Of a stretch of 42,414 nt of DNA, positions 1-42,414 are shown one piece after another. The DNA is from an uncultured Alphaproteobacteria bacterium (GTDB taxonomy: Bacteria; Pseudomonadota; Alphaproteobacteria; CAAGCB01; CAG-977). The position numbers and the translations under genes are program-made. Location of the stretch: assembly GCA_944393745.1 (NCBI GenBank), contig CALYBD010000019.1, positions 1-42,414 of the forward strand. Direction: 5' to 3'. Numbering within the stretch: the first letter of the stretch is position 1; every line of letters begins with the position of its first letter. The notes below the pieces were generated by a model, which saw nothing but the letters and a program-made list of their open reading frames with translations, was not told the DNA's origin and made no database searches.

Positions 1-345
1 ACAACAGGGAAGTGCAAGAGCTGCTCCAGCGGATACTACCTCAGCGGCGGATCTTGCTATAAAGAAAAATCGTGCGGATCAAACTGCTCTTGGTGCGACA
101 CGACAACAGGGAAGTGCAAAGCCTGCAAGTCCGGATACTCTCTTTGGTCCGGAAAATGTACGCTGGGCGGAGTTAGCCTGGATCCGGTAGGTCCGGTAAA
201 TCCGGTAACACCAAACACTTGCTCCGGAGCTAACAAGCAAAAATGCGGAGACTGCTGCTGTCCGACGGGTAATTCCTGTTCGTATTACAGCAATCTGAAG
301 TATGCAGTGTGTTACTGTACTGCTGTACTTGACAAAATCATATAA
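1..345 (+). CDS. Cysteine-rich repeat protein, 3' end (partial)
   Basis: The reading frame is open from base 1 to TAA at 343-345 (114 residues); the start lies outside the window. It contains two copies of a Cys module about 34 residues apart, of the form TTGKCKxCxSGY. The DNA segment 1-17 recurs at 103-119. A proline/valine linker follows (DPVGPVNPVTP), then a CCC triplet and a Cys-rich tail. The CKSGY and CCC signatures are shared with the proteins at 1418-2329 and 42297-42414, so this is one member of a local family. Such modules resemble disulfide-knotted extracellular domains (furin-like or VSP-like spacing), and an exported surface or periplasmic role is inferred. Specific function is unknown. 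A perfect palindrome follows 16 bases after the stop. Confidence 0.8.
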   Translation, partial: TTGKCKSCSSGYYLSGGSCYKEKSCGSNCSWCDTTTGKCKACKSGYSLWSGKCTLGGVSLDPVGPVNPVTPNTCSGANKQKCGDCCCPTGNSCSYYSNLKYAVCYCTAVLDKII

Positions 346-361
346 TCTCTTTACTTTTCAT

Positions 362-387
362 GCCGGCGGCGGATTAATCCGCCGCCG
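362..387. repeat. Near-perfect palindrome after the Cys-rich gene
   Basis: The arms read CGGCGGCGGAT and ATCCGCCGCCG around a TA centre, so the element folds into a very stable GC-rich hairpin. It lies 16 bases after the stop of the partial Cys-rich gene but has no T run behind it on either strand. It may slow or protect the 3' end rather than act as a classic intrinsic terminator. Confidence 0.6.
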
Positions 388-390
388 TTG

Positions 391-514
391 TACTGGTCGT
401 ACGGACATCAGTTTTTTGGGGTTCTTGCCATTGGCACGACCCAACCCCTGTCCGGAGGACGTTAAGCCTGTGGCGCCGCCACCCTGTCCGGAGGACGTTT
501 TCCCCCTACGGGTA
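391..514. repeat. Intergenic repeat unit, copy 1
   Basis: This ~125-bp unit recurs at 674-800 with scattered substitutions. It opens with a hairpin (ACTG-GTC, loop, GAC-AT-CAGT) followed by six T, then carries GTTCTTGCC, two copies of CTGTCCGGAGGACGTT (GTCC/GGAC hairpins) and CTACGGGTAG. A third copy of only the opening hairpin and T run lies at 516-543. No credible gene is seen here: the open frames lack ribosome sites and family features. Together with 515-1052 it forms the only long gene-free stretch in the window. Confidence 0.75.
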
Positions 515-515
515 G

Positions 516-543
516 TACTGGTCGTACGGACATCAGTTTTTTT
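516..543 (+). repeat. Hairpin-T element, partial repeat copy
   Basis: This copy repeats the first bases of the 391-514 unit (TACTGGTCGTACGGACATCAG, then seven T) and then diverges apart from a short TTCTTGCCG match. The stem is ACTG plus GTC pairing with GAC, AT bulge, CAGT. The T run gives it the look of a weak plus-strand terminator. Confidence 0.6.
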
Positions 544-673
544 ATGATTCTTGCCGCCGGCACAATCTGATCCATGTATCTAAAAGATGTAATCCCCGCA
601 CGGGTAGTGCCCCGTCGGGAGGGCATGATCCCCCTACGGGCTGCTGGTCGCAGGGGGTACTGGCCGTACGGGG

Positions 674-800
674 TACTGGCCGTACGGGCATCAGTTTTTT
701 TGGGGTTCTTGCCGCTAGCACGACCTAATCCCCTGTCGGGAGGACGTTAAGCCTGTGGCGCTGCCACCCTGTCCGGAGGACGTTGTCCCCGTACGGGTAG
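674..800. repeat. Intergenic repeat unit, copy 2
   Basis: This is the second full copy of the unit at 391-514, in the same orientation. Its opening hairpin reads ACTG-GCC, GTACG loop, GGC-AT-CAGT: a T-A pair of copy 1 is replaced by C-G on both arms, which keeps the stem. A partial extra copy of the opening (TACTGGCCGTACGGG) lies at 658-672. The segment 801-1052 holds an AT-rich stretch, a C9 tract and the leader of the gene at 1053. Confidence 0.75.
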
Positions 801-962
801 TACCGCCGGCCGCGTACGGGCGCTGCCACTGTCATAACCGCCACACACATACCCTTTTACGTGTACATCTTTCCCAACCTTTTTCTTTATCTTTTTAAAC
901 AAAAAAGCTTTTTTCATTTTGTTTTTAAAAAATTAGATTGTTACACTTTTGTTACAAATATG

Positions 963-971
963 CCCCCCCCC
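963..971. repeat. Homopolymeric C9 tract upstream of a secreted-protein gene
   Basis: Nine consecutive C lie about 80 bases before the start at 1053, inside otherwise AT-rich DNA. Mono-C tracts upstream of surface-protein genes can change length by slippage and alter promoter spacing. A TTGTTA element at 949-954 and AT-rich -10-like sequences at 982-987 and 1008-1013 surround it, but no well-spaced promoter can be assigned. Confidence 0.55.
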
Positions 972-1052
972 TCCATGTTTTTATAGAAAAGCCTTCTTTA
1001 TTCGCCGGATAATATAAAAATGATAACTTTTTTTAGTCAGGAGGGTACTATC

Positions 1053-1403
1053 ATGAAAAAAATTATCTGTTCACTTGCTTTTGCAACAGCATTAACCGTC
1101 GTTTCTACGGCAAACGCCGCGGTTATGACAAACAATAATAATTTTGATAAATTACAAACCGTTCAAAAAGAATACTGCATAATAACCGTTGACGGAAGAG
1201 AAGACTGTAGCAATTTAAAAAAACCTATCCTTGACCCAATCGTTCCGGTTAATCCCGACCCCGTTGATCCTGTCGTTCCGGTTTTCCCGCGCGATCCGAT
1301 TATCTTTGATCCCGTGACCCCGGTTGTAACGACGGCGACGGTATCGTCCTGTCCTTCCGGAATGACGAAGTCTGCGGACGGCTGTTGCTGCCTTAATAAT
1401 TAA
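1053..1403 (+). CDS. Small secreted Pro/Val-rich protein with C-terminal CCC motif
   Basis: This encodes a 116-residue protein. The ATG at 1053 is preferred over the upstream in-frame 1020 because a strong AGGAGG site sits about 8 bases before it and translation from there gives a clean signal peptide (MKKIICSLAFATALTVVSTANAA). The mature part has two cysteines, then a low-complexity run of DP(V/I)xPV repeats (about residues 55-92), and ends in CPSGMTKSADGCCCLNN. That ending matches the CPSG...GCCC module of the next gene, 14 bases downstream, so the two probably form an operon. An extracytoplasmic linker-type protein is inferred; no catalytic motif is visible. The C9 tract upstream may affect its expression. 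Confidence 0.8.
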   Translation: MKKIICSLAFATALTVVSTANAAVMTNNNNFDKLQTVQKEYCIITVDGREDCSNLKKPILDPIVPVNPDPVDPVVPVFPRDPIIFDPVTPVVTTATVSSCPSGMTKSADGCCCLNN

Positions 1404-1417
1404 CAAGGAGCACTATC

Positions 1418-2329
1418 ATGAAACAATACCTGCTTTTATTGGCGGGGCTGATGATATTGGCTCCGTACGGCCAGGCTGACGCCAAAGCCGTTAAATTAGG
1501 ACGCGGAAACGCTTACTCCGTTGCCGCCGATGCCAACTTGAACACCGGCGCTAACGATACGCAGCTTAAAAAAGGAGAATGCGAAACAAACGAAGAATGT
1601 CCCAGCGACAAAAAGTGCATGGGTTATAAATGCGTCGACGTTTGTACTCAACCGACGCCCCGACCGGGCATGACGATGGCTCGTATCTGCGGCGGCAGAA
1701 AATGTATCACGGATCCGGACACGCCGCACGCATTCAAATGCGTAGACAGCTGTTATAATGTTGTGTGCAAGTCGGGATATACGACAGAAGTGACCAGTAA
1801 CGGCTGTTGTTGCGTAGCGACTTCCTGTCCTTCGGGGCAGAGGTTGGAAAACGGCAAGTGTGTTGCCAACTGCACCGGCGTAACATGCAAATCCGGTTAC
1901 AAAGCGGTATCCAATTCTACCGGCTGCTGCTGCGAAGCGGATACGCCGACGTGTTCGGCGGCGCAGGTTTACCACCCGACACTGAAAAAATGTGTTGCGA
2001 AGGTATGTCCTGCCAACTGTGCCGATATGTGCTCTAAAGGATACTGCACAAGCTGTAAGGCCGGATATACTTTGGGCAGCGACGGTATGTGTAAATCTAC
2101 GGGCCTCAAAGTGTGTTCTGTAGGCTGCCAGACGTGTAACACATCAACCGGAAAATGCTCCGCATGTAAATCCGGCTATGACCTGAAAAACGGAAATTGT
2201 TATGCGTTAGCGATTGACCGCACTTGCACGCAAGTACCGGGACGCGGGTGCTGTACTGCGGCCCAGCTGGCAGATCCGAATGCGCTTTGTTTCCAAACAA
2301 ACGTAATAGATGCACCGGCGTTACATTAA
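1418..2329 (+). CDS. Secreted cysteine-rich repeat protein
   Basis: A protein of 303 residues starts at ATG 1418 behind AAGGAG. It opens with a signal peptide (MKQYLLLLAGLMILAPYGQADA). The mature chain is made of Cys modules: ECPSDKKCMGYKC near residue 60, then CKSGYTTEVTSNGCCCV and CKSGYKAVSNSTGCCCE (about residues 117-175), then CxxCxxGYC-CKAGY and CQTCNTSTGKCSACKSGY (about 197-258). A CC pair is near the C terminus. With dozens of cysteines and a signal peptide, export followed by disulfide formation is likely. It shares modules with the partial proteins at both window edges. No enzyme motif was found; adhesion or surface structure is only a guess. A strong terminator follows directly. Confidence 0.88.
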   Translation: MKQYLLLLAGLMILAPYGQADAKAVKLGRGNAYSVAADANLNTGANDTQLKKGECETNEECPSDKKCMGYKCVDVCTQPTPRPGMTMARICGGRKCITDPDTPHAFKCVDSCYNVVCKSGYTTEVTSNGCCCVATSCPSGQRLENGKCVANCTGVTCKSGYKAVSNSTGCCCEADTPTCSAAQVYHPTLKKCVAKVCPANCADMCSKGYCTSCKAGYTLGSDGMCKSTGLKVCSVGCQTCNTSTGKCSACKSGYDLKNGNCYALAIDRTCTQVPGRGCCTAAQLADPNALCFQTNVIDAPALH

Positions 2330-2338
2330 CCGAATGAC

Positions 2339-2370
2339 AAACAGCGGGGAAATTCCCCGCTGTTTTTTTT
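2339..2370 (+). terminator. Intrinsic terminator of the Cys-rich operon
   Basis: The stem AAACAGCGGGG pairs with CCCCGCTGTTT across a short AAATT loop and is followed by eight T, about 10 bases after the stop at 2329. Confidence 0.92.
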
Positions 2371-2380
2371 GCCGCCCCAT

Positions 2381-2410
2381 AAAAAAAGCGGAGAAGAAGT
2401 CTCCGCTTTA
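2381..2410 (-). terminator. Intrinsic terminator after serC
   Basis: On the minus strand the stem AAAGCGGAGA/TCTCCGCTTT is followed by a T run (A run at 2381-2387 on plus). It lies 15 bases beyond the serC stop, back to back with the plus-strand terminator at 2339. Confidence 0.9.
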
Positions 2411-2425
2411 TCTGTTATTGATCGG

Positions 2426-3580
2426 TTATTTTTCTTTTATCCGGTCATAGGCCCAATCCAGCCACGGGCACAATTTGCGTACATCGTCCGTTTCAACCGT
2501 CGTGCCGCACCAAAAACGCAGTCCGGCCGGCGCGTCTTTATAGGCATTGCAGTCAAAAGCAACCCCTTCATCGCCCAACAGTTTGACCATTTTCTTTATA
2601 ATTTCTTTTTGTTCTTCGGCCGTTTTTTTCTGAAACCAATCGGCCTTGATCGACAGGCAAACGGACGTATTTGACCGATATGCCGGCTCTTGTGCCAAAA
2701 ATGCCGCCCAATCCGATTTCGAAACAAAATCCTGCAAAACCTGAAAATTTTGTTTTGAACGCGCAATCATACCTTTCAAACCGCCGACGGATTTTGCCCA
2801 GTTCAGCGCGTCAATCACGTCTTCCACACACATCATGGACGGCGTATTGATCGTATCGCCGATAAAAATGCCTTCGTTTAATTTGCCGTTCGCCGTCATG
2901 CGGAACAATTTCGGCATCGGCCAGGACGGTGTATAGCTTTCCAAGCGTTCCACCGCCCGCGGGCTGAGAATTAAAACACCGTGGGCCCCTTCTCCGCCCA
3001 GAGCTTTTTGCCAGGAAAACGTCACAACGTCCAGCTTATCCCACGGCAGATCCATGGCAAACGCCGCGGACGTCGCATCACAAATCGTCAGCCCCGTCCG
3101 GTCTGCGGCAATCCAGTTGCCGTCCGGCACGCAAACACCGGAAGTCGTCCCGTTCCAAGTAAAAACAATATCCCGGTCTTTATCAGCCTGCGTTAAATCC
3201 GGCAGCTGTCCGTAAGGCGCATCAAATACGCGCACATCGGTCAGTTTTAACTGTTTGACAACGTCCGTGACCCAGCCTTTGCCGAACGATTCCCAAGAAA
3301 ACATATCAACGCCCCTTGCCCCCAGCAAAGACCACAAAGCCGCCTCGACCGCCCCGGTATCCGATCCCGGCATAATCCCCAGGCGATAAGTATTCGGCAC
3401 TTGTAAAACTTCCTTCATCAAATCAATTGCCAGCTTCAGCCGTGAACGCCCTAAAGCCGAACGATGCGAACGTCCTAAAACAGTCGTATCCAAAACATCT
3501 GCCGTCCACCCCGGGCGTTTGGCGCACGGACCGGAAGAAAAATGCGGACAATCCGGCTTTTCAACAGGTTTTTGAATCAT
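2426..3580 (-). CDS. serC: Phosphoserine aminotransferase
   Basis: The product (384 residues) is a PLP enzyme that makes 3-phosphoserine from 3-phosphohydroxypyruvate and glutamate in serine synthesis; the same family also serves pyridoxal phosphate synthesis. The sequence matches the divergent SerC type of Alphaproteobacteria and Methanosarcina (TIGR01365-like). It has PDCPHFSSGPCAKRPGW at the N terminus, LGRSHRSALGRSRL near 35-48, GIMPGSDTGA near 68, the pyridine-binding Asp in ICDAT (D168) and the Schiff-base lysine in SWQKALGGEG (K192). The start is ATG 3580 with an AAGAGA-type site. It lies 15 bases downstream of glmM and may be cotranscribed with it. No serA is present nearby. Confidence 0.93.
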   Translation of the reverse strand: MIQKPVEKPDCPHFSSGPCAKRPGWTADVLDTTVLGRSHRSALGRSRLKLAIDLMKEVLQVPNTYRLGIMPGSDTGAVEAALWSLLGARGVDMFSWESFGKGWVTDVVKQLKLTDVRVFDAPYGQLPDLTQADKDRDIVFTWNGTTSGVCVPDGNWIAADRTGLTICDATSAAFAMDLPWDKLDVVTFSWQKALGGEGAHGVLILSPRAVERLESYTPSWPMPKLFRMTANGKLNEGIFIGDTINTPSMMCVEDVIDALNWAKSVGGLKGMIARSKQNFQVLQDFVSKSDWAAFLAQEPAYRSNTSVCLSIKADWFQKKTAEEQKEIIKKMVKLLGDEGVAFDCNAYKDAPAGLRFWCGTTVETDDVRKLCPWLDWAYDRIKEK

Positions 3581-3595
3581 CTCTTTTTTCCTTTT

Positions 3596-4975
3596 TTATA
3601 AATGAGCTTCCAACGCTTTGACTTCGCCGATCAACGTCTGCGCTATCTCTTCGGCCATAGCGGAAATCCGCGCTTCGTCTTCGCCTTCCAACATAATGCG
3701 AATCAACGGTTCCGTTCCGGAAGGACGAATCAATAAACGACCGTCGTCCCCCAAAGATCGTTCCGTTTTATCAATGACGATTTTAACCGCATCACTGTCC
3801 AAAGCCGCTTTGGCCAAAGCACGGTCCGACAAACGAACATTTTTTAACAACTGCGGCACCGGTTCAAACAAATGCATGACTTCGCTGACGGCCTTTCTTT
3901 CCGCAACGACGGCGGCGCAGACCTGCAGCGCGGCGACCAGACCGTCCCCTGTCGTCGAATGTTCGCCCAAAATCAAATGCCCGGATTGTTCGCCGCCCAG
4001 GTTATATCCGTCCGCACGCATTTTTTCAACAACATACCGGTCACCGACCTGTGTACGAATATGTTTCATGCCGTTGGCTTTTAAGTATCTTTCCAATCCC
4101 AGATTGGACATCACCGTTGTGACAACGCCGTTGCCTTTCAGAATGCCGGATTTTTTCCATTCGCGGCTGATCAACGCCAAAATCTGATCGCCGTCAATAA
4201 CCTGACCTTTTTCGTCACAGACAATCAAACGATCCGCATCTCCGTCCAAAGCAATACCGATATCCGCCCCGCTTAAAATAACTTCGCTGCACATACGGTC
4301 GGTATGCACCGCGCCGCAGCCGGCATTAATGTTGCGCCCGTCCGGATCAATGCCGATTGAAATGACTTCCGCCCCCAATTCATACAGCACCGTCGGCGCA
4401 ACGCGGTAAGACGCACCGTTTGCACAATCCAGAACGACTTTCAATCCGTCCAACCGCTTACCGCGCGGAAAAGTATTTTTGACATATTCGATATAACGTC
4501 CGACAGCATCATCTAAACGCTTTGCCTGTCCGATCTGCGAAGACGGCGACAGGCAATCCTTCGTATCGCCGAAAACGCGTTCTTCGATTTCCAGTTCCAT
4601 TTCATCGGACAACTTGTACCCGTCGGGGCCGAAAAATTTAATGCCGTTGTCTTCGTACGGATTATGTGAAGCGGAAATCACAACCCCTAGATCGGCGCGC
4701 ATCGAACGCGTCAGCATGGCAACCGCCGGCGTCGGCATCGGCCCTAACAGCAAAACGTCCATACCGACCGCCGTAAATCCGGCCGTCAAAGCGGATTCGA
4801 TCATATATCCGGACAAACGAGTATCTTTGCCGATCACAACCTGTCTGCGGTGATCGCCGCGTTTAAACAAAGACCCGGCCGCAATCCCCAGACGCAAAGC
4901 AATTTCCGCCGTCATCGGTTCCTGGTTGGCTTTGCCTCTGACCCCGTCCGTTCCGAATAGTTTCCGTACCGCCAT
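3596..4975 (-). CDS. glmM: Phosphoglucosamine mutase
   Basis: This 459-residue enzyme converts glucosamine-6-phosphate to glucosamine-1-phosphate, feeding UDP-GlcNAc for peptidoglycan and LPS. ATG 4975 was chosen: AAGGAG lies just upstream and the N terminus then reads [14 protein letters not shown], standard for GlmM; the in-frame ATG at 4993 would place the ribosome site inside the gene. Visible motifs are the phosphoserine loop ISASHNP (S103), the metal loop DGDADR (D244, D246, D248), GGEQSGH near 330 and the phosphate-binding RPSGTEP near 420. The ftsH-glmM order is common in proteobacteria. Confidence 0.96.
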
Positions 4976-5081
4976 ATCAAACTCCTTAAACATTTTTTCA
5001 ACGGTTCAAGCCTGTCGGAAATGTTTTACCAAATCCGGCAGGGTGTGCAATACACTTTCTGTTACAAAATATACGATTGTT

Positions 5082-7010
5082 TTATTCCGTTTTTGAAGAA
5101 TCGTCCGTATCCGTTTTTTCCGTTTCATCGGAATTTTCCGGTTTTTGATCAACAACGGGATCCGTAATCGGCACCGTTGAACGCGCCGAAACGTGAACCC
5201 CCGGTTCTTCGCGCGTAATTTCTTCCCCGCGTAACAGAGCTTTCACCTCTTCCGCCGTCAACGTTTCATATTCCAAAAGCCCCTGAGCAATCTTTTCCAG
5301 ATCGTCACGCTTTTCCTTTAAAATCCGGCGGCAGCTTTCATAAGCTTCTTCGACCAAAGACTTAATTTCGGCATCAACCTTTGCCGCCAATTCTTCGGAT
5401 ACGTTTTTGCGCTGCGTCAAAGAATATCCCAAAAAGACTTCGCCGTCCGGTTCTTCAATGGCGATCGGGCCGATTTCCTTATTCATGCCCCATTGCGTGA
5501 CCATATTGCGCGCAATATTTGTTGCCACACGAATATCCTGCGACGCGCCGGTTGAAATGTTGTCCGCGCCGAAAATCATTTCTTCGGCGACACGTCCCCC
5601 GAAACAAATCCCCATACGTTCCTTTAAATAAATATAAGACCGCGAATCTTTGTCGTCCGTCGGCAAAGACATCGTCACGCCCAATGCCCGCCCGCGCGGA
5701 ATAATCGTTACTTTGTGCAGCGGATCGGAATGCGGCGATTCCAAAATCATCAAAGCGTGTCCGGCTTCGTGATACGCGGTCATTTTTTTGTCTTCTTCGG
5801 TCATGATATGGGATTTGCGTTCAGCCCCCATCATAACTTTATCCTTGGCATATTCAAATTCCGCCATTGTCACGACACGCTTGTTGCGCCGCGCGGCCAG
5901 CAAAGCCGCTTCATTGACCAAATTAGCCAGATCCGCGCCGGAAAAACCGGGCGTTCCGCGCGCGATTTTCATCACGTCAACGTCAGGCCCCATCGGACTT
6001 TTTTTCATATGAACGCGCAAAATCTTTTCACGGCCGGCCAGATCGGGATTCGGCACGACAACCTGTCTGTCAAAACGTCCCGGTCGCAGCAAAGCCGGAT
6101 CCAAAACGTCGGGACGGTTGGTCGCGGCAATCAGAATAACGGCTTCGTTCGTATCAAATCCGTCCATTTCGACCAACAACTGGTTCAATGTCTGTTCGCG
6201 TTCATCGTTGCCCCCGCCCAATCCGGCGCCGCGGTGCCGACCGACCGCATCAATTTCGTCAATAAAGACCAGACACGGCGCATGCTTTTTGGCCTGTTCA
6301 AACATATCACGTACACGCGACGCCCCGACACCGACAAACATTTCCACGAAATCAGATCCCGAAATCGTAAAGAACGGCACGTTTGCTTCGCCCGCGATTG
6401 CTTTGGCCAAAAGGGTTTTCCCCGTCCCCGGAGGCCCGACCAGCAAAACGCCGCGGGGAATTTTACCGCCCAAGCGCTGGAAACGCGGCGGATCCTTTAA
6501 AAAATCAACGATTTCGACCAGATCGTCTTTTGCTTCGTCAATACCGGCAACATCGTCAAAAGTAACTTTCCCCTGCCCTTCCAGCATACGGGCGCGCGAC
6601 TTGCCGAAGCTCATCGCTTTGCCGTTGCCGGCCGCCATCTGGCGCATAAAAAATATCCAGATTCCGATAAATAAAATAAACGGCAGCCAATAAAACAGTC
6701 CGCTCCAAAAAGAAGAGCTTTCCCCTTCGGGCGGTACGGCCGTCACGCGAACATCTTTATCCAGCAGTCTGTCAACCAATCCCGAATCATCAGGCGCATA
6801 AAGGGCAAATTTCTGCCCGTCGGTCAAAACACCGGCAATTTTGTTGCCCTGTAAAACGACCTCCTGAACTTTACCTTCATCAACCTGCCGGGTAAATTCG
6901 GAAAAAGCCATCATCACATGGTTTTTGGACGGAGACACTTCCTGAAAAGCGTCAAAAAGCGTAAACAGCAAAACACCGACAATCAGCCAAACAAATATAT
7001 TTTTACTCAC
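5082..7010 (-). CDS. ftsH: ATP-dependent zinc metalloprotease FtsH
   Basis: This 642-residue inner-membrane AAA+ protease degrades misfolded membrane proteins and regulatory substrates. It has one N-terminal membrane helix (about residues 5-20), a periplasmic segment and a second helix (about 103-121). The AAA module carries Walker A GPPGTGKT (192-199), Walker [10 protein letters not shown] (246-254) and the second region of homology near 298-315. The protease site HEAGH is at 414-418, with a further Asp ligand in STGASQD. The C-terminal tail is acidic and Ser/Thr-rich. Translation probably starts at GTG 7010 behind AAGG. It follows tilS by 15 bases, so the pair is likely cotranscribed. Confidence 0.97.
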
Positions 7011-7025
7011 CTTAACCGCCTTATC

Positions 7026-8291
7026 CTATATAACCGGGCACGTCCACTGCGCCGTTTCGCATAACAAAGAATGCGGCGTAAACATGACCTGACAAGTTGT
7101 TGTTGTACGTTTATACCCTAAATGCGGCACAATAAAAAGCCCTTCGTTGTCAAAAAGTGCCGGTAAAACAAAAAAAGCCCGTTTGGGAAAAGATTTTTTT
7201 GCCGCCAAACGCTGTTCCAACGGGCCGACCGTTATTTTAAAAGGCAGCGGTTTTTCTAAAAAAAACGAAAATCTGTCCCAAGAAAAACGCTGTTCGTTCA
7301 TAACCGTTACGGGCTTTGGCAAATCATGCAATTCCCTCCAGATCAGAATTTGTCCCTTTACCGAAGGAGCAAGGCGGCACCCGCCCAGCGTTGCCCCGCG
7401 AAAAGAAGCGGAACATATTTTGTCCGCCAGCGCCGCCAGCGAATCCGAACGCGGCGCGTACGGTCTGTCGGCAACAAAGCGTAAAAAATCCCCCAGACAA
7501 AACAACGCCGTATCCAAATCCAGCTCCTGAAAAGCGCCTTGTTGAAACAACAAATATCCTTTATCCGATTTGACAACGTTTTTTTGAATAAAAGAAGCTG
7601 CCTTTTCTTCCAGCTTTCGCCGTTCGGCACCGTAACGCAGCGTTTGTTCAAAAGCTTCGTCTATCTGTCGCGGCGTTAAAGTCCGACGCAGACGGCCGCG
7701 GTCAAAATCATTGCTCAGATTCGTTTCGTCTTCCACCCAGGATTGAGAATAAAAACGATTGTACGCCCGCAAATCTGCCGGTGCAACCCCCAGAAGCGGC
7801 CTTAAAATCCGTCCGAAATCCGTCAAACGAACGGCAGACATACCGGCCAACCCGACCGGCCCGCTGTTTTTCGCCCGGCGAATTAAAAATGTTTCGGCCT
7901 GATCCTGACGGTGGTGTCCCAGCAAAAGCGCCCGACACCCTTCCTGACGGCAGGCTGCGGACAACAGGCGATATCTGGCATCGCGCGCCGCCTGTTCAAT
8001 ACCGTGCAACGGTTTTTCGCCCGTCCATGTTAAAATCCGACGGTCAATTCCGCGTTGCGCCAACCGATCCGCCGTCAGACGCGCCTGGCGTGCGGAACAG
8101 GGCCGTAGGCCATGATCCACGATCAGCGCCAACAAATCCCCGCCGTACTGACGAACAAAATGATCAGCCAACAGGCACAAAGCCATACTGTCTGCCCCGC
8201 CGGAAACGGCGACGGCAATTTTTTCGCCGTTTGGAAAACCAAACGACTTCATCGCCTTTTCAAAAACGGCTCTGGTCTGCGTTACGGACAT
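7026..8291 (-). CDS. tilS: tRNA(Ile)-lysidine synthase
   Basis: TilS modifies C34 of the CAU-anticodon isoleucine tRNA to lysidine, switching its reading from AUG to AUA. The 421-residue protein has the PP-loop SGGADS (30-35), the RDARYRLL segment near 128 and LGHHRQDQAETFLIRR near 142, all typical of the family. The C-terminal half is weakly conserved, as usual for TilS. Its start overlaps the 3' end of cpoB by 10 bases, which suggests translational coupling. An ATG at 8291 is used; no strong ribosome site is needed given the overlap. Confidence 0.94.
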   Translation of the reverse strand: MSVTQTRAVFEKAMKSFGFPNGEKIAVAVSGGADSMALCLLADHFVRQYGGDLLALIVDHGLRPCSARQARLTADRLAQRGIDRRILTWTGEKPLHGIEQAARDARYRLLSAACRQEGCRALLLGHHRQDQAETFLIRRAKNSGPVGLAGMSAVRLTDFGRILRPLLGVAPADLRAYNRFYSQSWVEDETNLSNDFDRGRLRRTLTPRQIDEAFEQTLRYGAERRKLEEKAASFIQKNVVKSDKGYLLFQQGAFQELDLDTALFCLGDFLRFVADRPYAPRSDSLAALADKICSASFRGATLGGCRLAPSVKGQILIWRELHDLPKPVTVMNEQRFSWDRFSFFLEKPLPFKITVGPLEQRLAAKKSFPKRAFFVLPALFDNEGLFIVPHLGYKRTTTTCQVMFTPHSLLCETAQWTCPVI

Positions 8292-9181
8292 GAAAGTTTT
8301 TGAATTTCCTTTTCCAGCCGTTTTTTCATGGAATCGGAAACTTTCGGGTATTCTTTGGCAAAGTTTTTAAAAGCAATGCAGGCTTCTTCTTTTTTGTTTA
8401 ATTTTGCCATTGTTACGCCCAGTTTAAACAGATTATCCGGTGCTTTTTGGCTGCTGCGGTAATTTTTAAACCCTTCGGCAAAAGCAACGGCTGCCTGTGA
8501 AAACATTGAACGCGCAAAAAACGATTCACCCAACCAATACTGGGCATTTCCGGCCAATTCGTCCTTGGGAAACAAGATCAAAAAAGCCTCAAACTGAGCC
8601 TGAGCCGTCTTATATTGTTTTTTCTTGATGGATGCAAAAGCCTCATCATACAGTTCTTTAGGCTTTTTCTTGCCGTATTTTTCCTGAACCTGCTGCTGTT
8701 TTTGTTTTGCCGATTGCGCGGCGGCGGCTTTTTGTTCTTTTTTCTTTTTTGCCGCTTCTTTTTGCGCCTGTTCCGCAGCATTTTTTTCAGATTCAAACTG
8801 CGCTATCTTTTTTTCGGCGGCCTGCAGTTTTTTTTCCATTTCCTCAAAACGCAGCGACATGTCGGCGCTGATGCGGTCTATCCGTTCCTGCAAACCGTCC
8901 TGAGCAAACTTTACGGTTTCGACTTCGCCCGTCAGCTGGCGCAACGTTTGTTCCGTTTCCTGCAGCTTCATCAACATCGTATCCAGCTTGTCCCCCGAAG
9001 AATCTTCGGGCTTTTTCGTACTGCCGACATAATTGTTGGACAGTTTTTTCTGCACACCTTTCAAAGCGTCTTCGATCCGGTCCAAACGTTCGGCCAGTTC
9101 GCCGATATTAATCGTAACTGCGCGCGCCGGGACAGCAAAAAAAACAATACCGGTTATCAAAACTGAAAAGATTTTTTTCAT
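8282..9181 (-). CDS. cpoB: Cell division coordinator CpoB (YbgF), Tol-Pal system
   Basis: This is a periplasmic Tol-Pal accessory protein that links outer-membrane constriction to peptidoglycan synthesis. From ATG 9181 it has 299 residues with a signal peptide (MKKIFSVLITGIVFFAVPARA); the in-frame extension upstream is not protein-like. Residues 25-120 contain an N-terminal trimerising coiled coil. A Lys/Ala/Gln-rich linker (about 120-175) follows, then TPR repeats (KELYDEAFASIKKKQYKTA onward). The linker is longer and more charged than in E. coli. The gene ends inside tilS. A hairpin at 9204-9239 separates it from the Pal paralogue, so part of its transcription may be independent. Confidence 0.93.
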   Translation of the reverse strand: MKKIFSVLITGIVFFAVPARAVTINIGELAERLDRIEDALKGVQKKLSNNYVGSTKKPEDSSGDKLDTMLMKLQETEQTLRQLTGEVETVKFAQDGLQERIDRISADMSLRFEEMEKKLQAAEKKIAQFESEKNAAEQAQKEAAKKKKEQKAAAAQSAKQKQQQVQEKYGKKKPKELYDEAFASIKKKQYKTAQAQFEAFLILFPKDELAGNAQYWLGESFFARSMFSQAAVAFAEGFKNYRSSQKAPDNLFKLGVTMAKLNKKEEACIAFKNFAKEYPKVSDSMKKRLEKEIQKLSCP

Positions 9182-9203
9182 ACTTTTATTTCCGCAAATA
9201 AAT

Positions 9204-9239
9204 AAAGAGAATGCTTTATTATAAAGCACTCTCTTTTTT
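9204..9239. terminator. Bidirectional-looking hairpin between pal paralogue and cpoB
   Basis: The stem AAAGAGA-TGCTTTA pairs with TAAAGCA-CTCTCTTT around a TTA loop. The T run is good on the plus strand (TTTTTTA) and weaker on the minus strand (TTTATTTAT). In context it would attenuate minus-strand transcription between the Pal paralogue and cpoB. Confidence 0.6.
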
Positions 9240-9262
9240 ATGCGAATATTTTTTTATAAAGT

Positions 9263-9691
9263 TTATTCCGTCACGATCACACTGACCGTCCGGCGGTCTT
9301 CTGCCCAGCCTTTTGCCGTATTCTGCGTTGTCGCCAGTTCGGTGGATCCGAAAGAAACAACAGACACGCGATCCGGACTGATCCCGGACTGAACGAAATA
9401 TTTTTTAACGGCATCGGCACGTTTCTGCCCCAGCTGCATATTATATTTTTCCGTCCCGCGCGGATCGGCATACCCCTGAATAATAATTTTCTTTGTCGGA
9501 TTGGCCTTCAGCCAGGCAATCTGTTTATCCAGGACTTCTTTGCTTTCGGGAGACAAAACCGCCTGATTGGTAGCGAAAAAGACTTCGTTTTGTTTGAAAA
9601 CTTCCTTAAAAGCCTCGCATTTTGTCGCATCGGAAGCACAACCCGTCAGCATCAACAAAGCGCCAAAAGCACCCAATAATGTTTTTTTCAT
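9263..9691 (-). CDS. OmpA-family lipoprotein, second Pal paralogue
   Basis: The protein has 142 residues with a signal peptide and lipobox MLTGC (lipidated Cys18). It is followed directly by an OmpA-type peptidoglycan-binding domain. The core is FATNQAVLSPESK, GYADPRGTEKYNMQLGQKRAD and FGSTE; the Asp and Arg that bind diaminopimelate are retained, but the usual GHTDxRG is GYADPRG. It is one of two adjacent Pal-like genes and the more divergent one. It sits between pal and cpoB, with terminator-like hairpins on both sides, so it may be transcribed differently from the tol genes. It starts at ATG 9691 behind AAGGAG. Confidence 0.88.
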   Translation of the reverse strand: MKKTLLGAFGALLMLTGCASDATKCEAFKEVFKQNEVFFATNQAVLSPESKEVLDKQIAWLKANPTKKIIIQGYADPRGTEKYNMQLGQKRADAVKKYFVQSGISPDRVSVVSFGSTELATTQNTAKGWAEDRRTVSVIVTE

Positions 9692-9712
9692 TTGATATCT
9701 CCTTAATCCGTA

Positions 9713-9744
9713 AAAAAAAGCACCCTAAATTGTAGGGTGCTTTT
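9713..9744 (-). terminator. Intrinsic terminator after pal
   Basis: On the minus strand AAGCACCCTA pairs with TAGGGTGCTT and is followed by a run of T (plus-strand A run 9712-9719). It is placed between the two Pal genes, 20 bases after the first stop. Confidence 0.9.
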
Positions 9745-9765
9745 CATCATCGGATAAGATGATAA

Positions 9766-10239
9766 TTAGTCTTTAACCACTGTAACCGCACGGCGATTCT
9801 GAGACCAAGCGGCTTCGTTGGCGCCGACAACGGCCGGACGTTCTTTACCATAAGAAATTACACGGATACGATCGGCATCAACACCGCGGGAAATCAGGTA
9901 ATTTTTAACGGTAACGGCACGGCGTTCACCCAAAGCCAGGTTGTAATCGCGTGTTCCGCGGTCATCGGTATGACCTTCAACAACGACATTCTTTTCAGGA
10001 TTGGCCTTCAACCATTCTGCCTGTGTTTTCAAAACGGCAACGGCATCCGTCGTCAGATCATATTTATCAAAGCCAAAGAAAACGCGATCTTTTGCGTTTT
10101 GAACAAAAGCTTCGTCCTGTCCGGCTTCTTCTTCAACCGTAACGGAAACCATGACGTCTTCTTCTTCGACAGGGGTCGTGGAAGCACAGCCGGAAACCAG
10201 AGCAACGGCAGCCAAAGCGGCAAATAAATGTTTTTTCAT
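9766..10239 (-). CDS. pal: Peptidoglycan-associated lipoprotein Pal
   Basis: This 157-residue lipoprotein anchors the outer membrane to peptidoglycan and binds TolB. ATG 10239 is used because GGAGTAATTTC precedes it and the chain then starts MKKHLFAALAAVALVSGC, a signal peptide with lipobox (Cys18). A short acidic linker (VEEEDVMVSVTVEEEAG) follows. The OmpA domain then shows FFGFDKYDLT, VEGHTDDRGTRDYNLALGERRA and ISYGKERP, the canonical Pal pattern. It lies 91 bases downstream of tolB with a possible promoter in the gap and is followed by a strong terminator. Confidence 0.95.
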   Translation of the reverse strand: MKKHLFAALAAVALVSGCASTTPVEEEDVMVSVTVEEEAGQDEAFVQNAKDRVFFGFDKYDLTTDAVAVLKTQAEWLKANPEKNVVVEGHTDDRGTRDYNLALGERRAVTVKNYLISRGVDADRIRVISYGKERPAVVGANEAAWSQNRRAVTVVKD

Positions 10240-10281
10240 GAAATTACTCCTAAAAACAAAGACAACTTGATCCTCTTGATA

Positions 10282-10311
10282 GAATTTAAATAAATTCTGC
10301 CCGTTACGCAA
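10282..10311 (-). promoter_or_regulatory. Possible pal promoter overlapping an inverted repeat
   Basis: On the minus strand TTGCGT (10311-10306) lies 16 bases before TTAAAT (10289-10284). The -10 region is embedded in an inverted repeat with arms GAATTTA/TAAATTC (10282-10297), which could be an operator. This is consensus matching by eye only. Confidence 0.35.
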
Positions 10312-10330
10312 CCTTTATTTCACTTTTATA

Positions 10331-11656
10331 CTAATGATTAGATAAAAGCGGCGACCAGGCAGGGTCGGACGCATCAACCGGCGTAATCAACCGGCGTTCG
10401 TTATAGCCGGTTATATCAACGGCATAAATTTTTGTCGCACCGGGAATTCCCGAACGATTTGGCGGTTCCTGGCGGAAATACATCAAAATACGTCCGTTCG
10501 GCGACCAGGTCGGTGCTTCGACCAAATAGCCTTCCGCCACCAGGCGTTCGCCTTTGCCGTCCGGGAACATTACCCCGATATAAAATTTCCCGCCGGCCAT
10601 TTTGGTAAAAGCAATATAATCGCCCCGCGGTGACCATACCGGTGTGGCATACCGGCCGTTGCCAAAGCTGATTCGTTTGACGTTCTTGCCGTTTGAATCC
10701 ATGACATACAACTGCTGTGCGCCGCTGCGATCCGAATTAAACACAATCTTTTTACCGTCCGGAGAATAACTGGGCGATGTTTCGATCGCCGCAGAATTCG
10801 TCAACTGTTTAACGGCACGCGTATCCAGATCCAATTCGAAAATATCCGTATTGCCGTTTTCCGCCATTGACATGATCAGCTTGTGCCCGTCCGGCGAAAA
10901 ACGCGGCGCAAAAGTCATACCGGGGAAATCGCCGACAACCTGTTGTTTGCCTGTTTCGATATCAAACAAATACACCCGCGGCGTATCCTTATAAAATGAC
11001 AAATATGTAATCTGTTGCATATTCGGCGAAAAACGCGGGGTCAGCACCAAATTCAGCCCGTCCGTCAAAAACTGATGATTTTCGCCGTCCTGATCCATAA
11101 TGGCCAGCCGCTTGATCCGGTTTAAAGGCGTTCCTGTTTCGGCAATATACACAATACGGGTATCAAAATATCCTTCTTCGCCCGTAATTCGTTTATAAAC
11201 GGCATCGGCAATCATATGTGCCGCACGCCGCCAGCCTTTATTGTCGATTTCCAACGTGGCCGAATACAGTTCCTGCGCCGCGTAAACGTCCCACAACCGA
11301 ACGGAAACACGAATTTGTTTTTCGCTCAGGTAATCAATATGCCCCTGGATCAGCGCTTCGGCTTTAATCGCCTGCCAGTCAACAAAAACAGGCGCATCTT
11401 CAATTCCTTTAAACGTCTGCAAATAAGCCAGCGGATCCAATATTCTGAACAATCCGGAACTTTCCAGATCGCTTTCGATCACCTGGCTGATTTTTTCGGC
11501 CATTTCTTTGGCCTGTTCTCCGCCGGCAGAAAAAACAGGAAGCCCCGTTGCCATCGGTTCGGAATGAGCCCCCGTAATGTCAATGCTTAATTCCGCCCGC
11601 AGCGAAAAAGGCATCAACACGACAAAAAACAAAGCACATAAAAAACTTTTTTTCAT
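10331..11656 (-). CDS. tolB: Tol-Pal translocation protein TolB
   Basis: This periplasmic beta-propeller links Pal to TolA. The 441-residue protein has a signal peptide ([21 protein letters not shown]), an N-terminal D1 domain with LDPLAYLQ near 100, and a C-terminal propeller. Propeller repeats of the form [39 protein letters not shown] and [14 protein letters not shown] are easy to see. ATG 11656 sits 1 base after the tolA stop, with weak ribosome-site similarity inside the tolA end, so translational coupling is likely. Confidence 0.96.
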
Positions 11657-11657
11657 T

Positions 11658-12641
11658 TTACATCACTCCGCCGTCAAACGGGTTAAACCTGAGAAGAAGC
11701 GTCTGCCACATATCGTAAGATTGTCCGTAGTGTTCCGGAAAGATTTTAAACGGAGACTCCGCGTTTTTTTTATCGCAGATATATACGGCACGTCTGGCGC
11801 TTTCCGCAACAGAGCGAAAAGCCGTATCTTTATTGTATCTGGCTTTATTTAAAATTTTCACGTCCTTCACCGTTCCTTCCCGGTTCAGAAAAACGCGAAT
11901 TTCAATCAACATATCCTGCACGCCGCGCACACCGGGATCCAAATTCCAGCATTCGCGCAATTTTATGCCGATCATGTCTTTTTCGGAAACGGACAATTCC
12001 TGCATATAGCTGCCGCCCTGGCCGCCTTCTATGCCTTCCGTCGTCATTTCTTCGGGATCCGTTTCAACCGTTTTCATATCCGCATAGCCCATGCCGTTTT
12101 TAATGCCGTCGACAGAAGCCAGCAATGTTTTAAACGGATCTTCCGTTGCGGCGCCGGCTCCGCCGCTTTTGATCGAATTGGACGCCGCGGACGGTTTATC
12201 TTTTTTCTTAGGCGTCGTAATATCTTTTAACAAGCTGTTCAGTTCTTTTTCCAATACGGCTCCGGCTGTTTTTTGCGTCTTTGATTTTCCTGTTTTTCCG
12301 CCGCGCGCGGACGATCCGGATCGTCCGGCGGAAGACGCCTTGCTGTAAGCCGAAGTATTAACCGTCCTTTTGGATTTTTTTTTCTGATTCGTCTGCATCA
12401 GCTTTGGCGGCAGATTTGTCATTTCGGCGATTTGAACCTTCGATAAATCAACGACAAAAACCGGAACGGAAAGCGCATGTTCTTTTTTTTCCGAAACAAA
12501 ATCGCATGTCAGCAAAATGACGACGGCCGCGTGCAAAGTTACCGACATAACCATCGGCAAATGGTCAAAAGCGCTTTGAACCGTTTTAAATAAAAACGGA
12601 TAATGTCTTAAACGCATAAAAAAGTTCAGGCGCAGTCCCAC
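11658..12641 (-). CDS. tolA: TolA/TonB-type energy-transducing protein
   Basis: TolA spans the periplasm and carries energy from TolQR to TolB/Pal. The protein (327 residues) starts at GTG 12641, with AAAGGAAA six bases upstream. It has a cytoplasmic N terminus, one membrane helix ([19 protein letters not shown], about 30-50) and a Ser/Lys/Gly-rich linker (about 85-160). The C-terminal TonB/TolA-like domain contains [13 protein letters not shown] and [19 protein letters not shown]. The linker is much shorter and less helical than in E. coli TolA, as usual for Alphaproteobacteria. Gene order settles the assignment. Confidence 0.9.
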
Positions 12642-12653
12642 TTGCCGTTTCCT

Positions 12654-13124
12654 TTATTTTTTCTTTTCACCCGTTGTTTGTTTTTTCAAGGGTTCCGTAT
12701 CAACCAAATCACCGGTTTTCAGGCCGACTTTGGAAATACCGGCCAACCGCAGAAGGCTCATCAGTTCGATCACCTGCCCGTAAGACGTCGCCCGATCGCC
12801 GCTGATAACAATTTTTAAATCCGGATTGCTTTTCTGCATTGCCTTTAATCGAGTAACCAGCGTTTCCGGCCGAACGACCTCATCGCCCAGATAAATTTTG
12901 GAATGCGCGTCAATGCTGATATCAACGGCACGGTCGGATTCTTCCATCGTTTGCCCGTCTCCGCGCGGCAGGTCAAGAGAAATCCCCGTTGTCATCATCG
13001 GCGCGGTCACCATAAAAATAACCAAAAGGACCAACATAACGTCAACGAACGGCGTCACATTAATTTCGGAAAAAGACGCTCTTTGACGTTTGCCGCGTGT
13101 GGAAAATTTAACAGAAGCACCCAT
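12654..13124 (-). CDS. tolR: Tol-Pal proton-channel subunit TolR
   Basis: This is an ExbD-family inner-membrane protein that works with TolQ. From ATG 13124 it has 156 residues; an upstream extension into tolQ is not real because the tolQ stop and this ATG are one base apart (TAA-C-ATG). It carries SEINVTPFVDVMLVLLVIFMVTAPMM, with the conserved proton-path Asp in the single membrane helix, then LPRGDGQ and the periplasmic KIVISGDRATSYGQV segment. It has a short Lys-rich C-terminal tail. Confidence 0.95.
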   Translation of the reverse strand: MGASVKFSTRGKRQRASFSEINVTPFVDVMLVLLVIFMVTAPMMTTGISLDLPRGDGQTMEESDRAVDISIDAHSKIYLGDEVVRPETLVTRLKAMQKSNPDLKIVISGDRATSYGQVIELMSLLRLAGISKVGLKTGDLVDTEPLKKQTTGEKKK

Positions 13125-13125
13125 G

Positions 13126-13863
13126 TTAAACGCTCCGTTTTTCAGTGCGGCTGGTCGTATCGTCAATCTGGCGCGACAGAATCGTGCTGAATTCGCCGGC
13201 GAAATTTTCCAATGTTTTGGCATAGCGATTCATGTCGCTGGACAATTTGTTATAAGCCAAAACGGCCGGAATCGCCGCCACCAGCCCCAAAGCCGTTGCA
13301 AACAAAGCTTCGGCAATGCCCGGCGCGACAACGGCCAAAGAAGTATTCGAGCTGGCTCCGATATTATGGAAGCTGTTCATAATCCCCCAAACCGTTCCGA
13401 ACAACCCGATAAACGGCGACACCGCCCCGGTAGAAGCCAGAAATGTCATACGTTTTTCGACCCTGTCCATTTCACGATCCATTGTAATCTGCATCACGCG
13501 ATCAATACGTTGATTCAAGCTGGTACCGTGTACGCCGCCCGTTCCCAAAGCACCCGAAGACCGGCGCCATTCGCGCATCGCCGCGACAAAAACCGCCGAC
13601 ATCGGATCCAGTCTGAACGGCTTGGCTTCCAGTTTATCAAACATTTCGTCCAAAGAACCGCCCGACCAGAATTGAGCCTCAAACTTTTTGGCATCTTCGG
13701 TCGCCGAACGCAGCAGCATTACTTTTTCAAAAATAATTGCCCATGACCAGACCGAAGCCAAAGCTAAAACTATAATGACCGTTTTTACAACAAAATCAGC
13801 CTGCAGAAACAATCCGAACATTGACAGATGTGTTGCGGCTGCCGTTAAAGATCCCGCTGGCAT
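13126..13863 (-). CDS. tolQ: Tol-Pal proton-channel subunit TolQ
   Basis: This MotA/TolQ/ExbB-family inner-membrane protein has 245 residues. The first helix (about 17-40) is followed by a large cytoplasmic loop with RMTFLASTGAVSPFIGLFGTVWGIMNSF. That segment, and VAPGIAEALFATALGLVAAIPAVLAYN, are the two conserved channel helices. ATG 13863 has an AGGAG site nine bases upstream, but this site is locked inside the 3' arm of a 16-bp hairpin (13868-13906), so expression of the tol operon may be regulated at this point. Confidence 0.95.
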   Translation of the reverse strand: MPAGSLTAAATHLSMFGLFLQADFVVKTVIIVLALASVWSWAIIFEKVMLLRSATEDAKKFEAQFWSGGSLDEMFDKLEAKPFRLDPMSAVFVAAMREWRRSSGALGTGGVHGTSLNQRIDRVMQITMDREMDRVEKRMTFLASTGAVSPFIGLFGTVWGIMNSFHNIGASSNTSLAVVAPGIAEALFATALGLVAAIPAVLAYNKLSSDMNRYAKTLENFAGEFSTILSRQIDDTTSRTEKRSV

Positions 13864-13867
13864 TAAA

Positions 13868-13906
13868 AAGCTCTCCTTTAAAAATTTCCGTTTTAAAGAA
13901 GAGCTT
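13868..13906 (-). promoter_or_regulatory. Hairpin sequestering the tolQ ribosome site / attenuator-like
   Basis: Read on the minus strand, the arm AAGCTCTTCTTTAAAA (13906-13891) pairs over all 16 positions (one G-U) with TTTTAAAGGAGAGCTT (13883-13868) across a 7-base loop. The 3' arm contains the tolQ Shine-Dalgarno sequence AGGAG, and the stem is followed by TTTTTA and then the ATG. It can therefore act as an intrinsic terminator and as a cover for the ribosome site. It lies between ybgC and tolQ. Confidence 0.8.
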
Positions 13907-13926
13907 AGCGTATATTCATTAACAGA

Positions 13927-14328
13927 TTACGAAATTTCAGCCAATTTTGTTCTGATATCCGGCGGAATACGCGTCGGTTTTCCCGTCGGCGTCACGCAAA
14001 CAATCTGTAATTTTATTTCCACCAGCGTTTCTTCGCCGCGTTTAACCGTCTGCAAGCAATCAAATCCGGCACCGCGCAATTCCAGAATTTCCGTTTCAAC
14101 AATCAGTTCGTCTTCCAGACGCGCCGGTTTTTGAAAATCCAGTTCACAGTGTTTAACCATAAATCCGCACGGCTTTTCCGCCGCGGCCATTTCTTTGCAA
14201 AAAATACCGTGTTCATGCAAAAAATCCATACGGGCTCGTTCGGCAAATCCCAAATATTTGGAATGGTACACAACGCCACCGGCGTCCGTGTCTTCATAAC
14301 AGATATTAATCGGCGTGTATGTTTTCAT
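13927..14328 (-). CDS. ybgC: Acyl-CoA thioesterase YbgC, Tol-Pal associated
   Basis: This hot-dog-fold thioesterase (133 residues) is typically the first gene of tol operons and acts on short-chain or phospholipid-pathway acyl-CoA/ACP. It has YEDTDAGGVVYHSKYLGFAERAR near the N terminus; the Asp in DTDAGGVVYH is the catalytic residue of the 4-hydroxybenzoyl-CoA thioesterase-like family. The ribosome site is weak (AGAAAGAAAAAAA). The strong hairpin 21 bases after its stop may partly uncouple it from tolQ. Confidence 0.92.
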   Translation of the reverse strand: MKTYTPINICYEDTDAGGVVYHSKYLGFAERARMDFLHEHGIFCKEMAAAEKPCGFMVKHCELDFQKPARLEDELIVETEILELRGAGFDCLQTVKRGEETLVEIKLQIVCVTPTGKPTRIPPDIRTKLAEIS

Positions 14329-14341
14329 TTTTTTTCTTTCT

Positions 14342-15529
14342 TTATCGTCCGGAGTAATCCAAAACCGCGGCCGTTTTAAAAGATGCCGCAGACTGATTTT
14401 TAAGTTTTTGATCCTTTTTCTGTGTTGATGTCTTTGCTTTTTCGGCCTTTATTTCTCCATACGTTTTATCCGAAACAGAACCGTTTTTCAGCACATAAAA
14501 ATCATTAACGGAGGTATCTCTGTTCCCGCGTCGGGCGGCACTGTTCCCGATCGTTTCGGCCGCTTTACAGAAATCTTCGGTCAAATAGGCCGTTGAAGAC
14601 GTCTTTAAAACGGATCCGTCCGTTCCGGCATAAGGTTTACCGTCAACGGTACAGACATATTTAATCAACGAATCCGCCGAAATTGTCTGTGTAAAGGCCT
14701 TTTTGGCCATTTTATTCGAAACGTTTAATACCACGTTTTTATGAAAATCAATCATGGATTTATCATACAAGGCCACATATGATTTATTTTTATACCAGGC
14801 CAACATCGTTTCTTTCATTGTTTCGTTGCTGTTTTGGCCGTGTTTTTTGGCTCCGTTCTCAAAAGCCCGGGTAATGCCCCGATGTGTATTGACCAACTGT
14901 TTCCAGGCCAGGCTGTCCCCCGTCTGCGCCAGTTCATAAGAAAACTTTGTTTGTGTGGCCATGGCATCGGCTTCCATGACGCGGGTCGTCATAACATTCG
15001 AACCGAATGTATGAAAAAGGTCTACATTTTCATTTAAAGCATGGCTTTGAACACTGTGTTTGCCTTCATGAATCAGACAGGACTGCAGATCGTCGTCTTT
15101 AAAAACGGAATTTAAACAAATCGAATTTGTATTCGGATCAAAGAACCCGATGACTCCCTGACCGGCGTTTCCCGTATAAAGAACCGTCCCTTGTTGCGAA
15201 ATCTGTTCCAAAACATTGCGTCCCGTCGGTGTATTCACGGCATTGTTCACCAACTTTTGCAAACGGGCAAAAGAAACGCTGTCCTGTTTTAATGTCTGAT
15301 AAGAACAAAGCGTATCACCGGCCTGCGTGACGGCATAAGCCGTAACGGTTTCATCGGATTTAACAACATTGTTCGCATTGACCGACCTGCAAGAAACGGC
15401 AAAAGCCGAAGCCAAAATCATTGATGCCGCCGCCATTTTTGTCGCATGACGATCGGAAAAAGTTTTTATGCCGTTTTTAAACTTTTTAATGCCCTGTTTT
15501 GAAAAAAATTCACTGACCGATTTTGACAT
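14342..15529 (-). CDS. Putative membrane-anchored zincin metallopeptidase (HEGKH)
   Basis: This 395-residue protein was not recognised with certainty; it resembles proteins labelled DUF6782 putative metallopeptidase (from memory). The start is ATG 15529. A basic N-terminal segment of about 30 residues precedes a hydrophobic stretch ending AFAVSC (near residues 33-47), so it could be a signal anchor or a lipoprotein. The key motif is LIHEGKHSVQ (about residues 152-161), an HExxH zinc site. E186 and D188 in VMEADAMA, about 30 residues later, could supply the third ligand. This fits a gluzincin-like arrangement. The C-terminal 40 residues are Lys/Ser/Thr-rich. Together with the next gene it is inserted between ybgC and ruvB. 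Confidence 0.7.
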   Translation of the reverse strand: MSKSVSEFFSKQGIKKFKNGIKTFSDRHATKMAAASMILASAFAVSCRSVNANNVVKSDETVTAYAVTQAGDTLCSYQTLKQDSVSFARLQKLVNNAVNTPTGRNVLEQISQQGTVLYTGNAGQGVIGFFDPNTNSICLNSVFKDDDLQSCLIHEGKHSVQSHALNENVDLFHTFGSNVMTTRVMEADAMATQTKFSYELAQTGDSLAWKQLVNTHRGITRAFENGAKKHGQNSNETMKETMLAWYKNKSYVALYDKSMIDFHKNVVLNVSNKMAKKAFTQTISADSLIKYVCTVDGKPYAGTDGSVLKTSSTAYLTEDFCKAAETIGNSAARRGNRDTSVNDFYVLKNGSVSDKTYGEIKAEKAKTSTQKKDQKLKNQSAASFKTAAVLDYSGR

Positions 15530-15552
15530 CACAGTCTGCTTTCTTTGTTACA

Positions 15553-16176
15553 TTAACGTCCGTTGTTCTTTTTTAAGGACAATGCCGTAATCATGCCGCC
15601 CGGATTGCCCAGTCCCGAAGCATACAAAGCGCGGACTTCGTCTTTATAAGACGGCTTGGGATCCAGCGCGTTTTTCAACTTTTTCAAAGCAATCTGCGCA
15701 TGTTTGATTTCCGTATAAGCCTTTAATGCTTCGGCTTTATCTTTTTTGGCTTCTTCGGAAAAAGCATACACCCCCGTTGATAAAGCGCCGGCAAACAACG
15801 TAAAGGAAACAGCCGCCATCGGATCAACCCCTTGTGCCGCCATAACGCCCGACACAACGCCGGCCGCCCCCAGCATTACGGTTTTGGCCGCTTCTTTGCC
15901 GCCCAGAGCATATTGAACCTTTGTTTTAAAGTCGGCTGCTTTTGCCTGACCGGACAGTTCTTTTTCCATCGTGCCGATAACTTTCAGCGTCGCCTGTTTA
16001 TCCGCATTTTTAACAGAATGATCCGCCAGATACTGATCTGCTGCCCGAACAGCCGCACGCTTTGAGGACGTTTTGCCCATCACCTCAACTGCGCCGGCCA
16101 GATACAAGCCGACTTTTGTTGCCACCTGAATATCCGTCAGAGAAAGCCCCTGTTTTGATTCGATCACTAAAGCCAT
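15553..16176 (-). CDS. Hypothetical protein with two hydrophobic segments
   Basis: This 207-residue protein was not recognised. The N-terminal third is Ala/Lys-rich and helical. Two hydrophobic segments lie near residues 96-115 (TVMLGAAGVVSGVMAAQGV) and 118-138 (PMAAVSFTLFAGALSTGVYAF), forming a probable membrane hairpin. A charged helix (EEAKKDKAEALKAYTEIKHAQIALKKLKNAL) follows. No signal peptide is present. It lies 23 bases upstream of the HEGKH protein gene in the same direction, so the two are probably cotranscribed and may act together at the inner membrane. ATG 16176 has a modest AAGGGCG site. Confidence 0.65.
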   Translation of the reverse strand: MALVIESKQGLSLTDIQVATKVGLYLAGAVEVMGKTSSKRAAVRAADQYLADHSVKNADKQATLKVIGTMEKELSGQAKAADFKTKVQYALGGKEAAKTVMLGAAGVVSGVMAAQGVDPMAAVSFTLFAGALSTGVYAFSEEAKKDKAEALKAYTEIKHAQIALKKLKNALDPKPSYKDEVRALYASGLGNPGGMITALSLKKNNGR

Positions 16177-16215
16177 ATTTGCGCCCTTTTCAAAAAATTT
16201 CGCAAAATTATACCA

Positions 16216-17250
16216 TTATCCGTTATTTCCGGCAAACAAATCTTCTGTCACGGCGGTCGGCGCGGACAGCCCCAAATGCTTAAATCCCAACGCCGTCAGC
16301 ATTCTGCCGCGAGGCGTGCGCTGCAAGTATCCTTGCTGTAACAAATAAGGTTCAATGACTTCTTCGATCGTATCGCGTTCCTCGGACAAAGCCGCCGCCA
16401 AAGTGTCGGCACCGACCGGCCCGCCCGCATATTTTTGTGCAATACACATTAAATAACGCCGATCCATCATATCCAGCCCCTGATTGTCAACGTCCAGCCG
16501 TTTTAAGGCTTTATCCGCTATTTGCATATCGATTTCTTTTTTACCTTCAAAGGCGGCAAAATCCCGTACGCGTTTTAACAAACGTCCGGCCACACGCGGC
16601 GTCCCGCGCGACCGGCGGGCAATTTCTCGCGCGCCGTCCGGCGTTATCGCCGTTTTTAAAACACCCGCCCCGCGGACAACGATCTTTTCCAGATCCGCCG
16701 GATCATAAAAGTCCAGCCGCAGCGGAATCCCGAAACGATCGCGCAACGGCTGCGTCAACAGTCCCGAACGCGTCGTTGCGCCGATCAGTGTAAACGGCTG
16801 CAAATCAATGCGCACCGAACGCGCTGCCGGCCCTTCGCCGATAATCAGATCCAGCTGAAAATCTTCCATCGCGGCGTACAGGACTTCTTCAATCGCGGGA
16901 TTTAAACGATGAATTTCATCAATAAAAAGAACATCGTTTTTTTCCAGATTCGTCAGAATAGCCGCCAAATCGCCGGCTTTGGAAATCATCGGGGCGGACG
17001 TAGCTCTGAAACCGACCCCCAGTTCATGAGCAACAATCTGCGCCAAAGTCGTCTTGCCCAGTCCCGGCGGCCCGAACAGCAAAATATGATCCAGCGATTC
17101 CCCGCGCGTTAACGCCGAAGTAATAAACACTTTCAGATTATCACATACCGTGCGTTGCCCCGTAAAATCAGCCAAAGACTGCGGGCGCATTTTGGCAAAA
17201 TCCTCATCGCCGCTTCTTTTGGCCGGACTGACGATCCTGTCTTCGGTCAT
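16216..17250 (-). CDS. ruvB: Holliday junction branch-migration ATPase RuvB
   Basis: The product is a 344-residue AAA+ motor that drives branch migration with RuvA. It has Walker A GPPGLGKT (60-67), Walker [12 protein letters not shown] near 110, sensor [10 protein letters not shown] near 155 and the C-terminal winged-helix [17 protein letters not shown], all diagnostic. Its ATG overlaps the ruvA stop by 4 bases, as ruvA does with ruvC, so ruvCAB is a tightly coupled unit. Confidence 0.98.
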
Positions 17251-17858
17251 GGCGCAAATTCCTTCAATGCATCGCGGATCAGTTCGTCAACTTTTGCCGA
17301 TTCGCCGCGTTTCTTAAATGATTTTGCCACGGCCACGGACGCGTCCATACGCGCATATCCCAGATTAACCAGTGCCGAAATCGCATCATTTACGGCACTG
17401 CTTTGCGCCTGAACGATATCGCCGGCCGGCGTGTCTGTCCCGGCTGCGCTGAATGCCGTACCGATTTTTCCCTTCAGTTCCGTTACGATCCGCACGGCCA
17501 ACTTCGGCCCGACCCCCGGCGCACGCGTCAAAGCCTTTGAATCCCCGGAGGCAATTGCCAAAGACAGTTCATCGGCGCTTAAAACGGACAAAATTGCCAA
17601 AGCCACTTTTGCCCCTACGCCCTGCACGGTTGTCAGCAAAGAAAACCACCCTTTTTCCGCCGCATCGGCAAAGCCGAACAAATGAATATGATCTTCGCGC
17701 ACCTGCGTTTCGATCAGAAGTGCCGCAGCCTGCCCTTTTGCGGGCATTTTCATTTGCGTTTTTGCCGAACAAAAAACCCTGTAACCGACGCCGTTAACGT
17801 CCAGAATCAGAAAACCGTCACCGACGGAATCAAGAATACCGCGCAGTTTTGCTATCAT
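17247..17858 (-). CDS. ruvA: Holliday junction DNA-binding protein RuvA
   Basis: RuvA (203 residues) binds the four-way junction and recruits RuvB. It has the N-terminal OB fold ([26 protein letters not shown]), helix-hairpin-helix motifs ([17 protein letters not shown] and [20 protein letters not shown]) and a C-terminal RuvB-binding domain (about 155-200, [12 protein letters not shown]). It overlaps ruvC and ruvB by 4 bases each. Confidence 0.97.
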
Positions 17859-18373
17859 TTAATCAGCTCCGCCAATTGTTTCATACGTTCCGTCGTCACG
17901 CGCATATAAGAATGACAAATCGCCGCCGCCAAAGCGTCCGCCGCATCGGGACGCAGCTTTCCTGCCGCGGGCAACAGCGTATGAACCATCATATCCACCT
18001 GTCGTTTTTCCGCATGCCCGGCGCCGACAACGGCTTTTTTAATCTGATTGGGCGTATATTCCGTCACCGATATACCTGCCTGAGCCGGCGCCAGCAGAAC
18101 AACGCCGCGCGCTTGTCCCAGTTTCAGTGTCGAATTCGGATTTTTATTAACGAAAGTTTCCTCTACCGCCGCTTCATCGGGAGCAAAATCGGAAACAACC
18201 GTGCGAATTTGTCCGTGCAATTCCGCCAGACGTTCGGCCAAAGACAGAGTATCCGTCGAATCCGCCACACCGGCCGCAACAAAAGACAGCCGTGAATCGC
18301 AACTGTCGACAACAGCCCAGCCGGTATGCCGCAATCCGGGATCAAGCCCTAAAATTCGTACGGTTTTTCCCAA
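17855..18373 (-). CDS. ruvC: Holliday junction resolvase RuvC
   Basis: This 172-residue endonuclease resolves Holliday junctions. RILGLDPGLRHTGWAVV carries the first catalytic Asp (D11). VEETFVNKNPNSTLKLGQARGV and YTPNQIKKAVVGAGHAEKRQV match the family core, and DAADALAAAICH supplies the C-terminal acidic pair. The gene follows yebC by one base, the usual yebC-ruvC order. Confidence 0.97.
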   Translation of the reverse strand: MGKTVRILGLDPGLRHTGWAVVDSCDSRLSFVAAGVADSTDTLSLAERLAELHGQIRTVVSDFAPDEAAVEETFVNKNPNSTLKLGQARGVVLLAPAQAGISVTEYTPNQIKKAVVGAGHAEKRQVDMMVHTLLPAAGKLRPDAADALAAAICHSYMRVTTERMKQLAELIK

Positions 18374-18374
18374 A

Positions 18375-19124
18375 TTACTCTTCCAGTTTTGCCATTATTT
18401 CGTCTGAAACGGAAACATTCGAAGCCACACGTTGGACGTCTTCTTCGTCATTTAACGTTTCAACGAAATCAAAGAACTTTTTAGCTGTTTCGACATCCGT
18501 CAATTCGGCTTCGACCAAAGGTTTCCAGTCGAAACGGCAAATCGTCGGGGTATCGAATTTTGCTTCCAGAGCTTCGCGAACGGCACCCAGATCATCAGGC
18601 GTGCAAATAATGCGATGGTTTTCCTCATCGGATTCGACATCGTCCGCGCCCGCTTCCAAAGCGGCTTCAAACATAGCGTCCGGTTCGGCAACGGCAGCCG
18701 GATATTCAATCAAACCGATCCGCTGAAAGTTAAACGCAACGGATCCCGTTTCACCCATAACACAACCGGCTTTGCCGAAAATCGAACGAACAATCGGCGC
18801 CGTGCGTTTGGGATTGTCCGTCAACGCTTCGACAATAACGGCCACATTGCCGGGACCGAATCCTTCGTAACGGATTTCTTCATAATTAGCGGCATCGCCG
18901 GCAGAAGCTTTTTCAATCGCGCGCTTGATATTATCTTTCGGCATATTTTCGGCACGAGCCGCCGCCATCGCGGCACGCAGACGCGGATTGTACGCCGGAT
19001 CGGGCAGCCCCGATTTTGCGGCAACCGTAATTTCACGTGCCAGCTTGGAAAAAGTACGGGCACGAAGTTTATCCTGCGCTCCTTTGCGATGCATAATATT
19101 TTTAAATTGAGAATGACCTGACAT
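18375..19124 (-). CDS. yebC: YebC/PmpR-family protein
   Basis: This 249-residue protein has the invariant start MSGHSQFKNIMHRKGAQDKLRARTFSK, then PDPAYNPRLRAAMAAARAENMPKDNIKRAI and YEGFGPGNVAVIVEALTDN. The family has been described as transcription regulators and, more recently, as ribosome-associated factors that help at difficult sequences; the role here cannot be decided. It leads the yebC-ruvCAB cluster. ATG 19124 has a good AGGAG site (ACAGGAGTGTC). Confidence 0.95.
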   Translation of the reverse strand: MSGHSQFKNIMHRKGAQDKLRARTFSKLAREITVAAKSGLPDPAYNPRLRAAMAAARAENMPKDNIKRAIEKASAGDAANYEEIRYEGFGPGNVAVIVEALTDNPKRTAPIVRSIFGKAGCVMGETGSVAFNFQRIGLIEYPAAVAEPDAMFEAALEAGADDVESDEENHRIICTPDDLGAVREALEAKFDTPTICRFDWKPLVEAELTDVETAKKFFDFVETLNDEEDVQRVASNVSVSDEIMAKLEE

Positions 19125-19179
19125 GACACTCCTGTACTCTTTAAGGTTAAAACTGATTTCGCTTTTCTTTTAACACCAT

Positions 19180-19995
19180 TTAAACCGGCGGTAAAGATTC
19201 CTGTAAGCGGCCGCCGTATCGAATCATATAAATTTTTTCAGCCAGCCCCGTTGCCTCGTTCGTATCGATCATTACGCCGCAAACGGTCGCGTCCCCTTTT
19301 TCGGGACTGTATTTTTCGGACGCCCTGTTCGTAATAAACCGCCGCACCGGTTCGACTTTGTTCATGCCGATAACGGAATCAAAGCACCCGCACATACCGG
19401 CATCGGTCAGATAAGCCGTACCGTTGGGCAAAATCTGCGCGTCCGCCGTCGGAATATGCGTATGCGTTCCGACGACCAGACTGACCTTTCCGTCCAGATA
19501 CTGCCCCATGGCCATTTTTTCGCTGGTTGCTTCGGCATGAATGTCCACAATCAACGCCTGCGCATCGCTTCCCAGTCTAACGGCATCGGCCCATTGCGCG
19601 GCAACAGAAAAGGGGTTTTCGATCGAATCCATATAAACGCGCCCCTGAACATGCAAAACGCCGACTTTGCGCCCGTCGGGCAACCGATAAAGCCCCGCCC
19701 CTTTACCGGGCGTTCCCGCCGGATAATTGGCCGGACGCAACAATCGGTTTTCCGTATCCAAAAGCGGCTGAATTTCCTTAACGATCCAGCCGTGATTACC
19801 CGACGTAATCACATCTGCGCCGCAATCAAACAATTCACGACAGACACTGAGGCTTAACCCGAAACCGTGCGCCGCGTTATCACCGTTGACGACGACGAAA
19901 TCAACATGATACCTGCGCCGGAAATCAGGCAATGTTCCGGCAACCAGACGGCGGCCCGATTTTCCGACAACGTCCCCTAAAAACAAGACACGCAT
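19180..19995 (-). CDS. YmdB-type metallophosphoesterase (TIGR00282 family)
   Basis: The protein (271 residues) is a calcineurin-like phosphoesterase of the YmdB family, some members of which cleave 2',3'-cyclic nucleotides. Motifs in order are LFLGDVVGKSGR (metal Asp), NGDNAAHGFG, TSGNHGW, DIHAEATSEKMA and GTHTHIPTADAQILPNGTAYLTDAGM. Its start overlaps the cyclo-ligase stop by one base (TAATG), so the two are translationally coupled. Its physiological substrate here is unknown. Confidence 0.92.
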   Translation of the reverse strand: MRVLFLGDVVGKSGRRLVAGTLPDFRRRYHVDFVVVNGDNAAHGFGLSLSVCRELFDCGADVITSGNHGWIVKEIQPLLDTENRLLRPANYPAGTPGKGAGLYRLPDGRKVGVLHVQGRVYMDSIENPFSVAAQWADAVRLGSDAQALIVDIHAEATSEKMAMGQYLDGKVSLVVGTHTHIPTADAQILPNGTAYLTDAGMCGCFDSVIGMNKVEPVRRFITNRASEKYSPEKGDATVCGVMIDTNEATGLAEKIYMIRYGGRLQESLPPV

Positions 19996-20567
19996 TATAC
20001 ACCCTTTATGATTTCTTTTTCCGTCAGGATAAAGTTCAATTTTTCATCGGTATTTTCCAGCGGTACTTCCGGTATTTCCTGATCCGAAAAAGCAACACCG
20101 ACGACGACGGGATTTGTTTTGCGACGCAGATCGGCAACGGTTCTGTCATAAAAACCGCCGCCATAGCCCAACCGGCCGCCCTGCCGGTCAAAAGCCAGCA
20201 AAGGCAACAACAAAACATCGGGCAAAACCGTTTCGTATTTTTCATCGGGCTGTTCCGTTCCGTAAGGTCCCGTTACCAGTTCTGCGCCGGGTTCCCAGCG
20301 TCTGAACAACAACGGATCCGTTTTAACGACAACGACGGGCAGACAGACCGTAATATCCTTATTAAACAAAGAATGCATTAAAGGGCGGACGTCCAATTCC
20401 GTTTTCATCGGCCAGTAGGCGGAAACAACGGGGTGTTCGGGCAAAGGCAGTTCATGAAACCGCGTTACGATTTCCTGTGCGCACCACAGGGCATGATCCA
20501 AAGCGATTTCGGAACGTTTATGAACGGCTTTTGTCCGCAGTTGTTGTTTCAGAAAAGTATAATCCAT
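19995..20567 (-). CDS. 5-formyltetrahydrofolate cyclo-ligase
   Basis: This enzyme (190 residues; YgfA/FAU1/MTHFS family) converts 5-formyl-THF to 5,10-methenyl-THF using ATP. It has an N-terminal basic helix (LKQQLRTKAVHKRSEIAL), VSAYWPMKTELDVRPL near 78-93, and the phosphate-binding GRLGYGGGFYDR near 145. The gene directly follows the 6S RNA gene on the same strand, the arrangement seen for ssrS-ygfA in many proteobacteria, so it may be cotranscribed with the RNA precursor. Confidence 0.93.
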   Translation of the reverse strand: MDYTFLKQQLRTKAVHKRSEIALDHALWCAQEIVTRFHELPLPEHPVVSAYWPMKTELDVRPLMHSLFNKDITVCLPVVVVKTDPLLFRRWEPGAELVTGPYGTEQPDEKYETVLPDVLLLPLLAFDRQGGRLGYGGGFYDRTVADLRRKTNPVVVGVAFSDQEIPEVPLENTDEKLNFILTEKEIIKGV

Positions 20568-20629
20568 TCTTCGTCTTTCTTTGATTTAGCGCGGGGAAAA
20601 GACCTCTCTGACCGTCGAATCGACAACAC

Positions 20630-20770
20630 GCGTCGCGTGGGCCGCTTTGTATAGGTGGGCGCCGTAATACGGCTGGACTTCGAACTAAACAAAGAACGTT
20701 ATCCGCCGCAGGGACAGCTCCCGTAAAATAAAACGTTGGCCCCGAGTACCAGCGGGATTCTAACGAATCG
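20630..20770 (-). ncRNA. ssrS: 6S RNA (approximate ends)
   Basis: 6S RNA binds sigma70 RNA polymerase and mimics an open promoter. This 230-base gap between zapA and the cyclo-ligase gene is the classic ssrS locus. On the minus strand the 5' part reads CCCGCTGGTACTCGGGGCC and the 3' part GGCGCCCACCTATACAAAGC. CCGCT pairs with AGCGG and CGGGGC with GCGCCC, forming the closing stems. In between, GGGAGCTGTCCC and CAGCCGTATTACGGC bracket a central region, as in alphaproteobacterial 6S. Exact ends were not mapped; a covariance-model scan with RF00013 would decide. Confidence 0.85.
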
Positions 20771-20797
20771 AAAAGTCGTTTTCCCTGATTTCAGAGA

Positions 20798-21121
20798 TTA
20801 CGCATTTTCAATCGTTTCGGCAACAGTTGAAATGCGTTGCGATACTTTTTCTATTAATTGAACGGTCTGGGACAACACTTCCGGCGACACGGCATTTTCC
20901 GTCTGGGCCCTAGAAAGTTCCTGATTTTTTTCGCTCAGATCACTGGCCAGCAGCAACGCCCCCATGACCAGCCCCAACGATTCCGAAACCGGCATACGCG
21001 CTTTGATAAAACTGACTTTTTCGTCCAGCATCGCAGCCAGGGATTTCAGGTTTTCCTCCTGTTCCTGACCGCAGGAAACAACATATTTCTGCCCGCCGAC
21101 GGATAATTGAACGTCTGCCAT
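20798..21121 (-). CDS. zapA: Cell division protein ZapA
   Basis: ZapA bundles FtsZ filaments at midcell. The 107-residue protein has the N-terminal globular part ADVQLSVGGQKYVVSCGQEQEENLKSLAAMLDEKV and a C-terminal helix that would dimerise. It is 2 bases downstream of a coiled-coil gene and directly upstream of 6S RNA, the conserved zapA-ssrS-cyclo-ligase order. Confidence 0.92.
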   Translation of the reverse strand: MADVQLSVGGQKYVVSCGQEQEENLKSLAAMLDEKVSFIKARMPVSESLGLVMGALLLASDLSEKNQELSRAQTENAVSPEVLSQTVQLIEKVSQRISTVAETIENA

Positions 21122-21123
21122 GG

Positions 21124-21747
21124 TTATCCCCTTAAAATTTTTAATTCCTCAAGAGTCGAATCCAAGCGTTCGGAAGCCTCGACCGTTGTCTGTTTTAATT
21201 CATCGTAAGCCTGTCGTACGCCGTCCAGTTCAATGGAAAGATTTTCTTTTTCACTGCCCAGATGTTCTTTTTCTTCCTGCGCTGCGGCCAGTTCCGAACG
21301 CAGCCGGGCGTTTTCTTCGTTTAAGGTATTGATTCGATCCTGATTTTCGGCTTCCTGCGGTGCTCCTTCCCTGAACCGTTTTAATTCCAGTTCGGCTTCT
21401 TCTTTGGCCTTAATCAAAGCCGGACGCTCACGGCCCCAACCTTCGCGAAATTTTTTAAACTGTTCACGTTCGTTCAACAGCTGGTTTTTTTCCGCAATCA
21501 AGCGGTTGCGCACCGAAATCAGTTCTTCTTTTTCCGTGCGCAGCTGTTCAAAATCCGATTCGTTTTTCTGTGCCAGCGACAAATCCTGCCCGGCCTGATC
21601 CAAAGCCAAACGCAATTGACGGCATTCTTCCCGCAGTTCGTCCGTTTGCTTTCGTTCCTCAACAGCTTTTTGCGCCGCAGCGTCCAAACGCTGGGCCGCC
21701 TGCGCCAGGCCTTCCAATGCGGATTGCAGCTGTCCCTGTAAGCTCAA
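21124..21747 (-). CDS. Coiled-coil protein upstream of zapA
   Basis: This protein of about 207 residues is almost entirely predicted coiled coil, rich in Glu, Gln, Leu and Arg, from about residue 5 to the C terminus (e.g. REECRQLRLALDQAGQDLSLAQ). It has no signal peptide. A TTG start at 21747 is preferred because GGAGA lies 7 bases upstream; the in-frame GTG at 21762 has no ribosome site. The position immediately before zapA suggests a cell-division role, like the DUF4164-type coiled-coil genes found there in other Alphaproteobacteria, but the protein is much longer and homology was not tested. Confidence 0.75.
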   Translation of the reverse strand: MSLQGQLQSALEGLAQAAQRLDAAAQKAVEERKQTDELREECRQLRLALDQAGQDLSLAQKNESDFEQLRTEKEELISVRNRLIAEKNQLLNEREQFKKFREGWGRERPALIKAKEEAELELKRFREGAPQEAENQDRINTLNEENARLRSELAAAQEEKEHLGSEKENLSIELDGVRQAYDELKQTTVEASERLDSTLEELKILRG

Positions 21748-21880
21748 TGTTCTTCTCCACACTCAAAATCGTTTTTCTTAAGATAAAGGCGTTCTGCTTT
21801 TTGTGCAACAGCCTTCTTGCACCTTTTCGGGCAGAGTTGACAAATCCGCCGTCTTCTGCCGTAATGCTTTTTTCGGATTT

Positions 21881-22381
21881 ATGAAAGATTTCAATATGCA
21901 GCAAGGACTTTATCTGATCGCCCCCGCAGGAACGGACGAAAATGAACTGATCGAAAGATTTAACCGGTTTTGTGCCAGCGAAATTCCCGACGCGCTGTTA
22001 TTTGACCCGACAGACAGATCTGTTGAATCCGTGCGCCGTTTTGCCCAAATCGTCCAAGGAAAAAATGTCGCCCTGATTCTTAAAAACGATATTGATCTGG
22101 CATTGAAACTGCCGGCAGACGGCGTCCAAATTCCTTATCAGCCCGACATAAAAAAAATCAGACAAAGAACAACGGAAATTTCTTTGGGCGTTCTGTGCGC
22201 CACACGCGACGAAGCCATGCGTGCCGGCGAAGCAGGCGCCGACTATATCGGCTTTGACGCGTCGAACGCGGCGGAACTGACACAGTGGTGGAGCGAACTG
22301 TTTACGGTGCCGTGCGTTAATTTCAATCCTGACCGTCCGTCGCCTGCGGCGGATTTCCGGACTGCGGTTTTGGCCGGTTAA
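21881..22381 (+). CDS. ThiE-like TIM-barrel protein, probably not an active thiamine phosphate synthase
   Basis: This 166-residue protein follows the ThiE fold: GLYLIAPAG at the start (cf. LYLVT), ALILKNDIDLALKLPADGVQIP in the middle (cf. NDRVDLALAxGADGVHLGQ) and LGVLCATRDEAMRAGEAGADYIGF. It is short, lacks the usual DGVHLGQ Gln and ends without the C-terminal GGI phosphate loop, so catalysis is doubtful. The first ATG giving a family-like N terminus is 21881; 21896 is an alternative, and ribosome sites are weak. It converges on gtrA with a 59-base coding overlap. The ThiE-like / EpmA / EF-P neighbourhood recalls other Alphaproteobacteria. Confidence 0.75.
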   Translation: MKDFNMQQGLYLIAPAGTDENELIERFNRFCASEIPDALLFDPTDRSVESVRRFAQIVQGKNVALILKNDIDLALKLPADGVQIPYQPDIKKIRQRTTEISLGVLCATRDEAMRAGEAGADYIGFDASNAAELTQWWSELFTVPCVNFNPDRPSPAADFRTAVLAG

Positions 22382-22793
22382 AAACAAACGTTTTATTCAG
22401 CACATATCCCAGCAAAGCCACCGGCAACACCAACACGGCGCCGGCAATGTATTTATTTTCCAGTCCGCAAAGTTCCAACAACTTCAATCCGGCGACATTG
22501 GCAACATAAACAATACAGTAAACACCGATAAAACGCCCCAAAAGACGTTTTTGAAAATCTTTAAAAACAACGCGGCCGAATGTCTGAAAATTAAACAAAA
22601 CGCCGCAGACCGTCGCAATGCCCACCGCCGCGGCATAATGTATCCCCGCATAAATCAGCAAAGAATAAAGGGCATAATAAAAAACCGTATTAACGCCCCC
22701 CATGACCAAAAACAAAACGAACTGTTCCGAAAATCCCGTGATTTTCATGCCCAGACGAATGCCCCAAAAAAACAATTCTTTTATTTTTTTCAT
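22323..22793 (-). CDS. GtrA-family membrane protein
   Basis: The protein has 156 residues and four hydrophobic helices (about residues 22-40, 45-65, 80-100, 112-132), with FLVMGGVNTVFYYALYSLLI and LLGYVLNKTFVF typical of GtrA. Family members flip or help transfer polyprenyl-linked sugars for cell-envelope glycosylation. The start ATG overlaps the epmA stop in an ATGA, so 22793 is chosen over 22808. Its C-terminal tail (RPKPQSGNPPQATDGQD) is encoded by the DNA shared with the opposite ThiE-like gene. Confidence 0.88.
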   Translation of the reverse strand: MKKIKELFFWGIRLGMKITGFSEQFVLFLVMGGVNTVFYYALYSLLIYAGIHYAAAVGIATVCGVLFNFQTFGRVVFKDFQKRLLGRFIGVYCIVYVANVAGLKLLELCGLENKYIAGAVLVLPVALLGYVLNKTFVFNRPKPQSGNPPQATDGQD

Positions 22794-23839
22794 GCGACCG
22801 GCGCCCATAAAACATCTTCAATCCGTTCAGCCCCCGTTATCAGCATCACCAGCCGATCAACGCCGAGGGCGATACCGGCAGCTTCGGGCATGGCGGCAAC
22901 GGCATTGATGAAATCATCATCAATCGGATAACGTTCGCCGTACAGTTTTTCCTTTAAATCCATATCGTATTCAAACCGTTCGCGCTGTTCCGCCGCATCG
23001 GTCAGTTCGGAAAAAGCGTTTGCCAGCTCGACATCGCCGACATAAACCTCAAAACGTTCGGCAAAACGCGGATCCGACGGTTTGCGTCGCGACAAAGCCG
23101 CCATGCAGACCGGATAATCATACAGAATCGTCGGTACGCTGCGCCCCAGATTCGGTTCGATTTTTTCAAAAGCGATTCGGAAATAAATATCGTCCCAGCG
23201 GTCGTCCGCGGACACTTGTATCCCCAGCGCCTCGGCCGCTTTTGCCAAAGGCTGCGGATCGGGTTCCAATGTCGGTTCTGCCGGCAGTGTTTCTTCCAGA
23301 TCAAAGCCGGCGTATTTCCGGCAGGCTTGCGCCACCGATATTTTTTCCCACGGTGCAAACGGATCGCATTCCCGTCCGTTTTCCTTTAACACTTTAACGC
23401 CGCAGGCCCGCGCACAGGCCCGCACCAGCTCAATCGTGTCGTCCATCAGCCGCGTATAATCCGCCTGCGCCCGATACCATTCCAACATGACAAATTCGGG
23501 GTGATGGCGTTTGGAACGTTCTTCGTTGCGGAAAACGCGCGCCATCTGAAAAATTCTGGGCAGTCCGGCCGCCAGCAGCTTTTTCATCGTAAATTCGGGC
23601 GAAGTATGCAGATACATTGTCCGGTCCGCCTGCCCGAACGGTTCGACCAGTTCTGTCTTAAAAGCTTTCAGATGCGGTTCCAACCCCGGAGAAATCTGTA
23701 AAATCGGCGTTTCCACTTCCAGAAAATCGCGCTGCGTAAAAAAATGCCTGATGCTTTCCGTCAGCTTTGCTCTTTGCTTTAAAACGGGCAGACGGCGGCG
23801 ATAATCTTCGGCATACCAAAAAGGAATTCGGGCGTTCAT
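22790..23839 (-). CDS. epmA: EF-P--(R)-beta-lysine ligase EpmA (PoxA/GenX)
   Basis: EpmA is a truncated class II lysyl-tRNA synthetase that attaches (R)-beta-lysine to EF-P. The chain has 349 residues, too short for LysRS because the anticodon domain is missing. Motif 2 appears as RVFRNEERSKRHHPEFVMLEWYRA and motif 3 as GIALGVDRLVMLITG; YLHTSPEFTMKKLL is also typical. ATG 23839 lies behind GGGGGAG at good spacing. It is divergent from efp, its substrate gene. EpmB, which makes the beta-lysine, is not in the window. Confidence 0.93.
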   Translation of the reverse strand: MNARIPFWYAEDYRRRLPVLKQRAKLTESIRHFFTQRDFLEVETPILQISPGLEPHLKAFKTELVEPFGQADRTMYLHTSPEFTMKKLLAAGLPRIFQMARVFRNEERSKRHHPEFVMLEWYRAQADYTRLMDDTIELVRACARACGVKVLKENGRECDPFAPWEKISVAQACRKYAGFDLEETLPAEPTLEPDPQPLAKAAEALGIQVSADDRWDDIYFRIAFEKIEPNLGRSVPTILYDYPVCMAALSRRKPSDPRFAERFEVYVGDVELANAFSELTDAAEQRERFEYDMDLKEKLYGERYPIDDDFINAVAAMPEAAGIALGVDRLVMLITGAERIEDVLWAPVA

Positions 23840-23900
23840 AAAAAAATACTCCCCCATACAACGCAGAACTCTTGCGTTCAGAAAGTTAATCTGTTAATTT

Positions 23901-23930
23901 TTGCACAAATTTTATTGTCTTTCTTTTAAT
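23901..23930 (+). promoter_or_regulatory. Likely efp promoter
   Basis: TTGCAC (23901-23906) and TTTAAT (23925-23930) are separated by 18 bases in the epmA-efp divergent region, about 18 bases before the efp ATG. They were identified by eye. Confidence 0.5.
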
Positions 23931-23947
23931 ATACAAGGAAAAAACAC

Positions 23948-24511
23948 ATGAAAATGCAAGCAAACCAGATCCGTCCCGGCTGGGTGATCGAATATAACGG
24001 CAAACCGTGTATCGTTATTGACTATGAACTGGTTATTCCCGGCAAAGGTAACGCCACCATTCAGGTCAAAATGCGCGACGTTTCAACCGGCGTAAAAACG
24101 GAACAGCGTTGGCGCACGGCCGATTTTGTTGAAAAATTAATGAGCGAAGACCGCGATTGTCAGTATTTGTATTCCGACGGAACGGATTTGACGTTTATGA
24201 TGGTTGATACTTATGACCAGTTCACCGTCCCCAAAGATTTGTTGGGTGACCGTGCTGCTTATTTACAGGACAATATGGAAGTCGTCGTTCAGTTTATTGA
24301 AGGTAATCCCGTCGGTGTGGAATTGCCGGCAAAAGTCGTGCAAACGGTTGTTGAAACGGAACCTGTTATTAAAGGACAGACGGTTTCGTCGTCTTACAAG
24401 CCGGCGGTTTTGGACAACGGTCTGCGCATCGGTGTGCCGCCGTTTGTTGCGACAGGGGACAAAATCGTTGTTTCAACCGTTGACAACACTTACGTCGAAC
24501 GGGCAAAATAA
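23948..24511 (+). CDS. efp: Translation elongation factor P
   Basis: EF-P (187 residues) rescues ribosomes stalled on polyproline. It has the three OB-type domains; the domain I tip reads LVIPGKGNATIQVK, and K33 is the residue modified by EpmA. The C-terminal domain ends with GLRIGVPPFVATGDKIVVSTVDNTYVERA. ATG 23948 follows AAGGAA. Several window proteins carry proline-rich stretches (for example at 1053-1403 and 25614-26777) that would benefit from EF-P. Confidence 0.97.
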   Translation: MKMQANQIRPGWVIEYNGKPCIVIDYELVIPGKGNATIQVKMRDVSTGVKTEQRWRTADFVEKLMSEDRDCQYLYSDGTDLTFMMVDTYDQFTVPKDLLGDRAAYLQDNMEVVVQFIEGNPVGVELPAKVVQTVVETEPVIKGQTVSSSYKPAVLDNGLRIGVPPFVATGDKIVVSTVDNTYVERAK

Positions 24512-24536
24512 TTTTTGATCAGGAAAGGCGCAGCAT

Positions 24537-25601
24537 ATGCCAAAACCGACAACCAGACCGAGCCGTCCTTCTTTTCGAAAGACAACGGTGCGCAAAGCCG
24601 TTGCGGAACGTCGGTCTGCAGAACGGAAAGTTCAGCAAAGAAATACCGAAATAAAGGAAAGAGCCGTTTCGATTCTTCAGAAAAAATCCGAAGAGGCGGC
24701 CCATATCCAGCGCACGACGTTTTCGGCCAGAAAACCGGATCCCGTCGAACAATATCGCGAATCCCGTCGGGATCGCTTTATTTCGGCACTGTCCGCAAAC
24801 TTGAATATTATGATTCAGGCCGTGCAAAAAGCCGGTCGCAGCCTGGTTCGTGATTTCGGAGAACTGGAAAAACTGCAGGTTTCGCAAAAAGGTGCTGCCG
24901 ATTTTGCGTCAACGGCGGATATCAATTCCGAAAAAACGCTGCGCGAATATTTGCTGAAGGTCCGTCCGCGTTATGGCTTTTTGCAGGAAGAAGGCGGTTC
25001 TTTGACCGGGGCGGACACGTCTCATCGCTGGATTGTGGATCCGTTGGACGGCACCACCAATTTTTTGCACGCCATACCGCACTTTGCCATTTCTCTGGCC
25101 TTGCAGGAAGATAAGGAAATCATTGCCGGCGTTATTTACAATCCGATCTGCGGCGATTTGTTCTATGCGGAAAAAGGCGGCGGCGCTTGGGCTTTGACGG
25201 CTTCCGGATCCTGTCGGCTGCACGTATCCGGCCGTAACAAATTAAATGAAGCCGTTGTCGTAACGGGCATTCCTCATCTGGGGCATTCGAATCCGGATAA
25301 GTTTATCCGCCAGCTGACACCGATGATGCAGAAAACAGCCGGCGTGCGCCGTATGGGATCTGCCGCACTGGACATGGCTTATGTCGCGGCGGGACGTTTT
25401 GAATGCTATTGGGAAGAAGACATCAAGCCTTGGGACATCGCGGCCGGCCTGCTGATCGTCAAAGAAGCCGGCGGACGAATCTGCACGTTAAAAGGCGACG
25501 AAGACCCGTTTACCGTCTTAAATGACGGATCTGTTATTGCAACAAACGATTATTTGTTCAATACTTTTAAAAAGCAGATGATGAACGCTGAAAAGGAGTA
25601 A
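24537..25601 (+). CDS. Inositol monophosphatase family protein (SuhB-like) with basic N-terminal extension
   Basis: The Mg-dependent phosphatase domain starts near residue 85 of 354. EEGG (near 153), WIVDPLDGTTNF (metal ligands D168, D171) and DIKPWDIAAGLLIVKEAGG near 300 are the family signatures. About 80 residues at the N terminus are unusual: they are Arg/Lys-rich (RPSRPSFRKTTVRKAVAERR) and mostly helical, with no signal peptide. The start is ATG 24537 with an AGGAAAGG site. SuhB-type enzymes can act on inositol phosphates or as RNA polymerase cofactors; the role here is not resolved. It lies just downstream of efp and 12 bases before the OmpA-like gene. Confidence 0.88.
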   Translation: MPKPTTRPSRPSFRKTTVRKAVAERRSAERKVQQRNTEIKERAVSILQKKSEEAAHIQRTTFSARKPDPVEQYRESRRDRFISALSANLNIMIQAVQKAGRSLVRDFGELEKLQVSQKGAADFASTADINSEKTLREYLLKVRPRYGFLQEEGGSLTGADTSHRWIVDPLDGTTNFLHAIPHFAISLALQEDKEIIAGVIYNPICGDLFYAEKGGGAWALTASGSCRLHVSGRNKLNEAVVVTGIPHLGHSNPDKFIRQLTPMMQKTAGVRRMGSAALDMAYVAAGRFECYWEEDIKPWDIAAGLLIVKEAGGRICTLKGDEDPFTVLNDGSVIATNDYLFNTFKKQMMNAEKE

Positions 25602-25613
25602 GGAGTTAACCTG

Positions 25614-26777
25614 TTGAATTTTTTGACAAAAGCCGTTATTTATTTCGCCGTTTTCGTTATAACGGCAAAGGCGGCTTTTGCTCAAATCACGGTTGATCTG
25701 GACGTTTTAACCGAAGATTTCATTCCCAAGGATACGATTACTCTGGCTCCGCCCGATCGGGCAAAAGATGTTTCCGCGCCGGTTTTAAAAGCGCCGGCAG
25801 CCGAAAACAAAAAACAGCCGGCGACGAAAAAAGCCAAATCGGCGACAAAGCCGACCGTCAAAAAACCGGCGACAAAAAAAACGGCCTCTCCCAAAAAACC
25901 GGCCAAGCCTTCGGTAAAAAAGACAAAAGCCGTTAAAAAGTACCAGGTCAAAGAAGCAGCCCGAAAGGATGAACATGACCGATTAAAACCGCGCGCCAAC
26001 CCTGTGCCGAAAGTAAAGATTCTGGCGTCCGATAACAGTATTAAACCGGCAGAAGACGACATCATCGAAACCACTCCGCCGGAAACGACAGAACCCAAAA
26101 TTTCAAAGCATTTCCTGGAACAGGAACGGCTGAAAAATCAAAAAAACAATCATCGGACAGCCGAAGCCGTCGCAACATCAACGATCAACGAAGCGGAAGA
26201 AACTCCGCCGAAGTCGGAACCGGTCAGGGACAGTTTTTTAACGTTGACACGGGATAACGCGCCGGCACGCATACGCCCGAAAACGCTCTTGTCTTCGGCA
26301 GAACAGAAATCGGATCAAAAACAAAAAACACAGCGGCCGACACCTGTTAAGTTTTCCGTTTTTTATGTTTCGGGGAAACTGACGCCCGCGGAACGATCCG
26401 AGGCGCTGGCAAAAGAAATTCCGCAGGAATCGGCAACCCGAAAGGCTCTGGATCAAAAAAAGAAACTGCTGCATATTTTTGTGTTTGAAAGCAAATCCAG
26501 CGCTTTAACCGACGAAATGCGCACGGCGCTGGACAATACGGCCGAAATGATGAAGAAAAACAGAAACAAACGGCTGATTTTGTATTCTTACAGTGCGCCG
26601 GATCCGGATGCTCCCGGAAAAGAACGGCAGTATGCCCTGCGCCGGGCACTGATGATTCGTTCTTATCTGACGCAAAAAGGCATTCACAGTTTACGAATTG
26701 AAATCCGGTCTTTCGGTCAAAAAGGCGCCGGTGAAAAAATGCCCGACAGAACGGATATCTTAACCGAAGACAGATAA
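25614..26777 (+). CDS. Exported protein with Lys/Ala/Pro-rich linker and C-terminal OmpA-like domain
   Basis: This 387-residue protein probably starts at TTG 25614, with AAGGAG 8 bases upstream. It has a signal peptide (ending AKAAFAQ) and a low-complexity region, residues 45-120, of repeated AKKP/TKKPA units suited to spanning the periplasm or binding peptidoglycan. The C-terminal domain (about 275-385) resembles the OmpA/MotB fold: HIFVFESKSSALTDEMRTAL, SYSAPDPDAPGKERQYALRRALMIRSYL and IEIRSFGQKG. The usual GHTD is replaced by SYSAPD. It is first of three adjacent envelope genes. Confidence 0.75.
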   Translation: MNFLTKAVIYFAVFVITAKAAFAQITVDLDVLTEDFIPKDTITLAPPDRAKDVSAPVLKAPAAENKKQPATKKAKSATKPTVKKPATKKTASPKKPAKPSVKKTKAVKKYQVKEAARKDEHDRLKPRANPVPKVKILASDNSIKPAEDDIIETTPPETTEPKISKHFLEQERLKNQKNNHRTAEAVATSTINEAEETPPKSEPVRDSFLTLTRDNAPARIRPKTLLSSAEQKSDQKQKTQRPTPVKFSVFYVSGKLTPAERSEALAKEIPQESATRKALDQKKKLLHIFVFESKSSALTDEMRTALDNTAEMMKKNRNKRLILYSYSAPDPDAPGKERQYALRRALMIRSYLTQKGIHSLRIEIRSFGQKGAGEKMPDRTDILTEDR

Positions 26778-26789
26778 AGGAATAAAAAT

Positions 26790-27779
26790 ATGGAACTGCC
26801 CAACCGCTATGTCACGCGTATGTTTTTGTTTCTGATCCTGGTCGCCGGCGCGTGTGGCGTACTGTTCCCCGCGCTGGAAAATGCATTTTTGACAAATCCG
26901 GCCTTAAACGGATTGATTTTGCTGGTTTTTTTGTTCGGTGTCTGCCTGAATTTCCATTCGGTTTTTGCTTTGTACCGGGAAATCAGGTGGATTAAGTCTC
27001 CTGTCTTGTCTTTATCAAATACGGATTTGGAAAAATTACGTTTGCTTTCCCCGCTGGCCCTGATTTTAAAAAACAATCAGGCCAAAGGAAATGCCGTTTT
27101 ATCCCCGGGCATTGCCAGAACCATTCTGGATTCCGTCGGCATGCGTCTGGAAGAAAGCCGCGATATCTCCAAATATCTGATCGGTTTATCGACTTTTTTG
27201 GGATTACTGGGAACGTTCTGGGGGCTGATGGCGACCGTCGGCGCCGTTGCCGATGTGATCCGGGCGCTGAACGTTTCCGGCGAAGAAGCAACACAAGCCT
27301 TTAACACCATTAAAAACAGTCTGGAATTGCCGCTGTCCGGCATGGGAACGGCTTTTTCTTCGTCTTTACTGGGGTTGTCAAGCGCTTTGGTCGTCGGTTT
27401 TTTGGATTTACAGGCCGGCCGGGCACAAAATAATTTTTATAACGGACTGGACGAACATCTGGCATCGCTGACACGTTATTCTTCCGCGGTCGGCAGTCAG
27501 TCGGACGAATCCGTCACGTCAAACGGCGCTTATACCAATGCTTTGCTGGAACAGATTGTGGAAAGCTTGGCCGATATCCGCAGCCAGCTGCAAAAAACGG
27601 AAACAAAGGCGCAAGAACGGATTCAGACGGACATGGATATGCTGCGATTTATCAGCAGGATTGACCACAACGTCAACCAGATCGACAAACGTTCCGAAGC
27701 CCGTCAGGAAACTTTGTTGCGTGAAATCCGCGATTCGTTCAGATTGTTGGTTCGTACCATTTCAGGGCAGGATAAATAA
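26790..27779 (+). CDS. MotA/TolQ/ExbB-type proton-channel protein
   Basis: The protein (329 residues) has two N-terminal helices (about 9-30 and 37-60). A cytoplasmic loop follows, then the family pair: LSTFLGLLGTFWGLMATVGAV (near 132-155) and GMGTAFSSSLLGLSSALVVGFLDL (near 185-210). The C terminus is a helical tail with charged heptads. It is not part of the tol operon and is paired with the MotB-like gene 5 bases downstream. An energised envelope complex distinct from TolQR is inferred; no flagellar genes are nearby. Confidence 0.88.
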   Translation: MELPNRYVTRMFLFLILVAGACGVLFPALENAFLTNPALNGLILLVFLFGVCLNFHSVFALYREIRWIKSPVLSLSNTDLEKLRLLSPLALILKNNQAKGNAVLSPGIARTILDSVGMRLEESRDISKYLIGLSTFLGLLGTFWGLMATVGAVADVIRALNVSGEEATQAFNTIKNSLELPLSGMGTAFSSSLLGLSSALVVGFLDLQAGRAQNNFYNGLDEHLASLTRYSSAVGSQSDESVTSNGAYTNALLEQIVESLADIRSQLQKTETKAQERIQTDMDMLRFISRIDHNVNQIDKRSEARQETLLREIRDSFRLLVRTISGQDK

Positions 27780-27784
27780 CCGTC

Positions 27785-28846
27785 ATGCGCCGTTTCCGAA
27801 ATTCCAGCGGATATAATTTCTGGCCCAGTTTTGTTGATGCTTTATCGACATTGCTGATTGTTGTGCTGTTTTTTTTATTGCTGTTCGTTTTGGCGCATTT
27901 TTTTATGGGGCAAAATCTGGATACAAAAAACACGGAAATCAGCCGGTTGAATTTACAGCTGCAGGATCTGGCTTTTGAATTGTCGGCAGAGCGCCAAACC
28001 AGCAAAGATTTAACGGATCGTCTGGCTTTGCAACAACAGGAAACACACGAGCTGACGGAAGAGCTGAGCGGACTGAAAGACGAACAGACAAAGGCTTTGG
28101 CGCAGATTGCTCTGCTGGAACAAGACGTCAAAGCATTAAACCTGCGCAAACAGGAATTGGAAAAAGAAACAGCCGAAAAAAGCAATGAACTGCTTTCGGA
28201 ACGTAAAATTTCCCAGGAAGCCAAAGCTCATTTGGCGCTGTTAAACGCGCAGACGGAAAAACTGACAAAAGAATTGGCTCAGTTGGGAACGTTACTGGAT
28301 CAGGCGGACAAAAAAGATAAAGAACAGCAGGCGCAAATTGCGGATCTGGGAAAAAAATTAAACCGGGCTTTGGCGGCGAAAGCGTCCGAACTGGCTTCGT
28401 ATCGTTCGGAATTTTTCGGCACTTTGCGCAAAGTGTTGCAGGATCGGGACGATTTCCGGATTGAAGGCGACAGATTCGTTTTTCAGTCGGAGCTGTTTTT
28501 TAAAAGCGGTTCGGCTTTTTTGGAAGAAACAGGAAAAAAACAACTGAATATTCTGGCCAATACCTTAAAGGAATTGCAGCATAAAATTCCCAAAAAAATC
28601 CCCTGGGTGCTGCGCGTTGACGGACATACGGACAACGTACCGATCCACAACGCAGAATATGCCTCAAACTGGCAGTTATCGGCGAATCGGGCCATTGCCG
28701 TTGTTCAGTATTTGATCAGCCGGGGTGTTCCAGCGCGTTATCTGGTTGCCGCCGGATTCGGCGAACATCAGCCGATCGACCGCCGAAATACCGAAGCCGC
28801 CCGCCGCAAAAACCGCCGGATCGAATTTAAACTGACGGAACGATAA
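27785..28846 (+). CDS. MotB/OmpA-type peptidoglycan-binding protein
   Basis: This 353-residue protein has one membrane helix near the N terminus (about 20-42), preceded by the MotB-like FWPSFVDAL with a conserved Asp (D18) for proton passage. A long coiled coil (about 50-200) follows. The OmpA domain near 235-350 shows FQSELFFKSGSAFLEE, DGHTDNVPI and NWQLSANRAIAVVQYLISRGV. This is the stator architecture, but with a very long periplasmic coiled coil. It probably works with the MotA-like neighbour to link the inner membrane to the cell wall. Confidence 0.9.
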   Translation: MRRFRNSSGYNFWPSFVDALSTLLIVVLFFLLLFVLAHFFMGQNLDTKNTEISRLNLQLQDLAFELSAERQTSKDLTDRLALQQQETHELTEELSGLKDEQTKALAQIALLEQDVKALNLRKQELEKETAEKSNELLSERKISQEAKAHLALLNAQTEKLTKELAQLGTLLDQADKKDKEQQAQIADLGKKLNRALAAKASELASYRSEFFGTLRKVLQDRDDFRIEGDRFVFQSELFFKSGSAFLEETGKKQLNILANTLKELQHKIPKKIPWVLRVDGHTDNVPIHNAEYASNWQLSANRAIAVVQYLISRGVPARYLVAAGFGEHQPIDRRNTEAARRKNRRIEFKLTER

Positions 28847-28873
28847 TATTTTGCTTTTTTGCGGTAAATAAAC

Positions 28874-28902
28874 TTGAAAAGCCGAAACTTTTAGAGTATA
28901 GA
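28874..28902 (+). promoter_or_regulatory. rpmE promoter
   Basis: TTGAAA (28874-28879) and TATAGA (28897-28902) are separated by exactly 17 bases, a near-consensus sigma70 promoter. The expected start of transcription is about 27 bases before the rpmE ATG. Confidence 0.75.
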
Positions 28903-28935
28903 GAAAAAACTTATTGATTGTCTGGAGCTCAAGTT

Positions 28936-29160
28936 ATGAAAAAAGATATTCATCCGAATTACCATGAAATTACCGTGGTTATGACAGACGGGACAGAATT
29001 TAAAACCCGTTCGACACTGGGCAAAGAAGGCGATACGATTCGTTTGGATATTGACCCGCTGGCTCATCCGGCATGGACGGGTATTTACCGTCTGGTTGAC
29101 AGCGGCGGCCAGTTGGCAAAATACAACAAGCGTTTCGCTGCTTTTACAAGCAAAAAATAG
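28936..29160 (+). CDS. rpmE: 50S ribosomal protein L31 (cysteine-free type)
   Basis: This is a 74-residue L31, starting at ATG 28936 behind [47 protein letters not shown] and YNKRF are diagnostic. The zinc-binding cysteines are absent, as in the C-minus type usual for Alphaproteobacteria, so it does not need zinc. It has its own promoter and terminator. Confidence 0.95.
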
Positions 29161-29179
29161 TTTTTTTTGCCAAGAATAA

Positions 29180-29211
29180 GAAAACGGCTGTTCAAAAGGC
29201 CGTTTTTTTTA
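29180..29211 (+). terminator. Intrinsic terminator after rpmE
   Basis: AAAACGGC pairs with GCCGTTTT across a 10-base loop, followed by eight T in total. Confidence 0.9.
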
Positions 29212-29301
29212 TGGAAAAATATTTTCAGCGGATACCTATTTTATTCAGATTTTTACTGATTTTTTATAAAAGCTCTTATACTATAAGGAAAAAAGAGTTG
29301 T

Positions 29302-31296
29302 GTGGAAAAGTCCGTGTCCAGCATTATAAATTACGAAGTTTATGTTTATCAGAACTACACCTGGGATCTGTTGGGGCGATACCCCTCGGAACAGCGGGCG
29401 AAGGCGATTGAGTACGCCAAAAGCATTGAAAATTCGGAACGCAAGCCGACAAAAGTCGTCCGCGAAACGTATGATTTGGACACACAGACTTTTCAGGAAG
29501 CTTTGGTTTATCTCAGCGAAATACCCAAACCGCAGCCCAGAAAATCGTCTCCTTACGAAAACAGCGTCATTCCGACAACAATCAGGCGTCCCGGCCCAAA
29601 GAAATCGCATCTGACCGAAGGCGTGATCATGATTTTTCTGTCGATCATTTTTGCAATCATGACGGCAGGAATGATTACGGCGATTGCGTTGCGTTTTATG
29701 TCGTCAATCGGTTTTACCGCGCGGGATATTTCCGGTCAGTTTGTTTTGGGAATGTTTACGTTCTTTTTCCTGATTATTTCGATTCCGACGGCGATCAAGT
29801 GGGTCAATTGGGATAATCTGTTAGGGGAAAACGAAGAAGAAAAAAAAGAACAAAATCCTTTATATCCGTCTTCTTCCCAGGACGAGTTTAAATATTCGAA
29901 ACGGGAATTATACGAAATCGGGGACGAAAAGTATCTGCCTGATTCGTTTTCTTCCGGTTTTGTGCGCAGATTATTCGATATGTTTGACGTCTTAATGGGC
30001 AGAAAAACGTTGCGCCAACGCATAGAAGAGGCAAAAGCCGCCGCCGAAAAAGAACAACAACTGGAAGAAGAAAAAGAAAAAGCCGAAGAAGAAGCACGCA
30101 AAAAACAAGAAGAGGAAGAGGCAAAAGCCGCCGCCGAAAAAGAACGACAACTGGAAGAAGAAAGAAGACTTTTAGAACAGGCCGAAGCCGAAGAACAATC
30201 GGCAATGTCGATTCAGACAGAGGAAGATCCGCTGGAAATCAGCGCTATTTCCGAAAATCCCGTCACCGTTCATACGGTTATTCCGCCGGAATTGGAAAAA
30301 GATTACTTAATAATGACGTCTTTCCTGTCCATTATTTTGCGCGTTTTACAGGAAAAGAACACACTTTTAAACACTTATGCCCGATTTGGGATTGAACTGT
30401 TTTTGGCAGGGGCCTGCGAACAGTTATGCACGACGAAATCTTTATCCAAACAAAGCAACAGAACCATGTTGTCCGGATTATTGGAACTGTTGGGACGGGC
30501 GTCGACACTGGCCGAATTGTTTTATGATAAAATCGAAGAATATATGCTGGAACCGAAATATCTGCCCGTGATAGAAAACGGCGCCAAAAGCATGGAGATT
30601 TATCTGAACAACAAGTCATCGCCCGAATTAATCAGCCTGATCCAGGTCACCATGACAAGCTGGTTAAACCCGAATAAAAAAGAAATGATCACTTCCGGCA
30701 TTTACACCATCATGTTTACGGATATTGTTTCGTCAACCCATATGACGCAGACGTTGGGTGACAGGTTGGCTCAGCAATTAATTCACCGGCACAACACAAT
30801 TGTCCGCCAGGCGTTAAACACCTGCGGCGGCGAAGAAATCAAACAGACCGGCGACGGTATCATGGCGTCTTTCATGTGGGCATCAAACGCCATTGACGCG
30901 GCAATAGCCATTCAAAAAGCCGTCAGTGCCTATAATCATGAATCGCCGACGGTTCCTTTGGAAGTCCGAATCGGATTAAACGCGGGCGAACCCATTGTGG
31001 AAAACAACGACCTGTTCGGCCTGACCGTTCAGATTGCTTCCCGTGTCTGCGGAGAAGCCAATAAAAATCAGATTTATGTTTCTTCGGTTGTCAAAGAACT
31101 GGCGGCGGGCAAAAACTATACGTTTACACCGCTGGGGGAATTCAAGCTTAAAGGAATCGACACACCGCAGACGCTGTACGAAGTGATTTGGAACGAAGAA
31201 AAACCCAAAAAGAATCCGCCGGCGAAAAAAGACCGAAAGAAAACAAAAGAGCCGCCTGTCGAAAGGGATTTTTCCGAAACGCTGCCGGAATTATAG
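29302..31296 (+). CDS. Membrane-bound class III adenylate/guanylate cyclase
   Basis: A protein of 664 residues starts at GTG 29302 (AAGGAA upstream). It has a soluble N terminus, two membrane helices (about 105-130 and 142-165) and a Glu/Lys/Ala-rich coiled coil (about 243-300) with a repeated EEAKAAAEKExQLEEE. A helical region of unknown type follows, then a C-terminal cyclase domain (about 465-635). Metal ligands are visible in FTDIVSSTHMTQ (D474) and TGDGIMASF (D518). K514 in IKQTGDG suggests ATP as substrate. The usual transition-state Asn is Gln here (VQIASR: Q577, with R581 kept). The C-terminal tail is Lys/Pro-rich. It probably makes cAMP in response to an unknown signal. Confidence 0.9.
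   Translation: MEKSVSSIINYEVYVYQNYTWDLLGRYPSEQRAKAIEYAKSIENSERKPTKVVRETYDLDTQTFQEALVYLSEIPKPQPRKSSPYENSVIPTTIRRPGPKKSHLTEGVIMIFLSIIFAIMTAGMITAIALRFMSSIGFTARDISGQFVLGMFTFFFLIISIPTAIKWVNWDNLLGENEEEKKEQNPLYPSSSQDEFKYSKRELYEIGDEKYLPDSFSSGFVRRLFDMFDVLMGRKTLRQRIEEAKAAAEKEQQLEEEKEKAEEEARKKQEEEEAKAAAEKERQLEEERRLLEQAEAEEQSAMSIQTEEDPLEISAISENPVTVHTVIPPELEKDYLIMTSFLSIILRVLQEKNTLLNTYARFGIELFLAGACEQLCTTKSLSKQSNRTMLSGLLELLGRASTLAELFYDKIEEYMLEPKYLPVIENGAKSMEIYLNNKSSPELISLIQVTMTSWLNPNKKEMITSGIYTIMFTDIVSSTHMTQTLGDRLAQQLIHRHNTIVRQALNTCGGEEIKQTGDGIMASFMWASNAIDAAIAIQKAVSAYNHESPTVPLEVRIGLNAGEPIVENNDLFGLTVQIASRVCGEANKNQIYVSSVVKELAAGKNYTFTPLGEFKLKGIDTPQTLYEVIWNEEKPKKNPPAKKDRKKTKEPPVERDFSETLPEL
30028..30162 (+). repeat. 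90-bp-period tandem repeat inside the cyclase gene
   Basis: A 45-base segment starting at 30028 recurs at 30118 with one mismatch (ACAACAA versus ACGACAA). The spacing is 90 bases (30 codons). It encodes the coiled-coil repeat EEAKAAAEKExQLEEE. The near identity at DNA level suggests recent duplication or ongoing slippage in frame. Confidence 0.85.
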
Positions 31297-31313
31297 TTCT
31301 GTTTTTGATTCTT

Positions 31314-31341
31314 TTGAAAATATATGCTAGACTGTTAGAAT
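31314..31341 (+). promoter_or_regulatory. Likely promoter of the gene at 31382
   Basis: TTGAAA (31314-31319) and TAGAAT (31336-31341) have a 16-base spacer, 40 bases before the ATG. They lie in the AT-rich gap after the cyclase gene. Confidence 0.5.
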
Positions 31342-31381
31342 TAGGAAGAATTCCTGAAGATTGTCAAAAAAGAGGAAAACG

Positions 31382-32176
31382 ATGGCTACAACAGTTCTGG
31401 ATGCAACGGTAACATCGACAAATGTCAAGTCGTGGGAAAAAACGACATCGGATACGTACGCCGATTCGATCAGAACGGCGCGTGATATGGGACAAGCCCG
31501 TTTAAATTATTCCCGATTGAACATGATTACGACGCTTTCCGAAAACGAAACGGAAGATTGGTTTTCTTTTACGGTGACGTCTCGGGGGAAATTGCGTTTA
31601 ACGGCTGTCAATCTGTCTGCCGCAAGCCAGGAAAAAGATGCCGACGAAACAACGGCAACCGACGAACTGGACGCGGCGGCAAGCAATTATGAAAAAGCCA
31701 TTGAACAATTTAAAGGGCAAGGATTAAAGGTAGAGGTTTACCAGTATGTCAATAACCGGCAGACGCTGATTGCAACGAATGAAGAAGGAAACGGTGATCA
31801 GACAGAAGCATTTGAACAGCTGATGCGCGGGAAATATCAGGTAAAAAAAGGCGGAACATATTACATTCATGTCACAACGAAGGACGGACAACCGGTTTCG
31901 GAAGATACGTTGTATGCTTTACAGGTACAGTTGGGTGATAAATACGAACACGATTATGTCACGCAGGAACAATCCATTGATCATACGCAGATGACGGAAG
32001 GGGATATCGCTTTGGCCAAGGCAGAGGCCGCCGTAGGGTCGGTAGCGGCAAGCGGAAGTGTTTTGGCGGCACAAGGGGCGTGCGATATTCTGTCGGCCGG
32101 GTATACCAACCTGGCAACGCTGAGGGAAAGCAAAAATGACAATGCCGCTTCACGGATTTTAAGTCTGCTGGTTTAA
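31382..32176 (+). CDS. Hypothetical protein with a probable PPC-like beta-sandwich domain
   Basis: This 264-residue protein was not recognised as a named family. ATG 31382 follows AGAGGAA. There is no N-terminal signal peptide. Residues 45-190 look like a bacterial pre-peptidase C-terminal type domain: NETEDWFSFTVTSRGKLRLTAVNL, then VEVYQYVNNRQTLIATNEEG, then KKGGTYYIHVTTKDG and LYALQVQLGD. Such domains normally occur in secreted proteins. The C terminus is Ala/Gly/Ser-rich (AAVGSVAASGSVLAAQGA) and ends in a hydrophobic LLV, which could be a type I secretion-like tail; that is a guess. The gene is bounded by its own promoter and terminator. Confidence 0.7.
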   Translation: MATTVLDATVTSTNVKSWEKTTSDTYADSIRTARDMGQARLNYSRLNMITTLSENETEDWFSFTVTSRGKLRLTAVNLSAASQEKDADETTATDELDAAASNYEKAIEQFKGQGLKVEVYQYVNNRQTLIATNEEGNGDQTEAFEQLMRGKYQVKKGGTYYIHVTTKDGQPVSEDTLYALQVQLGDKYEHDYVTQEQSIDHTQMTEGDIALAKAEAAVGSVAASGSVLAAQGACDILSAGYTNLATLRESKNDNAASRILSLLV

Positions 32177-32183
32177 AAAACGG

Positions 32184-32215
32184 AAAGCCCTCTGAGAACA
32201 GAGGGCTTTCTTTTT
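32184..32215. terminator. Bidirectional terminator between convergent genes
   Basis: AAAGCCCTCTG pairs with CAGAGGGCTTT around AGAA. A T-rich run follows on plus (CTTTTTAT) and TTCCGTTTTTT on minus. It serves the gene ending at 32176 and the HTH gene ending at 32214. Confidence 0.9.
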
Positions 32216-32438
32216 ATACAAAACAAATCCGGACACGCTTTTTATAAAACCGAGCCAATCGGAAAATAACGTGACGGTCGGGAATCTTGCCCAATTCCAA
32301 GGACATCAGTTGATCCAAAGGGATTTTGCTTGAACAAGATAAATCTTCTATCGTATTAAAACCGTGAAGCAAGCGTTCCCGCCTGATCATTTCTGCCAGA
32401 TGAAATTTAAAATCTGTCGGTGTATGCGCTTTTGACAT
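32214..32438 (-). CDS. Small helix-turn-helix (XRE-like) protein
   Basis: This 74-residue protein starts at ATG 32438, eight bases after AAGGAG. The HLAEMIRRERLLHGFNTIEDLSCSSKIPLDQLMSLELGKIP segment has the layout of a Cro/C1-type HTH: helix 2 'TIEDLSCSS' and helix 3 'PLDQLMSLELG'. It is barely more than the DNA-binding domain. The start lies just 32 bases beyond a strong hairpin-T element at 32461-32499, so it could be controlled by premature termination in the structured RNA region upstream. Target unknown. Confidence 0.7.
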   Translation of the reverse strand: MSKAHTPTDFKFHLAEMIRRERLLHGFNTIEDLSCSSKIPLDQLMSLELGKIPDRHVIFRLARFYKKRVRICFV

Positions 32439-32460
32439 TTGTTTCACTCCTTACTTTGTT

Positions 32461-32634
32461 AAAAAACAAACTCACCTCAAGCGTGCGGCCCAAGGTGAGG
32501 GAGTTCGAAACTGTAACAACTCAGTCCGGATTATTCGACACAGATATGCTTATCTCTCCGGCTCCCTCGTAAAAAGGGCGGATTAATTGTTGTTAAGGAG
32601 CTTCGACACTCCGCAACCGACCCGTCGGCTGCAA
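32461..32634 (-). ncRNA. Candidate structured RNA (small RNA or attenuating leader)
   Basis: This ~170-base minus-strand segment has a promoter before it and an intrinsic terminator at its end. Visible pairings, in minus-strand sense: a 5' hairpin GCAGCCGAC/TCGGTTGC (32632-32613); a long-range stem GGAGT-g-TCGAA (32612-32602) with TTCGAACTCC (32509-32500), continued by TAACAAC (32595-32589) with GTTGTTA (32520-32514); internal hairpins CCGGA/TCCGG and AGATA/TATCT; and a terminator stem CTCACCT/AGGTGAG (32499-32471) followed by TTTGTTTTTT. GAGGGAG upstream can also pair with CTCCCTC, overlapping the terminator arm. It did not match the signature sequences of SRP, tmRNA, RNase P or common riboswitches that I know. 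Confidence 0.6.
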
Positions 32635-32639
32635 AAAAG

Positions 32640-32669
32640 ATCATAAAATATTACAGGCGGGATCGTAAA
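32640..32669 (-). promoter_or_regulatory. Promoter of the candidate RNA
   Basis: On the minus strand TTTACG (32669-32664) and TATGAT (32645-32640) are 18 bases apart, directly after the xdh terminator and just before the first hairpin of the candidate RNA. Confidence 0.5.
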
Positions 32670-32672
32670 GCT

Positions 32673-32705
32673 AAAAAGCTTCCGATTTTCATCGGAAGCT
32701 TTTTT
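32673..32705. terminator. Terminator after the molybdenum hydroxylase gene
   Basis: AAAAAGCTTCCGAT pairs with ATCGGAAGCTTTTT around a TTTC loop. T runs occur on both strands. It abuts the stop codon at 32706-32708, so xdh transcription should end here and not enter the candidate RNA. Confidence 0.9.
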
Positions 32706-35276
32706 TTAAACGTTCTTTTTCGGTTTTTTATAAAACGTGTCCTGTAACGGCAAGGACGTTCTGAATTTACCGTCAAAGCGATAATAGGCATGAGAACACG
32801 CCGGTGCCGTCGGAATGGCCGCCAGTTCGCCGCATCCTTTCGCCCCGAATGCCATCGGGTTCTTGGTTTCGGATTCACACAAGATGACCTGCATTTGCGG
32901 CACATCGGTGGAACGCATCAGGCCCAAAGTCCCCAGCTTTTCTTTCGGATAACCGTTTTCCGTACGGAAATTTTCGGTCAAAGCAAAGCCCAGTCCCATC
33001 ACGATCCCGCCTTCGATCTGTCCTTCGACCGCCTGAATGTTGACAGGCGTTCCGACATCGTACGCGGCAACGACTTTTTGCACTTTGCCCGTTTCGTCCA
33101 AAACGACCACCTGCACGCCGTAACCGTACGTCACATGGCTGACGGGGTTCTTTTTATCCGATCCCAAAGCGTCCGTCGGCGGTGCGTATTCGGCGAAAAA
33201 TTCACGCCCTTCCAGATCCGCCAGCGTCTTGCCCGCGTCCAGTTCGGCTTTCAGCATTTCCGCGGCTTGTCTGGTGGCTTCTCCGGTCAGTACCGTCTGA
33301 CGCGAAGCCGTTGTCGTGCCCGCGTTCGGCGTCCGTTTCGTGTCGGGGGCTTCATGGATCACGCTTGCGGGCGACAATCCCGTCTGCGTGCAAACAATCG
33401 TCGCGCACACCGTTGCCAACCCCTGCCCGATACAGGCGGCGGAAGTACGGATATGCACTTTTTCGTCTTCAACGGACAACAGGCACCGTCCGACATCGTT
33501 CAGCCCCATGCCCACGCCCGAGTTTTTAAACCCGCACGCGATCCCCGCATAAGGTGAAGACTCGTAAACGTCTTTCACCGCTTCCAGACATTGCGCCAAC
33601 GTCACGCTTTGATCGGCGATTTGCCCGTTCGGCAGTTCCTGCCCCGGACGGATCGCGTTTCTGTAACGGATTTCCCACGGAGTAATACCGACTTTTTCCG
33701 CCAAAAGGTTTAAGTTGTTTTCCATCGCAAAACAGCTTTGCGTCACCCCGAAGCCGCGGAAAGCCCCCGCGACAACGTTATTCGTGTAAACCGCCGTTCC
33801 TTCGATATCGACATTATGGAAATGATACGGTCCCGCCGCGTGCGTGCACGTCCTGTGCAAAACAGGCGCGCCCAAAGACGCGTAAGCGCCCGTATCGGTG
33901 TAAACTTTTCCTTTCAAAGCGGTCAAAATCCCGTTTTCGTCGCAAGCCGTCGTGATTTCCAGTTCCATCGGGTGGCGTTTGGGGTGATAGTCCAGACTTT
34001 CCTGACGTGAAAACTTCACTTTGACCGGCTTTTTGGTCACCCACGCCATCAAAGCGGCGTGATGTTGCACGCTCATGTCTTCCTTGCCGCCAAAGCCGCC
34101 GCCGACCAGCTGAGAATGAACATGAACCTTTTCGGCGGGCAGTTTCAGCATCGCCGCGATTTCGCGCTGATCGTCATAAACGGACTGAGAGCCCGTGTAA
34201 ACCGTTAAAGCGTCATCGCCTTCGGGAACGGCCACCGCGCATTCGGGTTCCATAAAAGCGTGATCCTGCAACGGTGTCGAATACTTTTGCGTGACAACGT
34301 ATTTCGCGTTTTTGATCGCTTCGTCCGCGTTGCCCCGTTTTAATTCGGCGCGCGACATGATGTTGCCGTTTTCATGCAGTTTCGGCGCATCGGGCGCCAA
34401 AGCCGCTTCGATTGTCGTTACGGCGGGCAATTCTTCAAAATCGACTTCGACCAGATTGACGACTTCGTCCAACACCTCTTTTCTGGTCACCGCGACCAAA
34501 GCGACCGCATCGCCCACATAGCGGGTGATGTCGCCTTCGGCAATCATGACGTCCCAATCCGTAAAGATATGACCGTGCTTGTTAAACGGCACGTCTTTCG
34601 CGGTCAAAACGCGCACGCAATCAGGGTGGGCAACGGCTTTGGACACATCGATTTTCCTGACCAAAGCGCGCGGATATTTCGAACGCACCGCTTTGGCGTA
34701 CAGCATTCCCGGAAAAGTCAGATCATCTGCGTAAAGTCCCGTCCCGTTGACTTTTTCCGCCGCGTCAAGGCGTTTAAACCTTTGCGACAAGCCCAACTTT
34801 TCGGGATCGGCGGGAATCTGTTTGTTTTCACGGAAATATTCCGCCGCCATTAAAATGGCTTCCTCGATCTTCTTATACCCCGTACAACGGCAGATGTTGC
34901 CGCGAATGGCTTTCTTGACGTCTTCGGGCGAAGGGGTCGGATTGGCGTCAATCAACGCTTTGGCGCACATGACCATGCCCGGTATGCAAAAACCGCACTG
35001 AACGGCGCCCGCTTCCGCAAAGCAATGTTCATAAACGGCTTTTTCACGCGGTGTCAGCCCTTCGACCGTAATGATCTTTTTGCCCACAAACTTCGATACT
35101 TTCTGAACGCAGGCCTTGACCGCCTTGCCGTCAACAACAATCGTGCACGTTCCGCACACGCCTTGGGAACAGCCGTCCTTCGCCGCCGTTAAGTGCAAGT
35201 CGTCCCTTAATAAAGAAAGCAGAGTTTTATCTTCTTGTGTCGTAACGGTTTGACCGTTGATGTCCAATGTAAACAA
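32706..35276 (-). CDS. Molybdenum hydroxylase, xanthine dehydrogenase family (resembles selenium-dependent XDH)
   Basis: An 856-residue fusion of two modules. The first is a 2Fe-2S part: CSQGVCGTC...C (C36, C41, C44, C56), then QCGFCIPGM and NICRCTGY near 113-150. The second is a molybdopterin part from about residue 165: GGGFGGKED, GAFRGFG, and the C-terminal GAKGCGELAAIP with the catalytic Glu. There is no FAD domain. The length and N terminus resemble the clostridial enzymes labelled selenium-dependent xanthine dehydrogenase. No cofactor or FAD-subunit genes lie nearby, so the electron acceptor is unknown. Likely substrates are purines or aldehydes. It starts at ATG 35276 (AAAGGA site), and a palindrome lies in its promoter. 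Confidence 0.88.
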   Translation of the reverse strand: MFTLDINGQTVTTQEDKTLLSLLRDDLHLTAAKDGCSQGVCGTCTIVVDGKAVKACVQKVSKFVGKKIITVEGLTPREKAVYEHCFAEAGAVQCGFCIPGMVMCAKALIDANPTPSPEDVKKAIRGNICRCTGYKKIEEAILMAAEYFRENKQIPADPEKLGLSQRFKRLDAAEKVNGTGLYADDLTFPGMLYAKAVRSKYPRALVRKIDVSKAVAHPDCVRVLTAKDVPFNKHGHIFTDWDVMIAEGDITRYVGDAVALVAVTRKEVLDEVVNLVEVDFEELPAVTTIEAALAPDAPKLHENGNIMSRAELKRGNADEAIKNAKYVVTQKYSTPLQDHAFMEPECAVAVPEGDDALTVYTGSQSVYDDQREIAAMLKLPAEKVHVHSQLVGGGFGGKEDMSVQHHAALMAWVTKKPVKVKFSRQESLDYHPKRHPMELEITTACDENGILTALKGKVYTDTGAYASLGAPVLHRTCTHAAGPYHFHNVDIEGTAVYTNNVVAGAFRGFGVTQSCFAMENNLNLLAEKVGITPWEIRYRNAIRPGQELPNGQIADQSVTLAQCLEAVKDVYESSPYAGIACGFKNSGVGMGLNDVGRCLLSVEDEKVHIRTSAACIGQGLATVCATIVCTQTGLSPASVIHEAPDTKRTPNAGTTTASRQTVLTGEATRQAAEMLKAELDAGKTLADLEGREFFAEYAPPTDALGSDKKNPVSHVTYGYGVQVVVLDETGKVQKVVAAYDVGTPVNIQAVEGQIEGGIVMGLGFALTENFRTENGYPKEKLGTLGLMRSTDVPQMQVILCESETKNPMAFGAKGCGELAAIPTAPACSHAYYRFDGKFRTSLPLQDTFYKKPKKNV

Positions 35277-35315
35277 TGAACTGTCCTTTCATAAATAAAC
35301 CTTTATTTTAAGTTT

Positions 35316-35344
35316 ATTATAAGGCATAAAATTATGCCATTACA
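35316..35344 (-). promoter_or_regulatory. xdh promoter region with a palindromic operator candidate
   Basis: On the minus strand a perfect -10 TATAAT (35321-35316) is preceded by the inverted repeat GGCATA-N4-TATGCC (35338-35323), which fills the -10/-35 spacer, an ideal operator position for a repressor. The -35 is poor. The same region is upstream of the divergent gene at 35376. A second inverted repeat, ATAAAC-N11-GTTTAT (35295-35317), overlaps the -10. Confidence 0.5.
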
Positions 35345-35375
35345 TTTTAAATAAAAAAATCACAAAGGATTCGTC

Positions 35376-36044
35376 ATGCTTTCAGAGTCGATTTTTAAAA
35401 ACAAAATCCCTGATTTTGAAAAACTGCGCTCTGTCGGCTTTATCGAACGCAACGGAAAGTATGTTTATTCGTGTAAAATCGTTGATGCGCAATTTAATTT
35501 GTCCGTCTTGATAGACAAAGACGGCACAGTCAAAACCCGCCTGAACGATACCGAAACAAACGAAGAATACGTTTTACACCTACTTTACGACACAACGGGG
35601 CCTTTTATCGGCCGGGTCAGGTCGGAATTTTGCGCTGTTTTGCAAACAATTGCGGACAAAGGGTTTCGAACCAAAACCTTTTCCGCTCCGTATACGCTGG
35701 CCGTTATGGATTACGTGCAAAAAACATACGGCAGTACGTTTGAATTTTTATGGGAAAAGTTTCCTCAAAACGCTGCGGTACGCCGACAGGACAATAAAAA
35801 ATGGTTTGCCGTCATTCTGTGCGTTGCAAAAAATAAAATCGGATTAAGCGGTACCGATCCGGTTGAAATCATTGACCTCAGAGCCGAAAAAACAGACGTG
35901 CCGTCTATCGTTGACGGGCAAAAGTATTTTGCGGGATATCACATGAATAAAAAATCATGGATTACGATATGCCTGGACGGATCCGTTCCGATAAACGAGA
36001 TTTTTCAACGCCTTGACGCCAGCTATATTCTGGCAGGAAAATAG
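35376..36044 (+). CDS. MmcQ/YjbR-family protein
   Basis: This 222-residue protein starts at ATG 35376 after AAAGGA. The C-terminal half (about 120-222) matches the MmcQ/YjbR fold: FPQNAAVRRQDNKKWFAVILCVAKNKIGL, IIDLRAEKTDVPSI and GYHMNKKSWITICLDGSVP. The N-terminal half (YVYSCKIVDAQFNLSVLIDKDG, EEYVLHLLYD) looks like the extra domain seen in the longer, mostly Firmicute, members. The family has a CyaY-like fold and unproved DNA binding. It is divergent from the molybdenum hydroxylase gene and shares its regulatory region. Confidence 0.82.
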   Translation: MLSESIFKNKIPDFEKLRSVGFIERNGKYVYSCKIVDAQFNLSVLIDKDGTVKTRLNDTETNEEYVLHLLYDTTGPFIGRVRSEFCAVLQTIADKGFRTKTFSAPYTLAVMDYVQKTYGSTFEFLWEKFPQNAAVRRQDNKKWFAVILCVAKNKIGLSGTDPVEIIDLRAEKTDVPSIVDGQKYFAGYHMNKKSWITICLDGSVPINEIFQRLDASYILAGK

Positions 36045-36049
36045 CCCGT

Positions 36050-36084
36050 TGCCGCGCGCAGATTGTTTTGTTCAACGCGCGGCA
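36050..36084. repeat. Hairpin between convergent genes
   Basis: TGCCGCGCG (36050-36058) pairs perfectly with CGCGCGGCA (36076-36084) across a 17-base loop. It lies between the YjbR-type gene stop and the hydG stop, where a bidirectional terminator would be expected, but neither side has a proper T run. Confidence 0.6.
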
Positions 36085-36090
36085 CAGCCT

Positions 36091-37500
36091 TTAAAACCTG
36101 AAATCCCTTTCGCCCAAAGCGATATGTTCCAAATGATCTTCGCACACCGCGCGGACTTTCGGATTAGTGATATTGCCAAGTTCGCGTTGAATCAACTCAT
36201 ATCCCACTTTCTTCGTTTCGGGGGACGCGTAATCTTCCAGATACTCTTTCAGCGTCATCAAAGCGTTCGGGTGGCAGCAGTTCAAAATCTGTTTGGATTT
36301 GCACAAATCCATAAACCGGTCGCCCGTGCGCCCCGCACGATAGCACGCCGTGCAAAAGCTCGGAATGTATCCCATATCCATCAGCCATTTGATGACTTCG
36401 TCCAACGTGCGCGTGTCCGCCCGATCAAACTGCGCCGTTTCCGTTTCACGCACGACGTACCCGCCGACCGAAGTCGAAGACGCCCCGCTGATCTGGGAAA
36501 TCCCCAAGTGCAATGCCCGTTCGCGCATACGCTGGCTTTCACGCGTGGAAATGATCATGCCCGTGTACGGGGTCGACACGCGAATGCACGCGATGATCTT
36601 TGCAAAAATATCGTCCGGCAAAGCGTCTTTAAACGAACTCGGGTCAATATCGTCCGCCGGACAAATGCGCGGCACCGAAATCGTATGAGGTCCGACACCG
36701 TGAACGGCTTCCAAATGTTCCGCGTGCATCAGCAATCCCGCAAATTCGTAAGCGTAATTTTCCAATCCGTACAAAACGCCCAAGCCGACATCGTCTATGC
36801 CGCCCTGCATCGCGCGATCCATCGCTTCGGTATGGTAGGCGTAGTTGTGTTTCGGTCCGGTCGGGTGCAGTCTTTCGTATGATTCCTTGTTATACGTTTC
36901 CTGAAACAGAATGTACGTCCCGATACCGGCGTCTTTCAATTTACGGTAATTTTCAACCGTCGTCGCCGCAATGTTCACGTTGACGCGGCGAATGGCGCCG
37001 TTCTTGTGCTTGATCGAATAAATCGTCTGAATGCTTTCCAAAATATATTCGATCGGGTTGTTGACAGGGTCTTCTCCGGCTTCCAAAGCCAGACGCTTAT
37101 GCCCCATGTCCTGCAATGCGATGACTTCCGCCTTGATCTGTTCCTGCGTCAGTTTTTTGCGCGGAATGTGTTTGTTCTTGGCGTGATACGGGCAATAAAC
37201 GCACCCGTTGACGCAATAGTTCGATAAATACAACGGCGCAAATAATACGATGCGGTTGCCGTAAAAGTCCTTTTTCAGCTGTTCGGCCAGTTTAAAAATC
37301 TGTTCGTTTCTGTCGGGCAGATCGCACGCCAGCAAAACGGAAGCTTCCCTGTGATCCAACCCTTTCCAGAGTTTGGCTTTTTCAATGATCCGGTCGATCA
37401 GTTCGGCATTATGCTTGTTCTGTTCGGCATAAGCCAACGTGTCCATGATCTCGTCATGATTGATAAATTCTTCGGCCTTTAAAGACTTGGGATTATACAT
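36091..37500 (-). CDS. hydG: [FeFe]-hydrogenase maturase HydG
   Basis: HydG is a radical SAM tyrosine lyase that makes the CO and CN ligands of the [FeFe]-hydrogenase H cluster. The 469-residue protein has the radical SAM motif CVNGCVYC (C96, C100, C103) and the C-terminal auxiliary cluster motif C383-x2-C386-x22-C409 within FCTACYRAGRTGDRFM. The latter distinguishes HydG from ThiH. It also has SGASSTSVGGY and EDYASPETKK. It is 45 bases downstream of the TM1266-type gene and probably in one operon with it. hydE, hydF and the hydrogenase itself are not in the window. Confidence 0.95.
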   Translation of the reverse strand: MYNPKSLKAEEFINHDEIMDTLAYAEQNKHNAELIDRIIEKAKLWKGLDHREASVLLACDLPDRNEQIFKLAEQLKKDFYGNRIVLFAPLYLSNYCVNGCVYCPYHAKNKHIPRKKLTQEQIKAEVIALQDMGHKRLALEAGEDPVNNPIEYILESIQTIYSIKHKNGAIRRVNVNIAATTVENYRKLKDAGIGTYILFQETYNKESYERLHPTGPKHNYAYHTEAMDRAMQGGIDDVGLGVLYGLENYAYEFAGLLMHAEHLEAVHGVGPHTISVPRICPADDIDPSSFKDALPDDIFAKIIACIRVSTPYTGMIISTRESQRMRERALHLGISQISGASSTSVGGYVVRETETAQFDRADTRTLDEVIKWLMDMGYIPSFCTACYRAGRTGDRFMDLCKSKQILNCCHPNALMTLKEYLEDYASPETKKVGYELIQRELGNITNPKVRAVCEDHLEHIALGERDFRF

Positions 37501-37545
37501 GTTTTTTTCTCCTTTCGGGTCAGGAATGCCCTTCCCCTTCAGCGT

Positions 37546-37788
37546 TTATTTTGAATAAATCGTTTTTGTCGATATGCCGTCCAGTTGCCCCAACTTGCCC
37601 GACAAGGCACTGATAATGTCCTGCGGTGCGTCCAAAGCAACACTGATAATGCTGATTTCCCTTTTATGATACGGGATTCCCATACGCCCGATAATGTATG
37701 CGCTGTATTCGTGCAGCAGCGTGTTCAGAGGCATTACCGAATCCGTGTTTTCGACAACGATACCGATCAAAGCAACTCTTGTGTTCAT
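37546..37788 (-). CDS. TM1266-type iron-only hydrogenase system regulator
   Basis: This 80-residue ACT-like protein (NTRVALIGIVVENTDSV, LHEYSAYIIGRMGIPYHKREISIISVALDAP, LGQLDGISTKTIYSK) matches the family usually found beside hydE/hydG and called putative iron-only hydrogenase system regulator. It lies directly before hydG. The ligand is unknown. ATG 37788 follows AAGGAAA. Confidence 0.9.
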   Translation of the reverse strand: MNTRVALIGIVVENTDSVMPLNTLLHEYSAYIIGRMGIPYHKREISIISVALDAPQDIISALSGKLGQLDGISTKTIYSK

Positions 37789-37840
37789 TTTTTTCCTTTC
37801 TTATGCCGCAGAAAAATCTTTGGCGTCAGAAGCTGTAAAC

Positions 37841-37868
37841 AATATAAGACATTTCCGAAAAACTGCAA
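37841..37868 (-). promoter_or_regulatory. Likely promoter of the TM1266-hydG operon
   Basis: On the minus strand TTGCAG (37868-37863) and TATATT (37846-37841) have a 16-base spacer, about 50 bases before the TM1266-type start. No FNR-like TTGAT-N4-ATCAA site was seen. Confidence 0.5.
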
Positions 37869-37937
37869 ACTTTATTCAATCATCTTGATCTGTCAGCGCA
37901 GGCAGGGTAGAACTATTAAAACAGTTTGGAAAAAAAC

Positions 37938-38792
37938 ATGAATTTAAAAAACATCTTTTATTTTTTTGCTGTTTTGTGTGCCAGCTTTCCCGCACAAGCA
38001 CAGCAACAGCCGGAATTAAAAGCGAACTTTCGCCGGATCGGACTGGAATTGTCCTCGACAAACGTCACGCATTCTAAGGAATATCAGAATTCTCCGGTCA
38101 CGCAGTTGAATACGGACAGCCAAAGCGTTGTCAAGGGCGTTTTTGATTTTCTGCTGGAATACAATCGCGATAATCTGCGCTGGAACAACGCGATTTATGC
38201 CGAATACGGCGAAACCAAAGTCAAACCCGTTGACGAACCGGCAGAAACAAACGAAACGGCAGATAAAATCGTTTTTTCCTCGGATTACGCGCACAAACTT
38301 TTTAAATTCAAACAAATCGACTTTGGCCCGATGGCCGCCGCCGAATACCAAACGGAATTTACGGCAAATGATGATGCGCCCAGATCAAAAATCCTGCGCG
38401 CAAAAGCCGGACTGAAACTGTTTGACGGCACATATGTCAAAGATTTATATATTGCCGGAATCGGTGAATACGATATGACTTATTCCGATGCGCACGTCAG
38501 CAAATCGGCCGGTGAAATCGGTTGGCGAATCGAAAAAAGTCCCCGCGACGGCGTCATGTTTTCCACGGACGGTTATTACAGAAGATATTTTTCGTTCAGC
38601 CGTTATGTCGGGACGGATCTGAAATATGACCTGAACCTGACCGCCCGCATGGACGTCAACATTTCCGACACGCTGACATTCGGTCCTTATTTGTCTTATC
38701 GTTACGCCCGTTCACGCGAAGCCGACGCTGCCGGATCCAATTTGACAATCGGCGTTTCCTTTGCTTACAAAGACCTGTTTTCTTTTAAATAA
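37938..38792 (+). CDS. Probable outer-membrane beta-barrel protein
   Basis: This 284-residue protein starts at ATG 37938 (GGAA upstream) with a signal peptide ending SFPAQA. Alternating polar/hydrophobic strands follow ([61 protein letters not shown]) and the chain ends [12 protein letters not shown] with a terminal aromatic, as in barrel proteins. It is similar in style to DUF481/DUF3078-type barrels; the substrate is unknown. It lies 11 bases before mscL, probably in one transcript. Confidence 0.78.
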
Positions 38793-38803
38793 GGATTTTT
38801 TTG

Positions 38804-39295
38804 ATGCTGAAACACATTTTTTCCGAATTTAAAAAGTTTGCCATGCGCGGCAACGTCATGGACATGGCCGTCGGGATTATCATCGGCGCCGCTTTTACAA
38901 AAATCGTTGATTCTCTGGTCAAGGACATAATCATGCCGCCTTTGGGGCTGATTTTGGGAAAAATCGATTTTGCCAATCTGTTTTTTGTTTTAAAAGACGG
39001 ATCGACACCTGCGCCGTATCCTTCTTTAGAGGCCGCCAAGACCGCCGGTGCCGTTACTTTGAATGTCGGTTTTTTCTTAAATGCGGTTATCAGTTTTGTT
39101 ATTGTTGCCTTTGCCGTTTTCGTTTTGGTAAAAGCCATGAACACGTTGCGGGAAAAGCTGGACGGTGAAGACCAAAAAGAAAAAAAAGCCGACGATCCCC
39201 CCACAAAACAATGCCCGTACTGTTGCACGGACATACCGGCAAAAGCCGTTAAGTGCCCGCATTGCACGGCGGATTTAAACAATTCTTTGAAATAA
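38804..39295 (+). CDS. mscL: Large-conductance mechanosensitive channel MscL with C-terminal zinc ribbon
   Basis: MscL releases solutes on osmotic downshock. Of 163 residues, the first 120 are Msc[41 protein letters not shown] is helix 1, a periplasmic loop follows, and [23 protein letters not shown] is helix 2. The C-terminal cytoplasmic end carries two Cys pairs ([18 protein letters not shown]), a zinc ribbon in place of the plain helix. ATG 38804 follows AAGGA. It is followed by a FAD protein gene one base after its stop. Confidence 0.94.
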
Positions 39296-39296
39296 A

Positions 39297-40910
39297 ATGA
39301 TCAGAATCTCCAATATTAAATTCAGACCGAAAGCCGTTCCCGACAGCACGGAAGCATTAAAGGCTTATGTTGCGGCATTAACGGGGTTTACCGATATTGC
39401 TTATTTTCGGATTGCAAAAAGATCCGTTGACGCCCGCAAAAAGGAAAATCTGGCCGTTGTATATGTTTGTGACGTTGCCTTAAACGGTGATGAAAGCCGG
39501 GCTGTGGAAACCTGCCCGTACAAAGACATTGCCCTGCTGGCGCCCGCGGAACGCTGTCCCGAAATTCCGTGGCGACCGGGGAAAGCTTTGCGCCCCGTCA
39601 TTATCGGAACGGGCCCTGCCGGATTGATGGCCGGGCTGGCTTTGGCTCAGGCCGGGGCGAATCCGATCCTGATCGAACGCGGCAAAACCGTTTCCAAACG
39701 GCGCAAAGACGTTAACCGTTTTTGGAAAGTCGGCGAATTAAACGAAAATTCAAACGTGCAGTTCGGCGAAGGCGGTGCGGGTACCTTTTCGGACGGCAAG
39801 CTGACAACCGGCATAAAAAAAGACTGCTGGACGCAAAAAGTTCTGGAAGAATTTGTCGCCGCCGGCGCCCCCGAAGAAATCATGTACCTGGCCAAACCGC
39901 ATATCGGAACGGACAATTTGTCTTATATGGTCGGCAATCTGCGGCGCAAAATTTTAAATCTGGGCGGAGAATATCGTTTTGAAACGCGCTTGACCGATTT
40001 GATTGTCAAAAACGGCAGACTGATCGGCGCAAAGGTCGTTAACGCCGCGGGCGAAACAGAAGAAATCGCGACGGACAATGTCATTTTAGCCATCGGCCAC
40101 AGCGCGCGTGACACCTTTGAAATGCTGTATAATAAAGGCGTTCAGATGATTCAAAAGCCTTTTGCCGTCGGCGCCAGAATCGAACACCCGCAAAAATTTA
40201 TTAACAAAAGCCAGTACGGCATGGTCAAACCGCGCCGAATTTTGGGCGCTGCCGATTACAAGCTGGCTGTTCATCTGGATAACGGCCGTTCGCTTTATAC
40301 TTTTTGCATGTGCCCGGGCGGAACGGTCGTGGCCGCCGCTTCGGAAGCCGGACGCCTGGTCACCAACGGCATGAGCGAATACGCCCGCAACAAAGACAAC
40401 GCCAACAGCGCTTTGTTGGTTGATGTCATTCCTGCGGATTTCGGATCGGATCACCCGCTGGCCGGCGTGGAATTTCAGCGCAGAATCGAAGAAAACGCCT
40501 TTAAGGCCGGCGGCGGTTTATTCCGCGCGCCCGTTCAGCGGGTCGTTGATTTTCTGCGCGACAAAGAAACCGTAAAATTCGGCGAAGTAATCCCGTCATA
40601 CCTGCCCGGTGTGGAAATGGCGGACATGCGTGCCGTTTTGCCGGACTTTGTGATTGAAACAATGAAGGCCGGATTTAAAAAACTGGATCGTAAAATCCGT
40701 TCTTTTTCGGCGCATGACGCTATTTTAACGGCGGCCGAGACCAGGACTTCATCACCGATCCGCATGATCCGGGATCCCGACACGCTGCAAAGCGTCAGTA
40801 TCGAAGGCCTGTACCCCTGCGGCGAAGGCGCCGGTTATGCCGGCGGCATTATGTCGGCTGCCGCGGACGGATTAAAATGCGCCTATAAAATCCTGAGCAC
40901 TTTGGAATAA
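39297..40910 (+). CDS. FAD-dependent oxidoreductase, COG2509 type
   Basis: The protein (537 residues) carries an N-terminal small domain (about 1-95), then the Rossmann FAD motif IGTGPAGLMAGLALAQAG near 102, and the family-typical QFGEGGAGTFSDGKLTTG near 157 and ILAIGHSARDTFEMLY near 262. The C-terminal PCGEGAGYAGGIMSAAADGLK is another FAD-contact segment. The family is labelled uncharacterised FAD-dependent dehydrogenase; the substrate is not known. It starts one base after the mscL stop, so it is translationally linked to mscL. Confidence 0.9.
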   Translation: MIRISNIKFRPKAVPDSTEALKAYVAALTGFTDIAYFRIAKRSVDARKKENLAVVYVCDVALNGDESRAVETCPYKDIALLAPAERCPEIPWRPGKALRPVIIGTGPAGLMAGLALAQAGANPILIERGKTVSKRRKDVNRFWKVGELNENSNVQFGEGGAGTFSDGKLTTGIKKDCWTQKVLEEFVAAGAPEEIMYLAKPHIGTDNLSYMVGNLRRKILNLGGEYRFETRLTDLIVKNGRLIGAKVVNAAGETEEIATDNVILAIGHSARDTFEMLYNKGVQMIQKPFAVGARIEHPQKFINKSQYGMVKPRRILGAADYKLAVHLDNGRSLYTFCMCPGGTVVAAASEAGRLVTNGMSEYARNKDNANSALLVDVIPADFGSDHPLAGVEFQRRIEENAFKAGGGLFRAPVQRVVDFLRDKETVKFGEVIPSYLPGVEMADMRAVLPDFVIETMKAGFKKLDRKIRSFSAHDAILTAAETRTSSPIRMIRDPDTLQSVSIEGLYPCGEGAGYAGGIMSAAADGLKCAYKILSTLE

Positions 40911-40992
40911 ACCGTTTAACCGTAAAACGCGGGTTGCTTTCAAAGACATAAAGCGCTATCCTACTTCACCGTTTGTTTTAAGGAGCCTTGTC

Positions 40993-42210
40993 ATGAAAGA
41001 GTTTCAAAAATCTTCGCGTTTAAACGGTGTGCATTATGAAATCCGCGGCCCCGTGTTAAAGGCGGCAAATCAACTGGAAGAAGCCGGATATAAAATCCTG
41101 AAACTAAATATCGGCAATCCGGCGGCTTTTGATTTGAACGCCCCCGAAGAAATTATCAAGGACGTTATATTGAATTTGCCTTTTGCAGACGGCTATTCCG
41201 ATTCCAAAGGCATTTTTCCCGCGCGCAAAGCCGTTATGCATTATTGCCAGCAAAAAAATATCGAAAGCGTTCAAATCAACGACATTTATCTGGGCAACGG
41301 CGTTTCCGATCTGATCATGCTCAGTATGGAGGCCTTTTTGGACAACGGCGATGAAATTCTGGTGCCTTCCCCCGATTATCCGCTGTGGACGGCGGCCATT
41401 TGTCTGGCCGGCGGCAAGCCTGTTCATTATATTTGCGACGAAGAATCCGACTGGTATCCCGACTTAAAAGACATCGAAAGCAAAATCACACCGAAAACCA
41501 AAGGTATCGTCATCATCAATCCCAACAATCCGACCGGCGCCGTTTATCCCAAAGAAATGCTGGAAAAAATCGCCGCTTTGGCCGAACGGCACAAACTGGC
41601 GGTTTTCTGCGACGAAATCTACGATAAAATTTTATATGACGGGGCGGTGCATATCTCTTTGGCGTCTTTGATCAAGGACACTTTCTGCATTACCTACAAC
41701 GGTATTTCCAAAAATTACCGTGCCTGCGGTTTCCGTGCCGCCTGGATGGTTCTGAGCGGTAATAAAAAAATGGCCGAAGACTATATTGACGGACTGGATC
41801 TGCTGGCCAATATGCGTTTATGTTCAAACGTTCCCGGACAATTCGCCATACAAACCGCTTTGGGCGGGTATCAGAGCATTAATGATCTGGTCAAACCGGG
41901 CGGACGGCTATATGAACAAAGAACGCTGTGCCATAAACTGTTAAACGACATTCCGGGTATTTCCTGCGTCAAGGCAATGGGATCGCTTTATATGTTCCCG
42001 AAAATCGATACGGCAAAGTTCAACATTTACGATGACCAGAAATTTGTTTTGGATCTGCTGATGGATAAACGTATTTTACTGGTCAACGGCACGGGCTTTA
42101 ACTGGGAAAAACCGGATCATTTCCGCGTTGTTTTCCTGCCCAGAACGGACGATTTGGAAAAAGCCCTGGGGCGGTTGAAGGATTTTCTGGCCGATTACAG
42201 ACAGGAATAA
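40993..42210 (+). CDS. alaA: Alanine aminotransferase AlaA-type
   Basis: This 405-residue fold-type I PLP aminotransferase closely matches E. coli AlaA over its whole length as I recall it: RGPVLKAANQLEEAG, LNIGNPAAFDLNAPEE, DYPLWTAA, GIVIINPNNPTGAVY and FCDEIYDKILYD. The Schiff-base lysine is K240 in NGISKNYRACGFR. It makes alanine from pyruvate and glutamate. ATG 40993 follows AAGGAG. The 82-base gap upstream holds a probable promoter that I could not define. Confidence 0.95.
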   Translation: MKEFQKSSRLNGVHYEIRGPVLKAANQLEEAGYKILKLNIGNPAAFDLNAPEEIIKDVILNLPFADGYSDSKGIFPARKAVMHYCQQKNIESVQINDIYLGNGVSDLIMLSMEAFLDNGDEILVPSPDYPLWTAAICLAGGKPVHYICDEESDWYPDLKDIESKITPKTKGIVIINPNNPTGAVYPKEMLEKIAALAERHKLAVFCDEIYDKILYDGAVHISLASLIKDTFCITYNGISKNYRACGFRAAWMVLSGNKKMAEDYIDGLDLLANMRLCSNVPGQFAIQTALGGYQSINDLVKPGGRLYEQRTLCHKLLNDIPGISCVKAMGSLYMFPKIDTAKFNIYDDQKFVLDLLMDKRILLVNGTGFNWEKPDHFRVVFLPRTDDLEKALGRLKDFLADYRQE

Positions 42211-42214
42211 CCGT

Positions 42215-42244
42215 TAAAAACGCTTCTTTCGGGAAGCGTTTTTT
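42215..42244 (+). terminator. Intrinsic terminator after alaA
   Basis: AAAACGCTTC pairs with GAAGCGTTTT around TTTCGG and is followed by a run of T, a few bases after the stop. Confidence 0.92.
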
Positions 42245-42260
42245 ATCCTTTCATCAGTAT

Positions 42261-42288
42261 TTCCCTGCGCATGTTGTTGCGCAGGGAA
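42261..42288. repeat. Perfect 10-bp-stem hairpin after the Cys-rich gene
   Basis: TTCCCTGCGC pairs with GCGCAGGGAA across an 8-base loop. It lies 9 bases beyond the stop of the minus-strand Cys-rich gene but lacks a following T run on that strand, like the palindrome at 362-387. Confidence 0.65.
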
Positions 42289-42296
42289 AAAAGTAA

Positions 42297-42414
42297 TTAC
42301 ACGCAGCAACAGCCCGTTGCATTGGCGACGGGGGCGAATCCCGATTTGCACGACACGCCTTCGCACCCGATCGGCATACAACAGCACCCCGTCAGCGTTG
42401 CTTCCGCCACGGAT
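42297..42414 (-). CDS. Cysteine-rich repeat protein, 3' end (partial)
   Basis: The minus-strand frame is open from the right edge to TAA at 42299-42297. The last residues read CCCMPIGCEGVSCKSGFAPVANATGCCCV, the same CKSGY/F...TGCCC module found at 1418-2329. This is another member of the secreted Cys-rich family; the start is beyond the window. Function unknown. Confidence 0.8.
   Translation of the reverse strand, partial: SVAEATLTGCCCMPIGCEGVSCKSGFAPVANATGCCCV

Follow-up and report, generated by a model that had tools for sequence, protein, structure and literature searches.

Upstream of a small helix-turn-helix (HTH) gene of an uncultured Alphaproteobacteria bacterium lies a segment of ~170 nt that had been proposed, from its sequence alone, to encode a new structured RNA that brings along a promoter and terminator of its own. 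Does this RNA exist, does it belong to a known family, and could it control the gene behind it? We addressed these questions in the 42,414-nt stretch of contig CALYBD010000019.1 that holds the segment, hereafter referred to as the window, and in the genomes that carry related RNAs.

Architecture of the leader RNA

The minus strand between 32634 and 32461 folds with an energy of −69.5 kcal/mol, as compared to −48.4 ± 3.9 kcal/mol for shuffled sequences (z −5.5; reached by 0 of 200 shuffles), which, together with the family-wide covariation described below, bears out the proposal of a structured RNA. Read from 5′ to 3′, the compact RNA opens with a hairpin, continues with long closing pairings and inner hairpins, and ends in a terminator, behind which lie the Shine-Dalgarno sequence (SD) and the gene start. 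The individual features, all on the minus strand, are as follows.

32640–32669, minus strand: promoter-like site, TTTACG-18 nt-TATGAT, alone at chance level
32461–32634, minus strand, reading 32634→32461: structured leader RNA, identified by fold z-score, close relatives, and family model matches
32613–32632, minus strand: P1, 5′ hairpin GCAGCCGA/UCGGUUGC; sequence nearly unique per copy, pairing kept
32597–32612, minus strand: P2 hairpin GGAG/CUCC with loop L2 (UGUCGAAG); L2 and 32509–32505 form pseudoknot A
32589–32595, minus strand: 5′ strand of P6, UAACAAC; partner GUUGUUA at 32520–32514
32557–32582, minus strand: P4, local hairpin (UCCGCCCUU/GAGGGAGCCGGA) that competes with P8 and pseudoknot B
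32562–32568, minus strand: 5′ strand of pseudoknot B, GAGGGAG; exact complement CUCCCUC at 32503–32497
32526–32561, minus strand: P8 stem-loop, CCGGA (32561–32557)/UCCGG (32530–32526), inner loop GAAUAA
32510–32525, minus strand: P7, ACUG (32525–32522)/CAGU (32513–32510)
32497–32509, minus strand: 3′ strand UUCGAACUCCCUC with three partners, namely P2/L2, the P4 3′ arm, and the downstream SD region
32461–32499, minus strand: intrinsic terminator, 12-bp stem-loop 32499–32471, then UUUGUUUUUU; U-rich tail to 32461
32436–32450, minus strand: ribosome-binding region GGAGUGAAACAAAUG, complementary to the 3′ strand of the RNA (GUUUCGAACUCC)
32214–32438, minus strand: 74-aa XRE/Cro-type HTH gene, directly after the leader RNA

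The intrinsic terminator is present as predicted, with its 12-bp stem and U-rich tail, and sits immediately before the ribosome site of the HTH gene: the SD (GGAG, 32450–32447) begins 10 nt past the terminator and the ATG occupies 32438–32436. The claim of an own promoter is plausible in light of the family, although the window site by itself does not bear it out. Specifically, a −10-like box is found ≤22 nt upstream in 118/159 family copies, versus 51–69/159 in control stretches further up, whereas the single site in the window is at chance level (2 sites found vs 1.8 expected).

Two hairpins flank this region. The first, with A/T runs on both sides (32672–32709), lies between the end of a xanthine dehydrogenase gene and the RNA promoter and reads as the terminator of the former; a similar bidirectional hairpin (32182–32211) lies at the end of both the HTH gene and the convergent gene beside it. 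A minus-strand segment at 20596–20781 scores 43.7 bits against the 6S RNA model RF00013, below the curated cut-off of 46.4, and is probably the 6S RNA of the host genome. The leader RNA does not match this model, and since the 6S-like gene sits elsewhere in the window, it is not 6S RNA.

A large family of RNAs before very different genes

The window copy has no meaningful match in Rfam at E ≤ 10, and a covariance scan at gathering thresholds is empty, as the original prediction had anticipated. The homolog collection that it had called for yielded a family whose pairings covary, with ~33 copies in the host genome. The proposed RNA of the window is thus real and belongs to a large family, for the most part not catalogued, of RNAs of ~160–250 nt that precede very different genes. 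R1, a covariance model built from window-type RNAs alone, matches further RNAs before other genes at E-values of 1e-7 to 1e-5, a result repeated on other loci. R2, which combines the R1 set with those RNAs, finds matches in 10/12 genomes of the order, and R3, built on 46 sequences, identifies ~33 copies in the host genome and 25, 19, 12, and 10 in other Alphaproteobacteria. Overall, R3 matches occur in 38/385 sampled Alphaproteobacteria and in almost nothing of the rest of the phylum sample. The E-values of R1–R3 are roughly calibrated; the strong matches are independent of calibration. The copies are dispersed, often near contig ends.

On the same strand, a start codon with an SD follows ≤95 nt downstream in 119/153 copies (controls: 7/143 and 10/128). 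The downstream genes encode 132 proteins in 45 clusters, among them cysteine-rich secreted proteins, lipoproteins, porin-like barrels, prepilin-like proteins, PD-(D/E)XK and type IIG restriction proteins, HU, and small XRE proteins, the last in at least six lineages; in the host genome, most are surface proteins. As to whether the alphaproteobacterial types stem from phages or plasmids, a search with blastn and three viral-contig patterns returned nothing useful. A type III toxin–antitoxin system was rejected, with neither a repeat array nor a toxin next to the window RNA.

The host genome contains a second window-type copy, and two genomes of the same genus carry two tandem copies (G001) and three tandem plus further copies (G004). 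In all window-type copies, the RNA and the HTH gene make up a ~465-nt unit that moves together, repeated in tandem twice in G001 and three times in G004. The RNA is more constant than the protein, with a mean column identity of 87% versus 47–81% identity to the window protein.

Covariation of stems and pseudoknots

The family fold contains nested stems P1, P2, P3, P6/P7, P8, and the terminator, joined by three pseudoknots that link the L2 loop to the 3′ strand (A), the P4 3′ arm to the 3′ strand (B), and the P3 loop to the stretch before P4. P6 is the fastest-varying stem, and the window copy is built without the P3 domain. In its minimum-energy fold, the whole P2/L2 stretch (32597–32612) pairs with 32513–32499 instead.

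The pseudoknotted structure accounts for 90.4% of cells as paired, with two-sided changes in 33/54 pairs; slid controls reach 44% or less, 0/500 shuffles are as good, and strand-swapping between copies worsens the fit of each helix (0/20000 per helix), shuffle and swap statistics alike taking no account of relatedness between copies. Two-sided compensatory change is already visible in 11 stem pairs among eight window-type copies. For the cleanest comparison, R3, a model in which pseudoknots A and B are absent, supplied 82 distinct alphaproteobacterial matches. Own partners fit better than swapped partners with z −23 for pseudoknot A and z −19 for pseudoknot B, which confirms these two of the three pseudoknots, and for the 3′ strand and the ribosome site of the same copy the value is z −8, relatedness being ignored here too. 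This fit and the closely spaced start codons agree with the predicted placement of the RNA for control of the HTH gene. The GAGGGAG/CTCCCTC pairing noticed at the outset corresponds to pseudoknot B, which is exactly complementary in the window, conserved and covarying across the whole family, and overlaps the terminator, whose opening three bases CUC also belong to it. The competing P4 hairpin is supported as well, with weak upper pairs kept in few sequences.

A distant, longer relative of sRNA-Xcc1

The RNA sRNA-Xcc1 (RF02221) was mapped as an 88-nt species by RACE and Northern blot (PMC2996969). In Xanthomonas it sits in integron cassettes, ahead of symE (PMC12444791), and in Xylella five copies lie in tandem ~380 nt apart (PMC12189769). 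The window copy does not reach the 53-bit cut-off of RF02221 and stays without a match even at E ≤ 10. When sister copies are scanned against Rfam at relaxed thresholds, RF02221 comes up repeatedly, always at one place, the 3′ half (L184: 43.8 bits, E 4e-5). Searching genomes with the RF02221 model yields 13 matches in the host genome (best 40.7 bits) and 34 in genome G299 (up to 49.8 bits), both below 53 bits, one alphaproteobacterial copy elsewhere at 56.2 bits, and 0 matches in 14 control genomes; RF02221 itself is present in 58/398 sampled Pseudomonadota.

The 87-nt RF02221 model spans only the 3′ half of the larger RNA. Reading the flanks of 35 RF02221 loci (30 sampled loci and five phages) revealed the same 5′ domain as in the window family upstream of the core, with pairing at z −13 between the 5′ region and the core and at z −7.9 between the core and downstream sequence. 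Around the ribosome site, the sequence of the 5′ strand often recurs, as exemplified by G452, with CCGAAAA...CAACAAG upstream, CUUGUUGCGGUUUUCGG in the core, and CCGAAAAGGAGCAACAAG before the ATG. R3 matches three RF02221 loci over their full length. Judged by this chain of models, from R1 through R3 to the RF02221 loci, the window family is a distant, longer relative of RF02221. The window copy is a divergent variant of a known, half-described RNA family, not filed as a member because it has no RF02221 score. The word “new” in the original prediction is therefore apt for the window copy, which has no Rfam family, but not for the 3′ half of the larger family, which is distantly the RF02221 core.

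The RF02221 fold, comprising a closing stem, two hairpins, and a single-stranded stretch before the closing 3′ strand, recurs in the window copy and its family, where the closing stem equals pseudoknot B and the hairpins P8 and P7; the 3′ strand and the location before a gene also agree. The two differ in that the window copy lacks an RF02221 match and the P3 domain and has an XRE gene behind it, whereas Rfam and the literature examined give only the 87–88-nt 3′ half, as a trans-acting sRNA. A limited check of the literature found no description of the 5′ half or of the ribosome-site pairing of sRNA-Xcc1. Five phage copies of RF02221 score 71–86 bits; four directly precede annotated ant or KilA-N genes, and the one in Mcat15 precedes a hypothetical ORF. 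Pfam domains downstream of the RF02221 set include Bro-N, P22_AR, Rha, KilA-N, and SymE.

A proposed self-antisense leader and its alternatives

How might such an RNA act? We favor, as the probable reading, a cis-acting self-antisense leader of the sRNA-Xcc1 superfamily that sits before the small XRE regulator gene and gates its termination and translation. The 3′ strand is complementary to the 5′ domain (P1, P2/L2, P6), to the P4 3′ arm, and to the SD region, with calculated energies in the window copy of −17.5 kcal/mol for the 5′ strand, −14.1 kcal/mol for the P4 arm, and −11.5 kcal/mol for the ribosome site, and these pairings would compete. The competition is supported by the complementarity and covariation of the strands; that it switches expression of the downstream gene, and in which direction, we infer. 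In the putative on state, L2 and the P4 arm would hold the 3′ strand through pseudoknots A and B, depriving the terminator base of about three pairs and leaving the ribosome site free, so that RNA polymerase and ribosomes could pass. In the putative off state, P4 would close on itself and the terminator would form, while in read-through mRNA the same 3′ strand would cover the ribosome site. Removal of the three pairs that overlap pseudoknot B changes the terminator energy of the window copy from −16.6 to −9.5 and leaves 9 bp, a remainder that may still work. Since the minimum-energy fold of the long RNA includes the terminator and leaves the SD 23–46% unpaired through other pairings, both states are proposals. 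Read-through mRNA may, in addition, be a target in trans, either of the terminated RNA or of a 3′ half like the one mapped for sRNA-Xcc1, with an effect either by repression, as for c4 RNA, or by activation, as for IsrK.

The c4 RNA lies upstream of its target within one transcript. An antisense core flanked by two complementary stretches, a terminator, and a gene form a layout in which the window RNA resembles c4 (PMC12197685) as well as IsrK and P4 CI RNA (PMC4825925). In phages P1 and P7, c4 is complementary to the ribosome site of its target (review PMC12197685); segments of the window RNA likewise have their complement at the ribosome site of the gene behind it, and the phage RF02221 relatives of its family precede ant. 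However, the target in the window is of XRE type, which, like the predominance of surface proteins behind the RNA in the host genome, counts against the antisense-leader reading, antirepressors being found only behind the RF02221 relatives in phages, and the c4 model RF01695 does not match the window RNA. IsrK of prophage Gifsy-1 is an sRNA with a terminator, two alternative structures, and an antirepressor downstream, and pairing with this RNA keeps the read-through mRNA silent (PMC4825925). The window RNA resembles it in the terminator, the alternative structures, and, as proposed here, the silencing of read-through mRNA by RNA pairing, although the silencing pairing falls inside the downstream ORF in IsrK and would fall at the ribosome site in the window; the IsrK model RF01394 gives no match to the window RNA. 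P4 CI RNA has an antisense core between the complementary flanks seqA and seqC (PMC4825925), just as the core of the window RNA is flanked on both sides, by the 5′ domain and the ribosome site. P4 acts by transcription termination, and the likeness is drawn from descriptions rather than a model comparison of sequence or fold.

A ligand-sensing riboswitch class would use the same strand competition, driven by a small molecule that binds close to the conserved inner loop of P8; candidate inner loops are of the GAAUAA/GAAUAA or UAUGUCCAAG/CCAAAAG type. The A-rich conserved inner loops are aptamer-like, an H-type pseudoknot occurs at P3, and one RNA stands before many unlinked genes in up to 33 copies. 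Yet the downstream genes share no common pathway, and the genes controlled by the RF02221 relatives are phage antirepressors and symE, for which antisense control is the known theme; we consider a riboswitch unlikely. An antisense leader of the c4/IsrK type fits better in our analysis because the RNA can pair with the ribosome site behind it and has homologs before phage antirepressors.

Alternatively, the RNA could be a trans-acting sRNA, independent of an incidental downstream gene and furnished with a promoter and terminator of its own, in line with published descriptions of sRNA-Xcc1. This appears quite improbable: the 88-nt sRNA-Xcc1 (PMC2996969) and the strong terminator in the window speak for it, but the distance to the start codon hardly varies among most copies, the ribosome site covaries with the RNA, and the RNA and gene are duplicated jointly. 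There is very little likelihood that the encoded XRE protein binds the leader RNA or its DNA in an autoregulatory loop, since unrelated genes follow most copies and the XRE paralogs of one genome differ in their recognition regions while the RNA is unchanged, even though small XRE proteins recur behind the RNA across lineages. A MITE-like mobile element, its structure a by-product of inverted repeats, would explain the multi-copy, dispersed, and tandem occurrence, often near contig ends, but is disfavored to the point of being barely credible because the stems, nearly unique per copy, covary, and loops, promoter, terminator, and the link to start codons are conserved.

Returning to the self-antisense leader, it is tempting, if speculative, to regard sRNA-Xcc1 and the window RNA as different views of a single large class of pseudoknotted control RNAs, so far undescribed, that arose as phage-immunity antisense leaders or has a common origin with them, has spread in some Alphaproteobacteria (up to ~33 copies per genome), and gates surface-protein, restriction, and regulator genes, possibly via one common cellular signal. 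The poorly understood RF02221, an 88-nt “trans-acting integron sRNA”, gains a full structure ~2× longer, a testable cis mechanism with exact compensatory mutations predicted, and a link to phage antirepressor control; some bacteria carry dozens of copies as what would be a common control device, and the annotation of RF02221 matches would change.

Variant copies

Several copies stand apart. In the host genome, L050 (792–954, minus strand) is a degenerate RNA copy with broken stems and no gene behind, likely a dead element. Three copies (L115, L137, and L141 in G003:C7, G007:C44, and G008:C176) keep the 5′ part and have no start codon behind; their 3′ strand and terminator are replaced by unrelated sequence common to the three, and they are possibly stand-alone or decayed forms.

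Both window-type copies of the host genome lie just downstream of xanthine-dehydrogenase-family genes (L025, 23–2353; window, 32706–35276), and the upstream neighbor of the copy in G004:C11 is carD. A metabolite riboswitch suggested by xanthine dehydrogenase at these two loci was rejected as a general link because the other copies have different neighbors.

Genome G299 (L210–L228) contains at least 25 copies; the genes behind many of them encode XRE regulators or 46-aa proteins that hardly differ from one another (SPITERDFRRLVDLLNVYLGLSQRKRRLLLQLVQTLAK), a striking gene-family expansion. In G004 (L023, 2272–3435), two tandem units have identical RNA, and their HTH proteins differ through the recognition-helix region, as if it had been swapped by recombination.
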